Assembly (NCBI GenBank): GCA_000155715.1
Contig: DS990603.1
Coordinates: 62,001 to 126,000, forward strand
Length of the DNA: 64,000 nucleotides
From: a gamma proteobacterium HTCC5015
GTDB taxonomy: Bacteria > Pseudomonadota > Gammaproteobacteria > HTCC5015
Direction of reading: 5' to 3'
Position 1 is the first letter of the stretch; each line of letters opens with the position of its first letter. Both the position numbers and the translations under genes were made by a program. The notes beneath the pieces are model-generated. The model was not told the origin of the DNA, searched no databases, and was given only the letters and a program-made list of their open reading frames with translations. Positions 1 to 64,000 of this stretch are shown piece after piece.

Positions 1-862
1 TCAGTGCCGAGTACAAGGTGGTCGTTTTACCCGAACCCGTGGGGCCCGTCACCAGCAAAATGCCGTGGGGCATCTGAATCAATCGGCGAAAGCGCTGTAG
101 CACGTTGGGATCCATGCCGATCTCATCCAGATCGAGCTGCCCCGCTTGCTTATCCAAAATCCGCATCACGACGCGCTCGCCGTGGCCCGAGGGCAGCGTC
201 GACACACGCACATCCACATTGCGCCCCGCTACCCGCAGCGAGATGCGGCCATCTTGCGGCACGCGCTTTTCAGCGATGTCCATATCCGACATCACCTTGA
301 TGCGCGAAATGACTAGAGCGGCGATAGAGCGCGGCGGCGTCAGCACTTTTCGGAGTACGCCATCGACGCGCATACGCACCACGAGTTCTCGCTCAAAGGG
401 CTCGATGTGAATATCGGAGGCGCCCGATTTAATGGCCTCGGTCAAAATGGCGTTGATCAAACGAATAATGGGCGCGTCGTCCTGAGACTCCAACAAATCT
501 TCGGGCTCGGGCATGGAGCTGGCGACTTGGGAGAGATCGAGCGTGTCGCCCAAATCGTCCATCACCTCGCTGGCATTGTTATTGGCCTGCTCGTATTGAG
601 CGGCGAGCTGGGCATCGAACAGCGAGGTTTCCAACTCTTCGTAGGATTCAATTCGATCGTAGCGACGGCGCAACTCCGCCAAAGCAGTCAGCCCCGCATC
701 GGCGCGGTAGACCACATGGACACCGTGATCCTCATCCACGCGCACCAGCACACCTTGCGCTTTGGCGTAGGCGTAGGGCAGTGGCCTAGGCCGAGCGAGC
801 AGCGCCTCTTCGCCTGCCAGCGCTTCGCTTACGTTTGGATTGTGGGCCTGATCACTGGCCAT
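1..862 (-). CDS. gspE: Type II secretion ATPase GspE (partial, C-terminus off the left edge)
   Basis: This is the cytoplasmic hexameric ATPase that powers type II secretion. The minus strand reads open from an ATG at 862 to the window edge, giving 287 codons. The N-terminal part has the acidic, divergent N1E-type domain. From about residue 130 it shows the conserved [10 protein letters not shown] segment, then the stretch [10 protein letters not shown], and near residue 271 the Walker A motif GPTGSGKTT. The Walker B box and tetracysteine region lie outside the window. The start overlaps the gspD stop by 11 nt, so the two are translationally coupled, and gspF is expected next to the left. The identification is firm; only the C-terminal half is unseen. 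Confidence 0.95.
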
Positions 863-2948
863 CCGCCGCGGCCTCCTGGCTTGTTTCGCTCTCTTGCGCT
901 TCGCCGGAAATACGCTTGACTTCGCCTTGGTTCGAGCGCTTGCCGAGCGCCTCGCCATCGACGACCGAGCTGTCGTACACCGCAATGGGCGGCAGCGCGG
1001 CCGTGCTGACATTAAAAATGGGTTTGATGTCTCCCGCCTCGCGCTGGCGACCACGCATGAACTGGTATTTCTCTTGGCTGGTGGCATCCGCCGACAGGCG
1101 ATCGCGCAGGATTTTGGGGTGTAAAAACACCATTAGATTGCGCTTGTCGTTGCTGTTGGTGCGGTACTGAAACAAACGGCCCAGCAGCGGAATATCCCCT
1201 AACAAGGGCACCTTAAACAAAGATTTTCGAGTTTGATCGTCGATCAAGCCACCCAATACCAGCATTTGGCCATCTTCGATCATCACACTGGTTTTAATTT
1301 CACGCTTGTTGGTGATCAGCTGGCCCGAAGCCACGCTAGACTCCACCACGCTAGAGGCCTCTTGCTCAATATCGAGACGAATCACATCGCCCTCGTTAAT
1401 TTGCGGTGTGATTTTTAAAGTCACCCCCACATCTTGCCGTTCCACGGTTTGGAAAGGGTTGTTGGCACCCGAGCTGGCCGTCGTGTAGGAGCCCGTGACA
1501 AAGGGCACATTTTGCCCCACCACAATCTCGGCCTCTTCGTTATCGAGGGTGACGATACTCGGCGTCGACAGCAGGTTAGCTTCGGTATCGCTGGCCACAG
1601 CGCGCAGAATGCCAGCAAACACATTGCCGCTGTTGTCGCGGTCACCAAAACCAACCGTAAACCCGTTGGGCACCGACGCCCCACTGCCGTCTCCCGTTGA
1701 CGCCGCCGCAATGCCGTTAATTACATCGCCGCCTCCGCCGAGCAGCGCGCCGCCCACAGGATTGGTTTCGTTGTCAAAACCGTTTTCATTGGCGAACAAG
1801 TAGCTAAACCCCAGCTCGCGCGCGGCGGTATCGGAGACCTCGACAATAATCGCCTCGACATGCACTTGGGCGCGGCGAATATCCAACTGGCGCACCACCG
1901 ATTCGATATTCCGTAGGGCGTCGGGAGCGGCTGTAATAATCAGTGAGTTAGTACCGGGATCGGCTTGAATGTCGACCTCTTTATCCGATGAAACCGTCGC
2001 CGCTGCGGCCTTTCCACCCGCCGCTTCCGCCGCCTTTTTCTGGCCTTCGTTAACGCCTTTTAAAATTTCTGCCATATCCTCGGCCTTGGCGTATTTTAGA
2101 TAGACCACCTTGGTATTGCCGCCCTGCTCTAGCGGTGTGTCCATGGAGGCGATCAATTTTTTGATGCGATCGCGAGCGGCCTTGCTGCCCGAAATTAAAA
2201 TGCTGTTGGTGCGCTCGTCCGCGGCCAACTGAGGGGTGTCTACCTCTGCGCCCTTATTCCCACCCTGACTTAGAGAATTAATGATTCGAACCAGCTCGGG
2301 CGCCGAGGCGTGCTCCAATTGAATCGATTCAATTTCGTCGTTATCGGGGCGGTCGATGCGACCAATAATGTCCGCCAAGCGCGAAATATTGCTGGCGCGA
2401 TCGGTAATCACAATGATATTGCTGCCCGAATACGCTGCCAAATGGCCTTGCTGCGGTACCAGCGGGCGCAAAATCGGCACGAGTTGCGCCGCCGCAACAT
2501 TGCGAATTGGAATCACTTGAGTCACTAGGTCGTCGCCCATGCCCTGACCGTTTGTGATCGTAGGCACGGCTCCTTGCTTGGCGTTCACCTCGGGCAAAAT
2601 TTTAATCACATCGCCCGCGGGTACCGCCGCGTAACCGTGCACCTGCAAAATCGACTGAAATACCTCGTACAGCTCGTTGCCGCTCATGGCCTGTGAGGAA
2701 ATCACCGTCACGCGCGCTTTTACGCGGGGGTCGATGACAAAGTTGCGCCCCGTTTTTTTCGCTACCGTCGAAATCAGCGCTTCGATGTCCGCATCTTTCA
2801 AGTTGAGCGTAAAGCTCTCTTCATCCGCCGCTTGAGCGGGCAACAGCAAACTCGATAACAACAAGATGAACAGCATCGATTGCTGAAGCGCTTTGGAGAC
2901 ACTCATACGGCGAAAATTCGTTGCGAGGTAGTCCATGGATTCTCTCAT
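852..2948 (-). CDS. gspD: Type II secretion outer-membrane secretin GspD
   Basis: GspD forms the multimeric outer-membrane channel of the type II secretion system. The 698-residue product has a hydrophobic signal segment (about residues 20-40, ending PAQA), an N0 domain starting [10 protein letters not shown], repeated N1-N3 modules, and a C-terminal secretin domain with [10 protein letters not shown], the [11 protein letters not shown] strand, [10 protein letters not shown] and [14 protein letters not shown]. Length is normal for the family. The first ATG overlaps the gspC stop as ATGA; an internal ATG at MSVSKALQQ would give a more standard signal peptide and is an alternative start. The C-terminus ends in a Gln/Glu/Ala-rich tail, and the stop overlaps gspE. 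Confidence 0.96.
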
Positions 2949-3826
2949 TTAAAACTGATCGACAGCAGCTGCTTAGAGCCGTTTCTCAAAACAACCACAT
3001 CGTACTGATCGGCATTGCGTAATTTGTTGATTTTACGAGGCTTGTTCACAGGAACACTGTTTACCGAAACAATGACATCGCCATCGCGCAATCCCGTTTG
3101 ATAAAACAGCGCGGGATCGCCTTTAGGATTGACCTGGTAGCCCACCAACTCGCCATTTTCCTGCTTGGGTTTAATCGTCACGAGTTCCATCAAAGACGAT
3201 GGCGATTTTAAAAACTTGTCCCGCAGCGACGCCGCGCGACTCGGCGCAATCGCCTGCTTGCGAGAGGCGTTACCCGGCAAAAACTGCGACTGAGGCTCGT
3301 CCTTGCTGGCGATATTCAACTCCGGCGCATCTTGCAGCGTGAGCGTCTCATAGCGCCCCTGATACTGAATAATCACGCGATCGCTGTGTACTTCAACCAA
3401 CTCGGCATTGCCAGGCAAGGTATCGCCAATACCGTAGACCTCTTGCAAGCCCGCAGTACCGCGAGAAATGAGCGCCAGTGCCGACTCTTGAGGCTCGATC
3501 GCCAACACCCCGCGCAAAACTAAGTCCAAGCGCGTTTCAGGGGCGTTCTCAATCTCACCCGAAGCCTGTTGGACGTCGGCGCGACCGAATAGATGTTTAT
3601 TCGCCACCTGAGCACCATAGCGAACGGCGGCGGGCTGATGACTTTGCACTGTTTTTTGAAGCGGCAGGTCGGGCCCAGAGGCAACGGGCACCAGCGCCCA
3701 CACCGCCGAGGCACTCCACCAAGCCAGCAACGCCAAAAGCAGCGCCGTACACAGGCTCGGCGCCACGCGTACAAAACGCTGCCACAAGGGGTGTGCCGTC
3801 AATTTTTGCAGAGCCTCTTCCGACAT
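2945..3826 (-). CDS. gspC: Type II secretion inner-membrane protein GspC
   Basis: GspC links the inner-membrane platform to the secretin. The 293-residue protein has a short cytoplasmic N-terminus, one membrane segment (about residues 22-48, rich in Leu/Ala/Trp), the periplasmic homology region beginning near NKHLFGRADV and containing LDLVLRGVLA, and a C-terminal PDZ domain (about 215-290) with GDPALFYQTGLRDGDVIVSVN. It is the first gene of the visible gspC-D-E run, overlapping gspD by 4 nt. It starts 54 nt downstream of the QueD-like gene on the same strand, so a shared transcript is possible. Family assignment is secure from domain order and neighbours. Confidence 0.95.
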   Translation of the reverse strand: MSEEALQKLTAHPLWQRFVRVAPSLCTALLLALLAWWSASAVWALVPVASGPDLPLQKTVQSHQPAAVRYGAQVANKHLFGRADVQQASGEIENAPETRLDLVLRGVLAIEPQESALALISRGTAGLQEVYGIGDTLPGNAELVEVHSDRVIIQYQGRYETLTLQDAPELNIASKDEPQSQFLPGNASRKQAIAPSRAASLRDKFLKSPSSLMELVTIKPKQENGELVGYQVNPKGDPALFYQTGLRDGDVIVSVNSVPVNKPRKINKLRNADQYDVVVLRNGSKQLLSISFK

Positions 3827-3880
3827 TCTTTATACTTTTTTCCGACTTCTTTTATTGCCCAGCGCAATCCAAAGAGTGGG

Positions 3881-4906
3881 TTATATCACTAGACGGGGCG
3901 CCGTTGCCAGCGCCGCCCCCCACTCTAAAATCGCCCCCTCCTCCGGGGTGGAATGGACATCAATCCGATTGAGCGCGGGCAGTGCCTCGCCCAAGCCTTG
4001 TCTTAGCCATTCGGCCACCGCGAGGTCACTTGGTTCCCCGCTGGGTAAAATTTCATTCAAACAGTGGTGATCGAGCTGCCGATAGAGTGGCTGGAACTGG
4101 GTTTTGACATCGCCGTAGTCTTGCGTCCAACCCATCACTTTATCCAGCGGCGCCTCAAGGTGCAGGCGCACTCGATAAGAGTGTCCCATCGGTTCGTCGA
4201 AGCCCGCCAATTGCACGGCACACTCCGCCTCTTGCTGTTTCCATATGCGGTGGGTCTGACCGTCGTAGCGGCAGCCTGCCGTCACCGTTTCGCGCACGTC
4301 CACCGACAGCAAATCCGTGATCGAGTCGATCAGCTGACGCCAAATCCACTCCGCCAGCACTTCACTGGTGGGGTTTTCCAAGCCCACAATCCGATTGAGG
4401 CAGTGCCCGTGCAAGCGCTCGTAAAGAGGTTGCCAGTGCTCGTCTAAGCTTTCGGCACTCCAGCGCAGTGGCGCCAGCAGGGTCACTTCAAAACCGTGGC
4501 CGTGAAGGCGGCCGCACTTGTGCCCCTCGGGCACATTGGGCAAAAAGTGTGCGGCCTCAAAGCGATAGCGTCGCCACTGGTAGGAATCGCCCATCGACAA
4601 CAACACACCGCTGCGCTCGCCCGCGTAGAGGCACAGCTCCTCAACTGACGGCAATTGCTCGGCAATATTGAGCGCAACACCAATATCAGACTCAACATTA
4701 AATATTTCTTTTAAATCACTGTAATTTAATGTTTTTTGCAGTTTTTTTATGTCGTCTTCGGGGAGCTTCTGGGCGCTCACCGTGGCGCAGCGAAAGCTGT
4801 GGCCATGCAACCCCTGTCGAGGCGTTCGGCGAGCCGCTTCAAAACCAAACTGGGAAAAATGCTGAGAGCGCTGTGTCATAAGGCGCGAAAGTCTAGCGCA
4901 AAGCAC
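3881..4906 (-). CDS. 6-pyruvoyl-tetrahydropterin/6-carboxytetrahydropterin synthase-like protein (QueD family, three repeats)
   Basis: The 341-residue protein belongs to the PTPS/QueD fold family, whose members make 6-carboxytetrahydropterin for queuosine or pterin for folate-like pathways. Three successive PTPS-like repeats can be read. Repeat 1 (about 20-100) has FGFEAARR and LHGHSF. Repeat 2 (about 112-225) has RFEAAHFLPN and LHGHGFEV, so a complete three-His zinc site. Repeat 3 (about 230-335) lacks the AAH and HGH histidines but keeps DYGDVKTQF and LDHHCLNE, the catalytic-side motifs that repeat 2 has lost. Typical QueD is about 120-140 residues, so this is a multi-domain relative. Exact substrate is not certain. 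It lies in the gap between tatD and gspC, all on the same strand. Confidence 0.8.
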   Translation of the reverse strand: MLCARLSRLMTQRSQHFSQFGFEAARRTPRQGLHGHSFRCATVSAQKLPEDDIKKLQKTLNYSDLKEIFNVESDIGVALNIAEQLPSVEELCLYAGERSGVLLSMGDSYQWRRYRFEAAHFLPNVPEGHKCGRLHGHGFEVTLLAPLRWSAESLDEHWQPLYERLHGHCLNRIVGLENPTSEVLAEWIWRQLIDSITDLLSVDVRETVTAGCRYDGQTHRIWKQQEAECAVQLAGFDEPMGHSYRVRLHLEAPLDKVMGWTQDYGDVKTQFQPLYRQLDHHCLNEILPSGEPSDLAVAEWLRQGLGEALPALNRIDVHSTPEEGAILEWGAALATAPRLVI

Positions 4907-4909
4907 TTT

Positions 4910-5722
4910 TCATTTCAGTGACAATCTTAGAGCCTCTTGTACATTTTGACGCATCTGCTCGGCGAGCGCCGTCACCGAGTCGTCACGCAACGCCGCCAGC
5001 GTCTCGCCAATCCGTGGTAAATAGCTGGGGTGATTGACCTCGCCGCGCGCGAGAAAGGCGGGGGGCATATCGGGGGCATCGGTCTCCAAAACGATGGATT
5101 CCACGGGCAATGTCGCAGCCAACCGCCGAATTTTACGCGCGCGCTCAAAGGTCAATACACCGCCAAAACCCAATTTAAACCCCGCCTCAATCCACTGATA
5201 CGCCTGCTGTTGGGAGCCCGAAAAGGCGTGCAATATGCCGCCGCGCTGAAAGCCGCGACGCCTGAGCGTCGCCAACAGCGTGTCGTGGCATTTGCGCGCG
5301 TGCAAAATCAGCGGCAGCTCAGCTACTTGAGCCAGCTCGACCTGCGCCTCCAACCAGTACTGCTGTGCCTTGGCGTCATAGTGAGGCAGTTGATAATCGA
5401 GGCCACACTCGCCTACCGCCACGCAGCGCGTGCTCTGCAACAATGTGGCCAAGCGAGCTAAATCGGCCTCGCGGTGTTCCTCTATAAAATAGGGATGCAA
5501 GCCGAAAGCGGGCTGAATCATCGGATAGCGCTCGGCCAGCGCTTGCAACCGCTCCCATCGAGCCGACGTGGTGCCGGGCACAACAATCGTCGACACCCCC
5601 GCTGCGCGGCAGCGCGCTAACTCGGCGTCGAAATCATGGGAGAACACATCAAAGTCAAAGTGGCAGTGGGAATCCACCCAGACCGTGCTAGTCTCAACTT
5701 TTTGATTAGGGCCTGTTAACAC
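4910..5722 (-). CDS. TatD-family metal-dependent hydrolase
   Basis: A TatD-type TIM-barrel nuclease/deoxyribonuclease. The metal-binding motif DSHCHFDFD is at the N-terminus, followed by GLHPYF, VAVGECGLDY, LPLILHARKCHDTLL, LHAFSGS and the C-terminal LETDAPDMPP, the usual family order. The product is 270 residues or slightly shorter, normal for the family. The longest frame starts at a GTG at 5722, which lies inside the terminal repeat of a MITE-like element (5710-5972). If this start is used, the insertion replaced the native 5' end and upstream region. A second possible GTG start is just before DSHCH. The gene is followed within 4 nt by the QueD-like gene. Confidence 0.88.
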   Translation of the reverse strand: MLTGPNQKVETSTVWVDSHCHFDFDVFSHDFDAELARCRAAGVSTIVVPGTTSARWERLQALAERYPMIQPAFGLHPYFIEEHREADLARLATLLQSTRCVAVGECGLDYQLPHYDAKAQQYWLEAQVELAQVAELPLILHARKCHDTLLATLRRRGFQRGGILHAFSGSQQQAYQWIEAGFKLGFGGVLTFERARKIRRLAATLPVESIVLETDAPDMPPAFLARGEVNHPSYLPRIGETLAALRDDSVTALAEQMRQNVQEALRLSLK

Positions 5723-5972
5723 AAATTTTATGATCTCTGCTGGAAGCCATTTTCCTGCCCAGCAAGGCAGAAGGAGTGCCGTGTAGTATGTCTACACAAA
5801 CAACTGATAACGCAGCTGGGCGGAAAATAGCTCCAGCCCTTCGGGTTGTGGCTAAAAAAGCGCCACTCATCGTTGCTCGTCGCTCATTTGGATTCACCAA
5901 ACTACGCTCCTTGCGCCTTGATTGGCGCTTTTTTAGTCACAACAGTGACCATCAAATTTGTGTTAACAGGCC
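5710..5972. mobile_element. MITE-like element with 20-bp terminal inverted repeats and nested hairpins
   Basis: The left end (5710 on) reads GGCCTGTTAACACAAATTT and the right end (to 5972) is its exact inverse complement. Outside the ends are TTAG (5706-5709) and CTAG (5973-5976), which both fit the YTAR target duplicated by IS5-group transposases, with one mismatch. Inside are two more inverted pairs: about 5739-5761 with about 5812-5836, and AAAAAAGCGCC near 5855 with GGCGCTTTTTT near 5925. No plausible transposase frame exists, so it is a non-autonomous element (inference). It separates tatD from ppnN. Confidence 0.7.
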
Positions 5973-6002
5973 CTAGCCCAACTCATAGGATCATTGTAAA
6001 GC

Positions 6003-7352
6003 ATGACATCCACTGTAGTACGCCCAACGGGGCGGCTGGAAGTTCTATCCCAGCAAGAGGCCGAGCGCCTGCGCGGCAAAAGTGCCGGCGGCCTCGCCAC
6101 CCTATTGCGCAACTGCGCTCTGGCAGTGCTCAACAGCGGCAGCCCCATCGACGACAGCCAGCACCTGTTGCAACAACACCCAGATTTCGAACTAGAGATC
6201 GCCGAAGAACACCGCGGGCTCAAACTGATTCTGCACAATGCCCCCGAAGTGGCTTTTGTCGATGGCGAGCTGATCGAGGGCATTCGCCAACACTTGTTCG
6301 CGGTATTGCGCGATATCGTTTATGTCAGCAGTGAAATTGTCAGCCACCCGCCCGAATCGGGGCAGGATTTAACCAACCTCGTCTTTGACATTCTGCGAAA
6401 TGCGCGCACTTTCAGGCTCGCTCAAGACCCCAATCTGGTGGTCTGTTGGGGCGGTCATTCGATTGGCCGCGAGGAGTACGACTACACCAAAGTCGTCGGC
6501 CACGAACTGGGGCTGCGCGCCATGGATATTTGTACGGGCTGTGGCCCAGGCGCCATGAAAGGCCCCATGAAGGGCGCCACCATCGCCCACGCCAAACAGC
6601 GCATTCGCCGCAACCGCTATATTGGTATCAGCGAGCCCGGCATTATCGCCGCCGAGGCGCCCAACCCCATCGTCAACCAACTCATTATCATGCCCGACAT
6701 TGAAAAGCGGCTAGAGGCCTTTGTGCGACTAGGCCACGGCATAGTCGTTTTTCCCGGCGGCGTCGGCACCGCCGAGGAGCTGCTCTATCTATTAGGCATT
6801 TTGATGCACCCCAAAAATGCCAACATTCCCTTCCCGCTGATACTCACAGGGCCCAAAGAATCGGCGGATTACTTTGAGCAGATCGATGCCTTCATTCGCC
6901 TCGCCTTGGGCGATCGCGCCACCGAGCACTACCAGATCATTCACGGCGACCCCGAGGCCGTTGCCCAATCCATGAAAAGCGGCATGCAGCAGGTCAAAGA
7001 CCATCGGAGGCTGGCTCGCGATGCCTTTTACTACAACTGGGACTTGCACATCGACCAGCCCTTCCAACAGCCTTTTGCGCCCACACACGAAAACATGCGA
7101 TCCCTCAATTTGCACCGCGACCAACCCGCTCACGAGCTGGCCGCGCAACTGCGGCGCGCCTTTTCCGGCATTGTTGCAGGCAATGTGAAAGAGGCGGGTA
7201 TGCGGGCGATTGCCGAACACGGCCTATTTGAGCTACGCGGCGACGCCGATTTAATGGCCGCGCTCGACGATTTACTCGCGGCCTTCGTCCACCAGGGGCG
7301 CATGAAGTTGCCGGGCACCGAATACACGCCCTGCTACCGCCTCGTGCGCTGA
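6003..7352 (+). CDS. ppnN: Nucleotide 5'-monophosphate nucleosidase PpnN (LOG family)
   Basis: PpnN cleaves purine and pyrimidine nucleoside monophosphates to base and ribose-5-phosphate, and in E. coli responds to (p)ppGpp. The 449-residue length matches E. coli PpnN/YgdH. It has an N-terminal regulatory domain (about 1-145), the Rossmann-like LOG domain with GGHSIGREEYDYTKVVG, CTGCGPGAMKGPM and the signature PGGVGTAEELLYLLG near residue 248, and a C-terminal domain from about 350. The ATG at 6003 lies 30 nt after the MITE-like element, so the element may influence its promoter. No Shine-Dalgarno is obvious. A cytoplasmic enzyme; assignment is firm. Confidence 0.93.
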   Translation: MTSTVVRPTGRLEVLSQQEAERLRGKSAGGLATLLRNCALAVLNSGSPIDDSQHLLQQHPDFELEIAEEHRGLKLILHNAPEVAFVDGELIEGIRQHLFAVLRDIVYVSSEIVSHPPESGQDLTNLVFDILRNARTFRLAQDPNLVVCWGGHSIGREEYDYTKVVGHELGLRAMDICTGCGPGAMKGPMKGATIAHAKQRIRRNRYIGISEPGIIAAEAPNPIVNQLIIMPDIEKRLEAFVRLGHGIVVFPGGVGTAEELLYLLGILMHPKNANIPFPLILTGPKESADYFEQIDAFIRLALGDRATEHYQIIHGDPEAVAQSMKSGMQQVKDHRRLARDAFYYNWDLHIDQPFQQPFAPTHENMRSLNLHRDQPAHELAAQLRRAFSGIVAGNVKEAGMRAIAEHGLFELRGDADLMAALDDLLAAFVHQGRMKLPGTEYTPCYRLVR

Positions 7353-7503
7353 CAGGGCTCGGCCAGGGCAGTGCCAGATATCGCCCTGCCCCACCGCAAG
7401 TCGCGGTCTATTTTTTTAAAGCTCGCGACAAGCTCCCCATTGCCCTGCAATCCATTGTAGGCTGTGGCCTCCTTTTTTAACTGCTCTTAACGCGAAACTA
7501 GGC

Positions 7504-8022
7504 ATGACTGAATCCACCGAAAACATCAAACCCGTAAGCGCCTCTAAAATTGATGCCCACATCTACAAGGTCTTTCCCAACGACCTCAACTCGCACAACA
7601 CGGTGTTTGGCGGCGTCATCATGGGCATTGCCGACCGCCTCGCGCTGGTCGTCGCCGAGCGCCACAGCGGCCACACCTGCGTGACCGTATCCGTAGACGA
7701 TATGCACTTTTTGCGCGCCGCCCGAGGCGGCGACACACTGGTTTTTCGCTCCTCGACAAACCGCGCCTGGGGCAGCTCGATGGAAATCGGCGTGCAGGTC
7801 ATGGCCGAGGACAGCTACACGGGAGACACGCGCCACATTCTCTCCGCCTATTTCACCTTTGTCGCGCTCGACAGCGACAACAAGCCCACCGAAGTCCCCC
7901 AGTTGCAGCCCGAAACCGAGGAGGAAGAACTGCGCTACGCCGCCGCTGGCCTAAGACGCAGCCACCGCCTAGAGAGTGCGAAGAAACTGAAAGCCCTGCG
8001 CGACAAAGGCAGTGACCTATGA
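7504..8022 (+). CDS. Acyl-CoA thioesterase, hotdog fold (YciA/ACOT type)
   Basis: The 172-residue protein is a single hotdog-fold acyl-CoA thioesterase. The N-terminal part contains VFPNDLNSHNTVFGGVIMGIADRLALVVA, matching the family pattern with Asn, two Gly and an acidic residue around the long helix. VTVSVDDMHFLRAARGGDTLVFRS and the strand LSAYFTFVALD follow. The C-terminus ends in a charged helical tail. It would hydrolyse acyl-CoA to free fatty acid and CoA in the cytoplasm; chain preference cannot be read from sequence. It stands alone, about 150 nt after ppnN, and is followed by a patatin-like gene on the same strand, giving a possible lipid-related pair. Confidence 0.85.
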   Translation: MTESTENIKPVSASKIDAHIYKVFPNDLNSHNTVFGGVIMGIADRLALVVAERHSGHTCVTVSVDDMHFLRAARGGDTLVFRSSTNRAWGSSMEIGVQVMAEDSYTGDTRHILSAYFTFVALDSDNKPTEVPQLQPETEEEELRYAAAGLRRSHRLESAKKLKALRDKGSDL

Positions 8023-8113
8023 CACATAGCCAAAAAAATGAGCGTTAATTAGGATAGACTCAAGGTAAAGCGCTTCATCACATACGCAATTCAATATAAG
8101 AGATAAGATCGCC

Positions 8114-9577
8114 ATGGCCGCCAAACTGAGAAAACTCGAAAAAGCCATTAAAAACGCCGCCACCTACGAGGAGTGGCGCGCCGCCTGCGCCGAGCACGAC
8201 CGACTGTCCGGCGCCGACGAGTGGAAACAAGTCGATCACTCCCCGTTTTACGATTACGAATTGATTCGCGCGCGCCTGAGCGAGCTGCGTCGCGCGCGCA
8301 AAAAACGCGATGGCCATCAGCTCGTATTCCACCTGCACGAGGGCCTGCACGGCAACCTTGGCAACATCTCCAACCCCATGCTCTACAAGCAGAGTAAGCT
8401 GGGCACCAAACGCTTGATCGAAGAATATCTCGACGAAGTCTGCACCTCGCTACACTTCGTCTGCGACAACGAATTTGCCAACCTCGACTTCAAAAAGAAA
8501 ATCGACTTCTTTGAAACCGTCGGCCAAGCCTTTGGCCGCTCCGCCCTAATGCTCAGTGGCGGCGCCGCACTCGGCTTATTCCACCTCGGCGTAGTCAAGG
8601 CCCTGTGGGAACACGATTTATTGCCCAAAGTCATCTCTGGCTCAAGCGCCGGCTCGATTGTCGCCGCCGCCGTCGGCACTCACAAAGACGATGAACTCGA
8701 AGCCAAGCTCGAACCCGAAAACCTCTACATGACCGCCTTTAAATACATCGGCTGGACCGGCATCTTCAAAGGCCGCCCCATCTTGGACGGCGATCACCTA
8801 GAAGTTTGCCTACAGGAAAATATCGCCGATATGACCTTTGAAGAGGCCTACCGCGAAACTGGCTTAGAAATCAACGTGACGGTTTCACCCTACGACCGCC
8901 ACCAACAATCCCGTCTGCTCAACTGGCGCACATCACCCCACGTACTCATCCGCAAAGCGGTACTCGCCTCTTGTGCTGTACCCGCCATTTTCCCACCCGT
9001 TACACTGTGGGCGAAAAATGTTCACGGCGAGAAAGTGCCCTATATACCCACGCGAAAATGGGTCGATGGCTCCGTCAATGACGATTTACCCGTAGGCCGC
9101 CTAGCTCGACTTTACGGTGTCAACCACACCATTGTCAGCCAAACCAATCCCCACGTGGTGCCCTTTATCACTCGCGACGAAAAGGCTCCCGGCCCCTTTA
9201 ATTTGTTGCGCACCTTCGCGGTACGCAATGTGCAATTAAATGCCAAACTTTCACTCGAAGTGATTCAAAGCCGCATTAAAAACAACGACATCGCCCTATT
9301 GTTCGATAAAGCACACTCCGTCGCCCAGCAAAAATACATTGGCGATATCAACATTATCCCCCCGCGCCGCCCTTCCAATATTTTGAAAATTTTCAAAAAT
9401 CCCACAGTGGAAGATGTGCGAGCATTCATCAAAAACGGCGAGCGCACCACCTGGCCCAAACTCGACATGATCCGCAACACCACGCGCATCAGCAGCACCT
9501 TTACCGAGTGCCGAGAAAAACTCGACCGCATCGAAGCCGAAAAGCTGGAGCGGTTAAAACTGGTGAGCGTGAAATAA
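8114..9577 (+). CDS. Patatin-like phospholipase with N-terminal DUF3336
   Basis: A 487-residue predicted lipid acyl hydrolase. The N-terminal 130 residues form the basic, helical DUF3336 region. The patatin domain follows (about 140-345) with the oxyanion loop SGGAALGLFHLGVV, the nucleophile elbow GSSAGS (Ser about residue 179) and the catalytic dyad partner in KWVDGSVNDD. Such proteins (relatives of yeast Tgl/Sdp1 and bacterial PlpD-like enzymes) act on phospholipids or triacylglycerols. No signal peptide or autotransporter barrel is present, so a cytoplasmic or membrane-associated site is likely. The stop is followed by a repeat-rich gap of about 420 bp. Confidence 0.9.
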   Translation: MAAKLRKLEKAIKNAATYEEWRAACAEHDRLSGADEWKQVDHSPFYDYELIRARLSELRRARKKRDGHQLVFHLHEGLHGNLGNISNPMLYKQSKLGTKRLIEEYLDEVCTSLHFVCDNEFANLDFKKKIDFFETVGQAFGRSALMLSGGAALGLFHLGVVKALWEHDLLPKVISGSSAGSIVAAAVGTHKDDELEAKLEPENLYMTAFKYIGWTGIFKGRPILDGDHLEVCLQENIADMTFEEAYRETGLEINVTVSPYDRHQQSRLLNWRTSPHVLIRKAVLASCAVPAIFPPVTLWAKNVHGEKVPYIPTRKWVDGSVNDDLPVGRLARLYGVNHTIVSQTNPHVVPFITRDEKAPGPFNLLRTFAVRNVQLNAKLSLEVIQSRIKNNDIALLFDKAHSVAQQKYIGDINIIPPRRPSNILKIFKNPTVEDVRAFIKNGERTTWPKLDMIRNTTRISSTFTECREKLDRIEAEKLERLKLVSVK

Positions 9578-9654
9578 ATGCGGCTGCAAAATATAGCGCT
9601 TACACAAAAGTAGGCGCTTGCCTTGCAAGCGAGCGGCTAAGAACGCCCAACTCC

Positions 9655-9960
9655 ATCGTCACTCCCACGCAGGCGAAGCTCCTGCGTCGGCTGCGCCTCC
9701 GCAGCAATGACGATACCCTCACCGTCGCTCCCGCGCAGGCGGGAGCCCAGTGGCTTTACCACTCCACACACTCGACGATTCTGGATTCCCGCCTACGCGG
9801 GAATGACTGTCGTGGGTCGGCTTTCAAGCCGACTTAATTGGCTAGATTCCCACCTGCGCGGTAATAACGGGAGGTGGTTATGAAGATTCCAAATCCAGTT
9901 TGGAAGGATGGTTATGTAGGTCGGAATTTATTCCGACTAGACATCCCCCAAGGTTGGCGT
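9655..9960. repeat. Intergenic cluster of REP-like palindromes
   Basis: The 423-bp gap between the patatin and methyltransferase genes holds no gene but several short palindromes: GCTCCCGCGCAGGCGGGAGC near 9727-9746, TTCCCGCCTACGCGGGAA near 9785-9802, a decayed copy near 9848-9870, GTCGGCTTTCAAGCCGAC near 9817-9834 and GTCGGAATTTATTCCGAC near 9918-9935. These resemble the GGGAATGAC-type dispersed palindromes common in gammaproteobacteria. They could act as 3' transcript stabilisers or terminators for the convergent genes. Confidence 0.7.
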
Positions 9961-10000
9961 TGATTCCCGAGAATCTGCGATGAACTCCTTATCTTTGCTT

Positions 10001-10681
10001 CTATTTCTTTTTAAAGATCACCACGTCTTTGTCGATCAGTTCGTATTCAGCGTGCCATTGTTGGGCCAGCCAGTGAAAAGTCGCCTCTGAAAAGAAGCAA
10101 ACATGGGTAGGGTCGTTTTTGTAGTGCCATGTTTTAAAAGCATTGAGGTCGATCACGCGCTTTGTCATCAACCCTAAATAGCCCTCGGGCAGCAACAAAT
10201 CCCACAGGCGGTTGAGTACTTCGCCGGGGTGGTACAAGTGCTCGACAACTTCGGTGCTGGTCACAAAGTGGTAGCGCTTGTCGAACACACAATCGTCTGG
10301 GTGATAAAACACATCGTAGTGTTCGCATTCAAAGCCGCGCTCGATCATCATGCGATGTAGTGTCGGTCCGGGGCCACTGCCAAAATCGAGACCCTGAGCG
10401 CCGTCTATAGCGGCCTCTTTCAAGCGCTGACCCAAAGGCGCGCACAAACGGTTTAAAAAGCGACGATAACCCTCATCCTCAGCATCGTTGTTGTGCAAAT
10501 CGTATTGCGCTTTTTCGGCCTCGGCGTCGAGGCGCTGGGCGGGCGGCACAAAGACCAATTGGCAGGTCTGGCACTGCCAGTAGTCGCGGCGGCGATCGCG
10601 ATGGTAGTAGCCGATCTCGCGCTCGCCGCACAGCGGACAGACAGCCGAATTGTCAGGTGCGTTTAAAGGCTCGGTAGACAT
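10001..10681 (-). CDS. Class I SAM-dependent methyltransferase with N-terminal zinc ribbon
   Basis: A predicted methyltransferase of the Methyltransf_23 type. The N-terminus has a four-Cys zinc ribbon (CPLCGE ... CQTC), then a SAM-binding Rossmann domain with GLDFGSGPGPTLHRMM, a YDVFYHPDD segment and TSTEVVEHLYHPGEVL, and ends with a lysine tail. The start chosen is the ATG at 10681 (protein MSTEPL...), because the longer frame adds only five residues. It overlaps the 3' end of rsmC by about 29 nt on the same strand, so the two are co-translated. The substrate is unknown; the zinc ribbon suggests a nucleic-acid or protein partner, but that is inference. Confidence 0.75.
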   Translation of the reverse strand: MSTEPLNAPDNSAVCPLCGEREIGYYHRDRRRDYWQCQTCQLVFVPPAQRLDAEAEKAQYDLHNNDAEDEGYRRFLNRLCAPLGQRLKEAAIDGAQGLDFGSGPGPTLHRMMIERGFECEHYDVFYHPDDCVFDKRYHFVTSTEVVEHLYHPGEVLNRLWDLLLPEGYLGLMTKRVIDLNAFKTWHYKNDPTHVCFFSEATFHWLAQQWHAEYELIDKDVVIFKKK

Positions 10682-11714
10682 GGAAACCGTCCTCATTGGC
10701 TAGGCGCTCGCACTGGCCAAACTGCGCTTCGATCCACTCGGCATAGGGCAAGTGGCCGTTGGCCACAAGGCGCAATTCGCCGCCTCGTTTAAGGCGTTGC
10801 CAACTGGTTTGAATAAACTGTTCGGCAATACGGTAGTCGGTTTCGACACCCGTGTGAAACGGCGGATTGCTAACGATGGCCTGCCACTCGCCGTCTACCC
10901 CCTGCAAACCATCGGCCTGCTGACACACCACCTCCATATCATTGACCTGCGCGTTCATCCACGCACAGAACAAGGCAATGGCACTCACATCCACCAGCGT
11001 TATGTTGAGATCGGCGTAGCGCCGTTTAAGCCATAGTGCGATAGGGCCTGCCCCAGCCGCGAAATCGAGTAGCGGCGCATCTTTTTTGATCGACAGCGGC
11101 GTGCTATGCAAATTGTCGAGCAACACCCGCGTACCCCGATCCAGCTTACCCAAACTAAACACACCGGGCAGCGTCGCCAATTGCAGTGGCGCCGCCTCTG
11201 GAACAGGTAGCTCAAATGGTTGTAACCACGCCTCGGGATCAAACGCCTGTGGCGCCAGTTCAGCTCGCCACAGCTGGCAGTGACGAGCACTGTCCCGTTT
11301 GTCTACAGTACTGGCTCGTTGCTTTAACAATTTGGCGCCACCCTCGATGCCCTCTTTTTTGTGGCCGACGAGGTAAAACGCAGTATTCTCGGGTAGACAG
11401 TGGGCCAACTGAGCCAGTAGAAAGTCCGTGCGCGATCTCGATTTGGGGACTTTTAAAACCACGGCGGCGGGCGGCTGACGAAAGTGTTGTACCAGCTGTT
11501 CGTACGCTTCAATGCCCAGAGCCGTACACAGTGCGTGCGTGTGAGTGGCGGCTTCGGCAGCGCCGGCATGATCGGTCCAAAAAGCGTGTTGAGTGGGCCA
11601 CTGAGCCAGCAAGCTGGCGTCGGCAATATCGATAAACCACACCCAAGAGTCGCGGTTTAAAGCGCTCGTGATGTCGTCTAAATTTCTTTCGATAATCTGT
11701 GCCGATGCTTGCAT
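10653..11714 (-). CDS. rsmC: 16S rRNA (guanine1207-N2)-methyltransferase RsmC
   Basis: RsmC methylates G1207 of 16S rRNA in the 30S subunit. The 353-residue protein shows the duplicated methyltransferase layout of the family: a degenerate N-terminal domain (about 1-180) and an active C-terminal domain with LLDFAAGAGPIALWL (SAM motif I, about residue 220), DVSAIALFCAWMN and the catalytic IVSNPPFHTG. E. coli RsmC is 343 residues, so length fits. The downstream methyltransferase gene overlaps its end, which suggests a joint role or simply dense packing. Confidence is high for the family and good for the specific rRNA target. Confidence 0.88.
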   Translation of the reverse strand: MQASAQIIERNLDDITSALNRDSWVWFIDIADASLLAQWPTQHAFWTDHAGAAEAATHTHALCTALGIEAYEQLVQHFRQPPAAVVLKVPKSRSRTDFLLAQLAHCLPENTAFYLVGHKKEGIEGGAKLLKQRASTVDKRDSARHCQLWRAELAPQAFDPEAWLQPFELPVPEAAPLQLATLPGVFSLGKLDRGTRVLLDNLHSTPLSIKKDAPLLDFAAGAGPIALWLKRRYADLNITLVDVSAIALFCAWMNAQVNDMEVVCQQADGLQGVDGEWQAIVSNPPFHTGVETDYRIAEQFIQTSWQRLKRGGELRLVANGHLPYAEWIEAQFGQCERLANEDGFHVYRAFKRT

Positions 11715-11817
11715 GAAGACTCCTGAAATCGACGCGCATCATAGCTTGCCTGTGTGGCTTTTGCAGCTTCATCTAAAAAGATTTGCTAGCATGGCGAGCA
11801 CTACAAGGAGAGAAGCC

Positions 11818-12234
11818 ATGAAAACACTGACCGCCCTTTTCGCACTCGTTATTAGCCTCGCGGCCCTACCCGTTCACAGCGGCCTGACCACTTACCCCCA
11901 CCGCGAAGTGTCGATGTTGGAAATTCTGTTTTTGCACAAAGGTAAAACCCGCGAAGAGGCCGAAGACTTTTTAGCGCGCCTCACCGAGCTAAGCCAAGAG
12001 TACGGCAGCACCAACAATGCGGGGGTCTATGTTAAAAAATGGATGAAAGGTGGCAGCGATGGCATTTACAACGCCGATTTCGTGGTGGTCTCGACCTTTC
12101 CCAACGCGCAAAAAATGAACGACATGCTGCAACACGACGAGACCTACGCCGAACTGGCCTACGAAAAAGACGAAATTTTCGACAGCCGCAAGACCATCAT
12201 CTTCATGGTCGACCCCATGGAGCCGCCGCGCTAG
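11818..12234 (+). CDS. Small secreted protein of unknown function
   Basis: This 138-residue protein starts at the ATG at 11818, preceded by AAGGAG at a good distance; a longer frame to 11668 overlaps rsmC and lacks support. The first 20 residues (MKTLTALFALVISLAALPVHS) form a clear Sec signal peptide. The mature part is a compact alpha/beta sequence of about 115 residues with a long charged helix (KGKTREEAEDFLARLTELS) and a strand FVVVSTFP. The pattern resembles a dimeric ferredoxin-like (alpha-beta barrel) monooxygenase or EthD-type fold, but no family can be named with confidence. It converges with the next gene, their stops overlapping by 3-4 nt. Confidence 0.75.
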   Translation: MKTLTALFALVISLAALPVHSGLTTYPHREVSMLEILFLHKGKTREEAEDFLARLTELSQEYGSTNNAGVYVKKWMKGGSDGIYNADFVVVSTFPNAQKMNDMLQHDETYAELAYEKDEIFDSRKTIIFMVDPMEPPR

Positions 12235-13472
12235 CCAAAAAACCAGTAAGCCACGCCGATAGCGGCCACAATCCCGGCCGCGTCGGCGACTAGCCCACAG
12301 CCCAAGGCGTGGCGACTGTGTTTAATACCCACCGATCCAAAGTACACGGCCAACACATAAAAGGTAGTTTCCGTAGAGCCTTGCATCACCGCCGACAGAC
12401 GCCCGGCAAAAGAATCCACACCGTGTGTATTCATGGTCTCCAACATCATCGCCCGCGCCCCCGAACCGCTTAGGGGTTTCATCAAAGCCGTAGGCAAGGC
12501 GTCGACAAAACGCGTATCAAACCCCAAGCTGGCCACGCCCCAAGCGACGCCATCGACTAGCATTTCTAAGGCGCCACTGGCGCGAAACACACCAATCGCC
12601 ACCAACATCGCCAGTAAAAAGGGAATGATGTCGATCGCGGTTTTAAAGCCCTGCTTGGCCCCATCGATAAACGACTCGTAGACGTTCACGCCGCGCCAGT
12701 GCCCCACGCTCAAAAACAGAATAATCACGGCGAAAATCAAACCGTTCCCCAGCGCGCTCGATTGGCTTTGCAAAGCATCCGCCGATAGTGTGCCCGCATA
12801 GGCCACAATCGCCATTAACAAAGCGAACACACCGCCCAGCCAAGCTAGAATGACAGCATCCCACAAGCGCAAGCGCTGCATCACCGCCACAGCGAGCAAG
12901 CCCGCCAAGGTCGAGCAACTGGTCGCCAATAAAATGGGTACAAATATCAGTGCGGGGTCCTCAGCCCCCTGCTGTGCGCGATACAGTAGCACCGTGACGG
13001 GGAACAGCGTCACCGCCGAGGTGTTGAGCACCAAAAACAAGATTTGCGCGTTGCTGGCGCGATCGGGGCTGGGATTGAGCCTTTGCAAATCGCGCATGGC
13101 TTTCAAACCCAATGGCGTCGCCGCGTTATCCAACCCCAACACATTGGCCGATAAATTCAGCGTCACAGAAGAAATGGCGGGATGGCCACGCGGTACCTCG
13201 GGCATCAATCGCTGAAACAGCGGCGACAAACCCCGCGCCAGTTTATCGATCAAACCACTGGCCTCGCCCACCTGCACAATACCCAGCCACAGTGCCAGCA
13301 CGCCTATCAGCCCCAACGCCAGCTCTACCGCCAGCGACGCCATATCAAAGCTCGCCTGCACTAGGCGACCAAACACAGCACTGTCGCCCAGTCCCCACCA
13401 CTGATACAGCGCCGATAGCGCCGCGACAATAAAAAACGACAACCAAATCCGATGCAGCATGGGCACATACAC
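12231..13472 (-). CDS. Nucleoside-recognition (Gate) domain membrane protein, SpmA/SpmB-like fusion
   Basis: A 413-residue integral membrane protein with about ten hydrophobic segments and two Gate (nucleoside recognition) domains. The first half contains the SpmA-like GLIDKLARGLSPLFQRLMPEVPRGHPAISSVTLNLSANVLGLDNAATPLG pattern in pieces; the second half has the SpmB-like GFKTAIDIIPFLLAMLVAIG and ETTFYVLAVYFGSVGIK. In Bacillus the two are separate spore-maturation proteins; in Proteobacteria the fusion is of unknown transport function. The start could be four codons inside (MLHRIW). It converges with the secreted protein gene on the left. Confidence 0.82.
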   Translation of the reverse strand: MYVPMLHRIWLSFFIVAALSALYQWWGLGDSAVFGRLVQASFDMASLAVELALGLIGVLALWLGIVQVGEASGLIDKLARGLSPLFQRLMPEVPRGHPAISSVTLNLSANVLGLDNAATPLGLKAMRDLQRLNPSPDRASNAQILFLVLNTSAVTLFPVTVLLYRAQQGAEDPALIFVPILLATSCSTLAGLLAVAVMQRLRLWDAVILAWLGGVFALLMAIVAYAGTLSADALQSQSSALGNGLIFAVIILFLSVGHWRGVNVYESFIDGAKQGFKTAIDIIPFLLAMLVAIGVFRASGALEMLVDGVAWGVASLGFDTRFVDALPTALMKPLSGSGARAMMLETMNTHGVDSFAGRLSAVMQGSTETTFYVLAVYFGSVGIKHSRHALGCGLVADAAGIVAAIGVAYWFFG

Positions 13473-13595
13473 TATTCAATAAAACGCCATCAAGCCTACC
13501 CCAAGATGCATCAATTAACACGATAGCCACGACTCTCTATTGACTCTGGCCATAGCGGAGTAAACTTCTCAGGAAATCCTATTTAATGTAACGAC

Positions 13596-14603
13596 ATGCT
13601 GAGACTCCAGACACTTGTCTTCCTAATATTAATAAGCAGCCACGCGTTGTCCGATAACCGACAAGGCACGCTAGCTGGCGTTTGGGATAACGACATTTTT
13701 ACCGGCACAGACCGTAACTACACTAACGGTCTGCGCGTCAATTGGGTGGGAGAAACCGCCGAAAGCGAAGCACCCGGCTTTCTCGGTAGCGGTTACTCTC
13801 AAGCATTAAAAAACGTCCTTGGCTTTTTGCCCCACGTCGGCGACGCACGCCTAAACCACTCAGGCTCTATCGCCCTGCGTCAAATCATGGTGACGCCCGA
13901 AGACATTCAATCGCCCCAACTCTTGCCGAACCAAGCACCCTATATCGGCTACACACACATCGATACTGCGCTATACGCTTGGGACGAACGCACATTTTAC
14001 GAATACCAACTGACCCTCGGCGCCGTCGGCCCCGACTCGGGCGCCGCCAGTACCCAACAATTTATGCACAAAGTATTGGGCTCAGACAAACCGCAGGGCT
14101 GGGACAACCAGATTGATCGACGCTACATTGCCGAGCTGACTTATGTAGAAGGCCACAAAGTGTTTAAAACAGCGAATGACAATGGCCTAGGCTGGGATCT
14201 CACCCTGAACTACGGCGCCAGCCTCGGCAACTACGAGAGTGGCCTATCGGCAGGCGGCTTGATTCGCTACGGGCAGAATCTAAAAAACAACTTCAATGTG
14301 TACTACACCGAAAGCGCCAGCGAGAGCGCGTTAATCGGGCAGTTCGACGGCCAGCAAGGCGCGGGGTGGCAAGCCTATTTTGGCTTTTACGGCACCGCCC
14401 TCGCCTATAACTATATCGAAGAAGCCATCAAAGAAACCCACAACTTCGATATTCAGCCCATCACCGCCTCCGCCATCTACGGCTTTGCCTACTTCACCGA
14501 CCAATTTGTGCTGGGCTTTAGCCTTCAGGGCAATTCATCTCCCATCCAGCAAAGCGATGAACCTATTCGATTTGGCACAATGTATTTTATTTTCAACATC
14601 TAA
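13596..14603 (+). CDS. Outer-membrane lipid A deacylase LpxR-like (DUF2219)
   Basis: A 335-residue outer-membrane beta-barrel protein. After a signal peptide (about residues 1-19, ending SHALS) comes the diagnostic LpxR/DUF2219 segment GVWDNDIFTGTDRNYTNGLRVNW, which carries the Asn/Asp calcium-site residues. Alternating strands run to the end, and the C-terminal residues (GTMYFIFNI) end in an aromatic-aliphatic pattern suited to the BAM machinery. LpxR removes the 3'-acyloxyacyl chain from lipid A; whether this protein is active on lipid A is inferred from family only. It stands alone between divergent or unrelated genes. Confidence 0.82.
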   Translation: MLRLQTLVFLILISSHALSDNRQGTLAGVWDNDIFTGTDRNYTNGLRVNWVGETAESEAPGFLGSGYSQALKNVLGFLPHVGDARLNHSGSIALRQIMVTPEDIQSPQLLPNQAPYIGYTHIDTALYAWDERTFYEYQLTLGAVGPDSGAASTQQFMHKVLGSDKPQGWDNQIDRRYIAELTYVEGHKVFKTANDNGLGWDLTLNYGASLGNYESGLSAGGLIRYGQNLKNNFNVYYTESASESALIGQFDGQQGAGWQAYFGFYGTALAYNYIEEAIKETHNFDIQPITASAIYGFAYFTDQFVLGFSLQGNSSPIQQSDEPIRFGTMYFIFNI

Positions 14604-14604
14604 G

Positions 14605-14642
14605 CTTCGGGTGTCGCTTCATAAATGCTGCGAAGCCCGAAG
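14605..14642 (+). terminator. Stem-loop after the LpxR-like gene
   Basis: CTTCGGG-TG-TCGC pairs with GCGA-AG-CCCGAAG around a 12-nt loop just after the stop codon. The T-run is missing, so it may be a weak terminator or an mRNA-end stabiliser. Confidence 0.4.
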
Positions 14643-14729
14643 AAACGCCTAACCATTTAATGGGGCGTTGCTGCTCGCATTTTTTATAAAATATGAGACG
14701 ATCTTGTTAAACAAGCAACGGAATCCATC

Positions 14730-15215
14730 ATGACTGTACTCAACAGCAAGCGCTGGCTAGCGGCGGCATTACTCGCGATGGCGGTAACGGCCTGCGCCAC
14801 TGACACGACAGAAGTCGCCAACAACATGCAGCTTGCTACAGCAGCGAACAACACAGGCTCGCCCTTGTCGCCCTGCCCTGGCGACCCCAACTGCGTTTGC
14901 AGTTGTGACACCCGCGAGCAGCACGCCATTGCACCGCTGACCATTCCCGAGGATAGCCAAGCCCCTATAGCCGAACTCTCCCAATTGATACAGACGATGC
15001 CACGCGTCGAAATCGTTAAGCAGAGCGAGGACTACCTCCACGCGACCTTTACCAGTTTCATTTTTCGCTTCACCGACGATGTCGAGTTTTACCGCGACGG
15101 CTCGGTCATACAAGTTCGTTCAGAATCTCGCATTGGCTACAGCGACTTCGGCGTCAACCGAGATCGGATTGAAAGTATTCGGGCTTTATTCCAGCCTTCG
15201 GCACAACAAGAGTAA
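14730..15215 (+). CDS. DUF1499 domain lipoprotein
   Basis: A 161-residue predicted lipoprotein. The N-terminal segment LAAALLAMAVTAC is a signal peptide ending in a lipobox with Cys at residue 22. The mature protein has SPCPGDPNCVCSCDTRE, then the DUF1499 core with APIAELSQLIQTMPRVEIV, YLHATFTSFIFRFTDDVEFY and VIQVRSESRIGYSDFGVNRDRIESIR, the last being the family signature. DUF1499 proteins are found in bacteria and chloroplasts and have no proven function. The gene sits between the LpxR-like gene and acnA, without clear operon links. Confidence 0.88.
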   Translation: MTVLNSKRWLAAALLAMAVTACATDTTEVANNMQLATAANNTGSPLSPCPGDPNCVCSCDTREQHAIAPLTIPEDSQAPIAELSQLIQTMPRVEIVKQSEDYLHATFTSFIFRFTDDVEFYRDGSVIQVRSESRIGYSDFGVNRDRIESIRALFQPSAQQE

Positions 15216-15402
15216 GTTCAGCTAGGCCGACTCTCAGCACCCAACGCTCTCGTCTACTGATGCGTGCGGCATTTCATTTGAACGTCATTCAGGCGTAGTA
15301 TGAATATATTCACCGTGCAGATTTCCCAATAGCGATCTGCTATTGGGCCCTGCAGCCTCGCCTGGTACCGCCACATCGGCGAGCCGACTTAGGAGATGCG
15401 CA

Positions 15403-18153
<2,751 letters not shown>

Positions 18154-18177
18154 TTCTTTAAACTCGACAGAAAACAA

Positions 18178-18208
18178 AAGCCCTAGCGATACTGCTAGGG
18201 CTTTTTTC
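18178..18208 (+). terminator. Rho-independent terminator of acnA
   Basis: AGCCCTAGC, loop GATACT, GCTAGGGCT, then TTTTT, 25 nt after the acnA stop. The stem is perfect over nine pairs. The same stem sequence recurs at 21458-21492. Confidence 0.9.
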
Positions 18209-18280
18209 ATTCATCAAACGGCTTATTAATATGCGCGGCCAAGCAAGGTCGAAAAACACAGAGGGCACAGAGCAAATTTA

Positions 18281-18333
18281 GGGGACCGAGTACCGTTTAG
18301 CTGAATGTTGTGGAGAAGATAGTACTCTGCCCC
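18281..18333. repeat. GGGGTCAGAGTA-type palindromic repeat, copy 1
   Basis: GGGGACCGAGTACCGTTTAG at the left pairs with AGTACTCTGCCCC at the right. It is a diverged copy of the unit at 19499-19564 and contains the same internal GTTTAGCTGA and TGGAGAA words. Such units are dispersed intergenic repeats in several marine gammaproteobacteria. Confidence 0.6.
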
Positions 18334-18373
18334 ATTAATTCGACCCCATTTATTCCTCAAATTAGATTCATAA

Positions 18374-19313
18374 TTAACGGCGTATGATCAGCCACAATTG
18401 AGCGAGACGCTCTGCTTTGCTAATTTCAGTGGCGGTCATCGTCTTTTGGACGCGATTTAAGTTATTCGCAGCTTTATCGTTGCCGGCCATTTTAGCCAAG
18501 ATAAACCATTTGGCCGCTATAACTTGGCTTTGAGGTACACCTTCACCCTTAATGTACATCACCCCTAAATTGTTCTGTGCTGGCGTATGACCCTGCTGAG
18601 CAGCCTTTTTGTACCAATACGCCGCTTGCTCATGACTTTGGGGAACACCCTGCCCCTGGGCGTACATGTCTCCCAAGTTGTACTGTCCCGTTGGCTCCCC
18701 TTTCTGGGCAGCCATTTCGAACCAATACATCGCCTTCTCATAGCTCTGGGGAACGCTTCTGCCAAATAAGTACTGCGCTCCGAGGTTGTTTTGTGCACTC
18801 GCATTGCCCTGATGGGCACTTTTTTTAAACCAGGAAGTCGCTTTCTTATGACTTTGGGGGACCCCCTGCCCTTTTGCGTACCTCGAGCCGAGATTATATT
18901 GCGCCACCGCATACCCCTGCTGGGCAGCCTTCTCGAACCAATGCACTGCTTTCTCATAGCTCTGGAGAGTGCCTTCTCCATTGAGGTACGCCAGCCCGAG
19001 GCTGTTCTGTGCTATTGCAAACCCCTGGCGAGCAGCCTTCTGATACCAATATACCGACTTCCCATGATTTTGAGTAATGCCCATGCCCACTTCATACATC
19101 AACCCTAAGTTGAACTGCGCTTCTACAGCCCCTCGCTTAGCAAGCGGCTCGAGAAGGGATTTGGCCTTTTCATAATTTTTTTTCGCGACTTGCCTGACCA
19201 ACCTCCTTAAGCACAGCATTCACTTCAGCTGGATCAATTACGGTATTACTCGAGCAGCCTGAAGTAAAAAGAAACAAGGTCGATAAAAAAACAATAAGAA
19301 AAGGTGTTTGCAT
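18374..19313 (-). pseudogene. Sel1-repeat lipoprotein, frameshifted in an A8 tract
   Basis: An ATG at 19313 opens a classic lipoprotein signal (IVFLSTLFLFTSGC) that continues for about 45 residues and then stops just after a run of eight A (minus strand, 19176-19183). In the next frame an unbroken Sel1-repeat solenoid follows to 18374: about seven 36-residue units with the pattern YNLGxxYxxGxGVPQSxxKAxxWFxKAAxQGxAxAQ. Removing one A joins ASREK to NYEKAKSLLEPL in one frame, giving a normal secreted Sel1 lipoprotein of about 310 residues. Either the gene is broken, or full protein is made through slippage on A8, or there is a sequencing error. The downstream frame alone has an unconvincing start (MLCLRRL). 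Confidence 0.8.
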
Positions 19314-19348
19314 AGTGCTTTCTGGTTAGTTAAAAATTATAAATTATT

Positions 19349-19362
19349 GGGGTCAGAGTACC
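19349..19362. repeat. GGGGTCAGAGTACC repeat, partial copy
   Basis: An isolated end of the same repeat family as 19499-19564, lying just 5' of the Sel1 gene, without its partner arm. Confidence 0.5.
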
Positions 19363-19498
19363 ATTTATTGGGCTAACCCACCGGCTACAGCGAAGCAAAG
19401 CCAATGATGACTTCCTCTGATAAAGAGGGCTTGCTAGGTAGGAGCTTGCCATGCAAGCGAATGTCGATGGCGGCACAAAAAATTGGGGTCAAAAAATT

Positions 19499-19564
19499 GG
19501 GGTCAGAGTACCTTTTAGCTCGTTTCACCTAGCTGATGTCTTGGAGAAAATAGCACTCTGACCC
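19499..19564. repeat. GGGGTCAGAGTA-type palindromic repeat, copy 2
   Basis: GGGGTCAGAGTACC on the left and TAGCACTCTGACCC on the right are inverted complements with few mismatches, around an internal hairpin region. Related copies lie at 18281-18333 and 19349-19362. Together they surround the Sel1 pseudogene. The gap 19321-19579 otherwise holds only the GTAGGAGCTTGCCATGCAAG palindrome near 19438. Confidence 0.65.
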
Positions 19565-19579
19565 TGTTTCACCGTTTCA

Positions 19580-20842
19580 TTAATCCACAATGGTTTTCAA
19601 GTTCGCCCAGTCCGTCGTCCACGATGGGGATTGCCTGCTTTGCTGCATTTTCCAGTTCTCTCCCAAACCTTGCGACGCCATACGAATTTTGCCCGTTCCC
19701 ATTTTGTCGTTAATAGCGTCCATCACGCCGCCTATGTGGGATTTTTTTTCACAGCGCTCACTCTCTTCGCTCAGTAAACTCCATTGTACGATGCCCCGGG
19801 GCAGCAACTCATCCAATACGACCCCCGCTTTTTTATAGTGATAGCCATGGCGATACACTTGGTCTAGCCCTTGGGCAACGGCCTTGGCTAGCACTGGAGG
19901 CGAGTCTGTTGCTTGGTGGAACTGTATCCGTACGCGTCCGCAGTAGCGCGGCATATCTTTGCGAAAAGGGTTGGTGTGGGCAAAGAGCCGAATGGATTGA
20001 GTGCGCGCGCCCTGCCTTCTCAGTTTTTCTCCCGCTCGCCAGGCAAAATTAGACAGGGCCGAGGCCAGCTCGTCTTTTGATGTCACCATTTGACCAAAAG
20101 AGCGCGATACTAGAATTTGTTGGCGCGGCTCTTCGGTGGAATCTATATCGAAACAGCGCTCGCCGCGAAGCTCTCTGACGGTGCGTTCCATATTAACGCT
20201 CGCGACTTTTCGAGCCCAAGCCGTCTCGGCGTTTCGCAACTGCCAGACAGTGTTGATGCCAAAGCCCTCAAAGCGGGCACCTAAGCGGCGTCCCACTCCC
20301 CACACCTCGCTCACAGGCAGCGACGACATTCGGTTTTTTTCGGTGCCGCGCATCAACCAAATGCCGTCAGAGCTAGGGTGTTTTTTAGCCACGTGGTTGG
20401 CTAGTTTAGCGAGGGTTTTGCTCGGGGCTACGCCGATTGATACGGGAACCCCCGTCCAGCGCCTGACCTTTTCTCGCAGCGCTCTGCAAAAATCGCTCAG
20501 CTCGCACAGCGGCACCATGGATAAATCCAAAAACGCCTCGTCAATGGAGTAGACCTCTAAGCGCGGACACTCGTCCTTAAGTACGGCCATCACTCGGTTT
20601 GAAAGGTCGCCGTAGAGCGCAAAATTGGCCGAAAAAATGTGGGCGCCATTTTCCTCCAGCACCGGCAACCATTGAAACAGCGGCGCGCCCATGGGAACGC
20701 CCAGTGCCTTTGTCTCTTGGGAGCGTGCGATGATACAGCCGTCGTTATTGGAGAGAACCGCAATGGGTCGCCCCTCTAGCTTTGGGCGAAAAACGCGCTC
20801 ACAAGAGGCGTAAAAGTTGTTGCAATCGACCAGGGCCAACAT
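19580..20842 (-). CDS. umuC: DNA polymerase V catalytic subunit UmuC
   Basis: UmuC is the Y-family translesion DNA polymerase that works with UmuD'. The start is the ATG at 20842, which overlaps the umuD stop as TAATG; this gives 420 residues, against 422 in E. coli. The N-terminus MLALVDCNNFYASCERVFRP holds the first metal-site Asp, YSIDEAFLDLS holds the catalytic acidic pair near residue 100, and the little-finger and C-terminal DUF4113-type tail (LGENWKMQQSRQSPSWTTDWANL in pieces) follow. It forms an operon with umuD and would be part of the SOS response. It lies immediately outside the proposed island border. Confidence 0.95.
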   Translation of the reverse strand: MLALVDCNNFYASCERVFRPKLEGRPIAVLSNNDGCIIARSQETKALGVPMGAPLFQWLPVLEENGAHIFSANFALYGDLSNRVMAVLKDECPRLEVYSIDEAFLDLSMVPLCELSDFCRALREKVRRWTGVPVSIGVAPSKTLAKLANHVAKKHPSSDGIWLMRGTEKNRMSSLPVSEVWGVGRRLGARFEGFGINTVWQLRNAETAWARKVASVNMERTVRELRGERCFDIDSTEEPRQQILVSRSFGQMVTSKDELASALSNFAWRAGEKLRRQGARTQSIRLFAHTNPFRKDMPRYCGRVRIQFHQATDSPPVLAKAVAQGLDQVYRHGYHYKKAGVVLDELLPRGIVQWSLLSEESERCEKKSHIGGVMDAINDKMGTGKIRMASQGLGENWKMQQSRQSPSWTTDWANLKTIVD

Positions 20843-21324
20843 TAAACGGCGCGAGTGGTTTTGAAGCGCTTTACAGCCGCCGTCACCACGCCCCATATCA
20901 CCAGCTCGCTGTCCTGCCGAAGCTCGATATTGGGGAACTCGGGGTGCTCTGCGTCTAATCGAATGAGGCCGGCCCGGTTATACAGGCGCTTACAGGTCAT
21001 TTCACCATCGACGACGGCCACCACAATATCGCCATGCCGAGGGCTCTCGGCACGATCGACGACTAAAATATCGCCCGGGTGCAACCCCGCGTCGCGCATG
21101 GAGTCGCCTTGATAGCGCAGGTAAAACGTCGCCGCGGGCCGCGCAATCAAAAGATCATTGAGGTCGAGTCTGCTCTCTAAAAAGTCCTCTGCTGGTGATG
21201 GAAAGCCCCCCTGAATGCTATATCCCGCCACAGGCAGCGGCATTCGGCTGCCGAAATCGGGCTCGAGAACACTGCACTCGGGCACTGCCGCAGTATTTTT
21301 AGGCTTCTGATAGGATGAGAACAT
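20842..21324 (-). CDS. umuD: Translesion polymerase subunit UmuD (S24 peptidase family)
   Basis: UmuD self-cleaves after RecA contact to form UmuD', the partner of UmuC. The 160-residue protein has the Ala33-Gly34 cleavage site in LPVAGYSIQG, the catalytic Ser75 in YQGDSM and Lys112 in MTCKRLY. GDILVVDR and GDIVVAVVDGE are the family strands. Length is a little above E. coli UmuD (139) owing to an N-terminal extension rich in Pro and Ser. No canonical LexA box (CTG-N10-CAG) could be found by eye upstream, so regulation by LexA is assumed, not shown. Confidence 0.93.
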   Translation of the reverse strand: MFSSYQKPKNTAAVPECSVLEPDFGSRMPLPVAGYSIQGGFPSPAEDFLESRLDLNDLLIARPAATFYLRYQGDSMRDAGLHPGDILVVDRAESPRHGDIVVAVVDGEMTCKRLYNRAGLIRLDAEHPEFPNIELRQDSELVIWGVVTAAVKRFKTTRAV

Positions 21325-21457
21325 AATGAGAACTTTAGCCTGATTTATGCACTAAGACAATCCCTGCAGAATCACAGAACATTCAAATCAGTGGGTGCTC
21401 GGAGCAGTCGGCCTAGAGGCCGACCCAAGGTGATGGGTGCTGATTTCGTGCGGCCAC

Positions 21458-21492
21458 AAAAAAGCCCTAGCGGCGTTAGCTGCTAGGGCTTT
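21458..21492 (-). terminator. Terminator next to the tRNA fragment
   Basis: Read on the minus strand: AAAGCCCTAGC, a loop, GCTAGGGCTTTTTT. It lies 7 nt downstream of the tRNA 3' end at 21500, so it is probably the original terminator of that tRNA gene, left behind when the island inserted. It also insulates umuDC. Confidence 0.7.
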
Positions 21493-21499
21493 ATGTGTA

Positions 21500-21519
21500 T
21501 GGCGCGCCTGGAAGGATTC
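21500..21519 (-). other. Putative island attachment site (3' end of a tRNA-Arg gene)
   Basis: The minus strand reads GAATCCTTCCAGGCGCGCCA: end of a T-loop (GAAT), 3' T-stem, acceptor 3' strand CAGGCGC, discriminator G and CCA. This is the 3' end pattern of tRNA-Arg(UCU) (argU), a known integration target. Upstream, the rest of the tRNA is absent, so only the att-sized fragment remains. A full tRNA is expected beyond the right edge next to the integrase. Confidence 0.65.
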
Positions 21520-21733
21520 ACACACACCATTAAAAGCAATCACATATTGAACATTAACATGATTTACGTATTTTTATGCCCCCATTAATGCCCCCAAATC
21601 TTAATTACTGAAGGCTTAAGCTTCGAACCCAGTTCCACTTGATTGAGGTTACAATCTCCATCCGTGAAGAAAATATTAGCTTTATAAAAATGTTCTAACC
21701 CAATTATTTCCTCGTAAACGGTGGTGGGGGTAG

Positions 21734-22102
21734 GTGGAAAGAATCACTTCCACCAAACAGAGTGCAAAGAAAGCCCTGTACTTGGCAAGCCGTGATCCAA
21801 GAACACCCATTGCAGCGAAATGCCTCGTCGTGATTGTTGTTGCCTACGCGCTGAGCCCCATCGACCTGATCCCAGACTTCATCCCCGTTCTGGGCTATGT
21901 GGATGACCTCATACTCTTGCCCTTTGGGATCTATCTGGCGGTAAAGTTAATCCCTGAGCCTTTATGGCATGAGTTCCAAACGCAGGTCGAAAAAAGCAGC
22001 ATTAATTTACCTAAAAGCTGGCCCGCCGCTTTGGCCATTGGCTTATTCTGGTGTGTGAGCTTGGCTGCCATTTATGCACTATGGCGCACTTTCAAGGGTT
22101 GA
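21734..22102 (+). CDS. YkvA-family DUF1232 membrane protein
   Basis: A 122-residue protein with the DUF1232 signature ALSPIDLIPDFIPVLGYVDDLILLPFGIYLAVKLIP at about residues 40-75, plus a C-terminal membrane helix (about 97-117). The family is widespread and of unknown function, often near metal efflux genes. The start shown is GTG at 21734, with GGTGGGGGTAGG just upstream as possible ribosome site. It converges with the GDCCVxC gene, leaving 4 nt between them. It is the first gene inside the proposed island. Confidence 0.85.
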   Translation: MERITSTKQSAKKALYLASRDPRTPIAAKCLVVIVVAYALSPIDLIPDFIPVLGYVDDLILLPFGIYLAVKLIPEPLWHEFQTQVEKSSINLPKSWPAALAIGLFWCVSLAAIYALWRTFKG

Positions 22103-22106
22103 CCTG

Positions 22107-22334
22107 TCATGGTGAATTGCAGCAACCTTTTGACTTCGGGTTGAGCTGTACCGGAGGACATGGCACCGATCCATAGGAACAGTACACACAGCAATTACCG
22201 GCCGTCGGCTTCAATAATGTATGACAACCTTCGCATTCATAAAACCATTGGCAAGTATCTGTCGGCATAGTTTCGATCTTTCTATGGCCGCATTCGGGGC
22301 AAGTCAGTTCCGATTGTAGAATGACTTCTGTCAT
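22107..22334 (-). CDS. GDCCVxC-domain putative metal-binding protein
   Basis: A 75-residue cysteine-rich cytoplasmic protein. It has CPECGHRK near the N-terminus, CQWFYECEGCHTLLKP in the middle and the family motif here written GNCCVYCSYG, with CPP and CC at the C-terminus: about eleven cysteines in all. GDCCVxC proteins commonly follow merP in mercury operons, and a mercury-handling role is assumed from this. It overlaps the merP stop by 4 nt and ends the regulator-mer operon. The Asp of the motif is replaced by Asn. Confidence 0.85.
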   Translation of the reverse strand: MTEVILQSELTCPECGHRKIETMPTDTCQWFYECEGCHTLLKPTAGNCCVYCSYGSVPCPPVQLNPKSKGCCNSP

Positions 22335-22618
22335 GGTTTTTTTTCGCTAACGATCGTTGAGGGATAACCGGCATTGGTGGTCGCTTCGATCAGTTTTTCG
22401 GCGCTGGTCTTGGTATCTTCGAAGGTCACCACCGCTTGCTTTTTTTCATAGTTGACTTCAGCTTTGGTTACTCCTTCAACCTTGGTCAGCGCTTTTTTGA
22501 CGGTGATTGGGCACATGGCACAGTTCATGGTTGGCAGATCCAGCGTGATGGTTTGTGGCTTGGCCCAGGCCGAGAAGCTGGCGAGGGTGAATACGATACT
22601 GAGAATGATTTTCTGCAT
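22331..22618 (-). CDS. merP: Periplasmic mercuric ion-binding protein MerP
   Basis: MerP binds Hg(II) in the periplasm and passes it to MerT. The 95-residue product has a signal peptide (about residues 1-19, ending SAWA) and a single HMA domain with the motif LPTMNCAMCPITVKKAL, where MNCAMCP carries the two Hg-binding cysteines. VEGVTKAEVNYEKKQAVVTFED is the typical second half. It lies 38 nt downstream of merT. A copper-chaperone role cannot be excluded, but the CAMCP spacing and merT neighbour favour mercury. Confidence 0.9.
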   Translation of the reverse strand: MQKIILSIVFTLASFSAWAKPQTITLDLPTMNCAMCPITVKKALTKVEGVTKAEVNYEKKQAVVTFEDTKTSAEKLIEATTNAGYPSTIVSEKKP

Positions 22619-22656
22619 GGTTGGCTCCAGAGTCTTTAACGGTTGAGCGCCATTTT

Positions 22657-23028
22657 TTAGGCAATCAGGGGAATCCAGTAACTACTGCTGACGAGGATCA
22701 GCGCGATGATTGCCGTGGTCCAGACAATAATCTGCCGCCGTTTCCGTGTTTGCGGTACGACGCAGGCGGTGCCCGACGCACAGGCCTCGATTGGTCGATG
22801 AACCTGCCAGCCAGCCCAACCGAACAGCAACAACACGATGACAATAAAGAAAGGACGATAAGGCTCCAGCAGTGTCAGGTTGCCGATCCAGGCGCCGCTG
22901 ATGCCCAGCGTCAGCAACACAAAAGGTCCGACACAGCACAGACTCGCACCGATAGCGGCAATCACGCCACCTATAACGGGTACGTTGCTTTCAGCGAGTT
23001 TATGTTTTGGGGTCATGGCTGACTTCAT
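22657..23028 (-). CDS. merT: Mercuric transport protein MerT
   Basis: MerT is an inner-membrane protein that moves Hg(II) into the cytoplasm. The 123-residue protein has three hydrophobic segments; the first carries the vicinal pair in GASLCCVGPFVLL (residues about 31-32) and the loop after the second carries the other pair in CASGTACVVP. Its ATG lies inside the 3' end of the merR frame, 22-27 nt downstream of the promoter's -10 region. Because no merA reductase follows, imported Hg would have no obvious detoxifying enzyme in this cluster. Confidence 0.9.
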   Translation of the reverse strand: MKSAMTPKHKLAESNVPVIGGVIAAIGASLCCVGPFVLLTLGISGAWIGNLTLLEPYRPFFIVIVLLLFGWAGWQVHRPIEACASGTACVVPQTRKRRQIIVWTTAIIALILVSSSYWIPLIA

Positions 23029-23515
23029 CCAATAATTGTGATGAAGCCAGTGTAACCACCGTACTCAGGTACGGAGTCAAGTTCAAATTTATGATTGATC
23101 GCCCATTTATGATTGCTCGGAAGGGGGGTTGCAAGGATTCCACAATGGGGCAAACCGCATTATCGGGATTGGTGCGGCACTGAATCAATAGATGCTCCAG
23201 AACTTGCTCCAATCGGTGCAGGTCGTTAATTTTCGCCTGCACCTCGGCCAGCTTGCTTTCAGCCAGACCTTGTACCTCTTCGCACTGGGATTCTCCAAGC
23301 GCCAACAGATTATCGATTTCTTCCAAAGTGAATCCCAGTTCCTGGGCGCGTTTGATGAACAAGACCCGCGCCAGGGTAGTTTTTGGGTAACGTCGGTATC
23401 CCTGTGCTGGTTTTGGCGGTTGCTCGATAAGCTGGCGACGTTCGTAATAACGGATGGTTTCGACACTGACCTGTGCTGCTTGCGCCAGTTTACCGATGGT
23501 CAGTTGACTCATCAC
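23000..23515 (-). CDS. merR: Mercury-responsive regulator MerR
   Basis: MerR represses and, with Hg(II), activates the mer promoter by untwisting its long spacer. The 171-residue frame has the N-terminal HTH ([26 protein letters not shown]) and the Hg triad Cys78, Cys113 and Cys122, with the same 35- and 9-residue spacing as Tn501 MerR. The usual end would be near residue 130-140; here the frame continues about 35 residues straight through the mer promoter and into merT. The start overlaps the end of the sensor kinase by 26 nt, so merR is cotranscribed with the copper two-component genes, not divergent from merT as in Tn21. Confidence 0.9.
   Translation of the reverse strand: MMSQLTIGKLAQAAQVSVETIRYYERRQLIEQPPKPAQGYRRYPKTTLARVLFIKRAQELGFTLEEIDNLLALGESQCEEVQGLAESKLAEVQAKINDLHRLEQVLEHLLIQCRTNPDNAVCPIVESLQPPFRAIINGRSIINLNLTPYLSTVVTLASSQLLDEVSHDPKT
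23050..23080 (-). promoter_or_regulatory. mer promoter/operator with 19-bp spacer
   Basis: On the minus strand: -35 TTGACT (23075-23080), 19-nt spacer holding the dyad CCGTAC-CTGA-GTACGG (23056-23074), -10 TTACAC (23050-23055). This matches the classic MerR operator and drives merT-merP-GDCCVxC. It lies inside the reading frame of merR. Confidence 0.9.
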
Positions 23516-24947
23516 TTTCTCCCATAACAGTTACCTCTGCATCGGCTGCTCTGGGTAAGTTGATCGTGAAGCGCGTGACGCCGCGTTCGGAGATCACCTC
23601 GATGTTTCCTTCATGGGCCTCGACTATGGACTTGACGATAGCCAACCCCAAACCAGCACCTTCGCTTTGGCGTTGCCGGGAAGGATCGACCCGGTAAAAC
23701 CGGTCGAAAATCCTGGGCAAATGCTCGGCTGGAATTTCCGGCCCCGGATTCTGTACGCTGAGTAACGCCCTACCCTCGCCCGACGAATCCAGCCGGACCA
23801 GCACTCGTCCCTCCTCAGGTGTATGGCGTAGGGCATTGGACAGCAGATTGGATAATGCACGACGCAGCATGGCGCGGTCACCCTGTATGATTGGCGCCTT
23901 TCCCTCCAATACCAATTCGATGTGTTTTTCCTCCGCCAGCGCCTCGAAAAAATCGAACAGCTCGCGCACTTCACGAGCCAGATCCAGCGGTTCCCAGACA
24001 GGCTTGAGCAGGCCGTGTTCGCTCTGGGCCAGCCAGAGCATGTCATTAACCATTTTGGTCAGGCGCTCCTGTTCTTCCAGGTTTGAATATAACAGTTCGC
24101 GATATTCTTCCAGGCTTCTGGACTTACCCAAACCCACCTGAGTCTGGGTGATCAGGTTGGTTAGCGGTGTGCGCAATTCATGGGCGATATCAGCGGAGAA
24201 ATGAGAAAGTCGAACAAAACTGTCCTCCAATCGCCCAATCATATGGTTGAACGAATCAACCAGCGTTTTCAGCTCCCCCGGCACGGTATCGGGATCGAGA
24301 CGCACATGCAGCCGATCAGCCTGGACATTACCCATAGTCTCACTGAGAGTACGTATTGGGGCATGCCCCTGATGCACGCCATACCAGGCCGCCAGGAGAG
24401 TGATGGCCCCTGCCGCCACCATGATCATCCACAAGCTGCGACGAAAATTTTCCAGAAAGTGGATGTGGAAATCCATATCGATGGCAGCGACGATGCGATA
24501 GTCCTGGCCCGCGATGCGGGTATGGGTGGCAGTGCCACGGTAGGTTTTGCCATCAGATTGCCAGGTGTACAGATTGTCTACCTGGATGCGGGCCACAGGG
24601 GCATAGGTGTTCGCCTGTAGCAAAGATCCGGTGTCCACGGAACTATAGACCAGACGTCCAGCATCATCCCAAACTTGAAAATAGACGCCGTGATGGCCAG
24701 ACACAGCTCGCGCAAGGGCGTCCTCCGGAGCCAGACCCTGATCCTTCGCCGTTTGCAGGGCCTTCTCAACAGCACGGGTAATCACCACCAATTCGTCGGC
24801 ATCCTGTTCAGCAAAATGGCGCTCCACCTCCTTTTGCACCAGATGGCCGATCATCAGCAGACTCAGGCTGATGGCGATCGCGACAAACAACATCACCCGG
24901 CTGTTGAGTGACAGCGGTCGTCTCCGGGCGAGGCTAACCTTCGTCAT
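23490..24947 (-). CDS. cusS: Heavy-metal sensor histidine kinase (CusS/CopS type)
   Basis: An inner-membrane sensor for periplasmic copper or silver. From the ATG at 24947 (overlapping the regulator gene by 14 nt) it has 485 residues: a first membrane segment (about 15-37), a periplasmic domain of about 135 residues, a second membrane segment (about 165-188), a HAMP domain, the HisKA motif [16 protein letters not shown] with His near 256, and an ATPase domain with [11 protein letters not shown] and [16 protein letters not shown]. Its 3' end overlaps merR by 26 nt. A longer frame adds 12 residues and is less likely. Confidence 0.9.
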
Positions 24948-25626
24948 GGTCGTATTCAACCTCCAGCTTGTAACCCATGCCACGCACGGTGTGAATCAGC
25001 TTGGGCTCATAATCGTCGTCGATTTTTGCCCTTAGGCGCCGTATGGCCACATCAATGACATTGGTGTCGGAATCAAAGTTCATGTCCCACACCTGGGAGG
25101 CGATCAAGGAGCGCGTTAATACTTCACCCTTCCGCCGGACCAACAGCTCCAGCAAGCAAAATTCCTTGTGGCTGAGATTGATCTTGCGGCCGGCGCGCAT
25201 GGCCCGGTGACGCGGCAAATCCAGGGTGAGGTCGGCGACTCTGATCTGGTCGGTCATCACCGGCACCGTACTGCGGCGCAACAGGGTGCGCACCCGAGCC
25301 AGCAGCTCGGCAAAGGCGAAGGGCTTGACCAGGTAATCGTCAGCACCCAGCTCCAGACCCTTTACGCGATCATCCACGCTATCGCGGGCGGTTAGGAACA
25401 GCACTGGTGTTTGACGGCCAGCCTCGCGCAGTGACTGCACAATTCGCCAGCCGTCCACATCCGGCAGCATGACATCCAGCACCAGCAAATCAAAGGTCTC
25501 TGTCATCGCTAAATGATGGCCGTCGAGGCCATTGCGCACTAACGTGACCAGAAAGCCCGACTCGGTCAGTCCCTGCTGTAAATAATCGCCGGTCTTGATT
25601 TCGTCTTCGACCACCAATAGCCGCAT
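24934..25626 (-). CDS. cusR: Copper response regulator (CusR/CopR, OmpR family)
   Basis: A 230-residue OmpR-type response regulator. The receiver domain has acidic residues in VVEDEIKTG, the phospho-acceptor Asp51 in [10 protein letters not shown], and the switch Lys in [16 protein letters not shown]. The C-terminal winged helix contains [43 protein letters not shown] and [11 protein letters not shown]. It is first in the operon regulator-kinase-merR-merT-merP-GDCCVxC and is divergent from copA. A matching binding site lies at 25705-25720. Confidence 0.93.
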
Positions 25627-25704
25627 CGTTGCCTTGCTCCGTATGTTCAGAATGGGTTTGGAAACAGCCTAAACCTGGCTAACCCACAAGAAGATGACGA
25701 CCAG

Positions 25705-25720
25705 ATTACAACTTTGTCAT
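25705..25720. promoter_or_regulatory. CusR/CopR box between cusR and copA
   Basis: ATTACAA-CT-TTGTCAT matches the inverted repeat ATGACAA-NN-TTGTCAT bound by CusR/CopR-type regulators, with one mismatch. It is about 77 nt upstream of copA and 79 nt from cusR, so it could serve both directions. Confidence 0.75.
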
Positions 25721-25796
25721 TTTGAAGTCATGCGGGTGACAGGCTCGGCTCGCTAGTATGCGGACAACCATCGTTTATTCGAAAAGAGATTGACTC

Positions 25797-27641
25797 ATGA
25801 CCCCATGGTTTCCCCGACCCAAACAGCCCTGGCAACTTAGTCGCCGCCGCTTCGTGCAGGGCCTGGCAGCCGGTGGCGTGCTGGCCGCCACACCGTCCTG
25901 GTTGCAGGCTGCCGTAAAAGGCGCGACCGCGCTGGGCTCGGCACCGGTACTCAGCGGCCGAGAAATCGATTTGGTGATCGCCGAAACACCCGTCAATTTT
26001 ACCGGTGTCACACGTATGGCCACCACCATCAACGGCTCCATTCCGGCACCGACGTTACGGCTGCGTGAGGGCGATGACGTCACCATCCGCGTCACCAACC
26101 GCCTGCCGGTCGCCACCTCCATTCACTGGCACGGCATACTGCTGCCCTATCAAATGGATGGTGTACCGGGCATCAGTTTCAAAGGCATCGCGCCGGGAGA
26201 AACCTTTGTTTACCGTTTCAAGTTACAACAGAGCGGCACCTATTGGTACCATAGCCACTCTGCCTTTCAGGAAATGACGGGGATGTACGGCGCCTTGATC
26301 ATTGAACCACGTGAAGAAAAACATCGTGCTGACCAGGATTATGTGGTGGAGCTTTCTGACTGGACCGATGAAGACCCGATGCGCGCCCTCAGCAAACTGA
26401 AAGTTCAAAGCGATGTCTATAACTTCAATCAGTCCACCTTTTTCGATTTCACTGACGATGTCTCAAAGATGGGATTACAGGCGGCGCTGGAAAAACGCCA
26501 GATGTGGAATCAGATGCGGATGAGTCCGACCGATTTAGCCGATTTATCGGCAGCCACCTTTACCTTCCTGATGAACGGTACCGCCCCGGCAGGCAATTGG
26601 AACGGGTTATTCCAACGCGGGGATCGCGTGCGGCTTCGTTTTATCAACGCCGCTAGCAACAGCTTTTATGATGTTCGCATTCCTGGTTTGAAGTTAACGG
26701 TAATCCAAGCAGATGGCCAGGATGTCGAGCCGGTCACTGTGGATGAATTCCGATTTGGCCCCGGCGAAACCTACGATGTCATGGTCGAGCCTCAGGACGA
26801 CGCTTATACGATCTTCGCCCAGAGCATGGAACGCAGCGGTTACGCTCGCGGCACCCTGAGTGTGCGGCAAGGTTTAACAGCTCCTGTGCCAGAACCCGAT
26901 TCGCCCGAGTGGTTAACCATGAAGGATATGATGGGAGCAATGGGTGGTGGCGCCATGGGCCACGACATGATGAAAATGGACTCCATGGGCCAAACCAAGA
27001 TGGATCATTCCCAAATGTCCGGCGGTATGGCCATGGACCACAGTATGCACGGCATGCAGCAGGGTTCTGACAACCCGCTTGCCAAACCTTCATCTACCAT
27101 ACGCCACGCCCGAACCGAATACGGGGCTTCGGTTGACCAACGGGTGGATACGCCAAGTACCAATCTCGACGACCCCGGTATTGGCCTGCGAAACTTAAGC
27201 CAGCGTGGACTGCGCCCACAGGGACACCGCGTGCTGACGCTGGCCGACCTGAAATCCATCGATGGTGTACTGGATGACCGCCGCCCGCCAGCGAGAGAGC
27301 TGGAACTACACCTCACCGGCAATATGGAACGCTATAGCTGGTCTTTCGACGGGCTTGAATTCGGCAAAAGCACTCCAGTCTCCTTACGTCATAACGAACG
27401 CGTGAGAATCATTCTACAAAACGACACCATGATGACGCACCCCATGCACTTGCACGGCATGTGGAGCGAACTGGAAACAGATCAGGGCGAATTGCGGGTT
27501 CGGCGCCATACAATTCCCGTGCAGCCTGCACAACGCATCAGTTTTTTGACAACACCTCACGATCTGGGCCGCTGGGCCTGGCATTGCCATTTGCTGTTTC
27601 ATATGGACGCGGGCATGTTCCGCGAGGTGGTGGTGTCATGA
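25797..27641 (+). CDS. copA: Copper resistance multicopper oxidase CopA/PcoA
   Basis: A periplasmic multicopper oxidase that oxidises Cu(I) and binds copper. The 614-residue protein has a Tat signal with SRRRFVQGLAAGG, three cupredoxin domains, copper ligands in SIHWHGILLP and YWYHSHSAFQEMTGMYGALI, and near the C-terminus HPMHLHGMWSE and WHCHLLFHMDAGM (type 1 Cys and axial Met). Residues about 375-425 form a Met/His-rich copper-binding stretch with repeated MxxM and MDHS motifs. It overlaps copB by 4 nt (ATGA) and starts an operon of copA, copB, a small Met/His-rich gene and a cytochrome. Confidence 0.95.
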   Translation: MTPWFPRPKQPWQLSRRRFVQGLAAGGVLAATPSWLQAAVKGATALGSAPVLSGREIDLVIAETPVNFTGVTRMATTINGSIPAPTLRLREGDDVTIRVTNRLPVATSIHWHGILLPYQMDGVPGISFKGIAPGETFVYRFKLQQSGTYWYHSHSAFQEMTGMYGALIIEPREEKHRADQDYVVELSDWTDEDPMRALSKLKVQSDVYNFNQSTFFDFTDDVSKMGLQAALEKRQMWNQMRMSPTDLADLSAATFTFLMNGTAPAGNWNGLFQRGDRVRLRFINAASNSFYDVRIPGLKLTVIQADGQDVEPVTVDEFRFGPGETYDVMVEPQDDAYTIFAQSMERSGYARGTLSVRQGLTAPVPEPDSPEWLTMKDMMGAMGGGAMGHDMMKMDSMGQTKMDHSQMSGGMAMDHSMHGMQQGSDNPLAKPSSTIRHARTEYGASVDQRVDTPSTNLDDPGIGLRNLSQRGLRPQGHRVLTLADLKSIDGVLDDRRPPARELELHLTGNMERYSWSFDGLEFGKSTPVSLRHNERVRIILQNDTMMTHPMHLHGMWSELETDQGELRVRRHTIPVQPAQRISFLTTPHDLGRWAWHCHLLFHMDAGMFREVVVS

Positions 27642-28483
27642 AACGGATTTTAATGAAACCCTTAACCAACCTAGTTTTAGCTGTCAGCGCATTTCAGGCA
27701 TCTACAGCCTTGGCGCAGATGGATCACAGCGCTATGCAAATGGAGGCAAGTGCCACAACGGTCGATGGCCGCGATCCTCACGCCTATTCAGACGGTTACA
27801 CGCTAACCGAGGGGCCTTATGCACAGCCAGGCCCAAGACAATTAAAACTAGCAGACGAGCACGCTTTCTGGTCCGTTCTGGCGGATCGCCTAGAATATCA
27901 GAAAGGCAACGACAGCACGGTTTACGATGCCCAGGCCTGGTATGGCACCACCTACGACCGCTTCGTCATCAAAGCGGAGGGTGATATTGCCGACGGCACG
28001 CTAGAGGAAAGCTCGACTGACTTGTTATGGGGACATGCATTTAGCGCCTTTTTCGACACCCAACTCGGTGTTCGACTCGACCAATATGACGAAGGCAAGG
28101 ACCGACAATGGCTGGCGCTTGGTATACAGGGCCTAGCGCCCTACTGGTTCGAGGTAGATGTGACAGCCTATGTGGGCGACGATGGTCGGACCGCGCTCTC
28201 CGCCCAAGCCGAGTACGAGTTGTTGCTGACACAAAAACTTATCCTTCAACCTAGAGCGGAACTCAACCTGTACGGCAAGGATGACGTTGAAAATGGTTTA
28301 GGGGCGGGTCTCTCGGATTTGGCGGTGGGTTTACGCCTGCGTTACGAATTCAGCCGTCAATTTGCGCCCTACATCGGTGTGGAATGGACAGACACCTATG
28401 GCGACACAGCCGATTATCGCCGTGCTGCTGACCAATCGACCTCAGACACCCAATTCGTCGCCGGATTGCGGTTCTGGTTTTAA
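27638..28483 (+). CDS. copB: Copper resistance outer-membrane protein CopB
   Basis: CopB/PcoB is an outer-membrane barrel paired with CopA. Starting at the ATG that overlaps the copA stop, it has 281 residues: a signal peptide (about 1-25, ending TALA), a short region with MDHSAMQME, and the CopB core with YTLTEGPYAQPGPRQLKLADEHAFW, WYGTTYDRFVIKAEGD, ESSTDLLWGHAFSAFFDTQLGVR and a C-terminal strand ending FVAGLRFWF. The Met-rich N-terminal repeat found in longer CopB proteins is nearly absent. A longer frame starting inside copA is rejected. Confidence 0.93.
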   Translation: MKRILMKPLTNLVLAVSAFQASTALAQMDHSAMQMEASATTVDGRDPHAYSDGYTLTEGPYAQPGPRQLKLADEHAFWSVLADRLEYQKGNDSTVYDAQAWYGTTYDRFVIKAEGDIADGTLEESSTDLLWGHAFSAFFDTQLGVRLDQYDEGKDRQWLALGIQGLAPYWFEVDVTAYVGDDGRTALSAQAEYELLLTQKLILQPRAELNLYGKDDVENGLGAGLSDLAVGLRLRYEFSRQFAPYIGVEWTDTYGDTADYRRAADQSTSDTQFVAGLRFWF

Positions 28484-28535
28484 CAATCACCAAGTTGATA
28501 TAGAAACTTTTTAAACACCTATGAGGAACACCTTT

Positions 28536-28829
28536 ATGAATATGAAAACACTAGCCACTGTCATCGTGTTCTCCACACTGGGCATCGCTTTATCTGCACA
28601 GGCCCATGATCCTAAAGAGCATATGAAAGACGCTGAAAAGCCGGATTGTGCAGCCATGAAAAATATGGATCACAGCAAGATGGATATGAATGATCCGGTG
28701 ATGCAGGCCATGATGAAACAATGCATGAATGACACGCATCATAACGACTCTGAAAAGGATCAAGCGCAGGCTGATCATCAGGACAACGAAAAAAGCTCAG
28801 GCGAGCAACATTCAGAACACCAACACTGA
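28536..28829 (+). CDS. Small periplasmic Met/His-rich putative copper-binding protein
   Basis: A 97-residue secreted protein whose start at 28536 is chosen because GAGGA lies 8 nt upstream. It has a signal peptide (MNMKTLATVIVFSTLGIALSAQA), followed by a short mature chain rich in Met, His, Asp and Lys: CAAMKNMDHSKMDMNDPVMQ, then a tail ending in SGEQHSEHQH. No globular fold is evident. The MDHSKM motif and place between copB and a cytochrome c gene point to periplasmic copper buffering; this is inferred. Confidence 0.8.
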   Translation: MNMKTLATVIVFSTLGIALSAQAHDPKEHMKDAEKPDCAAMKNMDHSKMDMNDPVMQAMMKQCMNDTHHNDSEKDQAQADHQDNEKSSGEQHSEHQH

Positions 28830-28847
28830 TCAACCCAAGGAGTTTTC

Positions 28848-29429
28848 ATGTCGGCGCTCACCACCTTTATCAAGAGTCTGGTCATTACCGCTGTCATCGC
28901 GCTGGTGGGTGGTGGGCTGTTTCTCTATTCAGGTCTCTACCCCATGGGAGCCGATGTACCACACAATCGGCTGACCTACTGGCTGCTGGAAACCTTGCGT
29001 GAACGTTCCGTCGCACGCGCCGCCAGTGACATTAAGGTTCCTAGCGACCTAAACGCACCGTTGCGGTTACTGGCGGGTGGCGCCGACTACAATGATATGT
29101 GTGCAGGGTGCCATTTGAAGCCGGGTAAAACCGAAAGTGATTTCACCCTGGGACTGTATCCCGCTCCCCCTAATCTAACTCTAGCTGGCGATGAACATGG
29201 GCACGAACATACCGGCGACACCGAAAATGACGACGAGGCCATTAAGCGACAATTCTGGATTATTAAACACGGTATCAAGGCATCGGGCATGCCGACCTGG
29301 GCACCGGGCCACGACGATGAACGTATCTGGAACATGGTGGCGTTCCTGAAGCAGTTGCCGGAACTGTCTCCCGACCAATACCAGATACTCACCGCACGTG
29401 GGCAAGACTCGGAAGGGCATGGTCACTGA
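28848..29429 (+). CDS. Membrane-anchored cytochrome c
   Basis: A 193-residue c-type cytochrome. An N-terminal membrane segment (about residues 9-29) anchors it to the periplasmic side. The haem-binding motif is CAGCH at about residue 85-89, and the likely axial Met lies in IKASGMPTWAPGHDDERIWNMVAFLKQLPEL near residue 145, the usual pattern for a class I cytochrome c. A His/Asp-rich loop (DEHGHEHTGDTENDDE) may bind metal. Such cytochromes often end copAB-type operons and could accept electrons from Cu(I) oxidation; that role is inference. Confidence 0.88.
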   Translation: MSALTTFIKSLVITAVIALVGGGLFLYSGLYPMGADVPHNRLTYWLLETLRERSVARAASDIKVPSDLNAPLRLLAGGADYNDMCAGCHLKPGKTESDFTLGLYPAPPNLTLAGDEHGHEHTGDTENDDEAIKRQFWIIKHGIKASGMPTWAPGHDDERIWNMVAFLKQLPELSPDQYQILTARGQDSEGHGH

Positions 29430-29453
29430 TATGGCACCTCATAATCCATCGGC

Positions 29454-29708
29454 TTACTGCAAGCGGTTGTAAATAGCCGCCAGCAACCACCCGGCGATAC
29501 CCGCTGACACTGACCAAGCCACCAGTCCCACAACAACGCCAGTGAATGTCAAATGCCAACCCATCTCATTCAGTTGCATATGCACCATTTCCCCAGACAT
29601 GGATAACATCATGGCGGGCATTAATATCACCAACAGGCTGCAAGCCAGCCACAGTATCGCCGCGGTAATCGCGCTGGCTATCCCGAATTTGAACGCATTA
29701 AGTGTCAT
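29454..29708 (-). CDS. DUF5676 family membrane protein
   Basis: An 84-residue membrane protein with two hydrophobic segments (about 10-40 and 55-80). The sequence FKFGIASAITAAILWLACSLLVILMP and the second-helix ending SAGIAGWLLAAIYN match the DUF5676 pattern, frequently found in copper-resistance islands. Function is unknown. It converges with the cytochrome gene and lies downstream of a four-helix protein on the same strand. Confidence 0.75.
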   Translation of the reverse strand: MTLNAFKFGIASAITAAILWLACSLLVILMPAMMLSMSGEMVHMQLNEMGWHLTFTGVVVGLVAWSVSAGIAGWLLAAIYNRLQ

Positions 29709-29755
29709 GACTATTCCTCCGTTTATGGTGGTGTATCTGCAATAAATTAGTGTCT

Positions 29756-30214
29756 CTACATATCCCCGAACCGGTTGGCAGACTGCACCATACGCATCAT
29801 TTCGTGTTCCTCCAGCGACCGGAGTGATTCTATCAACTCCTTGGCAGAGGGGATATCCGCCCTTGAGGCGAGATAGCGATACAGCTCAATCACCTGCTGA
29901 TGCTGATCGACAATCACCTCCATGATTTGCGCGGCATCAAGCTCGGCAAAAGGCGCGTCGCAATGTGCATGTCGGACGATAGGATGCTTTGCTACATATT
30001 CCATACACCAGGTGTTCAGCGCATGTTCATCGCCCGAGGTTTCGAAGCCATTGACAACTTTTGTGAGACTTTTTTCGTGATCGGACAGGTAAGCAAGAAT
30101 CATCCGGGCCCGTTCATCCGTATTCTTGTCTGCGCAATGGGATAAGCACTGACTGAGATGTTGGTGAAATTCCCGGGTCCAGTGCAGCACATCTTTTAAG
30201 GTTTCAATTTGCAT
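29756..30214 (-). CDS. Predicted four-helix protein of unknown function
   Basis: A 152-residue, helix-rich cytoplasmic protein. It begins MQIETLKDVLHWTREFHQHLSQCLSHCADKN and continues as four amphipathic helices with many His, Glu and Asp (DEHALNTWCMEYV, HPIVRHAHCDAPF, VDQHQQVIELYRYLA, SLEEHEMMRMV). The pattern is like a ferritin-like or rubrerythrin-type bundle, and possible metal ligands occur at regular positions, but no family is certain. It is found in the copper part of the island, after a small gene remnant on the same strand. Confidence 0.7.
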   Translation of the reverse strand: MQIETLKDVLHWTREFHQHLSQCLSHCADKNTDERARMILAYLSDHEKSLTKVVNGFETSGDEHALNTWCMEYVAKHPIVRHAHCDAPFAELDAAQIMEVIVDQHQQVIELYRYLASRADIPSAKELIESLRSLEEHEMMRMVQSANRFGDM

Positions 30215-30246
30215 AATTTTTTCTCAGTTGTGGATTGACTCATCGA

Positions 30247-30348
30247 TTAGAGTCTCAAAAAGTCACGATAGCTGCGCATACACACCACCAGTTCCTGGTG
30301 GGTGTCGATGCCCATATAGATCGCTTTAAGTGTGCTAACTTGATCCAT
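30247..30348 (-). pseudogene. N-terminal remnant of a thymidine/AMP phosphorylase-like gene
   Basis: A 33-residue frame beginning MDQVSTLKAIYMGIDTHQEL, then VVCMRS and a divergent end. It resembles the start of thymidine-phosphorylase-family proteins (pattern LKAxxxGIDTxxExVVYMR followed by CHVCRSEGF), but the rest of the gene is missing. Such genes occur in copper islands of other gammaproteobacteria. It is probably a truncated relic; recognition is from memory of the family and moderate. Confidence 0.4.
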
Positions 30349-30422
30349 TACCATTCTCCAAACAACAAAAGTTAACCACTAGAGTCCCGTTCTGTGCCTG
30401 GCAGGCTTCCTCCACATGATTT

Positions 30423-31775
30423 TTAATGATGATGTTCATGCGCCTGACTTTGGGACACAGCTTGCTTTCGTTTTTCAGATCCAAGGAATAGTTGCTCTCC
30501 GATCGCGATTAGCATCATTGTGACAACGGCCACACCCAACACAAATGGATCTGAATTCAACTTCACCCAAACGAACCCGCTTAGTGCAAGCGAATCTAAT
30601 ATAATCGCGGTAACGGGGACCCAGCTTTTGGCTTTAACATCGTCCAACAAGTAGCGCAGAACACCCCAGTGAATGGCGATATCCATCACCAGATAGAATA
30701 TGATGCCAAGTGCTGCTATACGGGAAAGATCAAAGAACGCGGTGAGCACAAGTCCAAGAACCACGGTGTACACCAATGTATGTTTCTGAATGCTACCCGG
30801 CATACCGAAATGGCTATGGGGCACCAACTTCATTTCCGTTAGCATCGCCAGCATTCTGGAGACCGCAAAAATACTGGCAAGAATCCCTCCCGCCGTCGCC
30901 AGCATGGCAATCGCAACGGTGAACCACACGCCGTACTCACCGAGTGCAGGTCGAGCGGCCGCAGCCAGGGAATAATCTCGAGTTTGAATAATCTCCCTGA
31001 GTGAGAGGTTACTGGCCACCGCAAAACCAACCAATGTATAGATAACGACACAGGCAGCAATCGAAATAACAATGGCGCGACCAACATTGCGGTGTGGATC
31101 GATCACCTCGGAACCACTATTGGTAATAGTGGTAAAGCCTTTGAATGCCAGAATCCCCAGCGCTGTGGCGCCGAGGAAATTACTGGCTGAACCGGTCTCG
31201 CTTACATGGTCAAAGTCCACTGCCAGGCTATCAGCTAACCAGATGCCGACGAGACCAAAGATTAGAATTCCACCAATTTTCAGTAGGCCGATAAACCCTG
31301 CAACCCCTTGAATCAACCGATTACCCAACAGGTTCACAATGAACGCCGCCAGAATTAGGGAGACGCCGAGTATAGGAGTCATTTGCCCTGAAGGGTCACC
31401 GCCAAATAATTGCATGGTGTAAGAACCGAACGTACGCGCTAGAAAACTCTGCGCGATGACCATCGAAAAATACATAAGTAGTGCATTAAACGCAGTGGGC
31501 AACCGGTCGCCATAGGCCTTATGCAGATACATGCCGATCCCCCCTGCTGATGGGTAGGCATTGGATATTTTGATGTATGAGTAAGCACTGAAACCAACGA
31601 TGATCGCGGCCGCGAGGAATGCCAATGGGAATAATGCACCAGTCATCTCTGCCATTTGCCCGGTTAGCGCAAATATTCCTGCGCCGATCATCACCCCAGT
31701 CCCGAGCATCACCGTACCTGACAGAGAGAGGCTACCCTCGTCATAATGTGTCGAACGATCGTCTTTTTCCTCCAT
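30423..31775 (-). CDS. APC-superfamily amino acid permease
   Basis: A 450-residue membrane protein with about twelve hydrophobic segments. The first contains the APC signature GTVMLGTGVMIGAGIFALTGQMAEMTGALFPLAFLAAA, and later come SAGGIGMYLHKAYGDRLP and GFTTITNSGSEVIDPHRNVGRAIVIS. The C-terminus ends in a His-rich tail (SQSQAHEHHH). It would import amino acids or polyamines by proton symport. It is the last gene of the long operon starting with the MerR regulator at 35937, which is unusual for copper resistance. The ATG directly follows the stop of a 62-residue frame (TGAATG). Confidence 0.88.
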   Translation of the reverse strand: MEEKDDRSTHYDEGSLSLSGTVMLGTGVMIGAGIFALTGQMAEMTGALFPLAFLAAAIIVGFSAYSYIKISNAYPSAGGIGMYLHKAYGDRLPTAFNALLMYFSMVIAQSFLARTFGSYTMQLFGGDPSGQMTPILGVSLILAAFIVNLLGNRLIQGVAGFIGLLKIGGILIFGLVGIWLADSLAVDFDHVSETGSASNFLGATALGILAFKGFTTITNSGSEVIDPHRNVGRAIVISIAACVVIYTLVGFAVASNLSLREIIQTRDYSLAAAARPALGEYGVWFTVAIAMLATAGGILASIFAVSRMLAMLTEMKLVPHSHFGMPGSIQKHTLVYTVVLGLVLTAFFDLSRIAALGIIFYLVMDIAIHWGVLRYLLDDVKAKSWVPVTAIILDSLALSGFVWVKLNSDPFVLGVAVVTMMLIAIGEQLFLGSEKRKQAVSQSQAHEHHH

Positions 31776-31964
31776 TCATGCCCCCTTAATATAATGGTCA
31801 GCCCTCTTCCTGGGCATTCGTTGCAAGGTATACAGGATGCTTAAAACTGCATTTCTCAACAGACTGCTAGTCATATCGACAGGTTCCAACGTCAATTGAC
31901 CCCTCACCAGATTAATTTCCGAGACACCTAATCGATGTTCTTTGTTGCTCATTTTCTCTTTCAT
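31776..31964 (-). CDS. Small hypothetical protein (62 residues)
   Basis: This frame fits exactly between its neighbours: its ATG at 31964 directly follows the upstream stop (TAGATG), and its stop directly precedes the permease start (TGAATG). The product begins MKEKMSNKEHRLGVSEINLV and ends in a basic helix with LQRMPRKRADHYIKGA; no membrane segment or Cys motif is seen. No family recognised. The tight junctions on both sides support translation, but it could also be spacer sequence. Confidence 0.5.
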   Translation of the reverse strand: MKEKMSNKEHRLGVSEINLVRGQLTLEPVDMTSSLLRNAVLSILYTLQRMPRKRADHYIKGA

Positions 31965-32312
31965 CTAATGAGGCGGCATCTTGTTGCAGCAGTGCGCCTC
32001 ATGTTTAGCGTTATCCCTGATATTCTCATCGGTCTGCCGTTGCCAACTCAGTCTGGTTCGGGGCCACCAGCTGTCTTTTATTGCCGCACCATGCGTTTCG
32101 ACAATGGCGATCATTTCATCGATATTGTGATGAGAAGCGTCGTAGGCGATTTTTAAGGTTTTTCTACGTGCATCGAACTGAACGCTGTCAACACAGGGAA
32201 GTTCATCAATTTCCTCAACAATCGCTTTGGTATTGTTTTCATTGATCCCGCACACGCTCAAGGTATGCTTGGTTAAAAAACCTGGATTGATACCCGATCG
32301 ATGCTCATTCAT
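31965..32312 (-). CDS. HMA-like heavy-metal-associated domain protein
   Basis: A 115-residue protein with a ferredoxin-like HMA fold: TKHTLSVCGINENNTKAIVEEIDELPCVDSVQFDARRKTLKIAYDAS in order, followed by NIDEMIAIVETHGAAI. The CxxC metal motif is missing; only one Cys remains in SVCGI and one in LPCVDS. The tail contains KHEAHCCNKMPPH, with a terminal His/Cys cluster that could bind metal. It overlaps the PII-like remnant by 3-4 nt and lies within the copper ATPase operon. Confidence 0.7.
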   Translation of the reverse strand: MNEHRSGINPGFLTKHTLSVCGINENNTKAIVEEIDELPCVDSVQFDARRKTLKIAYDASHHNIDEMIAIVETHGAAIKDSWWPRTRLSWQRQTDENIRDNAKHEAHCCNKMPPH

Positions 32313-32440
32313 AGTGTTTTTCCTCCAATCGACAGGTCTGGATGCAAGGTAAACCCCTTCACCCCATGTCGAATCAAAGTTTCTTCCACGTTTTTCAGGC
32401 GAAACTCGTCAAAAATGGCCATGACTTTGTTGATGTTCAT
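32309..32440 (-). pseudogene. Truncated PII-like (GlnB-type) signalling protein remnant
   Basis: A 43-residue frame beginning MNINKVMAIFDEFRLKNVEE and continuing through TLIRHGVKGFTLHP, which is the first beta-alpha-beta of a PII-like protein. At the point where the usual T-loop (VRGRG...) should begin, it changes to DLSIGGKTL and stops. PII-like genes of this kind are known near copper and RND efflux genes. The start has GGAGG nearby (minus strand AGGAGGCCCA before ATG), so the short product may still be made. Confidence 0.55.
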
Positions 32441-32452
32441 TGGGCCTCCTGC

Positions 32453-32806
32453 TTATTTCACCGTGATTTGTCCACGGTACATCTGCATCTGACAATGAAA
32501 CGCATACTCGCCGGATGACATTGCTGGCAGCTGAATGGTCTTCAGTTTATTCAACGGTAAAGTGTCGCTGATTTGCAGTTCGGGGATCAATAAAGTCTCA
32601 GAACAGGGTGATTGATCTTTGCGCATAAATTTAATTTCAAATGGTGCTCCAGCTGGCACCTTAATGCGCGAAGGCGAATAGGTACCGTTTTCCACAGTTA
32701 TCACCAGATCGTTTTCACCCAGCTCGGCTTCTTTCGGCTTGTAGAGCCAGAACCACCAGACAATCAGTGCAATCAGCGCTAAACCCGCAATATTAATAAT
32801 CATCAT
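32453..32806 (-). CDS. Membrane-anchored cupredoxin-domain protein
   Basis: A 117-residue protein with one N-terminal membrane helix (about residues 3-23, ending WWFWLY) and a single cupredoxin domain on the outside. The domain has NDLVITVENGTYSPSRIKVPAG, FMRKDQSPCSETLLIP and the C-terminal ligand loop YAFHCQMQMYRGQI, where His, Cys and Met would bind copper. It follows the copper P-type ATPase gene by 27 nt and likely accepts or buffers exported copper. Confidence 0.85.
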   Translation of the reverse strand: MMIINIAGLALIALIVWWFWLYKPKEAELGENDLVITVENGTYSPSRIKVPAGAPFEIKFMRKDQSPCSETLLIPELQISDTLPLNKLKTIQLPAMSSGEYAFHCQMQMYRGQITVK

Positions 32807-32833
32807 CGCAACGCCCTCATCCCGACATTCTCA

Positions 32834-35179
32834 TTAGTGCTCCTGCGCTTTAAAGAAGCGCAGCCTATTAGCATTGGTTACAACTGTCAGCGATGAAAAC
32901 GCCATCGCCGCACCGGCAATCACCGGACTTAACAGCAAACCGAAAAATGGATACAACACGCCAGCCGCAAACGGTACACCGGCCACGTTGTAAATAAAGG
33001 CGCCAAATAAATTTTGTTTGATATTGCGCAACGTAGCCTTGCTGACGGCAATGGCATCCGCCAGGCCATGCAACGAACCCCGCATCAGTGTTATGTCGGC
33101 ACTCTCAATGGCCACATCGGTACCGGTACCAATGGCGAAACCGACATTCGCGATGGCCAGGGCAGGCGCATCGTTAATGCCGTCACCCGTCATGCCCACC
33201 ACTTCGCCTTCCATTTGCAGTTCCTGCACTTTTTTGGATTTTTCTTCCGGCAGCACTTCGGCGAAAAATTCCTTGATACCGGCTTTTTCCGCTACCGCTT
33301 TGGCTGTGGCGCGGTTATCGCCGGTGAGCATCACCACCCGTATACCGTTATGTTGCAGGCGCTTGATGGCAGCGATGGAGTCTTCCTTAATCGGATCGGC
33401 TACTGCGATAATCGCTGCGAGCTTATTATCAACGGCGAAATACATCGGCGTTTTAGCCTCGGCGGCCAGCGCCTGGGCCTTTTCAACAAAATCACCCAGT
33501 TCGATAGTGCGCTCGCGCATGAGCTTTTCATTGCCGAACAACAGTGTTTTTCCGTCCACGTCAGCCTGCACACCATGGCCGGCAATGGCGTTAAAATTGG
33601 AGACCTTGCCCATTTCGATCCCCCTTTCCTGAGCACTTTCAACAATAGCCATCGCTAAAGGATGCTCGGAGCCTGATTCAAGCGTTGCTGCCAATCGCAA
33701 CACCGCCTTCTCGTCATGTTCACCTGCCACCAATACATCGGTAACCTTCGGCGCGCCCAGGGTGATGGTGCCGGTTTTATCCAGAATCATCGCCGATATC
33801 TTCGACGCGGTTTGCAGGGCCTCGCCGTTACGAATCAGCACACCCGCCTCTGCGGCCTTACCCACACCCACCATCACCGACATCGGCGTGGCCAGACCTA
33901 GCGCACAGGGACAGGCGATAATCAATACGGTGGTCGCCGATACAATCGCAAAAGCTACCGCTGGTTCCGGCCCAAAATTCAACCAAGTCAGGGCGCTCGC
34001 TACAGCGATAATCATGACCACCGGAACAAAATACGCTGAGATGACATCAGCCAAACGACCAATGGGCGGCTTGGAGTTTTGTGCGCGCTTGACCATATTG
34101 ATGATTTGCGCCAGCGCCGTGTCTTTACCAACGCGGGTAGCTTTAAACAGAATTGAGCCTGACTTATTGATGGTGCCCGCCGCCACGGTATCCCCAGTGG
34201 CTTTTTCAACCGGCATCGGCTCGCCGGTGAGCATGGATTCATCAATCGCGGTATGCCCTTCAACCACTTCTCCATCGACGGGAATTTTTTCGCCGGGACG
34301 CACCCGCACCACATCGTTCAGCAGTACCAGTTCGATGGCAATATCGAGTTCTTTATCGTCGCGAATGACCCGTGCTGTTTTTGCCTGTAAACCAATCAGG
34401 CGCTTAATGGCCTCCGAGGTACGACCACGGGCTTTCAGTTCCAGTGCAAGGCCAAGATCAATCAAGCCGATAATGATCGCCGTAGCCTCGAAGTAGACAT
34501 GGCGCGCCTGATCGGGAACGGCGTCGGGAAAAAACACCACCACCATGGAATACAACCATGCCGTGCCAGTACCCAAAGCAATCAGCGTATCCATATTGGC
34601 AGAGTGATTGAGAAAGGACTTCCAGGCGCCGACAAAAAAGTGCTTGCCGGAAAAATAGAGAACACCAAAAGTCAGAATACCCACGACCAGCCAGGCGATG
34701 CGTTCTGTGGTGGTGTTGACGTTGACTTCACCGGTGATCAGCGCATAGGCCATCAAAGGGCCACCCAGTGAGAGAGCAATCCAGGTTTCTTTCATCAAGC
34801 GCTTGTAATAAACCTGATCCGCCTTTTCTTTTTCGGCCAATGCATCATCTTCATTCTCAGCAGCCGCAAGCTTGGCGTTATAGCCCGCCTTCTCCACCGC
34901 CTTAAGCAAGTCAGACGCGGCTGCATTGCCAATCACGCTGACGGTGCGCTGAGCAAAATTCATTTCCGCGTTCTCCACACCCGGTACCGCCTTCAGAGCT
35001 GATTCGATTTTTCCCACACAGCTGGCACAACCAGCACCCTCGATAATCAGTTCCTGGTGCGCCGCGCTATCAACATGATCATGGGGACCAGAACCGTTTT
35101 CATGGTTATGATGCTGTGTGTTGTTATCGGTATCTTTATGACAACCCGGTTTGCCGGATTCCGTGTTCACTGAACTCAT
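32834..35179 (-). CDS. copA: Copper-exporting P1B-type ATPase
   Basis: An inner-membrane ATPase that exports Cu(I) (distinct from the multicopper oxidase also named CopA). The 781-residue protein starts with a His-rich segment ([15 protein letters not shown]), one HMA domain with [13 protein letters not shown], then eight membrane segments. The transport motif [11 protein letters not shown], the phosphorylation site DKTGTIT, ATP-binding [10 protein letters not shown] and the hinge [13 protein letters not shown] are all intact. The membrane pattern near the end ([21 protein letters not shown]) fits the copper subgroup. It lies 15 nt after the HMA chaperone gene. Confidence 0.95.
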
Positions 35180-35194
35180 GGGATCACTCCTGAA

Positions 35195-35512
35195 TTATTT
35201 GATGACCGCCGCAGGAAAACCCGCCCTATGCAATGCCTCTATCAACGCGTTAGACTCGACCCTGCCAACGACCGAAGCGACACCCGTCGCCAGATCCATA
35301 CACGCATCGCTTACGCCGGAAACAGCGTGTAGCGTTTGCTCAATGCTTCTTACACAACCACCGCACGTGGCGCCTTGCACCTGTAACCGCTGCAGCGGGA
35401 TATCGCTATCTGAGCCAACACTGCTCCGAGTGGTAGCTGCAGTGGATGACTTGCTGGCGCAACAACAGCCGCTCTGGTGCTTAGTAGGGCTCTCGAAATT
35501 CTGTGTATTCAT
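35195..35512 (-). CDS. Copper chaperone-like HMA domain protein
   Basis: A 105-residue protein. The N-terminal 40 residues include a GCCCAS cysteine cluster and a Ser/Thr-rich linker. The HMA domain follows with QVQGATCGGCVRSIEQTLHAVSGVSDACMDLATGVASVVG, whose TCGGC pair binds metal, and ends ALHRAGFPAAVIK. It probably passes Cu(I) to the ATPase encoded just downstream. The triple Cys at the N-terminus is an unusual addition. It lies 20 nt after the MerR-type regulator gene, on the same transcript. Confidence 0.85.
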   Translation of the reverse strand: MNTQNFESPTKHQSGCCCASKSSTAATTRSSVGSDSDIPLQRLQVQGATCGGCVRSIEQTLHAVSGVSDACMDLATGVASVVGRVESNALIEALHRAGFPAAVIK

Positions 35513-35532
35513 GGCAAATCCTCTATGTTGAT

Positions 35533-35937
35533 TTACTGGGAAAACTCTTCAATCAGGTGGCAGATCATATGGCCGGTCGGCACCTTATCCGGCTTTTGGC
35601 TCCACTCGACCACGGCCTGCTGCATGCGTTCCCGCAGTTGCAGAGTCTCCGCGAACCGTTGTTCAGTTTCATTCAGGCGTTGGTCAATCAAGCGGCGCAC
35701 CGTCGGGCAAGGCGATTTCTTCTTATCCGCGTGGTTCAAAATTTCCTGAATATCCTCAACGGAAAAGCCCAGTTGCCGTGCACTCAGCACGAATCGCAAG
35801 CGGTTGTAATCCTTTTCGCTGTATTCCCGATATCCATTGGCTTTGTTCTTACCCGGTTTCAGAATCTTGATCCGGGTATAAAACCGCACGGTATCGGCCG
35901 TAACCCCTAAACGCCTGGCCATTTCGATAACTTTCAC
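35533..35937 (-). CDS. MerR-family metal-responsive regulator of the copper ATPase operon
   Basis: A MerR-type activator. The start is placed at a GTG at 35937 because GAGGAGG lies 5-6 nt upstream; this gives 134 residues, normal for the family, while the longer frame covers the promoter. The HTH is VIEMARRLGVTADTVRFYTRIKIL, then GYREYSEKDYNRLRFVLSARQLGFSVEDI and a dimerisation helix. Cys77 (SPCPTV) and Cys126 (HMICHL) are the likely metal ligands, so it lacks the two-Cys loop of classical CueR. The promoter at 36074-36104 drives it and the downstream genes. Confidence 0.85.
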   Translation of the reverse strand: MKVIEMARRLGVTADTVRFYTRIKILKPGKNKANGYREYSEKDYNRLRFVLSARQLGFSVEDIQEILNHADKKKSPCPTVRRLIDQRLNETEQRFAETLQLRERMQQAVVEWSQKPDKVPTGHMICHLIEEFSQ

Positions 35938-36073
35938 ACAGCCCTCCTCGCAGCTCAGTCTGAGTATCGCAGGATTCGGATTAACCCCGAAGATCTGTTC
36001 CTTGCCTTGATATGAGTCAATCATCAGTTCTAAACCCGAGAGAAAATCCAAAGAATTTGTTCGGCTTTTTGTC

Positions 36074-36104
36074 ACCTTACACCTGTGTCCAAGACACAGG
36101 TCAA
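36074..36104 (-). promoter_or_regulatory. MerR-type promoter of the copper ATPase operon (19-bp spacer)
   Basis: Minus strand: -35 TTGACC (36099-36104), a 19-nt spacer (36080-36098) spanning the dyad CCTGTGTCTTGGACACAGG, and -10 TAAGGT (36074-36079). The long spacer and central dyad are the hallmark of MerR-family control. It lies about 140 nt upstream of the regulator's GTG. Confidence 0.88.
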
Positions 36105-36334
36105 GCAATTTTTAACAGTCTTCCACTTTTGATTTTCAATATTTCAATCACCCTGAATCTGGCTGTATTTGTCTCGGTCGGTACCGATCAATTGTCTGTC
36201 CGCCAGCTTACGTATGAAAAAAAGCAAAGTGCCGATCATAGGAAAACATCCGGCCTATCCTAGGGCTGGGTACCTGACGGTAAGGTGACTCGTTCATTAC
36301 ATTGCTGTAATGGCCTTGTAAGTTCTTCGTCCAG

Positions 36335-39300
36335 CTATTCATCTACCTTGCCCTGCTTCCAAAGCAAATAAACCGCCGGCAATACCAACAATGTCAATAC
36401 CAAAGCACTGAGCATGCCCCCCACCATAGGTGCAGCAATTCTGCTGACCACTTCCGCCCCTGTACCGGTACTGAACATGATCGGCAGTAAGCCGACAATA
36501 GTAGAGACTGTCGTCATCATCACCGGTCTAACACGTAAGCCTGCACCGTGAAGAACAGCTTCCCGTAATCCTTTCATACTCGGTGTGATGCCCCGCTCCT
36601 CACACTGAAGCAAGAAAAGCGTATGTGCCTGGTTGAGATAGACCAGCATAATGACGCCAATTTCTACCGCCACGCCCGCCAACGCGATAAAACCCACACC
36701 CACAGCAACGGAAAAGTTGTAACCAAGCAAATACATCAACCAGATGGACCCAATCATTGCCAGTGGTAAGGTGCCCATAATGATGGCAACCTCGGCAACA
36801 CTGCGGAAATTTAAGTAGAGCAGGACGATGATAATAGCCAAAGTCAGAGGTACCACGTAGGAGAGCTTCTCTTTGGCCCGCAGCATGTATTCATACTGTC
36901 CCGACCAATTCAGGGAGTAGCTTGTTGGTAGTTCGACCTGATCGGCCACCACTTTCATAGCGTCTTCCACATAGCTGCCGACATCCACTCCGTCGATATC
37001 GACAAAGGTCCAACCATTAGGACGGGCGTTTTCACTCTTGATGGCAGGCGGCCCGTCTTCAACATAAACACGAGCAACATCCCCCAATGCAATGCGCTGA
37101 CCACTGGTCGTGACAATAGGCAGCAGAGCTAACTGCTCGGGAGAGTTGCGATAATCTTGTGGGTAACGCAGGTTGACGGGGTAACGTTCCAGCCCTTCGA
37201 TAGTCTGCGCGACGTTCACACCGCCTATAGCGGTGGCAACCACTTGCTGCACATCGGCGATATTGAGGCCATAGCGTGCGGCTTTTTCTCGCTGAATATC
37301 CACCTTGATATAACGGCCACCCGCTACTCGCTCGGAATATACTGAGGCTGTGCCAGGTACATCTTTGAGCACCTGCTCCAAACGCTTGCCGATTTTTTCG
37401 ATCTCCTTGAGGTCGGGGCCAGCCACCTTAATACCCACCGGGGTTTTTATACCGGTAGCCAGCATGTCGATGCGGGTTTTGATGGGCATCACCCAGGCAT
37501 TGGTCAGTCCAGGAAATTTCACCAGAGCATCCAGTTCTTTTTTCAGCGATTCCGTGGTCATGCCATCGCGCCACTCCTCTCTCGGTTTCAACTGGATAAA
37601 GGTTTCAACCATCGTCAGCGGCGCCGGATCTGTAGCAGTTTCAGCCCGTCCAATTTTGCCAAATACGGTTTCTACTTCCGGAACTGTGGCAATCAGCTTG
37701 TCAGTCTGTTGCAGGATTTCCCGCGCCTTGCCGATGGACAGGCCCGGATAGGTAGTGGGCATGTACATCAGGTCGCCTTCATCCAGATCGGGTATGAATT
37801 CGCTGCCAATCTTGTTAAGCGGCCAGATCCCAACAAGAAACACAACGCCAGCCATGGCGAGTGTGATTTTTGGAAAGCGCAAAACACCCTTGAGCAGCGG
37901 CATATAGCCTGCAATCAGCAACCTGTTGATGGGGTTTTTTCTCTCGGCGACCACCTTGCCCCTGATAAAATACCCCATCAACACCGGCACCACTGTCACT
38001 GCCAACGCGGCGCTGGCGGCCATGGCATAGGTTTTAGTGAAGGCTAGGGGACTAAACATTCGGCCTTCCTGAGCCTCCAGGGTAAATACCGGCACAAAGC
38101 TGACGGTGATAATCAGCAGACTGAAAAACAATGCCGGGCCGACTTCGCTGGCAGACTCTGCCACCACTTTCCAACGGTTCTCTGGCGTCAACGGCGTACG
38201 TTCCATATGCTTATGCATATTTTCAATCATCACAATCGCACCATCTATCATGGCACCGATGGCAATCGCGATTCCTCCAAGGGACATAATGTTTGCATTA
38301 ATGCCTTGCCAGTACATCACAATAAAGGCCGTCAGGATTCCCAGCGGCAGGCTAACGACTGCCACCAGTGATGACCTGACATGAAATAAGAAAATGACAC
38401 AGATCAACGCGACGATAGCAAGCTCTTCAACCAGACTTTTCCATAAACTGTCAATGGCGCTAGAGATCAATCGAGATCGGTCGTAAACCGTGACAATTTC
38501 TACGCCTTCCGGCAAACCCACCTTGAGTTTTTCCAACTTTGCTTTGACGCCATCAATGGTTTTCTGGGCATTCTCGCCAGAGCGCATGACGACAATCCCA
38601 CCTACCACTTCTCCCTCACCATTAAGTTCAGCAATACCACGGCGCATTTGCGGACCAAGTTCAATATCGGCCACATCCTTTAATAACAGCGGTGTGCCAT
38701 TCATATCCAAACCCAGAGGAATGGTTCTCAGATCGTCAATACCCTGGATATAGCCACTGGCACGCACCATATATTCCGCCTCGGCCATTTCCACCACCGA
38801 CGCCCCGACCTCCTGGTTACCCCGCTGGATCGCCATTTGGATATGGGACAGCGGGATGTTGAAGGCCCGTAACTTATCCGGGTGAACCCTGACCTGATAT
38901 TGCTTCACCATGCCACCCAAGGCGGAAACTTCCGACACGCCGGGAACCGTTTGCAGCTCGTATTTCAAGAACCAGTCCTGCAGGCTGCGCAGCTGGCTGA
39001 GATCGTGCTGACCGGTGCGGTCCACTAGCGCGTAGAGGTAGACCCAACCCACACCGGTGGCATCCGGCCCCAATTGCGGCCTGGCATTGGGCGGCAAAGT
39101 GGGCGCCACCTGCGACAGGTATTCCAATACCCGCGAGCGGGCCCAGTAAGCATCGGTATCTTCATCAAAAATGACATAGACATAGGAGTCGCCAAAAAAC
39201 GAGTAGCCGCGTACGGTGACCGCACCCGGTACTGACAACATGGCAGTAGTCAGCGGATAGGTGACCTGATCTTCCACCACCTGCGGCGCCTGCCCCGGAT

Positions 39301-39457
39301 AACTGGTTTTGATAATCACCTGCACGTCCGACAAATCGGGAATGGCATCTACCGGCGTGTTTTTCAGGGACCAACCGCCGACCCCTACCAGAATCAGGGT
39401 GGCCAGCAGCACAAAAAAGCGGTTTTGGACAGACCAGCGGATAATACCTTCAATCAT
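36335..39457 (-). CDS. cusA: Cu(I)/Ag(I) RND efflux pump CusA
   Basis: The inner-membrane RND pump of a tripartite copper/silver exporter. The 1040-residue protein has twelve membrane segments and two large periplasmic loops. Marker motifs are TPVDAIPDLSDVQV at the start, GGIAIAIGAMIDGAIVMIEN in TM4 with the proton-relay acids, and DEGDLMYMPTTYPGLS, typical of the copper-type HME-RND pumps. Methionine pairs along the path agree with Cu/Ag substrate. Its ATG overlaps the cusB stop by 4 nt. E. coli CusA is 1047 residues. Confidence 0.95.
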   Translation of the reverse strand: MIEGIIRWSVQNRFFVLLATLILVGVGGWSLKNTPVDAIPDLSDVQVIIKTSYPGQAPQVVEDQVTYPLTTAMLSVPGAVTVRGYSFFGDSYVYVIFDEDTDAYWARSRVLEYLSQVAPTLPPNARPQLGPDATGVGWVYLYALVDRTGQHDLSQLRSLQDWFLKYELQTVPGVSEVSALGGMVKQYQVRVHPDKLRAFNIPLSHIQMAIQRGNQEVGASVVEMAEAEYMVRASGYIQGIDDLRTIPLGLDMNGTPLLLKDVADIELGPQMRRGIAELNGEGEVVGGIVVMRSGENAQKTIDGVKAKLEKLKVGLPEGVEIVTVYDRSRLISSAIDSLWKSLVEELAIVALICVIFLFHVRSSLVAVVSLPLGILTAFIVMYWQGINANIMSLGGIAIAIGAMIDGAIVMIENMHKHMERTPLTPENRWKVVAESASEVGPALFFSLLIITVSFVPVFTLEAQEGRMFSPLAFTKTYAMAASAALAVTVVPVLMGYFIRGKVVAERKNPINRLLIAGYMPLLKGVLRFPKITLAMAGVVFLVGIWPLNKIGSEFIPDLDEGDLMYMPTTYPGLSIGKAREILQQTDKLIATVPEVETVFGKIGRAETATDPAPLTMVETFIQLKPREEWRDGMTTESLKKELDALVKFPGLTNAWVMPIKTRIDMLATGIKTPVGIKVAGPDLKEIEKIGKRLEQVLKDVPGTASVYSERVAGGRYIKVDIQREKAARYGLNIADVQQVVATAIGGVNVAQTIEGLERYPVNLRYPQDYRNSPEQLALLPIVTTSGQRIALGDVARVYVEDGPPAIKSENARPNGWTFVDIDGVDVGSYVEDAMKVVADQVELPTSYSLNWSGQYEYMLRAKEKLSYVVPLTLAIIIVLLYLNFRSVAEVAIIMGTLPLAMIGSIWLMYLLGYNFSVAVGVGFIALAGVAVEIGVIMLVYLNQAHTLFLLQCEERGITPSMKGLREAVLHGAGLRVRPVMMTTVSTIVGLLPIMFSTGTGAEVVSRIAAPMVGGMLSALVLTLLVLPAVYLLWKQGKVDE

Positions 39458-41055
39458 GGCTTGTCCTCCCCGTTGCGCTGGCCTTGATCCATATCCATCG
39501 CATCATGGCTCATACCCTGATGCTGGCTGTTGTCCATGGATTGCCCGCCCCCCTCCCTGGGCGCATCTTCGGACACCTGTTCCAGTCGATGGATCTGGCT
39601 GATCACGTAGTGGTTGTCCCCTTTCCGCTGAATCTCCACATGCAGCTTCATGCCGGGTTTCAGCCCACCCAGATCCACCGCGGGGTCCACAGTAAAATCC
39701 ATCGTCATGGCCGGCCATTGCCAGGCATCGATGGGGTCGTGGGCCAGCTTGAGCATTCGGTGTTCGACCATGACGCCTTCAATACGGGCGCCGACTGATA
39801 CCGATGCCGGTGTTCCAGGCTGGGTATCGTCATCCGGGCTGTGGTTCATGCGACGAAAATCCGAGGTCTTGCTGGATTCGGAATCAATCAAAAATTGCGC
39901 GGAAGTCACAAGCTGGTCGCCCTCGTTGAGCCCCGACAGAATCTCCACCCGGTTCTCGCCAATCCGCCCCACCTCGACGGCGATGGACTTAAAGCGCCCG
40001 TCACCTTTAGCCAACACGACCCGCGATTGACTACCCGTGCGAATCAGTGCTTCACGGGGAATGAGCAACGCCTCCCGAGCGGGTTGTGTCGCTATCGTCA
40101 TTTGCGCAAACATACCCGGTCGCAGGTAGCCGTCTGGGTTGTCGAATCGTACCCGCACCCGAGCTGTTCTAGTCTGGGTATTCAGTGACGGGTAGATATA
40201 GTCAACCGTGCCAGACCACGTGCGTCCTGGCAGATAATCGAGGTACATGCGCACTGCATCACCCTCCCGTACGCTCATGACCTGACGCTCGAACACTTCT
40301 CCTATGACCCAGATATGTTCCAGCTGCCCGATGGCCATCATTTCCATACCGGGTTTCACAAACATGCCTTCACGGACCATAAGATTATCCAATACCCCAG
40401 ATTGAGGTGCAGTGATGGTAATGGTCTGACTAACCTTGCCGGATTTTTTTAGGCGATTGATTTCTGAATGAGGCACTTGCAAGGCCGATAGCCGCTCCAT
40501 GGCAGCCGTGATTAGTGTTGGATTATTTCGTTTTAATGCCAGCAACAGTTCTTCCTGGGCATTGACCAAAGTCGGCGAATACAACGCATACAGCGGCTCA
40601 CCCTGTATAACCGGATCACCCGCAGCTTTGACATGGAGCTTTTCGATCCAACCCTCCACCCGTGGATGAATGTGAACAAGGCGATCTTCATCGTATTGCA
40701 CATAGCCCACGGTATTGACAGAGACGTCCAGCTGCCCCCGAGTAGCAGACGCTGTACGTACGCCAAGGTTATTGACCACATCGGGAGAGATGGTGACTGT
40801 GCCAATCTCCTGATCGCCGCCCGCGTCTTCATACACTGGTATCAGATCCATCCCCATAGGGGATTTACCCGGATTATCGCGCTTATAATTGGGATCCATC
40901 GGCGCGACCCAGTAGAGTGGTTTTTTCTCGGTTGCAACGTCATCATCGCCCGTGATCCCTTTCATACGCCATAGGGCCGAGTAGTGGGCAAGGGTCGCTG
41001 TCGCAATCAACAAGGCAACGGTAATGAAAAAAGATTTATTCAATTGAATCTTCAT
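39454..41055 (-). CDS. cusB: CusB membrane fusion protein with C-terminal CusF domain
   Basis: The periplasmic adaptor linking CusA to CusC. The 533-residue protein has an N-terminal membrane/signal segment (about 7-30), a metal-binding motif YWVAPMDPNYKRDNPGKSPMGMDLIPVYE in sections, barrel-sandwich and alpha-hairpin regions, and IRTGSQSRVVLAKGDGRFK near residue 345. From about residue 420 a CusF-type OB domain is fused, with AHDPIDAWQWPAMTMDFTVD, whose His, Trp and two Met match the Cu(I) site of CusF. A separate cusF gene is absent. The tail is rich in His and Met. Confidence 0.95.
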   Translation of the reverse strand: MKIQLNKSFFITVALLIATATLAHYSALWRMKGITGDDDVATEKKPLYWVAPMDPNYKRDNPGKSPMGMDLIPVYEDAGGDQEIGTVTISPDVVNNLGVRTASATRGQLDVSVNTVGYVQYDEDRLVHIHPRVEGWIEKLHVKAAGDPVIQGEPLYALYSPTLVNAQEELLLALKRNNPTLITAAMERLSALQVPHSEINRLKKSGKVSQTITITAPQSGVLDNLMVREGMFVKPGMEMMAIGQLEHIWVIGEVFERQVMSVREGDAVRMYLDYLPGRTWSGTVDYIYPSLNTQTRTARVRVRFDNPDGYLRPGMFAQMTIATQPAREALLIPREALIRTGSQSRVVLAKGDGRFKSIAVEVGRIGENRVEILSGLNEGDQLVTSAQFLIDSESSKTSDFRRMNHSPDDDTQPGTPASVSVGARIEGVMVEHRMLKLAHDPIDAWQWPAMTMDFTVDPAVDLGGLKPGMKLHVEIQRKGDNHYVISQIHRLEQVSEDAPREGGGQSMDNSQHQGMSHDAMDMDQGQRNGEDKP

Positions 41056-42389
41056 GGGGTTAATCCTTCCGCGTGGTTACTGCTAGTGGCGGGAAACGGT
41101 TCTGAATCATTTTTGGACAAGAGGTAATTCAACTCGGCAATCATCTTCAGCCGTTCAATCCTGATCGTTAAAAAGTCGATCTTGGCATTTAACTCAGCTA
41201 TGCGGGCGCGCACCGCTTCGGCAAAGTCGCCGTCGTCGTTGTTGTAGGCGGCCAGGGCAGCTTCGGCCTGCTCGGACATTTGCGGCAACAACTGCTCGGC
41301 GTAGAGCGCGCGACGATCATTCAGCCGCTGTAGCTGGACTAAGGCCGTATCCAGTTCCGCCATCAGCTTTCGCGCCATCAGTAACTTGTCAGTTTTCATG
41401 GCCTCGGCCCGAGAAGTGGCCGCACTGACGTCTTTATCCTGTCGCTTGCCGGTGAAAAGCGGCAGGTCAACGGTCACACCGACAGAGAACAAATCAGCGC
41501 GGTCGCGACCCATGGGATCATCGTCCCTATAGCCGTATTGGGCGGAAAGACCCCACTCAGGTTTATATTTCTGGCGAGCTAATTCGACCCCGGTCTCCAT
41601 GGCATCAATACGCTGATCAAGTGCCAGCAAGAGTGGGTGCCGATTGACCTGTTCATAGAGCCAACGATCACTATCCGGCTGACTTCCCACCGACGTCGGC
41701 TCATCACCGTACTGACTGGGCACAAGCTGCGCTAACGGCAGACGGGCGCGACCGCCGACCCACTCGGATAAACGCTGCTGTGCTGACTCCGACTGTTGCC
41801 GCAGCACCGTCAAACGATCGTCCAACCGGGTAAGCTCCAATTGGGCTCGGATAATATCCTGCTGGCGGGCACGTCCCAGTGCCGATGAATAGCTCGCTTT
41901 GGTTGCATCTACCAAATGTTCAAACAGCGAGCGATCCCGCTCAATCAATCGAATGCTCTCCTGGGCCCTGAATGCTTCCAGCCACAGCTGCGAGACAGTA
42001 GCCGCTACCTTGGCCTGGCGATTCTGCCTGAGCAATGGCTCCTGTTCCGCCAACTCCTGTTTCTGACGGCTGGACAGCGCCAGACTATCGCCGCGAGGAA
42101 ACATCTGACTAACACCTACAGTGAGCTGCGTCATAGGCTCCTGGTTGATATCGAAGCTATCGGTAGGAAAGTTAGCCGCCATCAGGCTGACCTTGGGGTC
42201 TGGCAGCGTCGATGCTGAAATTGATTCGCTGGTCAAAGCGTCTTCGCGATGCCGGCTACCGTTCAGCCAGGGATCCGTGGCAATGGCATGGGCGATGGCC
42301 TCATCCAGACTCAACGTATTAGCCGGGCTCTGCGCAAATACAGGAAGCCCCACCAGCAAAAACAATAAAAATACCCATTGAATGTTCAT
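41052..42389 (-). CDS. cusC: CusC-like outer-membrane efflux protein (TolC family)
   Basis: The outer-membrane channel of the copper efflux pump. The 445-residue protein has a signal peptide (about 1-19, ending VFA) and two TolC-type repeats rich in long helices: NTLSLDEAIAHAIATDPWL at the start, DLPLFTGKRQDKDV in the second repeat. Unlike E. coli CusC there is no lipobox Cys after the signal. The stop overlaps the cusB start (ATGA), so cusC-B-A form one operon. It follows the DUF411 gene by 11 nt. Confidence 0.9.
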   Translation of the reverse strand: MNIQWVFLLFLLVGLPVFAQSPANTLSLDEAIAHAIATDPWLNGSRHREDALTSESISASTLPDPKVSLMAANFPTDSFDINQEPMTQLTVGVSQMFPRGDSLALSSRQKQELAEQEPLLRQNRQAKVAATVSQLWLEAFRAQESIRLIERDRSLFEHLVDATKASYSSALGRARQQDIIRAQLELTRLDDRLTVLRQQSESAQQRLSEWVGGRARLPLAQLVPSQYGDEPTSVGSQPDSDRWLYEQVNRHPLLLALDQRIDAMETGVELARQKYKPEWGLSAQYGYRDDDPMGRDRADLFSVGVTVDLPLFTGKRQDKDVSAATSRAEAMKTDKLLMARKLMAELDTALVQLQRLNDRRALYAEQLLPQMSEQAEAALAAYNNDDGDFAEAVRARIAELNAKIDFLTIRIERLKMIAELNYLLSKNDSEPFPATSSNHAEGLTP

Positions 42390-42400
42390 CGTTATATGTC

Positions 42401-42901
42401 CTATTGCTGATCGCGACTATTCACAGATGCAAACACGTCAGCCGAACCGTCTTTTTTAAGCAGCCATACCTTGTAAGGCGTAAACCTGTCACCCATCTCC
42501 ATACCCGGGCTGCCTGCCGGCATGCCGGGCACACTAAGGCCGATGGCGTCATCAGGAGGGTTTTCCAGAAACTGCTGAACAAAGCGCGCAGGGATATGGC
42601 CTTCGAACACATAACCGTTACTCGTCACTGCTGTATGGCAGGACTGGAACTCAGGTGCTATGCCATAGTCATTTTTAATGCGATTCAAGTCCGACGGGTG
42701 GTGGGTTTTTGTGTCAAAACCAACATCTTCCATATGGTGAACCCATTGCTGGCAGCATTGACAGGTGCGGCTTTTATAAACATCCAACGTGGCAATCGTT
42801 GCGCTTTTAGTTGCGTGATTTTCGCTTTCGGAACAAGCGGCAAGAAATAACAGGAATAGGATCAGCGCCGGAAAGCGCAGATAGGTATGTAACGGCTTCA
42901 T
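42401..42901 (-). CDS. DUF411 lipoprotein (copper-associated)
   Basis: A 166-residue predicted lipoprotein starting at the ATG at 42901, with GGGAG as ribosome site. The signal ends in LLFLAACSES with the lipid Cys. The DUF411 domain has YKSRTCQCCQQWVHHMEDVGF (Cys cluster CQCC), IAPEFQSCHTAV, VFEGHIPARFVQQFL and VPGMPAGSPGMEMG, the family order. DUF411 proteins are tied to copper and other metal resistance, probably as periplasmic metal binders. It is the first gene of the cus operon. Confidence 0.9.
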   Translation of the reverse strand: MKPLHTYLRFPALILFLLFLAACSESENHATKSATIATLDVYKSRTCQCCQQWVHHMEDVGFDTKTHHPSDLNRIKNDYGIAPEFQSCHTAVTSNGYVFEGHIPARFVQQFLENPPDDAIGLSVPGMPAGSPGMEMGDRFTPYKVWLLKKDGSADVFASVNSRDQQ

Positions 42902-43003
42902 GATGACTCCCAATCAAGAGTTGCAGTGAACGCGCTCGTAGCGATGGCGCGTTTTAAACATACGTTATGGGAGTTTTGATCTCCCGCTTATCGAGTCGTC
43001 AGA

Positions 43004-43022
43004 CGCCTGAATTTCAGGCGTA
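43004..43022. terminator. Perfect short palindrome between the CopL-like and DUF411 genes
   Basis: ACGCCTGAATTTCAGGCGT folds into an eight-pair hairpin downstream of the CopL-like gene. No T-run follows on the minus strand, so it may be an attenuator or RNA-end stabiliser rather than a full terminator. Confidence 0.35.
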
Positions 43023-43033
43023 CCAACCCTACT

Positions 43034-43423
43034 TCAGCGGGAAATGGGGGGGCGAAACAGCGAGGAAGCTGCCTGGGAGAGGAAGGAAACCGAATACGCT
43101 GTATTGAGGGTTTGAGAAAACTGAACGGAAAACGGCGACAGTGTACTCACCACCGCAACGCTTGCAGAGATGCAACCCAACTGAGAGCAGTGATCCTGGC
43201 TGCAACAATCAGCGGCATCAGCCGTAAGGGCATTATTGATCTGGATATTGTTTGCCTTGGTATGGCTTCCATGATCCATTGCCCCCGTCATTACTGGGAC
43301 ATCAGGTTCGTGACTCATCTTGTGGCAGGGCAATTTCGCAACAGCGAACGACTGGCTGGTAAAAGCCAGTAACGCGAAGATCGCCATGTAAAATCTGAAC
43401 CTGCTAAGCCACATAATCTGCAA
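43034..43423 (-). CDS. CopL-like periplasmic metal-binding protein
   Basis: A 129-residue secreted protein with a signal peptide (about 8-27, ending SQSFA). The mature chain has LPCHKMSHE, GAMDHGSHTKAN and then a cysteine cluster CCSQDHCSQLGC, which matches the pattern of CopL-type copper regulators/metal binders. The C-terminus is hydroxyl-rich and ends FLSQAASSLFRPPISR. It lies upstream of the cus operon on the same strand and likely shares regulation. Its role in copper handling is inferred from composition and context. Confidence 0.75.
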   Translation of the reverse strand: MQIMWLSRFRFYMAIFALLAFTSQSFAVAKLPCHKMSHEPDVPVMTGAMDHGSHTKANNIQINNALTADAADCCSQDHCSQLGCISASVAVVSTLSPFSVQFSQTLNTAYSVSFLSQAASSLFRPPISR

Positions 43424-43444
43424 ATGGTTATATTAACATTAGGA

Positions 43445-43472
43445 AAGATACCTTATTCTCTCGAAAGTTCAA
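43445..43472 (-). promoter_or_regulatory. Possible promoter of the CopL-like gene
   Basis: Minus strand: TTGAAC (43467-43472), 16-nt spacer, TATCTT (43445-43450), about 22 nt upstream of the start codon. It is a fair sigma-70 match found by eye only. An FNR-like site (TTGACATAGATCAA, 43491-43504) lies just upstream. Confidence 0.35.
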
Positions 43473-43697
43473 ACATAACGCCCTTGATGATTGACATAGA
43501 TCAATCAACGGATACTTCCATTAAGCGCCAGAACTGCAAATATTGACTTGAGGCCCACCCCGTCAGGATTGAGTGGCTGAGCTTAGAAGGCGGTAGTGAA
43601 ATTTGGCCCTTAGAGATTTCATCCACGACATTATGGTCTATATAAACAGTTGGGGTCATCTGACGGCACTTAAATAAAAAATCACAGGAGATACTAT

Positions 43698-43763
43698 ATG
43701 TTGTGCTTGCTGTGTGAGATATATCGACTATGCTGTATTTGTAAGCATAAACATTGGAGTTGA
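43698..43763 (+). CDS. Tiny cysteine-rich ORF (21 residues), possible leader peptide
   Basis: An ATG at 43698 has AGGAG 7-8 nt upstream, which is a better ribosome site than most neighbours. The 21-residue product begins MLCLLCEIYRLCCIC and ends in KHKHWS: five cysteines and two histidines, in a length typical of leader peptides. Its stop (43761-43763) lies one base before the next ATG (43765), whose ribosome site GGAG is inside this ORF, so translation may be coupled. No family recognised; a metal- or thiol-sensing leader is one guess. Confidence 0.45.
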   Translation: MLCLLCEIYRLCCICKHKHWS

Positions 43764-43764
43764 T

Positions 43765-43917
43765 ATGTCAAAATGTGGCGGACCTAAGCGACCAGGGCCT
43801 AAATCGGTCAATGTGTCAGCACATAAGCGGAGTACGAGGAGTGACAGCTGTTATGGGCCAGGAAAACCGGGACCTAAAACTGTCGTAGTTAAGGGCCATA
43901 AACGCTCTAAGCCATAA
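43765..43917 (+). CDS. Small basic protein made of two 20-residue repeats
   Basis: A 50-residue protein (start ATG 43765 with GGAG upstream). It consists of two copies of one unit: CGGPKRPGPKSVNVSAHKRS and CYGPGKPGPKTVVVKGHKRS, joined by a short linker TRSDS, with C-terminal KP. The repeat pattern is C-x-G-P-x-[KR]-P-G-P-K-[ST]-V-x-V-x-x-H-K-R-S. It is strongly basic, with no membrane segment or signal peptide. No known family is recognised. It is the only plus-strand gene between 29.4 and 48.4 kb apart from the tiny leader ORF. Confidence 0.65.
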   Translation: MSKCGGPKRPGPKSVNVSAHKRSTRSDSCYGPGKPGPKTVVVKGHKRSKP

Positions 43918-43954
43918 GTTCCGAGTTACAGGCGAAGCGGAAACGGCATCTGCT

Positions 43955-44000
43955 AAAAAAAAGAGGGGGGTCACCCCTCTAATGTGACCCTTGCGGGTCA
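43955..44000 (-). terminator. GNRA hairpin plus rho-independent terminator, copy A
   Basis: Minus strand: TGACCC, loop GCAA, GGGTCA, a short linker, then AGAGGGG, loop, CCCCTCT and a run of T. The first hairpin has a GNRA tetraloop; the second is a terminator. It follows the 63-residue gene at 44042 and may also end the plus-strand gene at 43917. A related unit lies at 44744-44790. Confidence 0.75.
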
Positions 44001-44041
44001 TGCTAGCTGAGTCTTCTTCTAGCTCAGCTTATTTTTCAGGT

Positions 44042-44233
44042 TTACGTTAATACCTCTGGATTTGGGGTGTCCCTAAGTATGCGAAAGGGTAACTCAGAGT
44101 ACACTTCAACGAAGTCACTCTGGCAGAAGCCAACCGAATACTGGATGTCAGGTTCGAAGTAGTCCGTTTCAGGCAAGCCTAACAGGACGAACTTAGACCA
44201 AAAATACATCTCAAGCATGGTCATATCGTTCAT
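44042..44233 (-). CDS. Hypothetical protein (63 residues)
   Basis: A 63-residue acidic protein with aromatic-rich sequence (MLEMYFWSKFVLLGLPETDYFEPDIQYSVGF). No signal peptide, membrane helix or known motif. It starts 6 nt after the end of the 137-residue gene on the same strand and is followed by a terminator unit, so the two form a small operon. Function unknown. Confidence 0.6.
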   Translation of the reverse strand: MNDMTMLEMYFWSKFVLLGLPETDYFEPDIQYSVGFCQSDFVEVYSELPFRILRDTPNPEVLT

Positions 44234-44239
44234 AACGAC

Positions 44240-44653
44240 TTACTCCTTGCCTAAGCGAACCTGAATCATCCGCATGAACTCAACATGCGCGTCCCAAGAT
44301 TCTTGCTCACTCATCCTGCCTATGAACTCACTTATAGACGGAATGCCATCCGCTCCTGAATGTAATTCCTCTATTTTCACACGACCCTGCCGTATGGACT
44401 CATCGAGCGATTGAGCCAGTGACAGCTCATGTAAGCCGTGATCGAATTCCAAGTCGAACTTGTAACTATCATCACTCAAGGCGAGGTTAGGCAGGCCAAC
44501 CTGGTGGGGGATAAACGCATCCCCTTCTAGGCACTGTAGGATCTGATCGTGCTGCTCTTGGGTAATTTCCCCAAGAAGAGAAAACTGGCCAAAAATTTTC
44601 CAGTTATCAGCACTTCGATACTGGTAATTGATGGTAGTGATTTTGTGTTGCAT
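44240..44653 (-). CDS. Hypothetical protein (137 residues)
   Basis: A 137-residue, acidic, soluble protein beginning MQHKITTINYQYRSADNWKIFG, with GEITQEQHDQILQCLEGDAFIPHQVGLPNL and a C-terminal helix ending MIQVRLGKE. AGGAG-like sequence (minus strand CTAGGAGATATCA) precedes the ATG. No family recognised, though similar small proteins occur in the accessory part of plasmids and conjugative elements. It lies between two copies of the GNRA-terminator unit with a smaller gene behind it. Confidence 0.65.
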   Translation of the reverse strand: MQHKITTINYQYRSADNWKIFGQFSLLGEITQEQHDQILQCLEGDAFIPHQVGLPNLALSDDSYKFDLEFDHGLHELSLAQSLDESIRQGRVKIEELHSGADGIPSISEFIGRMSEQESWDAHVEFMRMIQVRLGKE

Positions 44654-44743
44654 TGATATCTCCTAGAAATGAGCGGATCAATGCCCCAAACGGGCATATC
44701 ACCGCCTGGGTTGAATAAAATTCTCGGAAGCATTTATGCCTCC

Positions 44744-44790
44744 AAAAAAAGAGGGGGAAACGCCCCTCTTAAGTGACCCTTTCGGCTCAC
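44744..44790 (-). terminator. GNRA hairpin plus rho-independent terminator, copy B
   Basis: Minus strand: GTGAGCC, loop GAAA, GGGTCAC, linker, then AAGAGGGG, loop CGTTT, CCCCTCTT and T7. The first hairpin starts within the stop codon of the 292-residue gene (TGA at 44787-44789). Layout and sequence parallel copy A at 43955-44000. Confidence 0.8.
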
Positions 44791-45665
44791 ATTTTCTGCG
44801 CTTGTTTTTCGCCCAATTTACCCTTGAGCCCATCATTCATGGCTTGGGGGCTAGGGCTTGAGTCGGTCGGGTAAAACTCTTCAATAACACCACTGCCCTC
44901 TTCTTCATCCACCTCGAACACGGCATTGGTAAAACCATTTATTGCCGCTTGATCTAGCGCGGATTGGTTGTACCCCGCAGCCTCTAACTCAGCCCTCGTG
45001 CTCAGTGCTTCCCGTATGGCCTCGGCCAAGGTGTAGCCTTCGCGTATTCCAAGGACTACATAGTAGATTGGCGTGCCGTGGCTCATGGTGGTGCTCTTGC
45101 CACGTAGCTTGAGTTCCAGTGGCAGAAACGGCAGCAAATTACCCGAAGCGGCCTGCAGATAGCTCATGCGAGCCATTAAGGTTCTGATGCTGTTGTAGCC
45201 CGTTGTGCGGAAGACGAAAGAGCCTAGCGAGTGATCGTCACCTATCACTACGTGCAGGCGTCCATAAGGCTTGCAGAAGCCGTTGCCGCCAATGTCGCAG
45301 CCTTCGGGGCTAGGACAAGGTAACTTTTCCAGCCCTCCAGCGGTACGGCGACGACATTCGTTACCGTCTCCAGCACACACTGGCCGCCCGGTCTGCCGAT
45401 CAAAGAGGCTGTACTCCGCGCGTAGATTGAGCTCAGGCTCGCTGAACAGCAGTTTGACGGGGATAGACCGTATCTTGCCTTTCTCGGCCTTCTGGCGGAG
45501 CTCCTCGTCTAGGGGGTGAAGAATCCAGCCTTCCCTACTCTGCACCTGAGTAGTGATAGTAAATTGATCATCTTTTTCAGGCAGTCGCTTGCCGTTTTTC
45601 TCAACGACACGACCAATGGCAATTCGCCCTAAAATCGGCGGTGTAATGGCTAAACCTTTTATCAT
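44787..45665 (-). CDS. Plasmid/ICE-type Cys-cluster protein (often labelled 'hydrolase or metal-binding protein')
   Basis: A 292-residue protein that begins MIKGLAITPPILGRIAIGRVV and has a central cysteine cluster (CAGDGNECRRR ... LPCPSPEGCDIGGNGFCKPYG), followed by VVIGDDHSLGSFVFRTTGYNSIRTL and LPLELKLRGKSTT. It matches a family common on plasmids and integrative elements next to YqaJ and DUF932 genes, sometimes related to recombination-directionality-factor-like proteins (gp3 type). Biochemical function is unproven; a single-strand or recombination role is inferred from neighbours. It lies downstream of the YqaJ gene. Confidence 0.75.
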   Translation of the reverse strand: MIKGLAITPPILGRIAIGRVVEKNGKRLPEKDDQFTITTQVQSREGWILHPLDEELRQKAEKGKIRSIPVKLLFSEPELNLRAEYSLFDRQTGRPVCAGDGNECRRRTAGGLEKLPCPSPEGCDIGGNGFCKPYGRLHVVIGDDHSLGSFVFRTTGYNSIRTLMARMSYLQAASGNLLPFLPLELKLRGKSTTMSHGTPIYYVVLGIREGYTLAEAIREALSTRAELEAAGYNQSALDQAAINGFTNAVFEVDEEEGSGVIEEFYPTDSSPSPQAMNDGLKGKLGEKQAQKM

Positions 45666-45720
45666 GATGTTTCTCCTCTTTTAATGTGAATTGCCCGACC
45701 AAAACCAGCCGGGCAGCAGG

Positions 45721-46722
45721 TTAGGCTTTAACGACAAATCGACGTGAGCCTCTACGTTCTTTGGGGTACATTTCGAGCAACTCAGGTTGCTCTTGAAGTA
45801 AAGCTTTGGTGTCTAACACGGTGCTATCTTTCGAACGGCGCCAGGTCACTTCACCGCAGTCAAAAAGCGCCCTGCTGGCCTCCCCCATAGCCTCTTGAAT
45901 ACGCTGTTTAAGATGCAACTCCTGACCTTTTAAGCGGTCTACTCGGTCACGAATGTCCAGCAGCCCTTGGAAGTCTCCAGCCAGTGATTCGTCCTCGGTA
46001 AAGTCGACGACACTGCCCTGGTCCTGGGGATAGAGGCATTCCAGCGCTTTGGCGGCGGAGTGTGTGCCGTCTGCAGGGGGTGGCGTGCCGTTCTCGACAT
46101 GCGTCCAAAAATCCCGCTCCAGCGCGACCAGCCTCTCGATCAGCTCGTCATCGCGCTCGATGCGGAATATCTTGATTTCTTGGCCACAGATCAGCACACA
46201 AACATCGGCTGCCTTTTTGCCGGTAACTGCCAACTGATGCTGTACTTGGCACTGCACGTACTCGGGCACACCCTCACGCCACGCCTTAGCGCCCCACTCC
46301 CCAGCGGTTTTGCACTCCAATACCTGCACTTCGTCATTGCCCACCACGGAGTAATCCAAGTTGGCTAACATGAAGTGCTTGTCAGGGTCGGGGTGCTGAA
46401 GCACGGCATTCACTCGGCGCACCTTATTACCGGTGTGCTTGGTGTAATGCTCAGCCACAATCGGTTCTAGGATGTGCCCCCAGTACATAGGGGAGTTCTC
46501 GCTTTTGGCATCGGGTTTGGGCAGTTGGGCATCGCGCCCGGTTTTAGTCAGCCACAACTCCAGCGGAGACTGGTAGGGGTTTAGGCCCACGGCCGTGGCG
46601 GCATCACTGCTACCAATGCCGCGTTTGCGGACCTGCAGCCACTCTTCCTCGGCCATTCCCTTAGTAGAGACTAGGCGCAGCGGTGCTGGGGCCTTTCGGG
46701 TATTTAAAGTTTCTGCTTTCAT
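45721..46722 (-). CDS. YqaJ-family viral recombinase/exonuclease
   Basis: A 333-residue nuclease of the lambda-exonuclease (YqaJ) fold. The N-terminal signature EEEWLQVRKRGIGSSDAATAVGLNPYQSPLELWLTKTGR is clear; the nuclease core follows with SPMYWGHILEPIVAEHYTKHTG (acidic residue), FMLANLDYSVV and the E-x-K box VLECKTAGEWGAKAW. A helical C-terminus with KGQELHLKQRIQEAM follows. Such enzymes resect DNA 5' ends for single-strand annealing. It is preceded by a good ribosome site (GAGGTAAG) and sits between the DUF932 and Cys-cluster genes. Confidence 0.9.
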   Translation of the reverse strand: MKAETLNTRKAPAPLRLVSTKGMAEEEWLQVRKRGIGSSDAATAVGLNPYQSPLELWLTKTGRDAQLPKPDAKSENSPMYWGHILEPIVAEHYTKHTGNKVRRVNAVLQHPDPDKHFMLANLDYSVVGNDEVQVLECKTAGEWGAKAWREGVPEYVQCQVQHQLAVTGKKAADVCVLICGQEIKIFRIERDDELIERLVALERDFWTHVENGTPPPADGTHSAAKALECLYPQDQGSVVDFTEDESLAGDFQGLLDIRDRVDRLKGQELHLKQRIQEAMGEASRALFDCGEVTWRRSKDSTVLDTKALLQEQPELLEMYPKERRGSRRFVVKA

Positions 46723-46737
46723 CTTTCTTACCTCGCA

Positions 46738-46765
46738 TAAAAAAGCCCGGCAATGCCGGGCTGAG
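46738..46765 (-). terminator. Terminator of the DUF932 gene
   Basis: Minus strand: CAGCCCGGCATTGCCGGGCTTTTTT. A seven-pair GC-rich stem with T6, lying between the DUF932 stop and the YqaJ start. Confidence 0.85.
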
Positions 46766-46788
46766 TGGATTGAATTGTGTTGAAAAAA

Positions 46789-47745
46789 TCAGGCAACAAG
46801 ATCCATTGCCTGATGCAGAGCACGCTCTTTAAGCTTTGCGCCTTGTCCAAACCATGCAGAATCTAGGCGGTGATCTTGGCTTTTTGCTCGCTTACCGTGA
46901 TCAACAAACTCTGTAACTGAGTTCAATAAGCCATAGGCCGTGCCCTTCGAGCTGCTCAGCTGGGAACCCATACCGGCACCCTCATAAAGCGCCTTGGCTT
47001 TGGCCATTGAGCGTTCCATCACAGGAAACTGGGCATTAGGGCTAGTTGTGGCAAAGGTTTGCTCGTAGAAGGCGTGGGCCTCTTTCTCGCTGACTTTGCG
47101 TTCACTGAGCGCTTTCAGGCGGTACATGAACTCTTCCCAAGCGGACACCGAGATGCCCAGCTGTCGCTTAACCTTCTCCGGCTCAAATACCGTGCTGTGG
47201 GGCACTTTGACGGCCTTCTCGGCGCCAGCGGTAGCGATAGCCAGGGTGTTGTTACACACCACGCGAACGCTAGTGAACTGCGCGGTAGTGGCCAGTGTTC
47301 CATCGCAAGCTGTAGCCAGCAGCACGTAGCCATTGGTGGTGTCATCGCCCTTGAGCGTGCCAGACTGGCCGGTTTTGGCCAGAGCCCAGAGCTTGCGCCC
47401 TCCTTTGAGTACGCCAGCGGTCTCCAGCTCGAATCCGGAGATTTCGGTCAGATCGCGATAGAACTCAAGAATCTGCTCGGGCTGAACCACCTTGTAGCGC
47501 TGGCTGACCACCGACAGCGGTCGCAGATTGTCCGAACGGAACAACACCTTGTGCTCAGGAAAGTCCAGGTGACCGCCATTGGGTACTCTGGAATTACGGT
47601 ACTGCACCGGGGTTTCCAAGATCTCCCAGTCCATACCGGCTTCGTGACGCCAGACGTCCAGTGGGCGGTTGGGTGAAAGCTCGCTGCCTAAGCCGTGCCA
47701 GGGCGTTTGGCCCACATAGGCCATGGTTTCTACTTCGTGTGACAT
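46789..47745 (-). CDS. DUF932 domain protein (phage/plasmid type)
   Basis: A 318-residue protein starting at the ATG at 47745, which has AAGGAG 6 nt upstream; the longer frame runs through a terminator hairpin and is rejected. The start MSHEVETMAYVGQTPWHGLGSEL and the body (SVVSQRYKVVQPEQILEFYRDL, TTNGYVLLATACDGTLATTAQFTSVRVVCNNTLAIA) match the DUF932/TIGR03299 family found on plasmids and phages. The family is thought to work in DNA metabolism with exonuclease or annealing partners, without a proven reaction. It precedes yqaJ. Confidence 0.88.
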   Translation of the reverse strand: MSHEVETMAYVGQTPWHGLGSELSPNRPLDVWRHEAGMDWEILETPVQYRNSRVPNGGHLDFPEHKVLFRSDNLRPLSVVSQRYKVVQPEQILEFYRDLTEISGFELETAGVLKGGRKLWALAKTGQSGTLKGDDTTNGYVLLATACDGTLATTAQFTSVRVVCNNTLAIATAGAEKAVKVPHSTVFEPEKVKRQLGISVSAWEEFMYRLKALSERKVSEKEAHAFYEQTFATTSPNAQFPVMERSMAKAKALYEGAGMGSQLSSSKGTAYGLLNSVTEFVDHGKRAKSQDHRLDSAWFGQGAKLKERALHQAMDLVA

Positions 47746-47764
47746 GATTTTCTCCTTCACAGCA

Positions 47765-47800
47765 AAAAGCCCCTGTGCAGCAACCTGCACAGGGGCTTAA
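47765..47800. terminator. Bidirectional terminator between the zinc-ribbon and DUF932 genes
   Basis: AAAAAGCCCCTGTGCAG, loop, CTGCACAGGGGCTTAAAAA: a ten-pair stem with A-runs before and after. On the minus strand it ends the zinc-ribbon/glycine-zipper gene. Confidence 0.8.
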
Positions 47801-47820
47801 AAATGCCGTGTATTAGTGGT

Positions 47821-48144
47821 TTAGAGTTCGTCGGGGTCGTAGTGAAAAATATGCCCGCAGCGCAGGCAGTGGCAGTTGTCCAGCACATGGTCATCGATAT
47901 AGCTGCCGACGGAAGAGCCAATGCCGCCCCCCGTAGCCGCGCCAGCTAGCCCACCGAGAATGGCGCCCGCCACCGAGCCGACAGGCCCGCCAGAGGCCCC
48001 CACGGTGGCCCCGACCTTAGCGCCCCGCAGCACGCCAAAAGCCCCGCCAGCGGCCCCAGCCGCCGTACCGATGCCACCTAGTACTTTTCGGCCTCGACCT
48101 ATGGCCTCGACCTGCATAGAATGGCAATTTGTGCATTTAATCAT
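47821..48144 (-). CDS. Zinc ribbon split around a glycine-zipper segment
   Basis: A 107-residue protein. The first CxxC (CTNCHS) is at residues 4-7 and the second (CHCLRCGHIFHYD) near the C-terminus at about 92-97, so that together they could form one zinc ribbon. Between them, residues about 18-82 are a long Gly/Ala-rich stretch with GAAGGAFGVLRGAKVGATVG, GGPVGSVAGAILGGLAGAATGGG: a glycine-zipper membrane hairpin. Glycine-zipper proteins insert in membranes; the two metal ends would then lie on the same side. No clear family; found upstream of DUF932. Confidence 0.75.
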   Translation of the reverse strand: MIKCTNCHSMQVEAIGRGRKVLGGIGTAAGAAGGAFGVLRGAKVGATVGASGGPVGSVAGAILGGLAGAATGGGIGSSVGSYIDDHVLDNCHCLRCGHIFHYDPDEL

Positions 48145-48416
48145 CGTTTTTTAATCCTCAAGCTGATGTTTTGTGGATACCCAAGGAAATGATGTAGAAC
48201 TAAAAAAAGCTGGAACACGTTATACCCATAAAAAGGACGTAGAAAGAGCATCGCTCTCAGGCCTCCATGCTCGAGGTACTGATCTTGGAATATGCCAAGC
48301 AGCACGGCATTTAGCCTACTGAAAACGATATACCGCAGAAGTAGGGTTGCTATTGCAGTCTCGCTTTCTGTGCAAGTGATATTTGACGAATAAATAGAAG
48401 AATCTGAGGAACATCT
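48145..48416. other. Intergenic region before the restriction-modification genes
   Basis: No convincing gene. The sequence is AT-rich and marks a change from the minus-strand recombination module to the plus-strand modification gene; its right end carries GAGGA at 48406-48410, the ribosome site of the methylase. Confidence 0.5.
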
Positions 48417-50537
48417 GTGTCTCGATTGACCGATTTAATAGCCAGAGCCAGAGCGAAAGACGCGGCTTTGGGGGAAGAGCTGGAAAAAGAGTTCAAGGCG
48501 CTCTCATCAAGGCGTGCGTTCGGGTTGAATTTTGAACGCCACAAGCCAGAGAGCGTTGAACTACCTGGGCGGCCCGTGCGCAAAGGCGATAAAGTTAGAA
48601 TTTTGCCTGAACGTGGCTCGACCAAAAAAGGCGACCAAACACTTTGGAAAGTTCTGAAAATCAGCAAAACAGAAAATGTTCGAATTGCTGAACTTGAACA
48701 GCTTGATGTAGAAAACCCTCAGACATCGGAGGTAGCTGTTGATGATTTAGTGGTTGTCGCAGAGTTTCGTGATTACATCTATCCCGGTCTAGTTAGCACC
48801 GGAACAGTTGATCGCGGTGGAGATAAGCCATATCACACTGTGATTAATGGAGAGAATTTTCATGCGCTTGAGGCGCTGACCTACACCCACCGAGGCAAAG
48901 TGGATGCGATATACATTGATCCTCCATACAATTCAGGTGCAAAGGACTGGAAGTACAACAACGACTATGTCGAAAAGGAAGACCTTTATCGTCATTCAAA
49001 ATGGTTGGCATTTATGGAGCGTCGTCTAAAAGTAGCTAAAGAGCTTCTTAATCCTAACAACAGCATTTTGATTGTCGCTATTGACGATAAAGAGTATGCG
49101 CGGCTTGGTTTGCTCTTGGAGCAACTATTTCCAGAAGCCAGAATAGATATGGTTACCACAGTCATTAACCCTAGAGGTAAATATCGTGCGGGGCAATTTG
49201 CCCGAAGCGAGGACTATATTTACTTCGTGGCATTTGGTGATGCTGAAGTGAAAGGCGAGCCCGATGAAGACTTTCAAACAGGAGATTCTATTAGTTGGAG
49301 AACGCTTAGGCGCAGCGATATAACTTCTGCAAGAGGAACTAAGAAGGGTGGTACACAACAGTTTTATCCGATTTATGTCAATAAAAGTGGAGTAATCGAT
49401 AGTATAGGGGAGCCTTTACCGCACTCTACGGACAGAAATACCGCGCCTGTTAAAAAAGGGTGTGTTTCAGTTTTTCCGATGAGAGATGATGGAACCGAGA
49501 TGAATTGGGGGCTTACACCTGAATCGCTTCAATCTCTCCTAAGTAAAGGCTACGTGAGAGTTGGCCGAAGTACCCCCAACAAGCCACAAAAGTATGAAAT
49601 TTCTTATCTTACTTCAGGCAGAATCAATGATATTGAAACTAATCGGGCTCGTGTAGTTGGAAATAACCCCGATGGAAGTGTTATTGCTGAATATGTTTCG
49701 CATAAGATGAAAATGCCGACGACTACTTGGTTAAGGCCTTCTCATAATGCAGAGGTGTACGGTACTGAGCTGGTGAAGGATCTTCTAGGTGAGAAGAGTT
49801 TTCCCTACCCCAAAAGTCTATATGCGGTAGAAGACTGTTTACGTTTGTTCATTGGGGATAATCCAAAAGCTATTGTCCTCGACTTCTTTAGTGGGTCTGG
49901 AACTACGGCTCACGCTGTAATGCGTCTTAATAAGCAAGATTCCGGAGCTCGACAATGCATTTGTGTTACAAACAACGAGGTTTCCGACGAAGAGTCCATC
50001 AAGCTTCGAAAGAAAAAACTAAGACCTGGTGATTTCGATTGGGAGAAGCATGGGATTTGTGAATATGTAACTAAGCCAAGAATTAAAGCATCAATCACCG
50101 GTAAAAATCCTGATGGAAAGGAGATTTCTGGAGATTACAGTTTTATTGACCAGTTTCCTTTAGCTGATGGCTTTGAGGAGAACGCAGAGTTTTTCACTCT
50201 CACTTATGAAACTCCTGTTGCCGTTCGACACAATGTCGCCTTTAAGCGAATAGCTCCGTTACTTTGGATGAGAGCAGGATCGCAAGGAGATCGGATCGAA
50301 AAAGTTCCTGAGCAAGGTTGGGATGTGGTTGAAGCCTACGGGGTTTTGGTAAACCTCGATCAATCGACGAAGTTCTGTAAGGCGATAAAGGCTAGAGAAA
50401 GAGTGCGTATTGCCTATATCGTAACCGACGATGATCGCCGTTTTCAGGCAGTCGCTCGTCACTTACCTGATTCGGTTGAGCCTGTACGCTTGTATGAGTC
50501 TTATTTGTCCAATTTTCGCTTTTCGATGGGCCGCTAA
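48417..50537 (+). CDS. Type III restriction-modification methylase (Mod), N6-adenine type
   Basis: A 706-residue DNA methyltransferase of the beta class (catalytic motif before SAM motif). It starts at GTG with GAGGA upstream. DPPYNSGAKDWKYNNDYV (motif IV, about residue 170) is typical of Mod proteins, and FFSGSGTTAHAVM (motif I, about residue 490) binds SAM. The middle region (about 230-450), expected to hold target recognition, has no recognisable fold. The gene is followed 2 nt later by the Res gene, forming a two-gene system. Base composition is more AT-rich than the metal genes, which suggests separate acquisition. Confidence 0.9.
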   Translation: MSRLTDLIARARAKDAALGEELEKEFKALSSRRAFGLNFERHKPESVELPGRPVRKGDKVRILPERGSTKKGDQTLWKVLKISKTENVRIAELEQLDVENPQTSEVAVDDLVVVAEFRDYIYPGLVSTGTVDRGGDKPYHTVINGENFHALEALTYTHRGKVDAIYIDPPYNSGAKDWKYNNDYVEKEDLYRHSKWLAFMERRLKVAKELLNPNNSILIVAIDDKEYARLGLLLEQLFPEARIDMVTTVINPRGKYRAGQFARSEDYIYFVAFGDAEVKGEPDEDFQTGDSISWRTLRRSDITSARGTKKGGTQQFYPIYVNKSGVIDSIGEPLPHSTDRNTAPVKKGCVSVFPMRDDGTEMNWGLTPESLQSLLSKGYVRVGRSTPNKPQKYEISYLTSGRINDIETNRARVVGNNPDGSVIAEYVSHKMKMPTTTWLRPSHNAEVYGTELVKDLLGEKSFPYPKSLYAVEDCLRLFIGDNPKAIVLDFFSGSGTTAHAVMRLNKQDSGARQCICVTNNEVSDEESIKLRKKKLRPGDFDWEKHGICEYVTKPRIKASITGKNPDGKEISGDYSFIDQFPLADGFEENAEFFTLTYETPVAVRHNVAFKRIAPLLWMRAGSQGDRIEKVPEQGWDVVEAYGVLVNLDQSTKFCKAIKARERVRIAYIVTDDDRRFQAVARHLPDSVEPVRLYESYLSNFRFSMGR

Positions 50538-50539
50538 AA

Positions 50540-53122
50540 ATGAAGTTTACGTTAAAAGATTATCAGGAAGATGCCGTTAGAGACGTGCTCGTCAATTTGA
50601 GAAAGGCATCTAAGCGTTGGCTGGAAGATGGTGACAATCATGCATTTTCGCTGACGGCAACGACGGGTGCCGGTAAAACAGTGATGGCGGCAGCGGTATT
50701 TGAAGCACTATTTCATGGTGACGACAATTTTGATTTTGAACCTGACGCTGGCGCTGTTGTGATTTGGTTTAGTGATGATCCGGCACTAAACGAGCAATCA
50801 AAGTACCGACTACTTGAGGCGTCAGATAGAGTTTCGCCGAGTGATCTTGTTGTTGTTCAAACTACGTTTAACAGAGAGTCTTTCGAGCCAGGAAAAATCT
50901 ATTTTCTCAATACACAAAAGCTCAGCAAGAATAGCCTTCTGGTTCGTGGTGCCGATATTGACGATGAGGGGTATAACAAGTCTGGCCAGCAAGTTATGCC
51001 AGATCTTCGTGCTTTTACTATTTGGGATACCATTCAGAATACGATTAACGACCCGTCTCTAACCCTGATTTTGGTGCTTGATGAAGCCCATAGAGGTATG
51101 GGTGCTAGTTCAAAGCAAGGCGAGAAAACAACTATTGTTAAACGGCTGATTAATGGTACAGGAGCGGTACCTGGAATACCTGTTGTGTGGGGGATCTCTG
51201 CGACCGTAGAGCGCTTTAACGATGCCATTGCCGATATGCAGGGGCGTGCAACCTTGCCAAACGTGGTGGTAGATTCCGCTAAAGTGCAGGCATCGGGTTT
51301 GCTTAAAGATACGATTATTCTCGATGTGCCTAGCGAAACGGGTCAGTTTGATACGGTTTTGGTGCGCAGAGGTATTGATAAGCTAAAAGAAATCTCGACA
51401 GCGTGGGCGGCTTATCACCAGGAGCAAGGCGATGTGGATGAAGTGCTTCCCCTTATGGTTCTACAAGTGCCAAACATGCCGGATCACAATGAGATCGGAA
51501 GGGCTCTGGACACAATCTACGAACGTTGGCCAGATATGCCGGAAGGCGCGATTGCGCATGTATTCGGCGACCATATCACCCAAACATTTGGGCGTTACAA
51601 CGTTCCCTATATTTCACCGGAGAGAGTTCAAGAGTCCACTTGGGTGCGAATACTTATCGCAAAAGATGCGATAAGTACTGGATGGGATTGCCCGAGGGCC
51701 GAGGTGATGGTGTCATTCCGCCCAGCAAAAGACAGGACACATATTACTCAGTTGTTGGGACGCATGGTAAGAACGCCATTGGCTCGACGTATCCCGGGTA
51801 ATGATCGCCTGAATGCCGTGGACTGCTTATTACCCTTTTTCGATGAGAAGTCGGTAAGGGAAGTGGCAGATTCACTAATGACAGGCAGTGATGGTGGCGA
51901 CCAGCTCCAGGGGCGCAGGATTCTGGTAAACCCAGAAGAAATGTTGGTCAATCCGGCTGTCCCCGAGGCTGTTTGGGAAAAGTTGCTTTCGCTTCCTTCT
52001 CAAACATTACCTAAAAAACAGTCAAAGCCGATTAAGCGCTTGACCTTATTAGCGCACGAGCTTGCTTTCGATGAAATTTTGCCGGGCGCTGGCGCGTTGG
52101 CACACGCGGAAATGCACAAGGTTCTGAATGCGGCGCGGCAGCGGTACAAGGATCAGATTTCACAAGCGAGGCAAGCTGTTCTTACCGTCGAGGGTAGGAC
52201 TTTGAGCGCGAACTTGGCGGACAAAAAAATGTCGTTTGATGATTTCTTAGAGGCTGCTGATTACGCTGTTGTTGAAGACGCCTATCGTCGAGCCAGTAGA
52301 GGCATTAGTCCAGATCTCGCAAACACTTATAGCGAGTTTTTAGCGGAATCTGAAGGCGACGCAGATGATTATGAAGAAGCGTTGATGGATGCTCATGCAA
52401 CAGTTGCAGCGCTCGGCCTGGTCCCAGAGATACAGGCTTATTTGGAAGCTGAAGCTGAAAAACTGTCTAAAGATTGGCTGACCCAATACAGAGTTGCAAT
52501 AAAGGCGTTATCGGATGAGCGGCAGGATGTTTACCGTGAAATCCGTGAGATGAGTACAGAGCCGATGGACGTTGATTTGGCAAGGCCTAATTCATGGATG
52601 CAGCCAACCACTATTCGCGAGGCCGATGGTACGGAGAAGGCTTTGCCAAGGTATGAGAAACACATGCTTTGTAATTCAGAAGGGGCATTCCCTGAGGATT
52701 TCAATACCTGGGAGAAGGATGTGCTCAATCTTGAATTAATTCGTGATAATTCTGTTGCATGGTATCGAAATCCTGCTCGTGCAAGCCAGGACTCCTTGGG
52801 TGTAATCTACGAGGATGCAGGCATTGTCAAAATGATGCGACCTGATTTTATTTTCTTCGCGCAGCTTCCTGACGGTGCAATTGCGGCGGATATTGTCGAT
52901 CCTCATGGTACTCAGTTCAGTGACTCCATTCCCAAGTTGAGAGGATTGGCTCAATATGCCGAAAGATCAGGTGAGCACTTTCGCCGAATTGATGCGGTAG
53001 CCAAAGTTGGTGATGCATATAGAGTTCTCGATCTGAAAGAGACAAAGGTTCGCACAGCGATAAACTCAGCGACATCGATAGCAGAGTTGTATAGCAGCGA
53101 TGTTGCGGCAGACTATGTATAA
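50540..53122 (+). CDS. Type III-like restriction enzyme subunit (Res), DEAD/DEAH helicase-nuclease
   Basis: An 860-residue helicase-nuclease. Helicase motifs: LKDYQEDAV (Q-type), TTGAGKTVMAA (Walker A, about residue 46), LVLDEAHRGM (DEAH, Asp about 181), ISATVERF (motif III) and QLLGRMVRTPLARRI (motif VI, about 404). The C-terminal region has RPDFIFFAQLPDGAIAADIVDPHG at about 765-790, where the usual type III nuclease motif PD...(D/E)xK appears as D...DPHG, followed by KLRGLAQYAE. This is a divergent clade of Res proteins. It needs the neighbouring Mod for site recognition. Confidence 0.87.
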   Translation: MKFTLKDYQEDAVRDVLVNLRKASKRWLEDGDNHAFSLTATTGAGKTVMAAAVFEALFHGDDNFDFEPDAGAVVIWFSDDPALNEQSKYRLLEASDRVSPSDLVVVQTTFNRESFEPGKIYFLNTQKLSKNSLLVRGADIDDEGYNKSGQQVMPDLRAFTIWDTIQNTINDPSLTLILVLDEAHRGMGASSKQGEKTTIVKRLINGTGAVPGIPVVWGISATVERFNDAIADMQGRATLPNVVVDSAKVQASGLLKDTIILDVPSETGQFDTVLVRRGIDKLKEISTAWAAYHQEQGDVDEVLPLMVLQVPNMPDHNEIGRALDTIYERWPDMPEGAIAHVFGDHITQTFGRYNVPYISPERVQESTWVRILIAKDAISTGWDCPRAEVMVSFRPAKDRTHITQLLGRMVRTPLARRIPGNDRLNAVDCLLPFFDEKSVREVADSLMTGSDGGDQLQGRRILVNPEEMLVNPAVPEAVWEKLLSLPSQTLPKKQSKPIKRLTLLAHELAFDEILPGAGALAHAEMHKVLNAARQRYKDQISQARQAVLTVEGRTLSANLADKKMSFDDFLEAADYAVVEDAYRRASRGISPDLANTYSEFLAESEGDADDYEEALMDAHATVAALGLVPEIQAYLEAEAEKLSKDWLTQYRVAIKALSDERQDVYREIREMSTEPMDVDLARPNSWMQPTTIREADGTEKALPRYEKHMLCNSEGAFPEDFNTWEKDVLNLELIRDNSVAWYRNPARASQDSLGVIYEDAGIVKMMRPDFIFFAQLPDGAIAADIVDPHGTQFSDSIPKLRGLAQYAERSGEHFRRIDAVAKVGDAYRVLDLKETKVRTAINSATSIAELYSSDVAADYV

Positions 53123-53328
53123 AGATTCATACATCTATCGCCGCAAATGCTAAGGCAGTAGCTTTTTACGCTTGGTGTAAAATTCTTCCCCAGTAACTGC
53201 CCAAAGGTTGATAATACTGGTCTTAACTTAACATTTTTTGGGTTATCATTATGCGAGTAAGATATTTGGAGACTTAGGAAATTAAATCAGGAAGCCGTCC
53301 AATGAGCGCTGGATCACTAACCCTATAA

Positions 53329-53724
53329 TTATTTGGCCAACAAGTTTTGTAGAATGCCGCACTCCTCGATAGTGCGGTTATTGGAGCAACTATTGCGGAG
53401 TGAAGTTAACTGTTGTCGAAGCCTTTCTAGCTCCGTCATACGCTGCTCTACTTGTTCGATATGATTATCAATCATTTTGTTCACATCATCGCAATGCGTA
53501 CCAGGCGATTGGTTTAGTTCGATCAACTGACGAACCTCTGATAAAGCAAGGTCAAGGCTACGGCAGTGTTTAATAAACATAAGTTGTTCAACAGCTGAGG
53601 CATCATACAGACGAAAATTTCCTTCACTGCGCGTTTTCGATTTAAGCAGCTTCTCTTTTTCATAATAGCGAATTGTCTGTACAGAACACCCGGTCAATTT
53701 GGCTAGCTCACCAATTTTCATCAT
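53329..53724 (-). CDS. cadR: Cd(II)/Pb(II)-responsive MerR-family regulator (CadR/PbrR)
   Basis: A 131-residue MerR-family regulator. The HTH KIGELAKLTGCSVQTIRYYEKEKLLK is followed by GNFRLYDASAVEQLMFIKHCRSLDLALSEV, and metal ligands Cys78 (THCDDV), Cys113 (NSCSNN) and Cys122 (EECGIL) match the CadR/PbrR pattern. It is divergent from the CDF transporter gene and the promoter between them has the long spacer needed for this regulator. Cadmium, lead or zinc is the likely signal; which one cannot be read. Confidence 0.88.
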   Translation of the reverse strand: MMKIGELAKLTGCSVQTIRYYEKEKLLKSKTRSEGNFRLYDASAVEQLMFIKHCRSLDLALSEVRQLIELNQSPGTHCDDVNKMIDNHIEQVEQRMTELERLRQQLTSLRNSCSNNRTIEECGILQNLLAK

Positions 53725-53737
53725 TTTTCCCCAGAGT

Positions 53738-53768
53738 TTGACTCTATAGTTACTATAGAGTTTAAACT
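53738..53768 (+). promoter_or_regulatory. CadR/PbrR-type promoter of the CDF gene (19-bp spacer)
   Basis: Plus strand: -35 TTGACT (53738-53743), 19-nt spacer (53744-53762) with the dyad ACTCTATAG-TTA-CTATAGAGT, -10 TAAACT (53763-53768), 30 nt before the CDF start. The layout is the MerR-family type. Confidence 0.9.
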
Positions 53769-53798
53769 ATGCCGTAATGGTAAAACAAGGGTTCAAAT

Positions 53799-54695
53799 AT
53801 GACTGATTCGTGTGATGGAGGATGTACTGGCTCTGCTGAGGAAAGCATAGCCACGCCGCTGCATAGAACGCGGGGCTCTGGAGGCTTCGCCAGCGTATTT
53901 ATCATACCTAAGATGGACTGCCCCTCTGAAGAGAACATGATCCGAATGGCTGTTAGCGCCATCGACCCTACTGTTGCACTCGAATTTGATACACCTAATC
54001 GTAAGGCCACCGTGTTTCATGGCGACAATTTTGCGCCCATTCAGGCCGCTATTGAAAATCTTGAACTGGGCGCAACGCTGGATGATACGCGAGCCATTGA
54101 TGGGGAGGACTTCTCGGCTGCAGTGGCTTCCGCTCAGGCTGTCAATTCCAAAGAAGCCGGTGTCCTCAAGTGGCTACTGGCAATCAATGCCCTCATGTTC
54201 GGGGTTGAGATCAGCGTTGGCTGGTTCGCGCAGTCGACCGGGCTAATTGCCGATTCTTTGGACATGTTTGCTGATGCCACCGTATACGGTCTAGCGCTCT
54301 ATGCGGTAGGTCACAGTGCTCAAATGAAGCTGCGTGCAGCGCACCTTTCTGGCTGGCTACAACTGATCCTAGCGCTCGGCGCTCTGAGTGAAGTGATCCG
54401 GCGGTTGCTGTTTGGGAGTGAACCTGTATCGATGCTCATGATGAGCTTTGGCTGTGTGGCACTGATAGCAAACACTCTTTGCTTGCTGCTCATCGCCAAG
54501 CAAAAGGACAGCGGCGCACATATGAAAGCAAGCTGGATTTTCTCTGCTAATGATGTGATTGCCAATGTGGGTGTTATCTTGGCCGGTGTGCTGGTCGCAT
54601 TGACGGGTTCGCGCTACCCGGATCTGGTGATTGGTTTTCTAATCGGCTTGATCGTTCTGAATGGCGCACGCCGCATTTTGCAACTGAAATCCTGA
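53799..54695 (+). CDS. Cation diffusion facilitator (CDF) with N-terminal HMA-like domain
   Basis: A 298-residue metal exporter. Residues 1-95 hold a Cys/His start (DSCDGGCTGS) and an HMA-like domain (VFIIPKMDCPSEENMIRMAVSAIDP) in which the CxxC is reduced to MDCPSEE. Then six membrane segments follow, with ALMFGVEISVGWFAQSTGLIADSLDMFADATVYGLALYAVGHS, whose DSLDMFAD segment carries the TM2 metal-site acids. It has no long cytoplasmic C-terminal domain. With CadR control it probably exports Cd or Zn. It is the first gene of a plus-strand run leading to czcCBA. Confidence 0.88.
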   Translation: MTDSCDGGCTGSAEESIATPLHRTRGSGGFASVFIIPKMDCPSEENMIRMAVSAIDPTVALEFDTPNRKATVFHGDNFAPIQAAIENLELGATLDDTRAIDGEDFSAAVASAQAVNSKEAGVLKWLLAINALMFGVEISVGWFAQSTGLIADSLDMFADATVYGLALYAVGHSAQMKLRAAHLSGWLQLILALGALSEVIRRLLFGSEPVSMLMMSFGCVALIANTLCLLLIAKQKDSGAHMKASWIFSANDVIANVGVILAGVLVALTGSRYPDLVIGFLIGLIVLNGARRILQLKS

Positions 54696-54713
54696 CGGCG
54701 AGCGTTTGAGTCT

Positions 54714-55130
54714 ATGAAATCACACAGCCAGCAATCCTATATACCCGCGTTGAAATATCACGCTTTAACACGCTTTTATGACTTAGTAGTGCGGCTGACC
54801 ACCCGTGAAGGAATGTTTAAAAATAAATTGGTTGAATTAGCGGCCCCTCAAGCTGGGGAGCATGTTCTCGATGTTGGCTGTGGCACCGGCACATTGACCT
54901 ATCTACTCGCAGAACGCGAGCAAAAGCTTCATATCAAGGGGTTGGACGCCGATCCAGTGCAGCTTGAGCGGGCGAATAGCAAAGTGGCTGCCATTGGCAG
55001 TCAAATTAGTTTCCAGCAAGGGTATGCACAACAGCTACCGGATAACGCACAGACTTTCGATATCGTTGTTTCGAGCCTGTTCTTTCATCATTTGACAACC
55101 CATCAAAACAACCAAATACAGCACAATTAA
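54714..55130 (+). pseudogene. Class I SAM methyltransferase, C-terminally truncated
   Basis: A 138-residue remnant of a UbiE/Methyltransf_11-type methyltransferase. HVLDVGCGTGTLTYLLAE (motif I) and GLDADPVQLERANSK (motif II) are intact, and DIVVSSLFFHHLTTH stops just after the post-motif region, where full-length relatives continue about 60 residues more. The last residues (HQNNQIQHN) look unrelated. It is probably inactive. It starts 18 nt after the CDF gene and would be cotranscribed with it. Confidence 0.7.
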
Positions 55131-55213
55131 ACTAAAATGAGCAATTGAAAATTGAACACCTCCAGTACAATAACTCTGTTTCCCGTAATCAGGACAGTAT
55201 AGACTTGTTAGCT

Positions 55214-55531
55214 ATGTTTCGACCCGTCATCCTATATTTGTTTGTTTTTTCGTTACTCTTTATGGGTATCGAAGGCGCAGTGGGTTCTGTGGATGGAGAG
55301 CATCCTCTCGGGGGGAAATACGCACATGTTTTAGATAGCAGTGATTCTCTTTCGCCAGACGTAGATGACAATGACAACCGCTACCAGCATTGTTGTCACG
55401 GTCACTGCATCAACATCTCAGGGCATCTCACCATCATGAACTGTGATATGACCGACCAGAGATTTTCAGCTTACGACCCTCACACCCTCAATTTCGCACA
55501 GGCACCACCGACTCCTCCTCCCATCGTATAA
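55214..55531 (+). CDS. Small periplasmic/secreted protein with CCHGHC motif, upstream of czcC
   Basis: A 105-residue protein starting at the ATG at 55214 (a longer frame begins with TTG and is less likely). The N-terminus MFRPVILYLFVFSLLFMGIEGAVG is a signal or membrane segment. The mature part has a short acidic stretch (SPDVDDNDNR) and the putative metal motif HCCHGHCINISGH, then ends in a Pro-rich tail. It occupies the place of small czcI/czcE-like proteins before czcC; a metal-binding role is inferred. Confidence 0.65.
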   Translation: MFRPVILYLFVFSLLFMGIEGAVGSVDGEHPLGGKYAHVLDSSDSLSPDVDDNDNRYQHCCHGHCINISGHLTIMNCDMTDQRFSAYDPHTLNFAQAPPTPPPIV

Positions 55532-55633
55532 GCCATTTCTGATACTTATCAGCGCGCAGCTATTACTGTAAACCATTACCGGTAACAGGCTAATCACTGT
55601 GCACGATCGTTCATTAAAATCGGATTTTGATTT

Positions 55634-57028
55634 ATGCAAACGCGAAATATTGTTGCTGCTCTACTATCGGGTAGCTCATCCATTTTCAGCTGGGTGGAAT
55701 CTACGAAACCTCCCAAGGCTGTGCGCTCTACAAGCGCAAAATTTAGACGAATCAGCTTTAAAAAGCTGGTATTTATCGGTCTGATTGTAGGCGGACAACT
55801 GCCTCTTGCTCAGGCTCAAGCCACAAACAGTACCCTCACGCTAAAAGCCGCACTGCAGCGTACTCTAGAACAGAACCCTTCCCTCAAGGTTTTTGACTTT
55901 CGTAACACAGCGCTAACTGGGCAGTTGGAAACGGCAAATTTAAAACCGGCTTATGAACTTGGTTTGGAAGCAGAAAATTTTGCGGGCTCCGACGAACTCA
56001 GCGGCTTTGATGGTGCTGAACTAACCATTTCGCTCTCTTCCGTACTGGAATTGGGCGATAAGCGCGCTGCGCGCAGGGGCATCGTTTCTAATAGTCGCTC
56101 CGTTCTCGATGCACAGAGACAGGTGGAATCACTGGAATTGCTGGGTGAAGTAACCCGGCGCTATGTGGATGTACTCGCTGCACAAGAGCAGGTATCCCTG
56201 GCGAAAGAAGCAAGTGAGCTTTCTAACCAGACTCTAAACATCGTAAAAGAACGCGCTAAAGCAGGCGCAACACCAGATGCCGAAGTAAAACGCGCCCAGG
56301 CTGCGGCCTCGCAAGCACAACTCACACTACTCTCCACTCAACAGCAGCTCGCTTATCTGAAAGTGTCACTCGCGGCACTTTGGGGAGAAACGTCGCCAAA
56401 ATTTGCAGCCATTGATGGTGATTTGTTTCACTTTGGTACGGATGTCGACTTTGAAAGGCTCTACGCAAAAATGGAGAATAACCCGGCTATTCAGATCTTT
56501 GCCGCTGAAGAGCGACTTAAAGAGGCGGAAGTACGTCTTGCCCAAACACAGTCAAAAGCCAACATTAGCTGGTCAGTCGGTGTGCGTCGATTTGAGGAAA
56601 GCGACAATTCAGCCTTGGTTGCAGGTTTTAGCATGCCGCTCTTTTCATCGAAAAGAAACTCCAGTGCTATCTCCTCTGCACGCGCCCAACGTAGCGAAAT
56701 CTTTGTTCAAAAGGAAGTCGCATTACTCAACATGCACACGCAGTTATTTCGCGCATTCCACAATAGAAAACAGGCCATTCTTGTTGCCAAGGAACTTCAA
56801 AACACCATTATTCCTGCGTTAGAAGAAGCGCTCAAAGAAATACAGTCAGCGTACCAGAGTGGCCGTTACGGCTACCTGGAATATGTTTCCGCCAGACAGG
56901 AATTGCTCAGTGCCAAGCGCACCCTGATCGAATCCGCTTCATCCGCATTAACGTATGGAGCCGAAATCGAACAGCTCACAGCAGAGCCTTTGTCCACCTC
57001 GCAGTATGGTGAAGCATTAACAAAGTAA
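55634..57028 (+). CDS. czcC: CzcC-type outer-membrane efflux protein (TolC family)
   Basis: The outer-membrane component of a Cd/Zn/Co RND pump. The 464-residue frame has a TolC-type body: TLTLKAALQRTLEQNPSLKVFDF, EAENFAGSDELSGFDGAELTISLSSVLELGDKR and VAGFSMPLFSSKRNS. The usual signal peptide (KKLVFIGLIVGGQLPLAQAQA) lies about 45 residues inside, preceded by an odd Ser/Lys-rich stretch without a clear ribosome site. The true start may be internal, or the 5' end was altered by a recombination. It is followed by czcB after 60 nt. Confidence 0.88.
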   Translation: MQTRNIVAALLSGSSSIFSWVESTKPPKAVRSTSAKFRRISFKKLVFIGLIVGGQLPLAQAQATNSTLTLKAALQRTLEQNPSLKVFDFRNTALTGQLETANLKPAYELGLEAENFAGSDELSGFDGAELTISLSSVLELGDKRAARRGIVSNSRSVLDAQRQVESLELLGEVTRRYVDVLAAQEQVSLAKEASELSNQTLNIVKERAKAGATPDAEVKRAQAAASQAQLTLLSTQQQLAYLKVSLAALWGETSPKFAAIDGDLFHFGTDVDFERLYAKMENNPAIQIFAAEERLKEAEVRLAQTQSKANISWSVGVRRFEESDNSALVAGFSMPLFSSKRNSSAISSARAQRSEIFVQKEVALLNMHTQLFRAFHNRKQAILVAKELQNTIIPALEEALKEIQSAYQSGRYGYLEYVSARQELLSAKRTLIESASSALTYGAEIEQLTAEPLSTSQYGEALTK

Positions 57029-57087
57029 ACAAATTTTAACGCTATTTTATTGATTCGGCTTCAAGCTGATCTAACAGGTAATCGAAA

Positions 57088-61126
<4,039 letters not shown>

Positions 61127-61133
61127 CTTTGAG

Positions 61134-61167
61134 AGCACACCCTCCTCCTTAGGGGGTGTGCTAATTT
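61134..61167 (+). terminator. Terminator of czcCBA
   Basis: AGCACACCC, loop TCCTCCTTAGG, GGGTGTGCT, then AATTTT, 8 nt after the czcA stop. Confidence 0.85.
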
Positions 61168-61282
61168 TCGTCCCTACCCAAAGCAGTAAGTAGCAGTAAT
61201 GAGCTTGGCGCTCAACCAACACCGCTAAGGAATAAGTATACGGAGAGTTAAATTAGGTTCTACTTTCTCGTTTTCTTGAGCT

Positions 61283-62358
61283 CGCGGATTTAAGTGGCTA
61301 GTGCGACACAGTTAGTTAATCTTGTCTTTGTTTTGAAGAATACCTCGAACGGCGTTTTATAGCCAAGCACTTCCGAGGTCGATGATTGAGTCGATCCATC
61401 ACAAATATGGCGTCTTTCTCTGTTAGGTCATGTAGTGGACGATCTTTTTTCCAGTATTGTCGTATCAGCCCATTGGTATTTTCGTTCGTTCCCCGCTCCC
61501 ATGAGGCGTAAGGTCGTGCGAAAAATATAGACACAGACAAGTGACTTTCCAGTAATTTATGCTGGGTAAATTCTTTGCCATTATCCAGCGTGATGGATTT
61601 CGCATACTGAGGATACTGGCGCAGTGATTTTTCAATAGCCGCCCGTGTATTGTCTGCCGTGCGTCGCCCAAGCGGCTCAATGAGCGTAAAACGAGACTTG
61701 CGGTCTACCAATGTGAGCGCCGCTCCTTGGTGATTTTTTCCGATAATGGTGTCGCCCTCCCAATGCCCTAAGCGTGAGCGATTGTTCGCTCCCACAGGCC
61801 GAGACGCTAAGCGCTTTCTGCCCGACATGATACCTCTGAGGTCTTGAGCACCATACGTTTTTTTGCGCTGTTTTTGACAACGAAGGTGCTTATAAAGACG
61901 GCCTCCTAAAACGCGATCTCTTTGGATGTAGTGGTAATCCATACGGCACTGATTGGCGTCTGCTGCTCTTGCTCAAGCCGTTGACTCACTTGCTCTGGAC
62001 TCCACTCTAAACGCAATAGCCGTTCAATTTCCTTCCACATAGTAGGGGAAATGCGGTGATGTATCTTACTGGTTTGCCGATCAACGGACTTCATCTGTGC
62101 TTGCCGAGGCCGATAGCCTCGCAGCCCTTGATTACGAGCTATTTCGCGTGAAATGGTGGATGGGTGGCGAGACAGGGTTCGCCCTATCGCTCTATGGCTG
62201 TGCCCTTGTTTTAATAAGGCGTGAATCTGGTATCGTTCTATCTCAGTGAGTCGGCGATAAGTCATAGCTACCTCTTTTTTTGGCGATTGGAAGTAGCGTG
62301 ATTGTCGTCACTCACTACTTCTTTTCAAGAGGTGTCGCACTGGCGACTTAAATCCGCG
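61283..62358. mobile_element. IS30-family insertion sequence
   Basis: The ends are 27-bp imperfect inverted repeats (61283-61309 and 62332-62358), sharing CGCGGATTTAAGT and AGTGCGACAC. The element is 1076 bp, normal for IS30, with one frameshifted transposase on the minus strand. No clear target duplication could be seen. It lies between czcA and the integrase fragment. Confidence 0.85.
61316..62265 (-). pseudogene. IS30 transposase, frameshifted
   Basis: The N-terminal frame (62265 to 61906) has the IS30 HTH: MTYRRLTEIERYQIHALLKQ and STISREIARNQGLRGYRP. It leaves frame near 61936, where one T appears to be missing: the expected codons ATT-TAC-CAC-TAC now read ATT-ACC-ACT. The rest continues in another frame (61942 to 61316) with the catalytic DDE domain intact: GHWEGDTIIGKN, ITLDNGKEFTQH and WERGTNENTNGLIRQYW. 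Rejoined, it would be about 315 residues. IS30 normally uses one frame, so the copy is probably inactive. Confidence 0.88.
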
Positions 62359-62450
62359 ATGATAAAAGCCAATATTTTCAATGGATTAATGGGTTTTTCG
62401 CTGCTGCATGTGAACTACCTTTTTGCTCCTTCACTGCGGTTTAGAAGAGT

Positions 62451-62900
62451 CTAAAGGCAGTAACCCACCCAATCTGCCCACCACTGCATCATGGCTTTTC
62501 TTTCTTCCAGGTATTCGGCGCGGTTGTAGGCGCCGCGTACTTCGTTTTTTTCCTTGTGGTGAAGCTGTCGCTCAATGGCGTCCGGGCTGAACTTACCTGA
62601 CTCGTTCAGTACGGAAGAAGCGACTGACCGGTAGCCGTGAACCGTCATTCTGCCTCTGTAACCAATACGCTTAATCACCGCAATCATGGCACCGTCGCTC
62701 ATTGGTTTTCTAGGGTTTCTTGCCTGGGGGAAGAGCCATTCTCGATGCCCACTAAACCCTCTTAGCTGCTCAAGCGCTTCTAGTGTCTGCCTAGCCAATG
62801 GCACTACATGATCCCCTTGGTCCTTTTTTTTCATCCTTTCTGCTGGAATTCTCCATACTCGACCGGACCAGTCGATTTCCTCCCACCTCTCATGCGGGAG
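62451..62900 (-). pseudogene. C-terminal fragment of a tyrosine integrase
   Basis: The minus frame from just behind the stop of the complete integrase reads LPHERWEEIDWSGRVWRIPAERM and on through HVVPLARQTLEALEQLRGF, MTVHGYRSVASSVLNESGKF (His-x-x-Arg) and HQLHHKEK-type sequence to AYNRAEYLEERKAMMQWWADW (Tyr). It corresponds to the C-terminal half of the neighbouring integrase (from its RHAEWSEIDF), but the N-terminal part and the first catalytic Arg are missing. It is a relic of a related P4-type integrase, not a functional gene. Confidence 0.85.
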
Positions 62901-62904
62901 CTAA

Positions 62905-64000
62905 CTAGCCAACCGCCCCACTTCTAAGGCTATCCAAATAGTCCGCCCAGTGCTGCATCATTTTTCTTCGCTCTACCAAGTGCTTTGTTCTGTTATAGGC
63001 ACGGCCGTTATGGTCTTTCACGGTATGAGCAAGCTGGTGCTCTATATACTCAATTCTATAATTCAGCGCTTCGTCCAAAAGCGTCCTTGCCATTGCTCTA
63101 AAGCCATGAGCAGTCATCTGTTCCCTCCCTACTCCCAAATACCGTAATGCCGCATTGATTCCATTTTCGCTGAGCGGCTTATTTTTGCTTCGCGTATAGA
63201 AGATGTATTTTGCCGTCCCAGTAAGCGGGTATAAGTCTTTCAGTATTTGTAGAGCCTGCCGTGACAACGGTACAATGTGAGGTTCTCTCATTTTCATTTT
63301 TTCAGCGGGGATCGACCATGTAGCCGTCTCAAAATCGATTTCTGACCATTCTGCATGCCTAAGCTCCCCAGGACGAACAAAGACCAACGGAGCCAACCTT
63401 AAGGCCGCCCTAACCTGCGTAGACCCTTGGTAGGCGTCTATCGTATTCAACAACCACCCTACTTTTTTGGGTTCAGTGATCGCTGAAAAGTGAGTCTTTA
63501 TCTGCTTTTGAAGTGCGCCTCTGAGATCAGCAGCTGGATCACGCTCACAATGACCACACGCAATTCCATAACGGAATATCTGGCTAGATATAGTTCGCCC
63601 TCTATGTGCCGTTTCTATGGCGCCTCGTGCTTCAATACGCCTGAGTACACCCAACAGTTCTGGCGCTGATATTTCCTTCATCACTCTATTGCCTAAATAC
63701 GGCAGCAAATCCTTCTCAATAATCCGCTCTGTACGCTCTCTATGTGTTGCTGACCAGTGTGGTATCTCTTTTGCCAACCACTCACGAGCGACCACTTCAT
63801 AGACATCCGACTCAGACGCTCTCAGCTCGTATTTCTTGGCTTGTTTAGCTTGACTTGGATCTACCCCTTCACCAAGCAGTTTACGGGCCTCCTCCCTAGC
63901 TTCCCGCGCCTCAGAGAGGCTTACCTCTGGATAAACCCCTATAGCTAATCGCTTCTCTTTTGAGTTAAAGCGGTACTTCAATCGCCAGTACTTTTGCCCC
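62905..64000 (-). CDS. P4-type tyrosine integrase (partial, N-terminus off the right edge)
   Basis: A site-specific recombinase for island integration. The frame is open to the window end (the visible part begins GQKYWRLKYRFN, which in relatives follows 40-45 residues). It has GVYPEVSLSEAREAREEARKLL (DUF4102-type N-terminus), a core-binding domain, then the catalytic residues: Arg in VRPGELRHAEW, His-x-x-Arg in TAHGFRAMARTLL, and Tyr in NGRAYNRTKHLVERRKMM. Intact to its stop. It reads leftward, away from the tRNA site expected to lie to the right. Confidence 0.92.
   Translation of the reverse strand, partial: GQKYWRLKYRFNSKEKRLAIGVYPEVSLSEAREAREEARKLLGEGVDPSQAKQAKKYELRASESDVYEVVAREWLAKEIPHWSATHRERTERIIEKDLLPYLGNRVMKEISAPELLGVLRRIEARGAIETAHRGRTISSQIFRYGIACGHCERDPAADLRGALQKQIKTHFSAITEPKKVGWLLNTIDAYQGSTQVRAALRLAPLVFVRPGELRHAEWSEIDFETATWSIPAEKMKMREPHIVPLSRQALQILKDLYPLTGTAKYIFYTRSKNKPLSENGINAALRYLGVGREQMTAHGFRAMARTLLDEALNYRIEYIEHQLAHTVKDHNGRAYNRTKHLVERRKMMQHWADYLDSLRSGAVG

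Follow-up and report, generated by a model that had tools for sequence, protein, structure and literature searches.

The question raised by this locus is whether two very small reading frames, lying one behind the other on the plus strand, form a functional pair, and what their products might do. In the window, by which we mean the whole 64,000-nucleotide stretch analysed, the first frame (43698..43763, +) encodes the 21-residue peptide MLCLLCEIYRLCCICKHKHWS with five Cys and two His; AGGAG lies 8 nt upstream and the TGA ends one base ahead of the ATG at 43765. The second frame (43765..43917, +) encodes a basic protein of 50 residues, MSKCGGPKRPGPKSVNVSAHKRSTRSDSCYGPGKPGPKTVVVKGHKRSKP, and its ribosome-binding site, TTGGAG (43754..43759, +), is located within the first frame. 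The coordinates, the Cys and His counts, the ribosome site and the one-base gap are all as the original prediction described them, and the unit is as isolated as was claimed, no other plausible plus-strand gene lying from about 33 to 48 kb. The roles suggested were a leader/regulator pair, a metal-binding peptide, a peptide precursor and a nucleic-acid-binding protein.

The 50-residue protein consists of two repeats, CGGPKRPGPKSVNVSAHKRSTR (43774..43839, +) and CYGPGKPGPKTVVVKGHKRSKP (43849..43914, +), which are identical at 13 of 22 residues, a level matched by none of 5000 residue shuffles. The two-repeat structure originally proposed stands, with a unit nearer 22 residues in length than the 20 first given. 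Profile A6, built from single-repeat relatives with the window sequence excluded, matches both repeats separately (E values of 6.6e-7 and 1.6e-5). The second repeat is the copy nearest to the single-repeat family; the first departs from the family core at two positions, reading R-P-G-P-K-S-V and having T-R after R-S. AlphaFold gives a mean pLDDT of 62.8 for the protein, with no secondary structure and no confident fold. Searches of Pfam, NCBIfam, PADLOC and PHROGs returned no match to it, so that it falls, as had been predicted, outside every family library tried.

A homologue of 53 residues, also of two-repeat form, was found on an Opitutales metagenome-assembled contig (SLTG01000143.1, locus L069), and 32 of 47 residues (68%) are identical between the two proteins. 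Of these 32 residues, 27 are encoded by different codons, and the differences between the genes are distributed 14/12/39 over the three codon positions. Random placement of an equal number of changes leaves on average 12 identical residues and at most 19. The frame is thus kept in another genome with a strong excess of synonymous change, conservation and the synonymous ratio being among the points on which the original prediction had rested the reality of the frames. Judged from its codons, the 50-residue frame is a genuine gene under purifying selection, and its start at ATG 43765 is supported by agreement with the start of the homologue.

The single-repeat relatives came to light in viral contigs, where an initial search found the second repeat in two short ORFs, each preceded by a strong ribosome site. 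Profiles made from these ORFs identified members on 52 GTDB genome contigs and 11 IMG/VR contigs, and a looser DNA pattern added five further IMG/VR members (L110, L111, L119, L121 and L124), bringing the IMG/VR total to about 15 contigs. The usual product is a single repeat of 32–43 residues with the core K-P-G-P-K-[TS]-V-x-V-x-x-H-x-R-S-x-P, from which we coin the name PGPK. Ten columns are invariant across 45 sequences, the strictly invariant residues being those of K-P-G-P-K, V-x-V and R-S-x-P; the His is more than 90% conserved, with Tyr replacing it in a few members, and many single-repeat proteins have Cys near both ends. Members occur in Alpha- and Gammaproteobacteria, Planctomycetota, Nitrospinota, Zixibacteria, Chloroflexota, Verrucomicrobiota, Kaiserbacteria and others, sporadically: in a phylum sample, 2 of 398 genomes carry the gene, that of the window included. 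A genome carrying any has about one copy; one Scalindua genome has two, and the genome of L069 has three matches within one stretch. Early weak matches in relatives (L002–L004) were rejected as chance, L002 lying within a membrane-protein gene.

No PGPK member is matched in Pfam, NCBIfam, PADLOC or the PDB. Three members, the window protein among them, gave nothing credible against PHROGs (a single match, E = 0.34), and the DNA of the region had no match among plasmids. Searches of phage and plasmid proteins with the 50-residue protein and two single-repeat queries likewise gave nothing credible, a weak negative since the low-complexity filter may mask such K/P-rich queries, and the string KPGPKTV had no match in literature text. 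On these sequence comparisons the PGPK microproteins, tiny and highly basic, make up a family not described before and only thinly spread; the window protein, by its two profile-matched repeats, is a tandem-duplicated member.

Two-repeat relatives are few. The L069 protein shares with that of the window the two repeats and the Cys/His spacing as well as the overall identity, but it has no 21-residue frame upstream and is followed by another ORF, which has a single PGPK motif. This ORF, EQPGPKTVPVKTHRRSKPG, lies directly downstream (L069:3760-4080), and after it comes a gene (INCPFDEEY...) with no PADLOC match. A second relative, L119, has two repeats and no Cys. Beyond these two, none was found in viral contigs, and 286 genomes of the L069 class gave no convincing further example, the weak matches there having E values of 6e-4 and 9e-4.

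Conserved RNA structure is found around and within single-repeat genes. Fourteen of their leaders align with two hairpins in which 12 of 13 pairs have changed on both sides, although the alignment was built knowing the structure and these per-pair counts lean towards the two-hairpin model. The covariation is 0.578, against 0.274 in shuffled and at most 0.22 in slid versions of the alignment, and the leader model recovered the leader of L121, which was absent from the seeds (E = 3e-4). The covarying leader, with loops AAUGGU and CUUNAA, is seen at L042:6938-7003 and at 15 other loci. Rfam gathering searches gave no match to it in the six leader loci included, and found nothing at the PGPK gene itself, whether in the window or in the 20 family loci searched. 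A stem closing around the gene has z below −2 in 27 of 50 loci against 11 of 107 random control positions, and it is judged here by the shuffle control because comparison with other loci is confounded by base composition. The reading frames themselves are more stably folded than their synonymous-codon shuffles (mean z −2.06 ± 0.18 (SE), n = 60, including the two-repeat pair). The three features occur together only in some loci, the leader being different in many.

The strand asymmetry of the closing stem is not significant (p = 0.33), and it could therefore act in DNA. At L030:6879-7160, L026:5056-5313, L070:6903-7160 and L064:5648-5874 long, near-perfect inverted repeats enclose the PGPK gene, and their sequences differ at each locus. 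The idea that the stem represents fixed transposon ends is disfavoured, since the arm sequences differ among loci. In the window the best score for the two-hairpin leader (P2/P3) is 5.2 bits with filters off, compared with 27–61 bits for true leaders. The closing stem is absent from the window copy and from L069 (z of 0.3 and −0.4), as is synonymous-site structure (z about +0.9). Because both loci lack all three features, the link to RNA seen in the single-repeat class is not automatically transferable to them.

Mobility is evident in several members, of which at least three travel as passengers of IS1595-type transposons. In L020, L029 and L033 a transposase of this type (Pfam DDE_Tnp_IS1595) and the PGPK gene lie together within terminal inverted repeats, flanked by 8-bp target duplications: AAGTGGAA in L020, CAAATAAT in L029 and TTTCTGTA in L033, the last read after a one-base shift of the repeat boundary. 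The elements (L029:5584-7968, L020:5938-8170 and L033:815-3407) each carry a different second passenger besides the PGPK gene. The neighbours of PGPK genes are otherwise highly varied, with no constant partner; on phage contigs the gene is found among recombination or packaging genes.

The window copy is flanked by a copper-resistance cluster, whose genes adjoin it on the minus strand, and by an integrated element's recombination module, with Gp3-like, YqaJ and DUF932 genes. On its right the unit is bounded by a strong intrinsic terminator that serves the convergent minus-strand genes (43954..43980, −; AGAGGGGTGACCCCCCTCT followed by a T run). A candidate terminator for the plus-strand unit itself, not called by the pattern scanner, consists of an imperfect hairpin of −11.4 kcal/mol with UUAUUUUU after it (44005..44035, +). 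The scanner called no plus-strand sigma-70 promoter for the unit. Between the copper cluster and the PGPK gene, which diverge, the intergenic region has a perfect match to an FNR/Anr-type box, TTGAYNNNNRTCAA (43491-43504); the window has two matches to such a box, with 0.28 expected. The copper cluster is headed by a 129-residue Cys/His protein with a signal-like N-terminus (43034-43423, −), which has no Pfam match above cut-off. Further along, at 48417-53122, is a type III restriction-modification pair, matched over the full length of the MTase_III model and more weakly by ResIII/REase_III. No IS1595 transposase was found among the window genes scanned, and the only inverted repeat flanking the PGPK gene is a 15-nt imperfect pair.

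We tentatively propose, as a reading that may well prove wrong, that the window gene is a mobile two-repeat PGPK gene whose product is an extended cationic peptide binding nucleic acid, probably RNA. Such binding, which the original prediction had listed last, is our best guess for the two-repeat protein; it is favoured by the small size, strong basicity and Pro-Gly richness of the protein, by its lack of a confident fold and by the RNA structure of its relatives. The family is a solitary gene unit carried on phage contigs, IS1595-type transposons and genomic islands, the window copy being cargo. The protein would be largely unstructured alone, and its Lys/Arg/Pro-Gly arm would make contact with nucleic acid, RNA being the most likely partner. 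Single-repeat proteins would probably bind their own structured mRNA and so regulate themselves; the window form, with its two arms linked, would bind bivalently without such an RNA scaffold. The 21-residue frame would either have no role or serve as a leader, ribosomes terminating on it helping initiation at the 50-residue ORF.

We consider it unlikely, though not fanciful, that the gene is instead a toxin, part of a toxin-antitoxin system, or selfish cargo acting in defence or anti-defence, its translation in the single-repeat class being controlled by the RNA structure. The sporadic, mobile and solitary nature of the units would suit such a role. So would the position of L069 between genes for a TOTE-type primase-helicase and BREX PglZ/BrxA, differing in this from the window copy with its copper genes, and that of the restriction-modification pair 4.5 kb from the window gene. 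An MqsA-like/SocA-like antitoxin gene lies upstream in L044, L046 and L047. Neighbourhood support, however, comes from only two two-repeat loci, no PADLOC model was matched and PGPK loci have no constant partner gene. Most type I toxins are hydrophobic and the PGPK protein is not. The antitoxin, of a fused MqsA/SocA type with a Panacea domain, belongs to a gene pair seen at L044:1319-2687 and also in L046, L047 and L051. We regard as more speculative still the notion that PGPK genes are a new kind of mobile protein-coding RNA, each a gene of about 35 codons whose mRNA folds on itself through the leader hairpins, structure inside the frame and the closing stem, and whose basic product binds that RNA; the window and L069 forms would be two-repeat derivatives that have shed the RNA and taken other targets.

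Metal binding, in which the protein would be a copper- or zinc-binding peptide serving the adjoining cluster, with one Cys and one His per repeat forming a C2H2 site, we find improbable. In the window protein and its L069 homologue alike, each repeat has its Cys and His 16 positions apart, and the copper genes next door, the conserved His and the terminal Cys of many single-repeat members all fit the idea. The reading is nevertheless weakened because Cys is not conserved across the family: L119, with its two repeats, has none, nor has L063, and L059 and L064 have one each. A few members have Tyr for His, other PGPK loci are not close to metal-resistance genes, and none of the strictly invariant residues is a metal ligand. 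The suggestion of a peptide precursor has no support, no maturation or export genes being seen nearby.

A role as an accessory factor of mobile elements, in transposition, recombination or packaging, is poorly favoured too. The PGPK gene lies directly 3′ of a transposase in L020, L028, L029 and L033, adjoins RecT/YqaJ genes in phage contig L072 and has Gp3-like, YqaJ and DUF932 genes near it in the window. Most members, however, are found between housekeeping genes with no adjoining transposase or recombinase, and the number of about one copy per genome also speaks against it.

There is still less to recommend the leader/regulator pair, in which the Cys-rich peptide would sense some condition and couple translation of the 50-residue protein to it. 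The good ribosome site ahead of the 21-residue frame, the second site inside it and the stop one base before the ATG are what such coupling would lead one to expect. But in 36 related genomes the frame has no relative but itself, the host order being represented by only four genomes in this analysis, and it has no counterpart upstream of L069. Neither its length nor its position is remarkable: when the 164 nt upstream are shuffled with dinucleotides kept, 11.6% of the shuffles yield an ORF of at least 20 codons ending there. Shuffles with such an ORF and at least five Cys are rarer (0.16%), this being a post hoc criterion applied to a TG-rich stretch. With few two-repeat loci compared, the frame is at most a translationally coupled leader and probably not a functional peptide, and its pairing with the 50-residue gene is probably incidental. 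That the two frames are both open merely by chance, as their shortness and lack of annotated homologues might suggest, can be dismissed, being ruled out for the 50-residue frame by codon-level conservation with L069 and by the family profile.

An unannotated two-repeat gene can thus be separated from a chance frame upstream of it by comparison alone. Mobile microproteins as such are already known, but the libraries searched contain no entry for the PGPK family, which keeps ten invariant core residues across many phyla and whose main class is unusual in joining a tiny protein with conserved RNA structure. Within the family, the window form shares with the single-repeat proteins the core, the high Lys/Arg content, the solitary gene and the strong ribosome site. 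It differs in having two repeats and no such RNA structure, while they have one repeat, usually extra terminal Cys and often the RNA structure. Passenger genes are established components of IS1595-type elements, and three PGPK members, with their terminal repeats and 8-bp duplications, qualify as passengers of IS1595/ISXO2-type elements, unlike the window copy, which has neither a transposase of this type nor recognisable ends. Small basic RNA-binding peptides of the arginine-rich-motif type regulate their own or phage RNA. The PGPK proteins have no sequence relation to these, and it is from other properties that we infer RNA binding; they are like them in size, in charge, in having no stable fold alone and, in the single-repeat class, in their association with a structured RNA.
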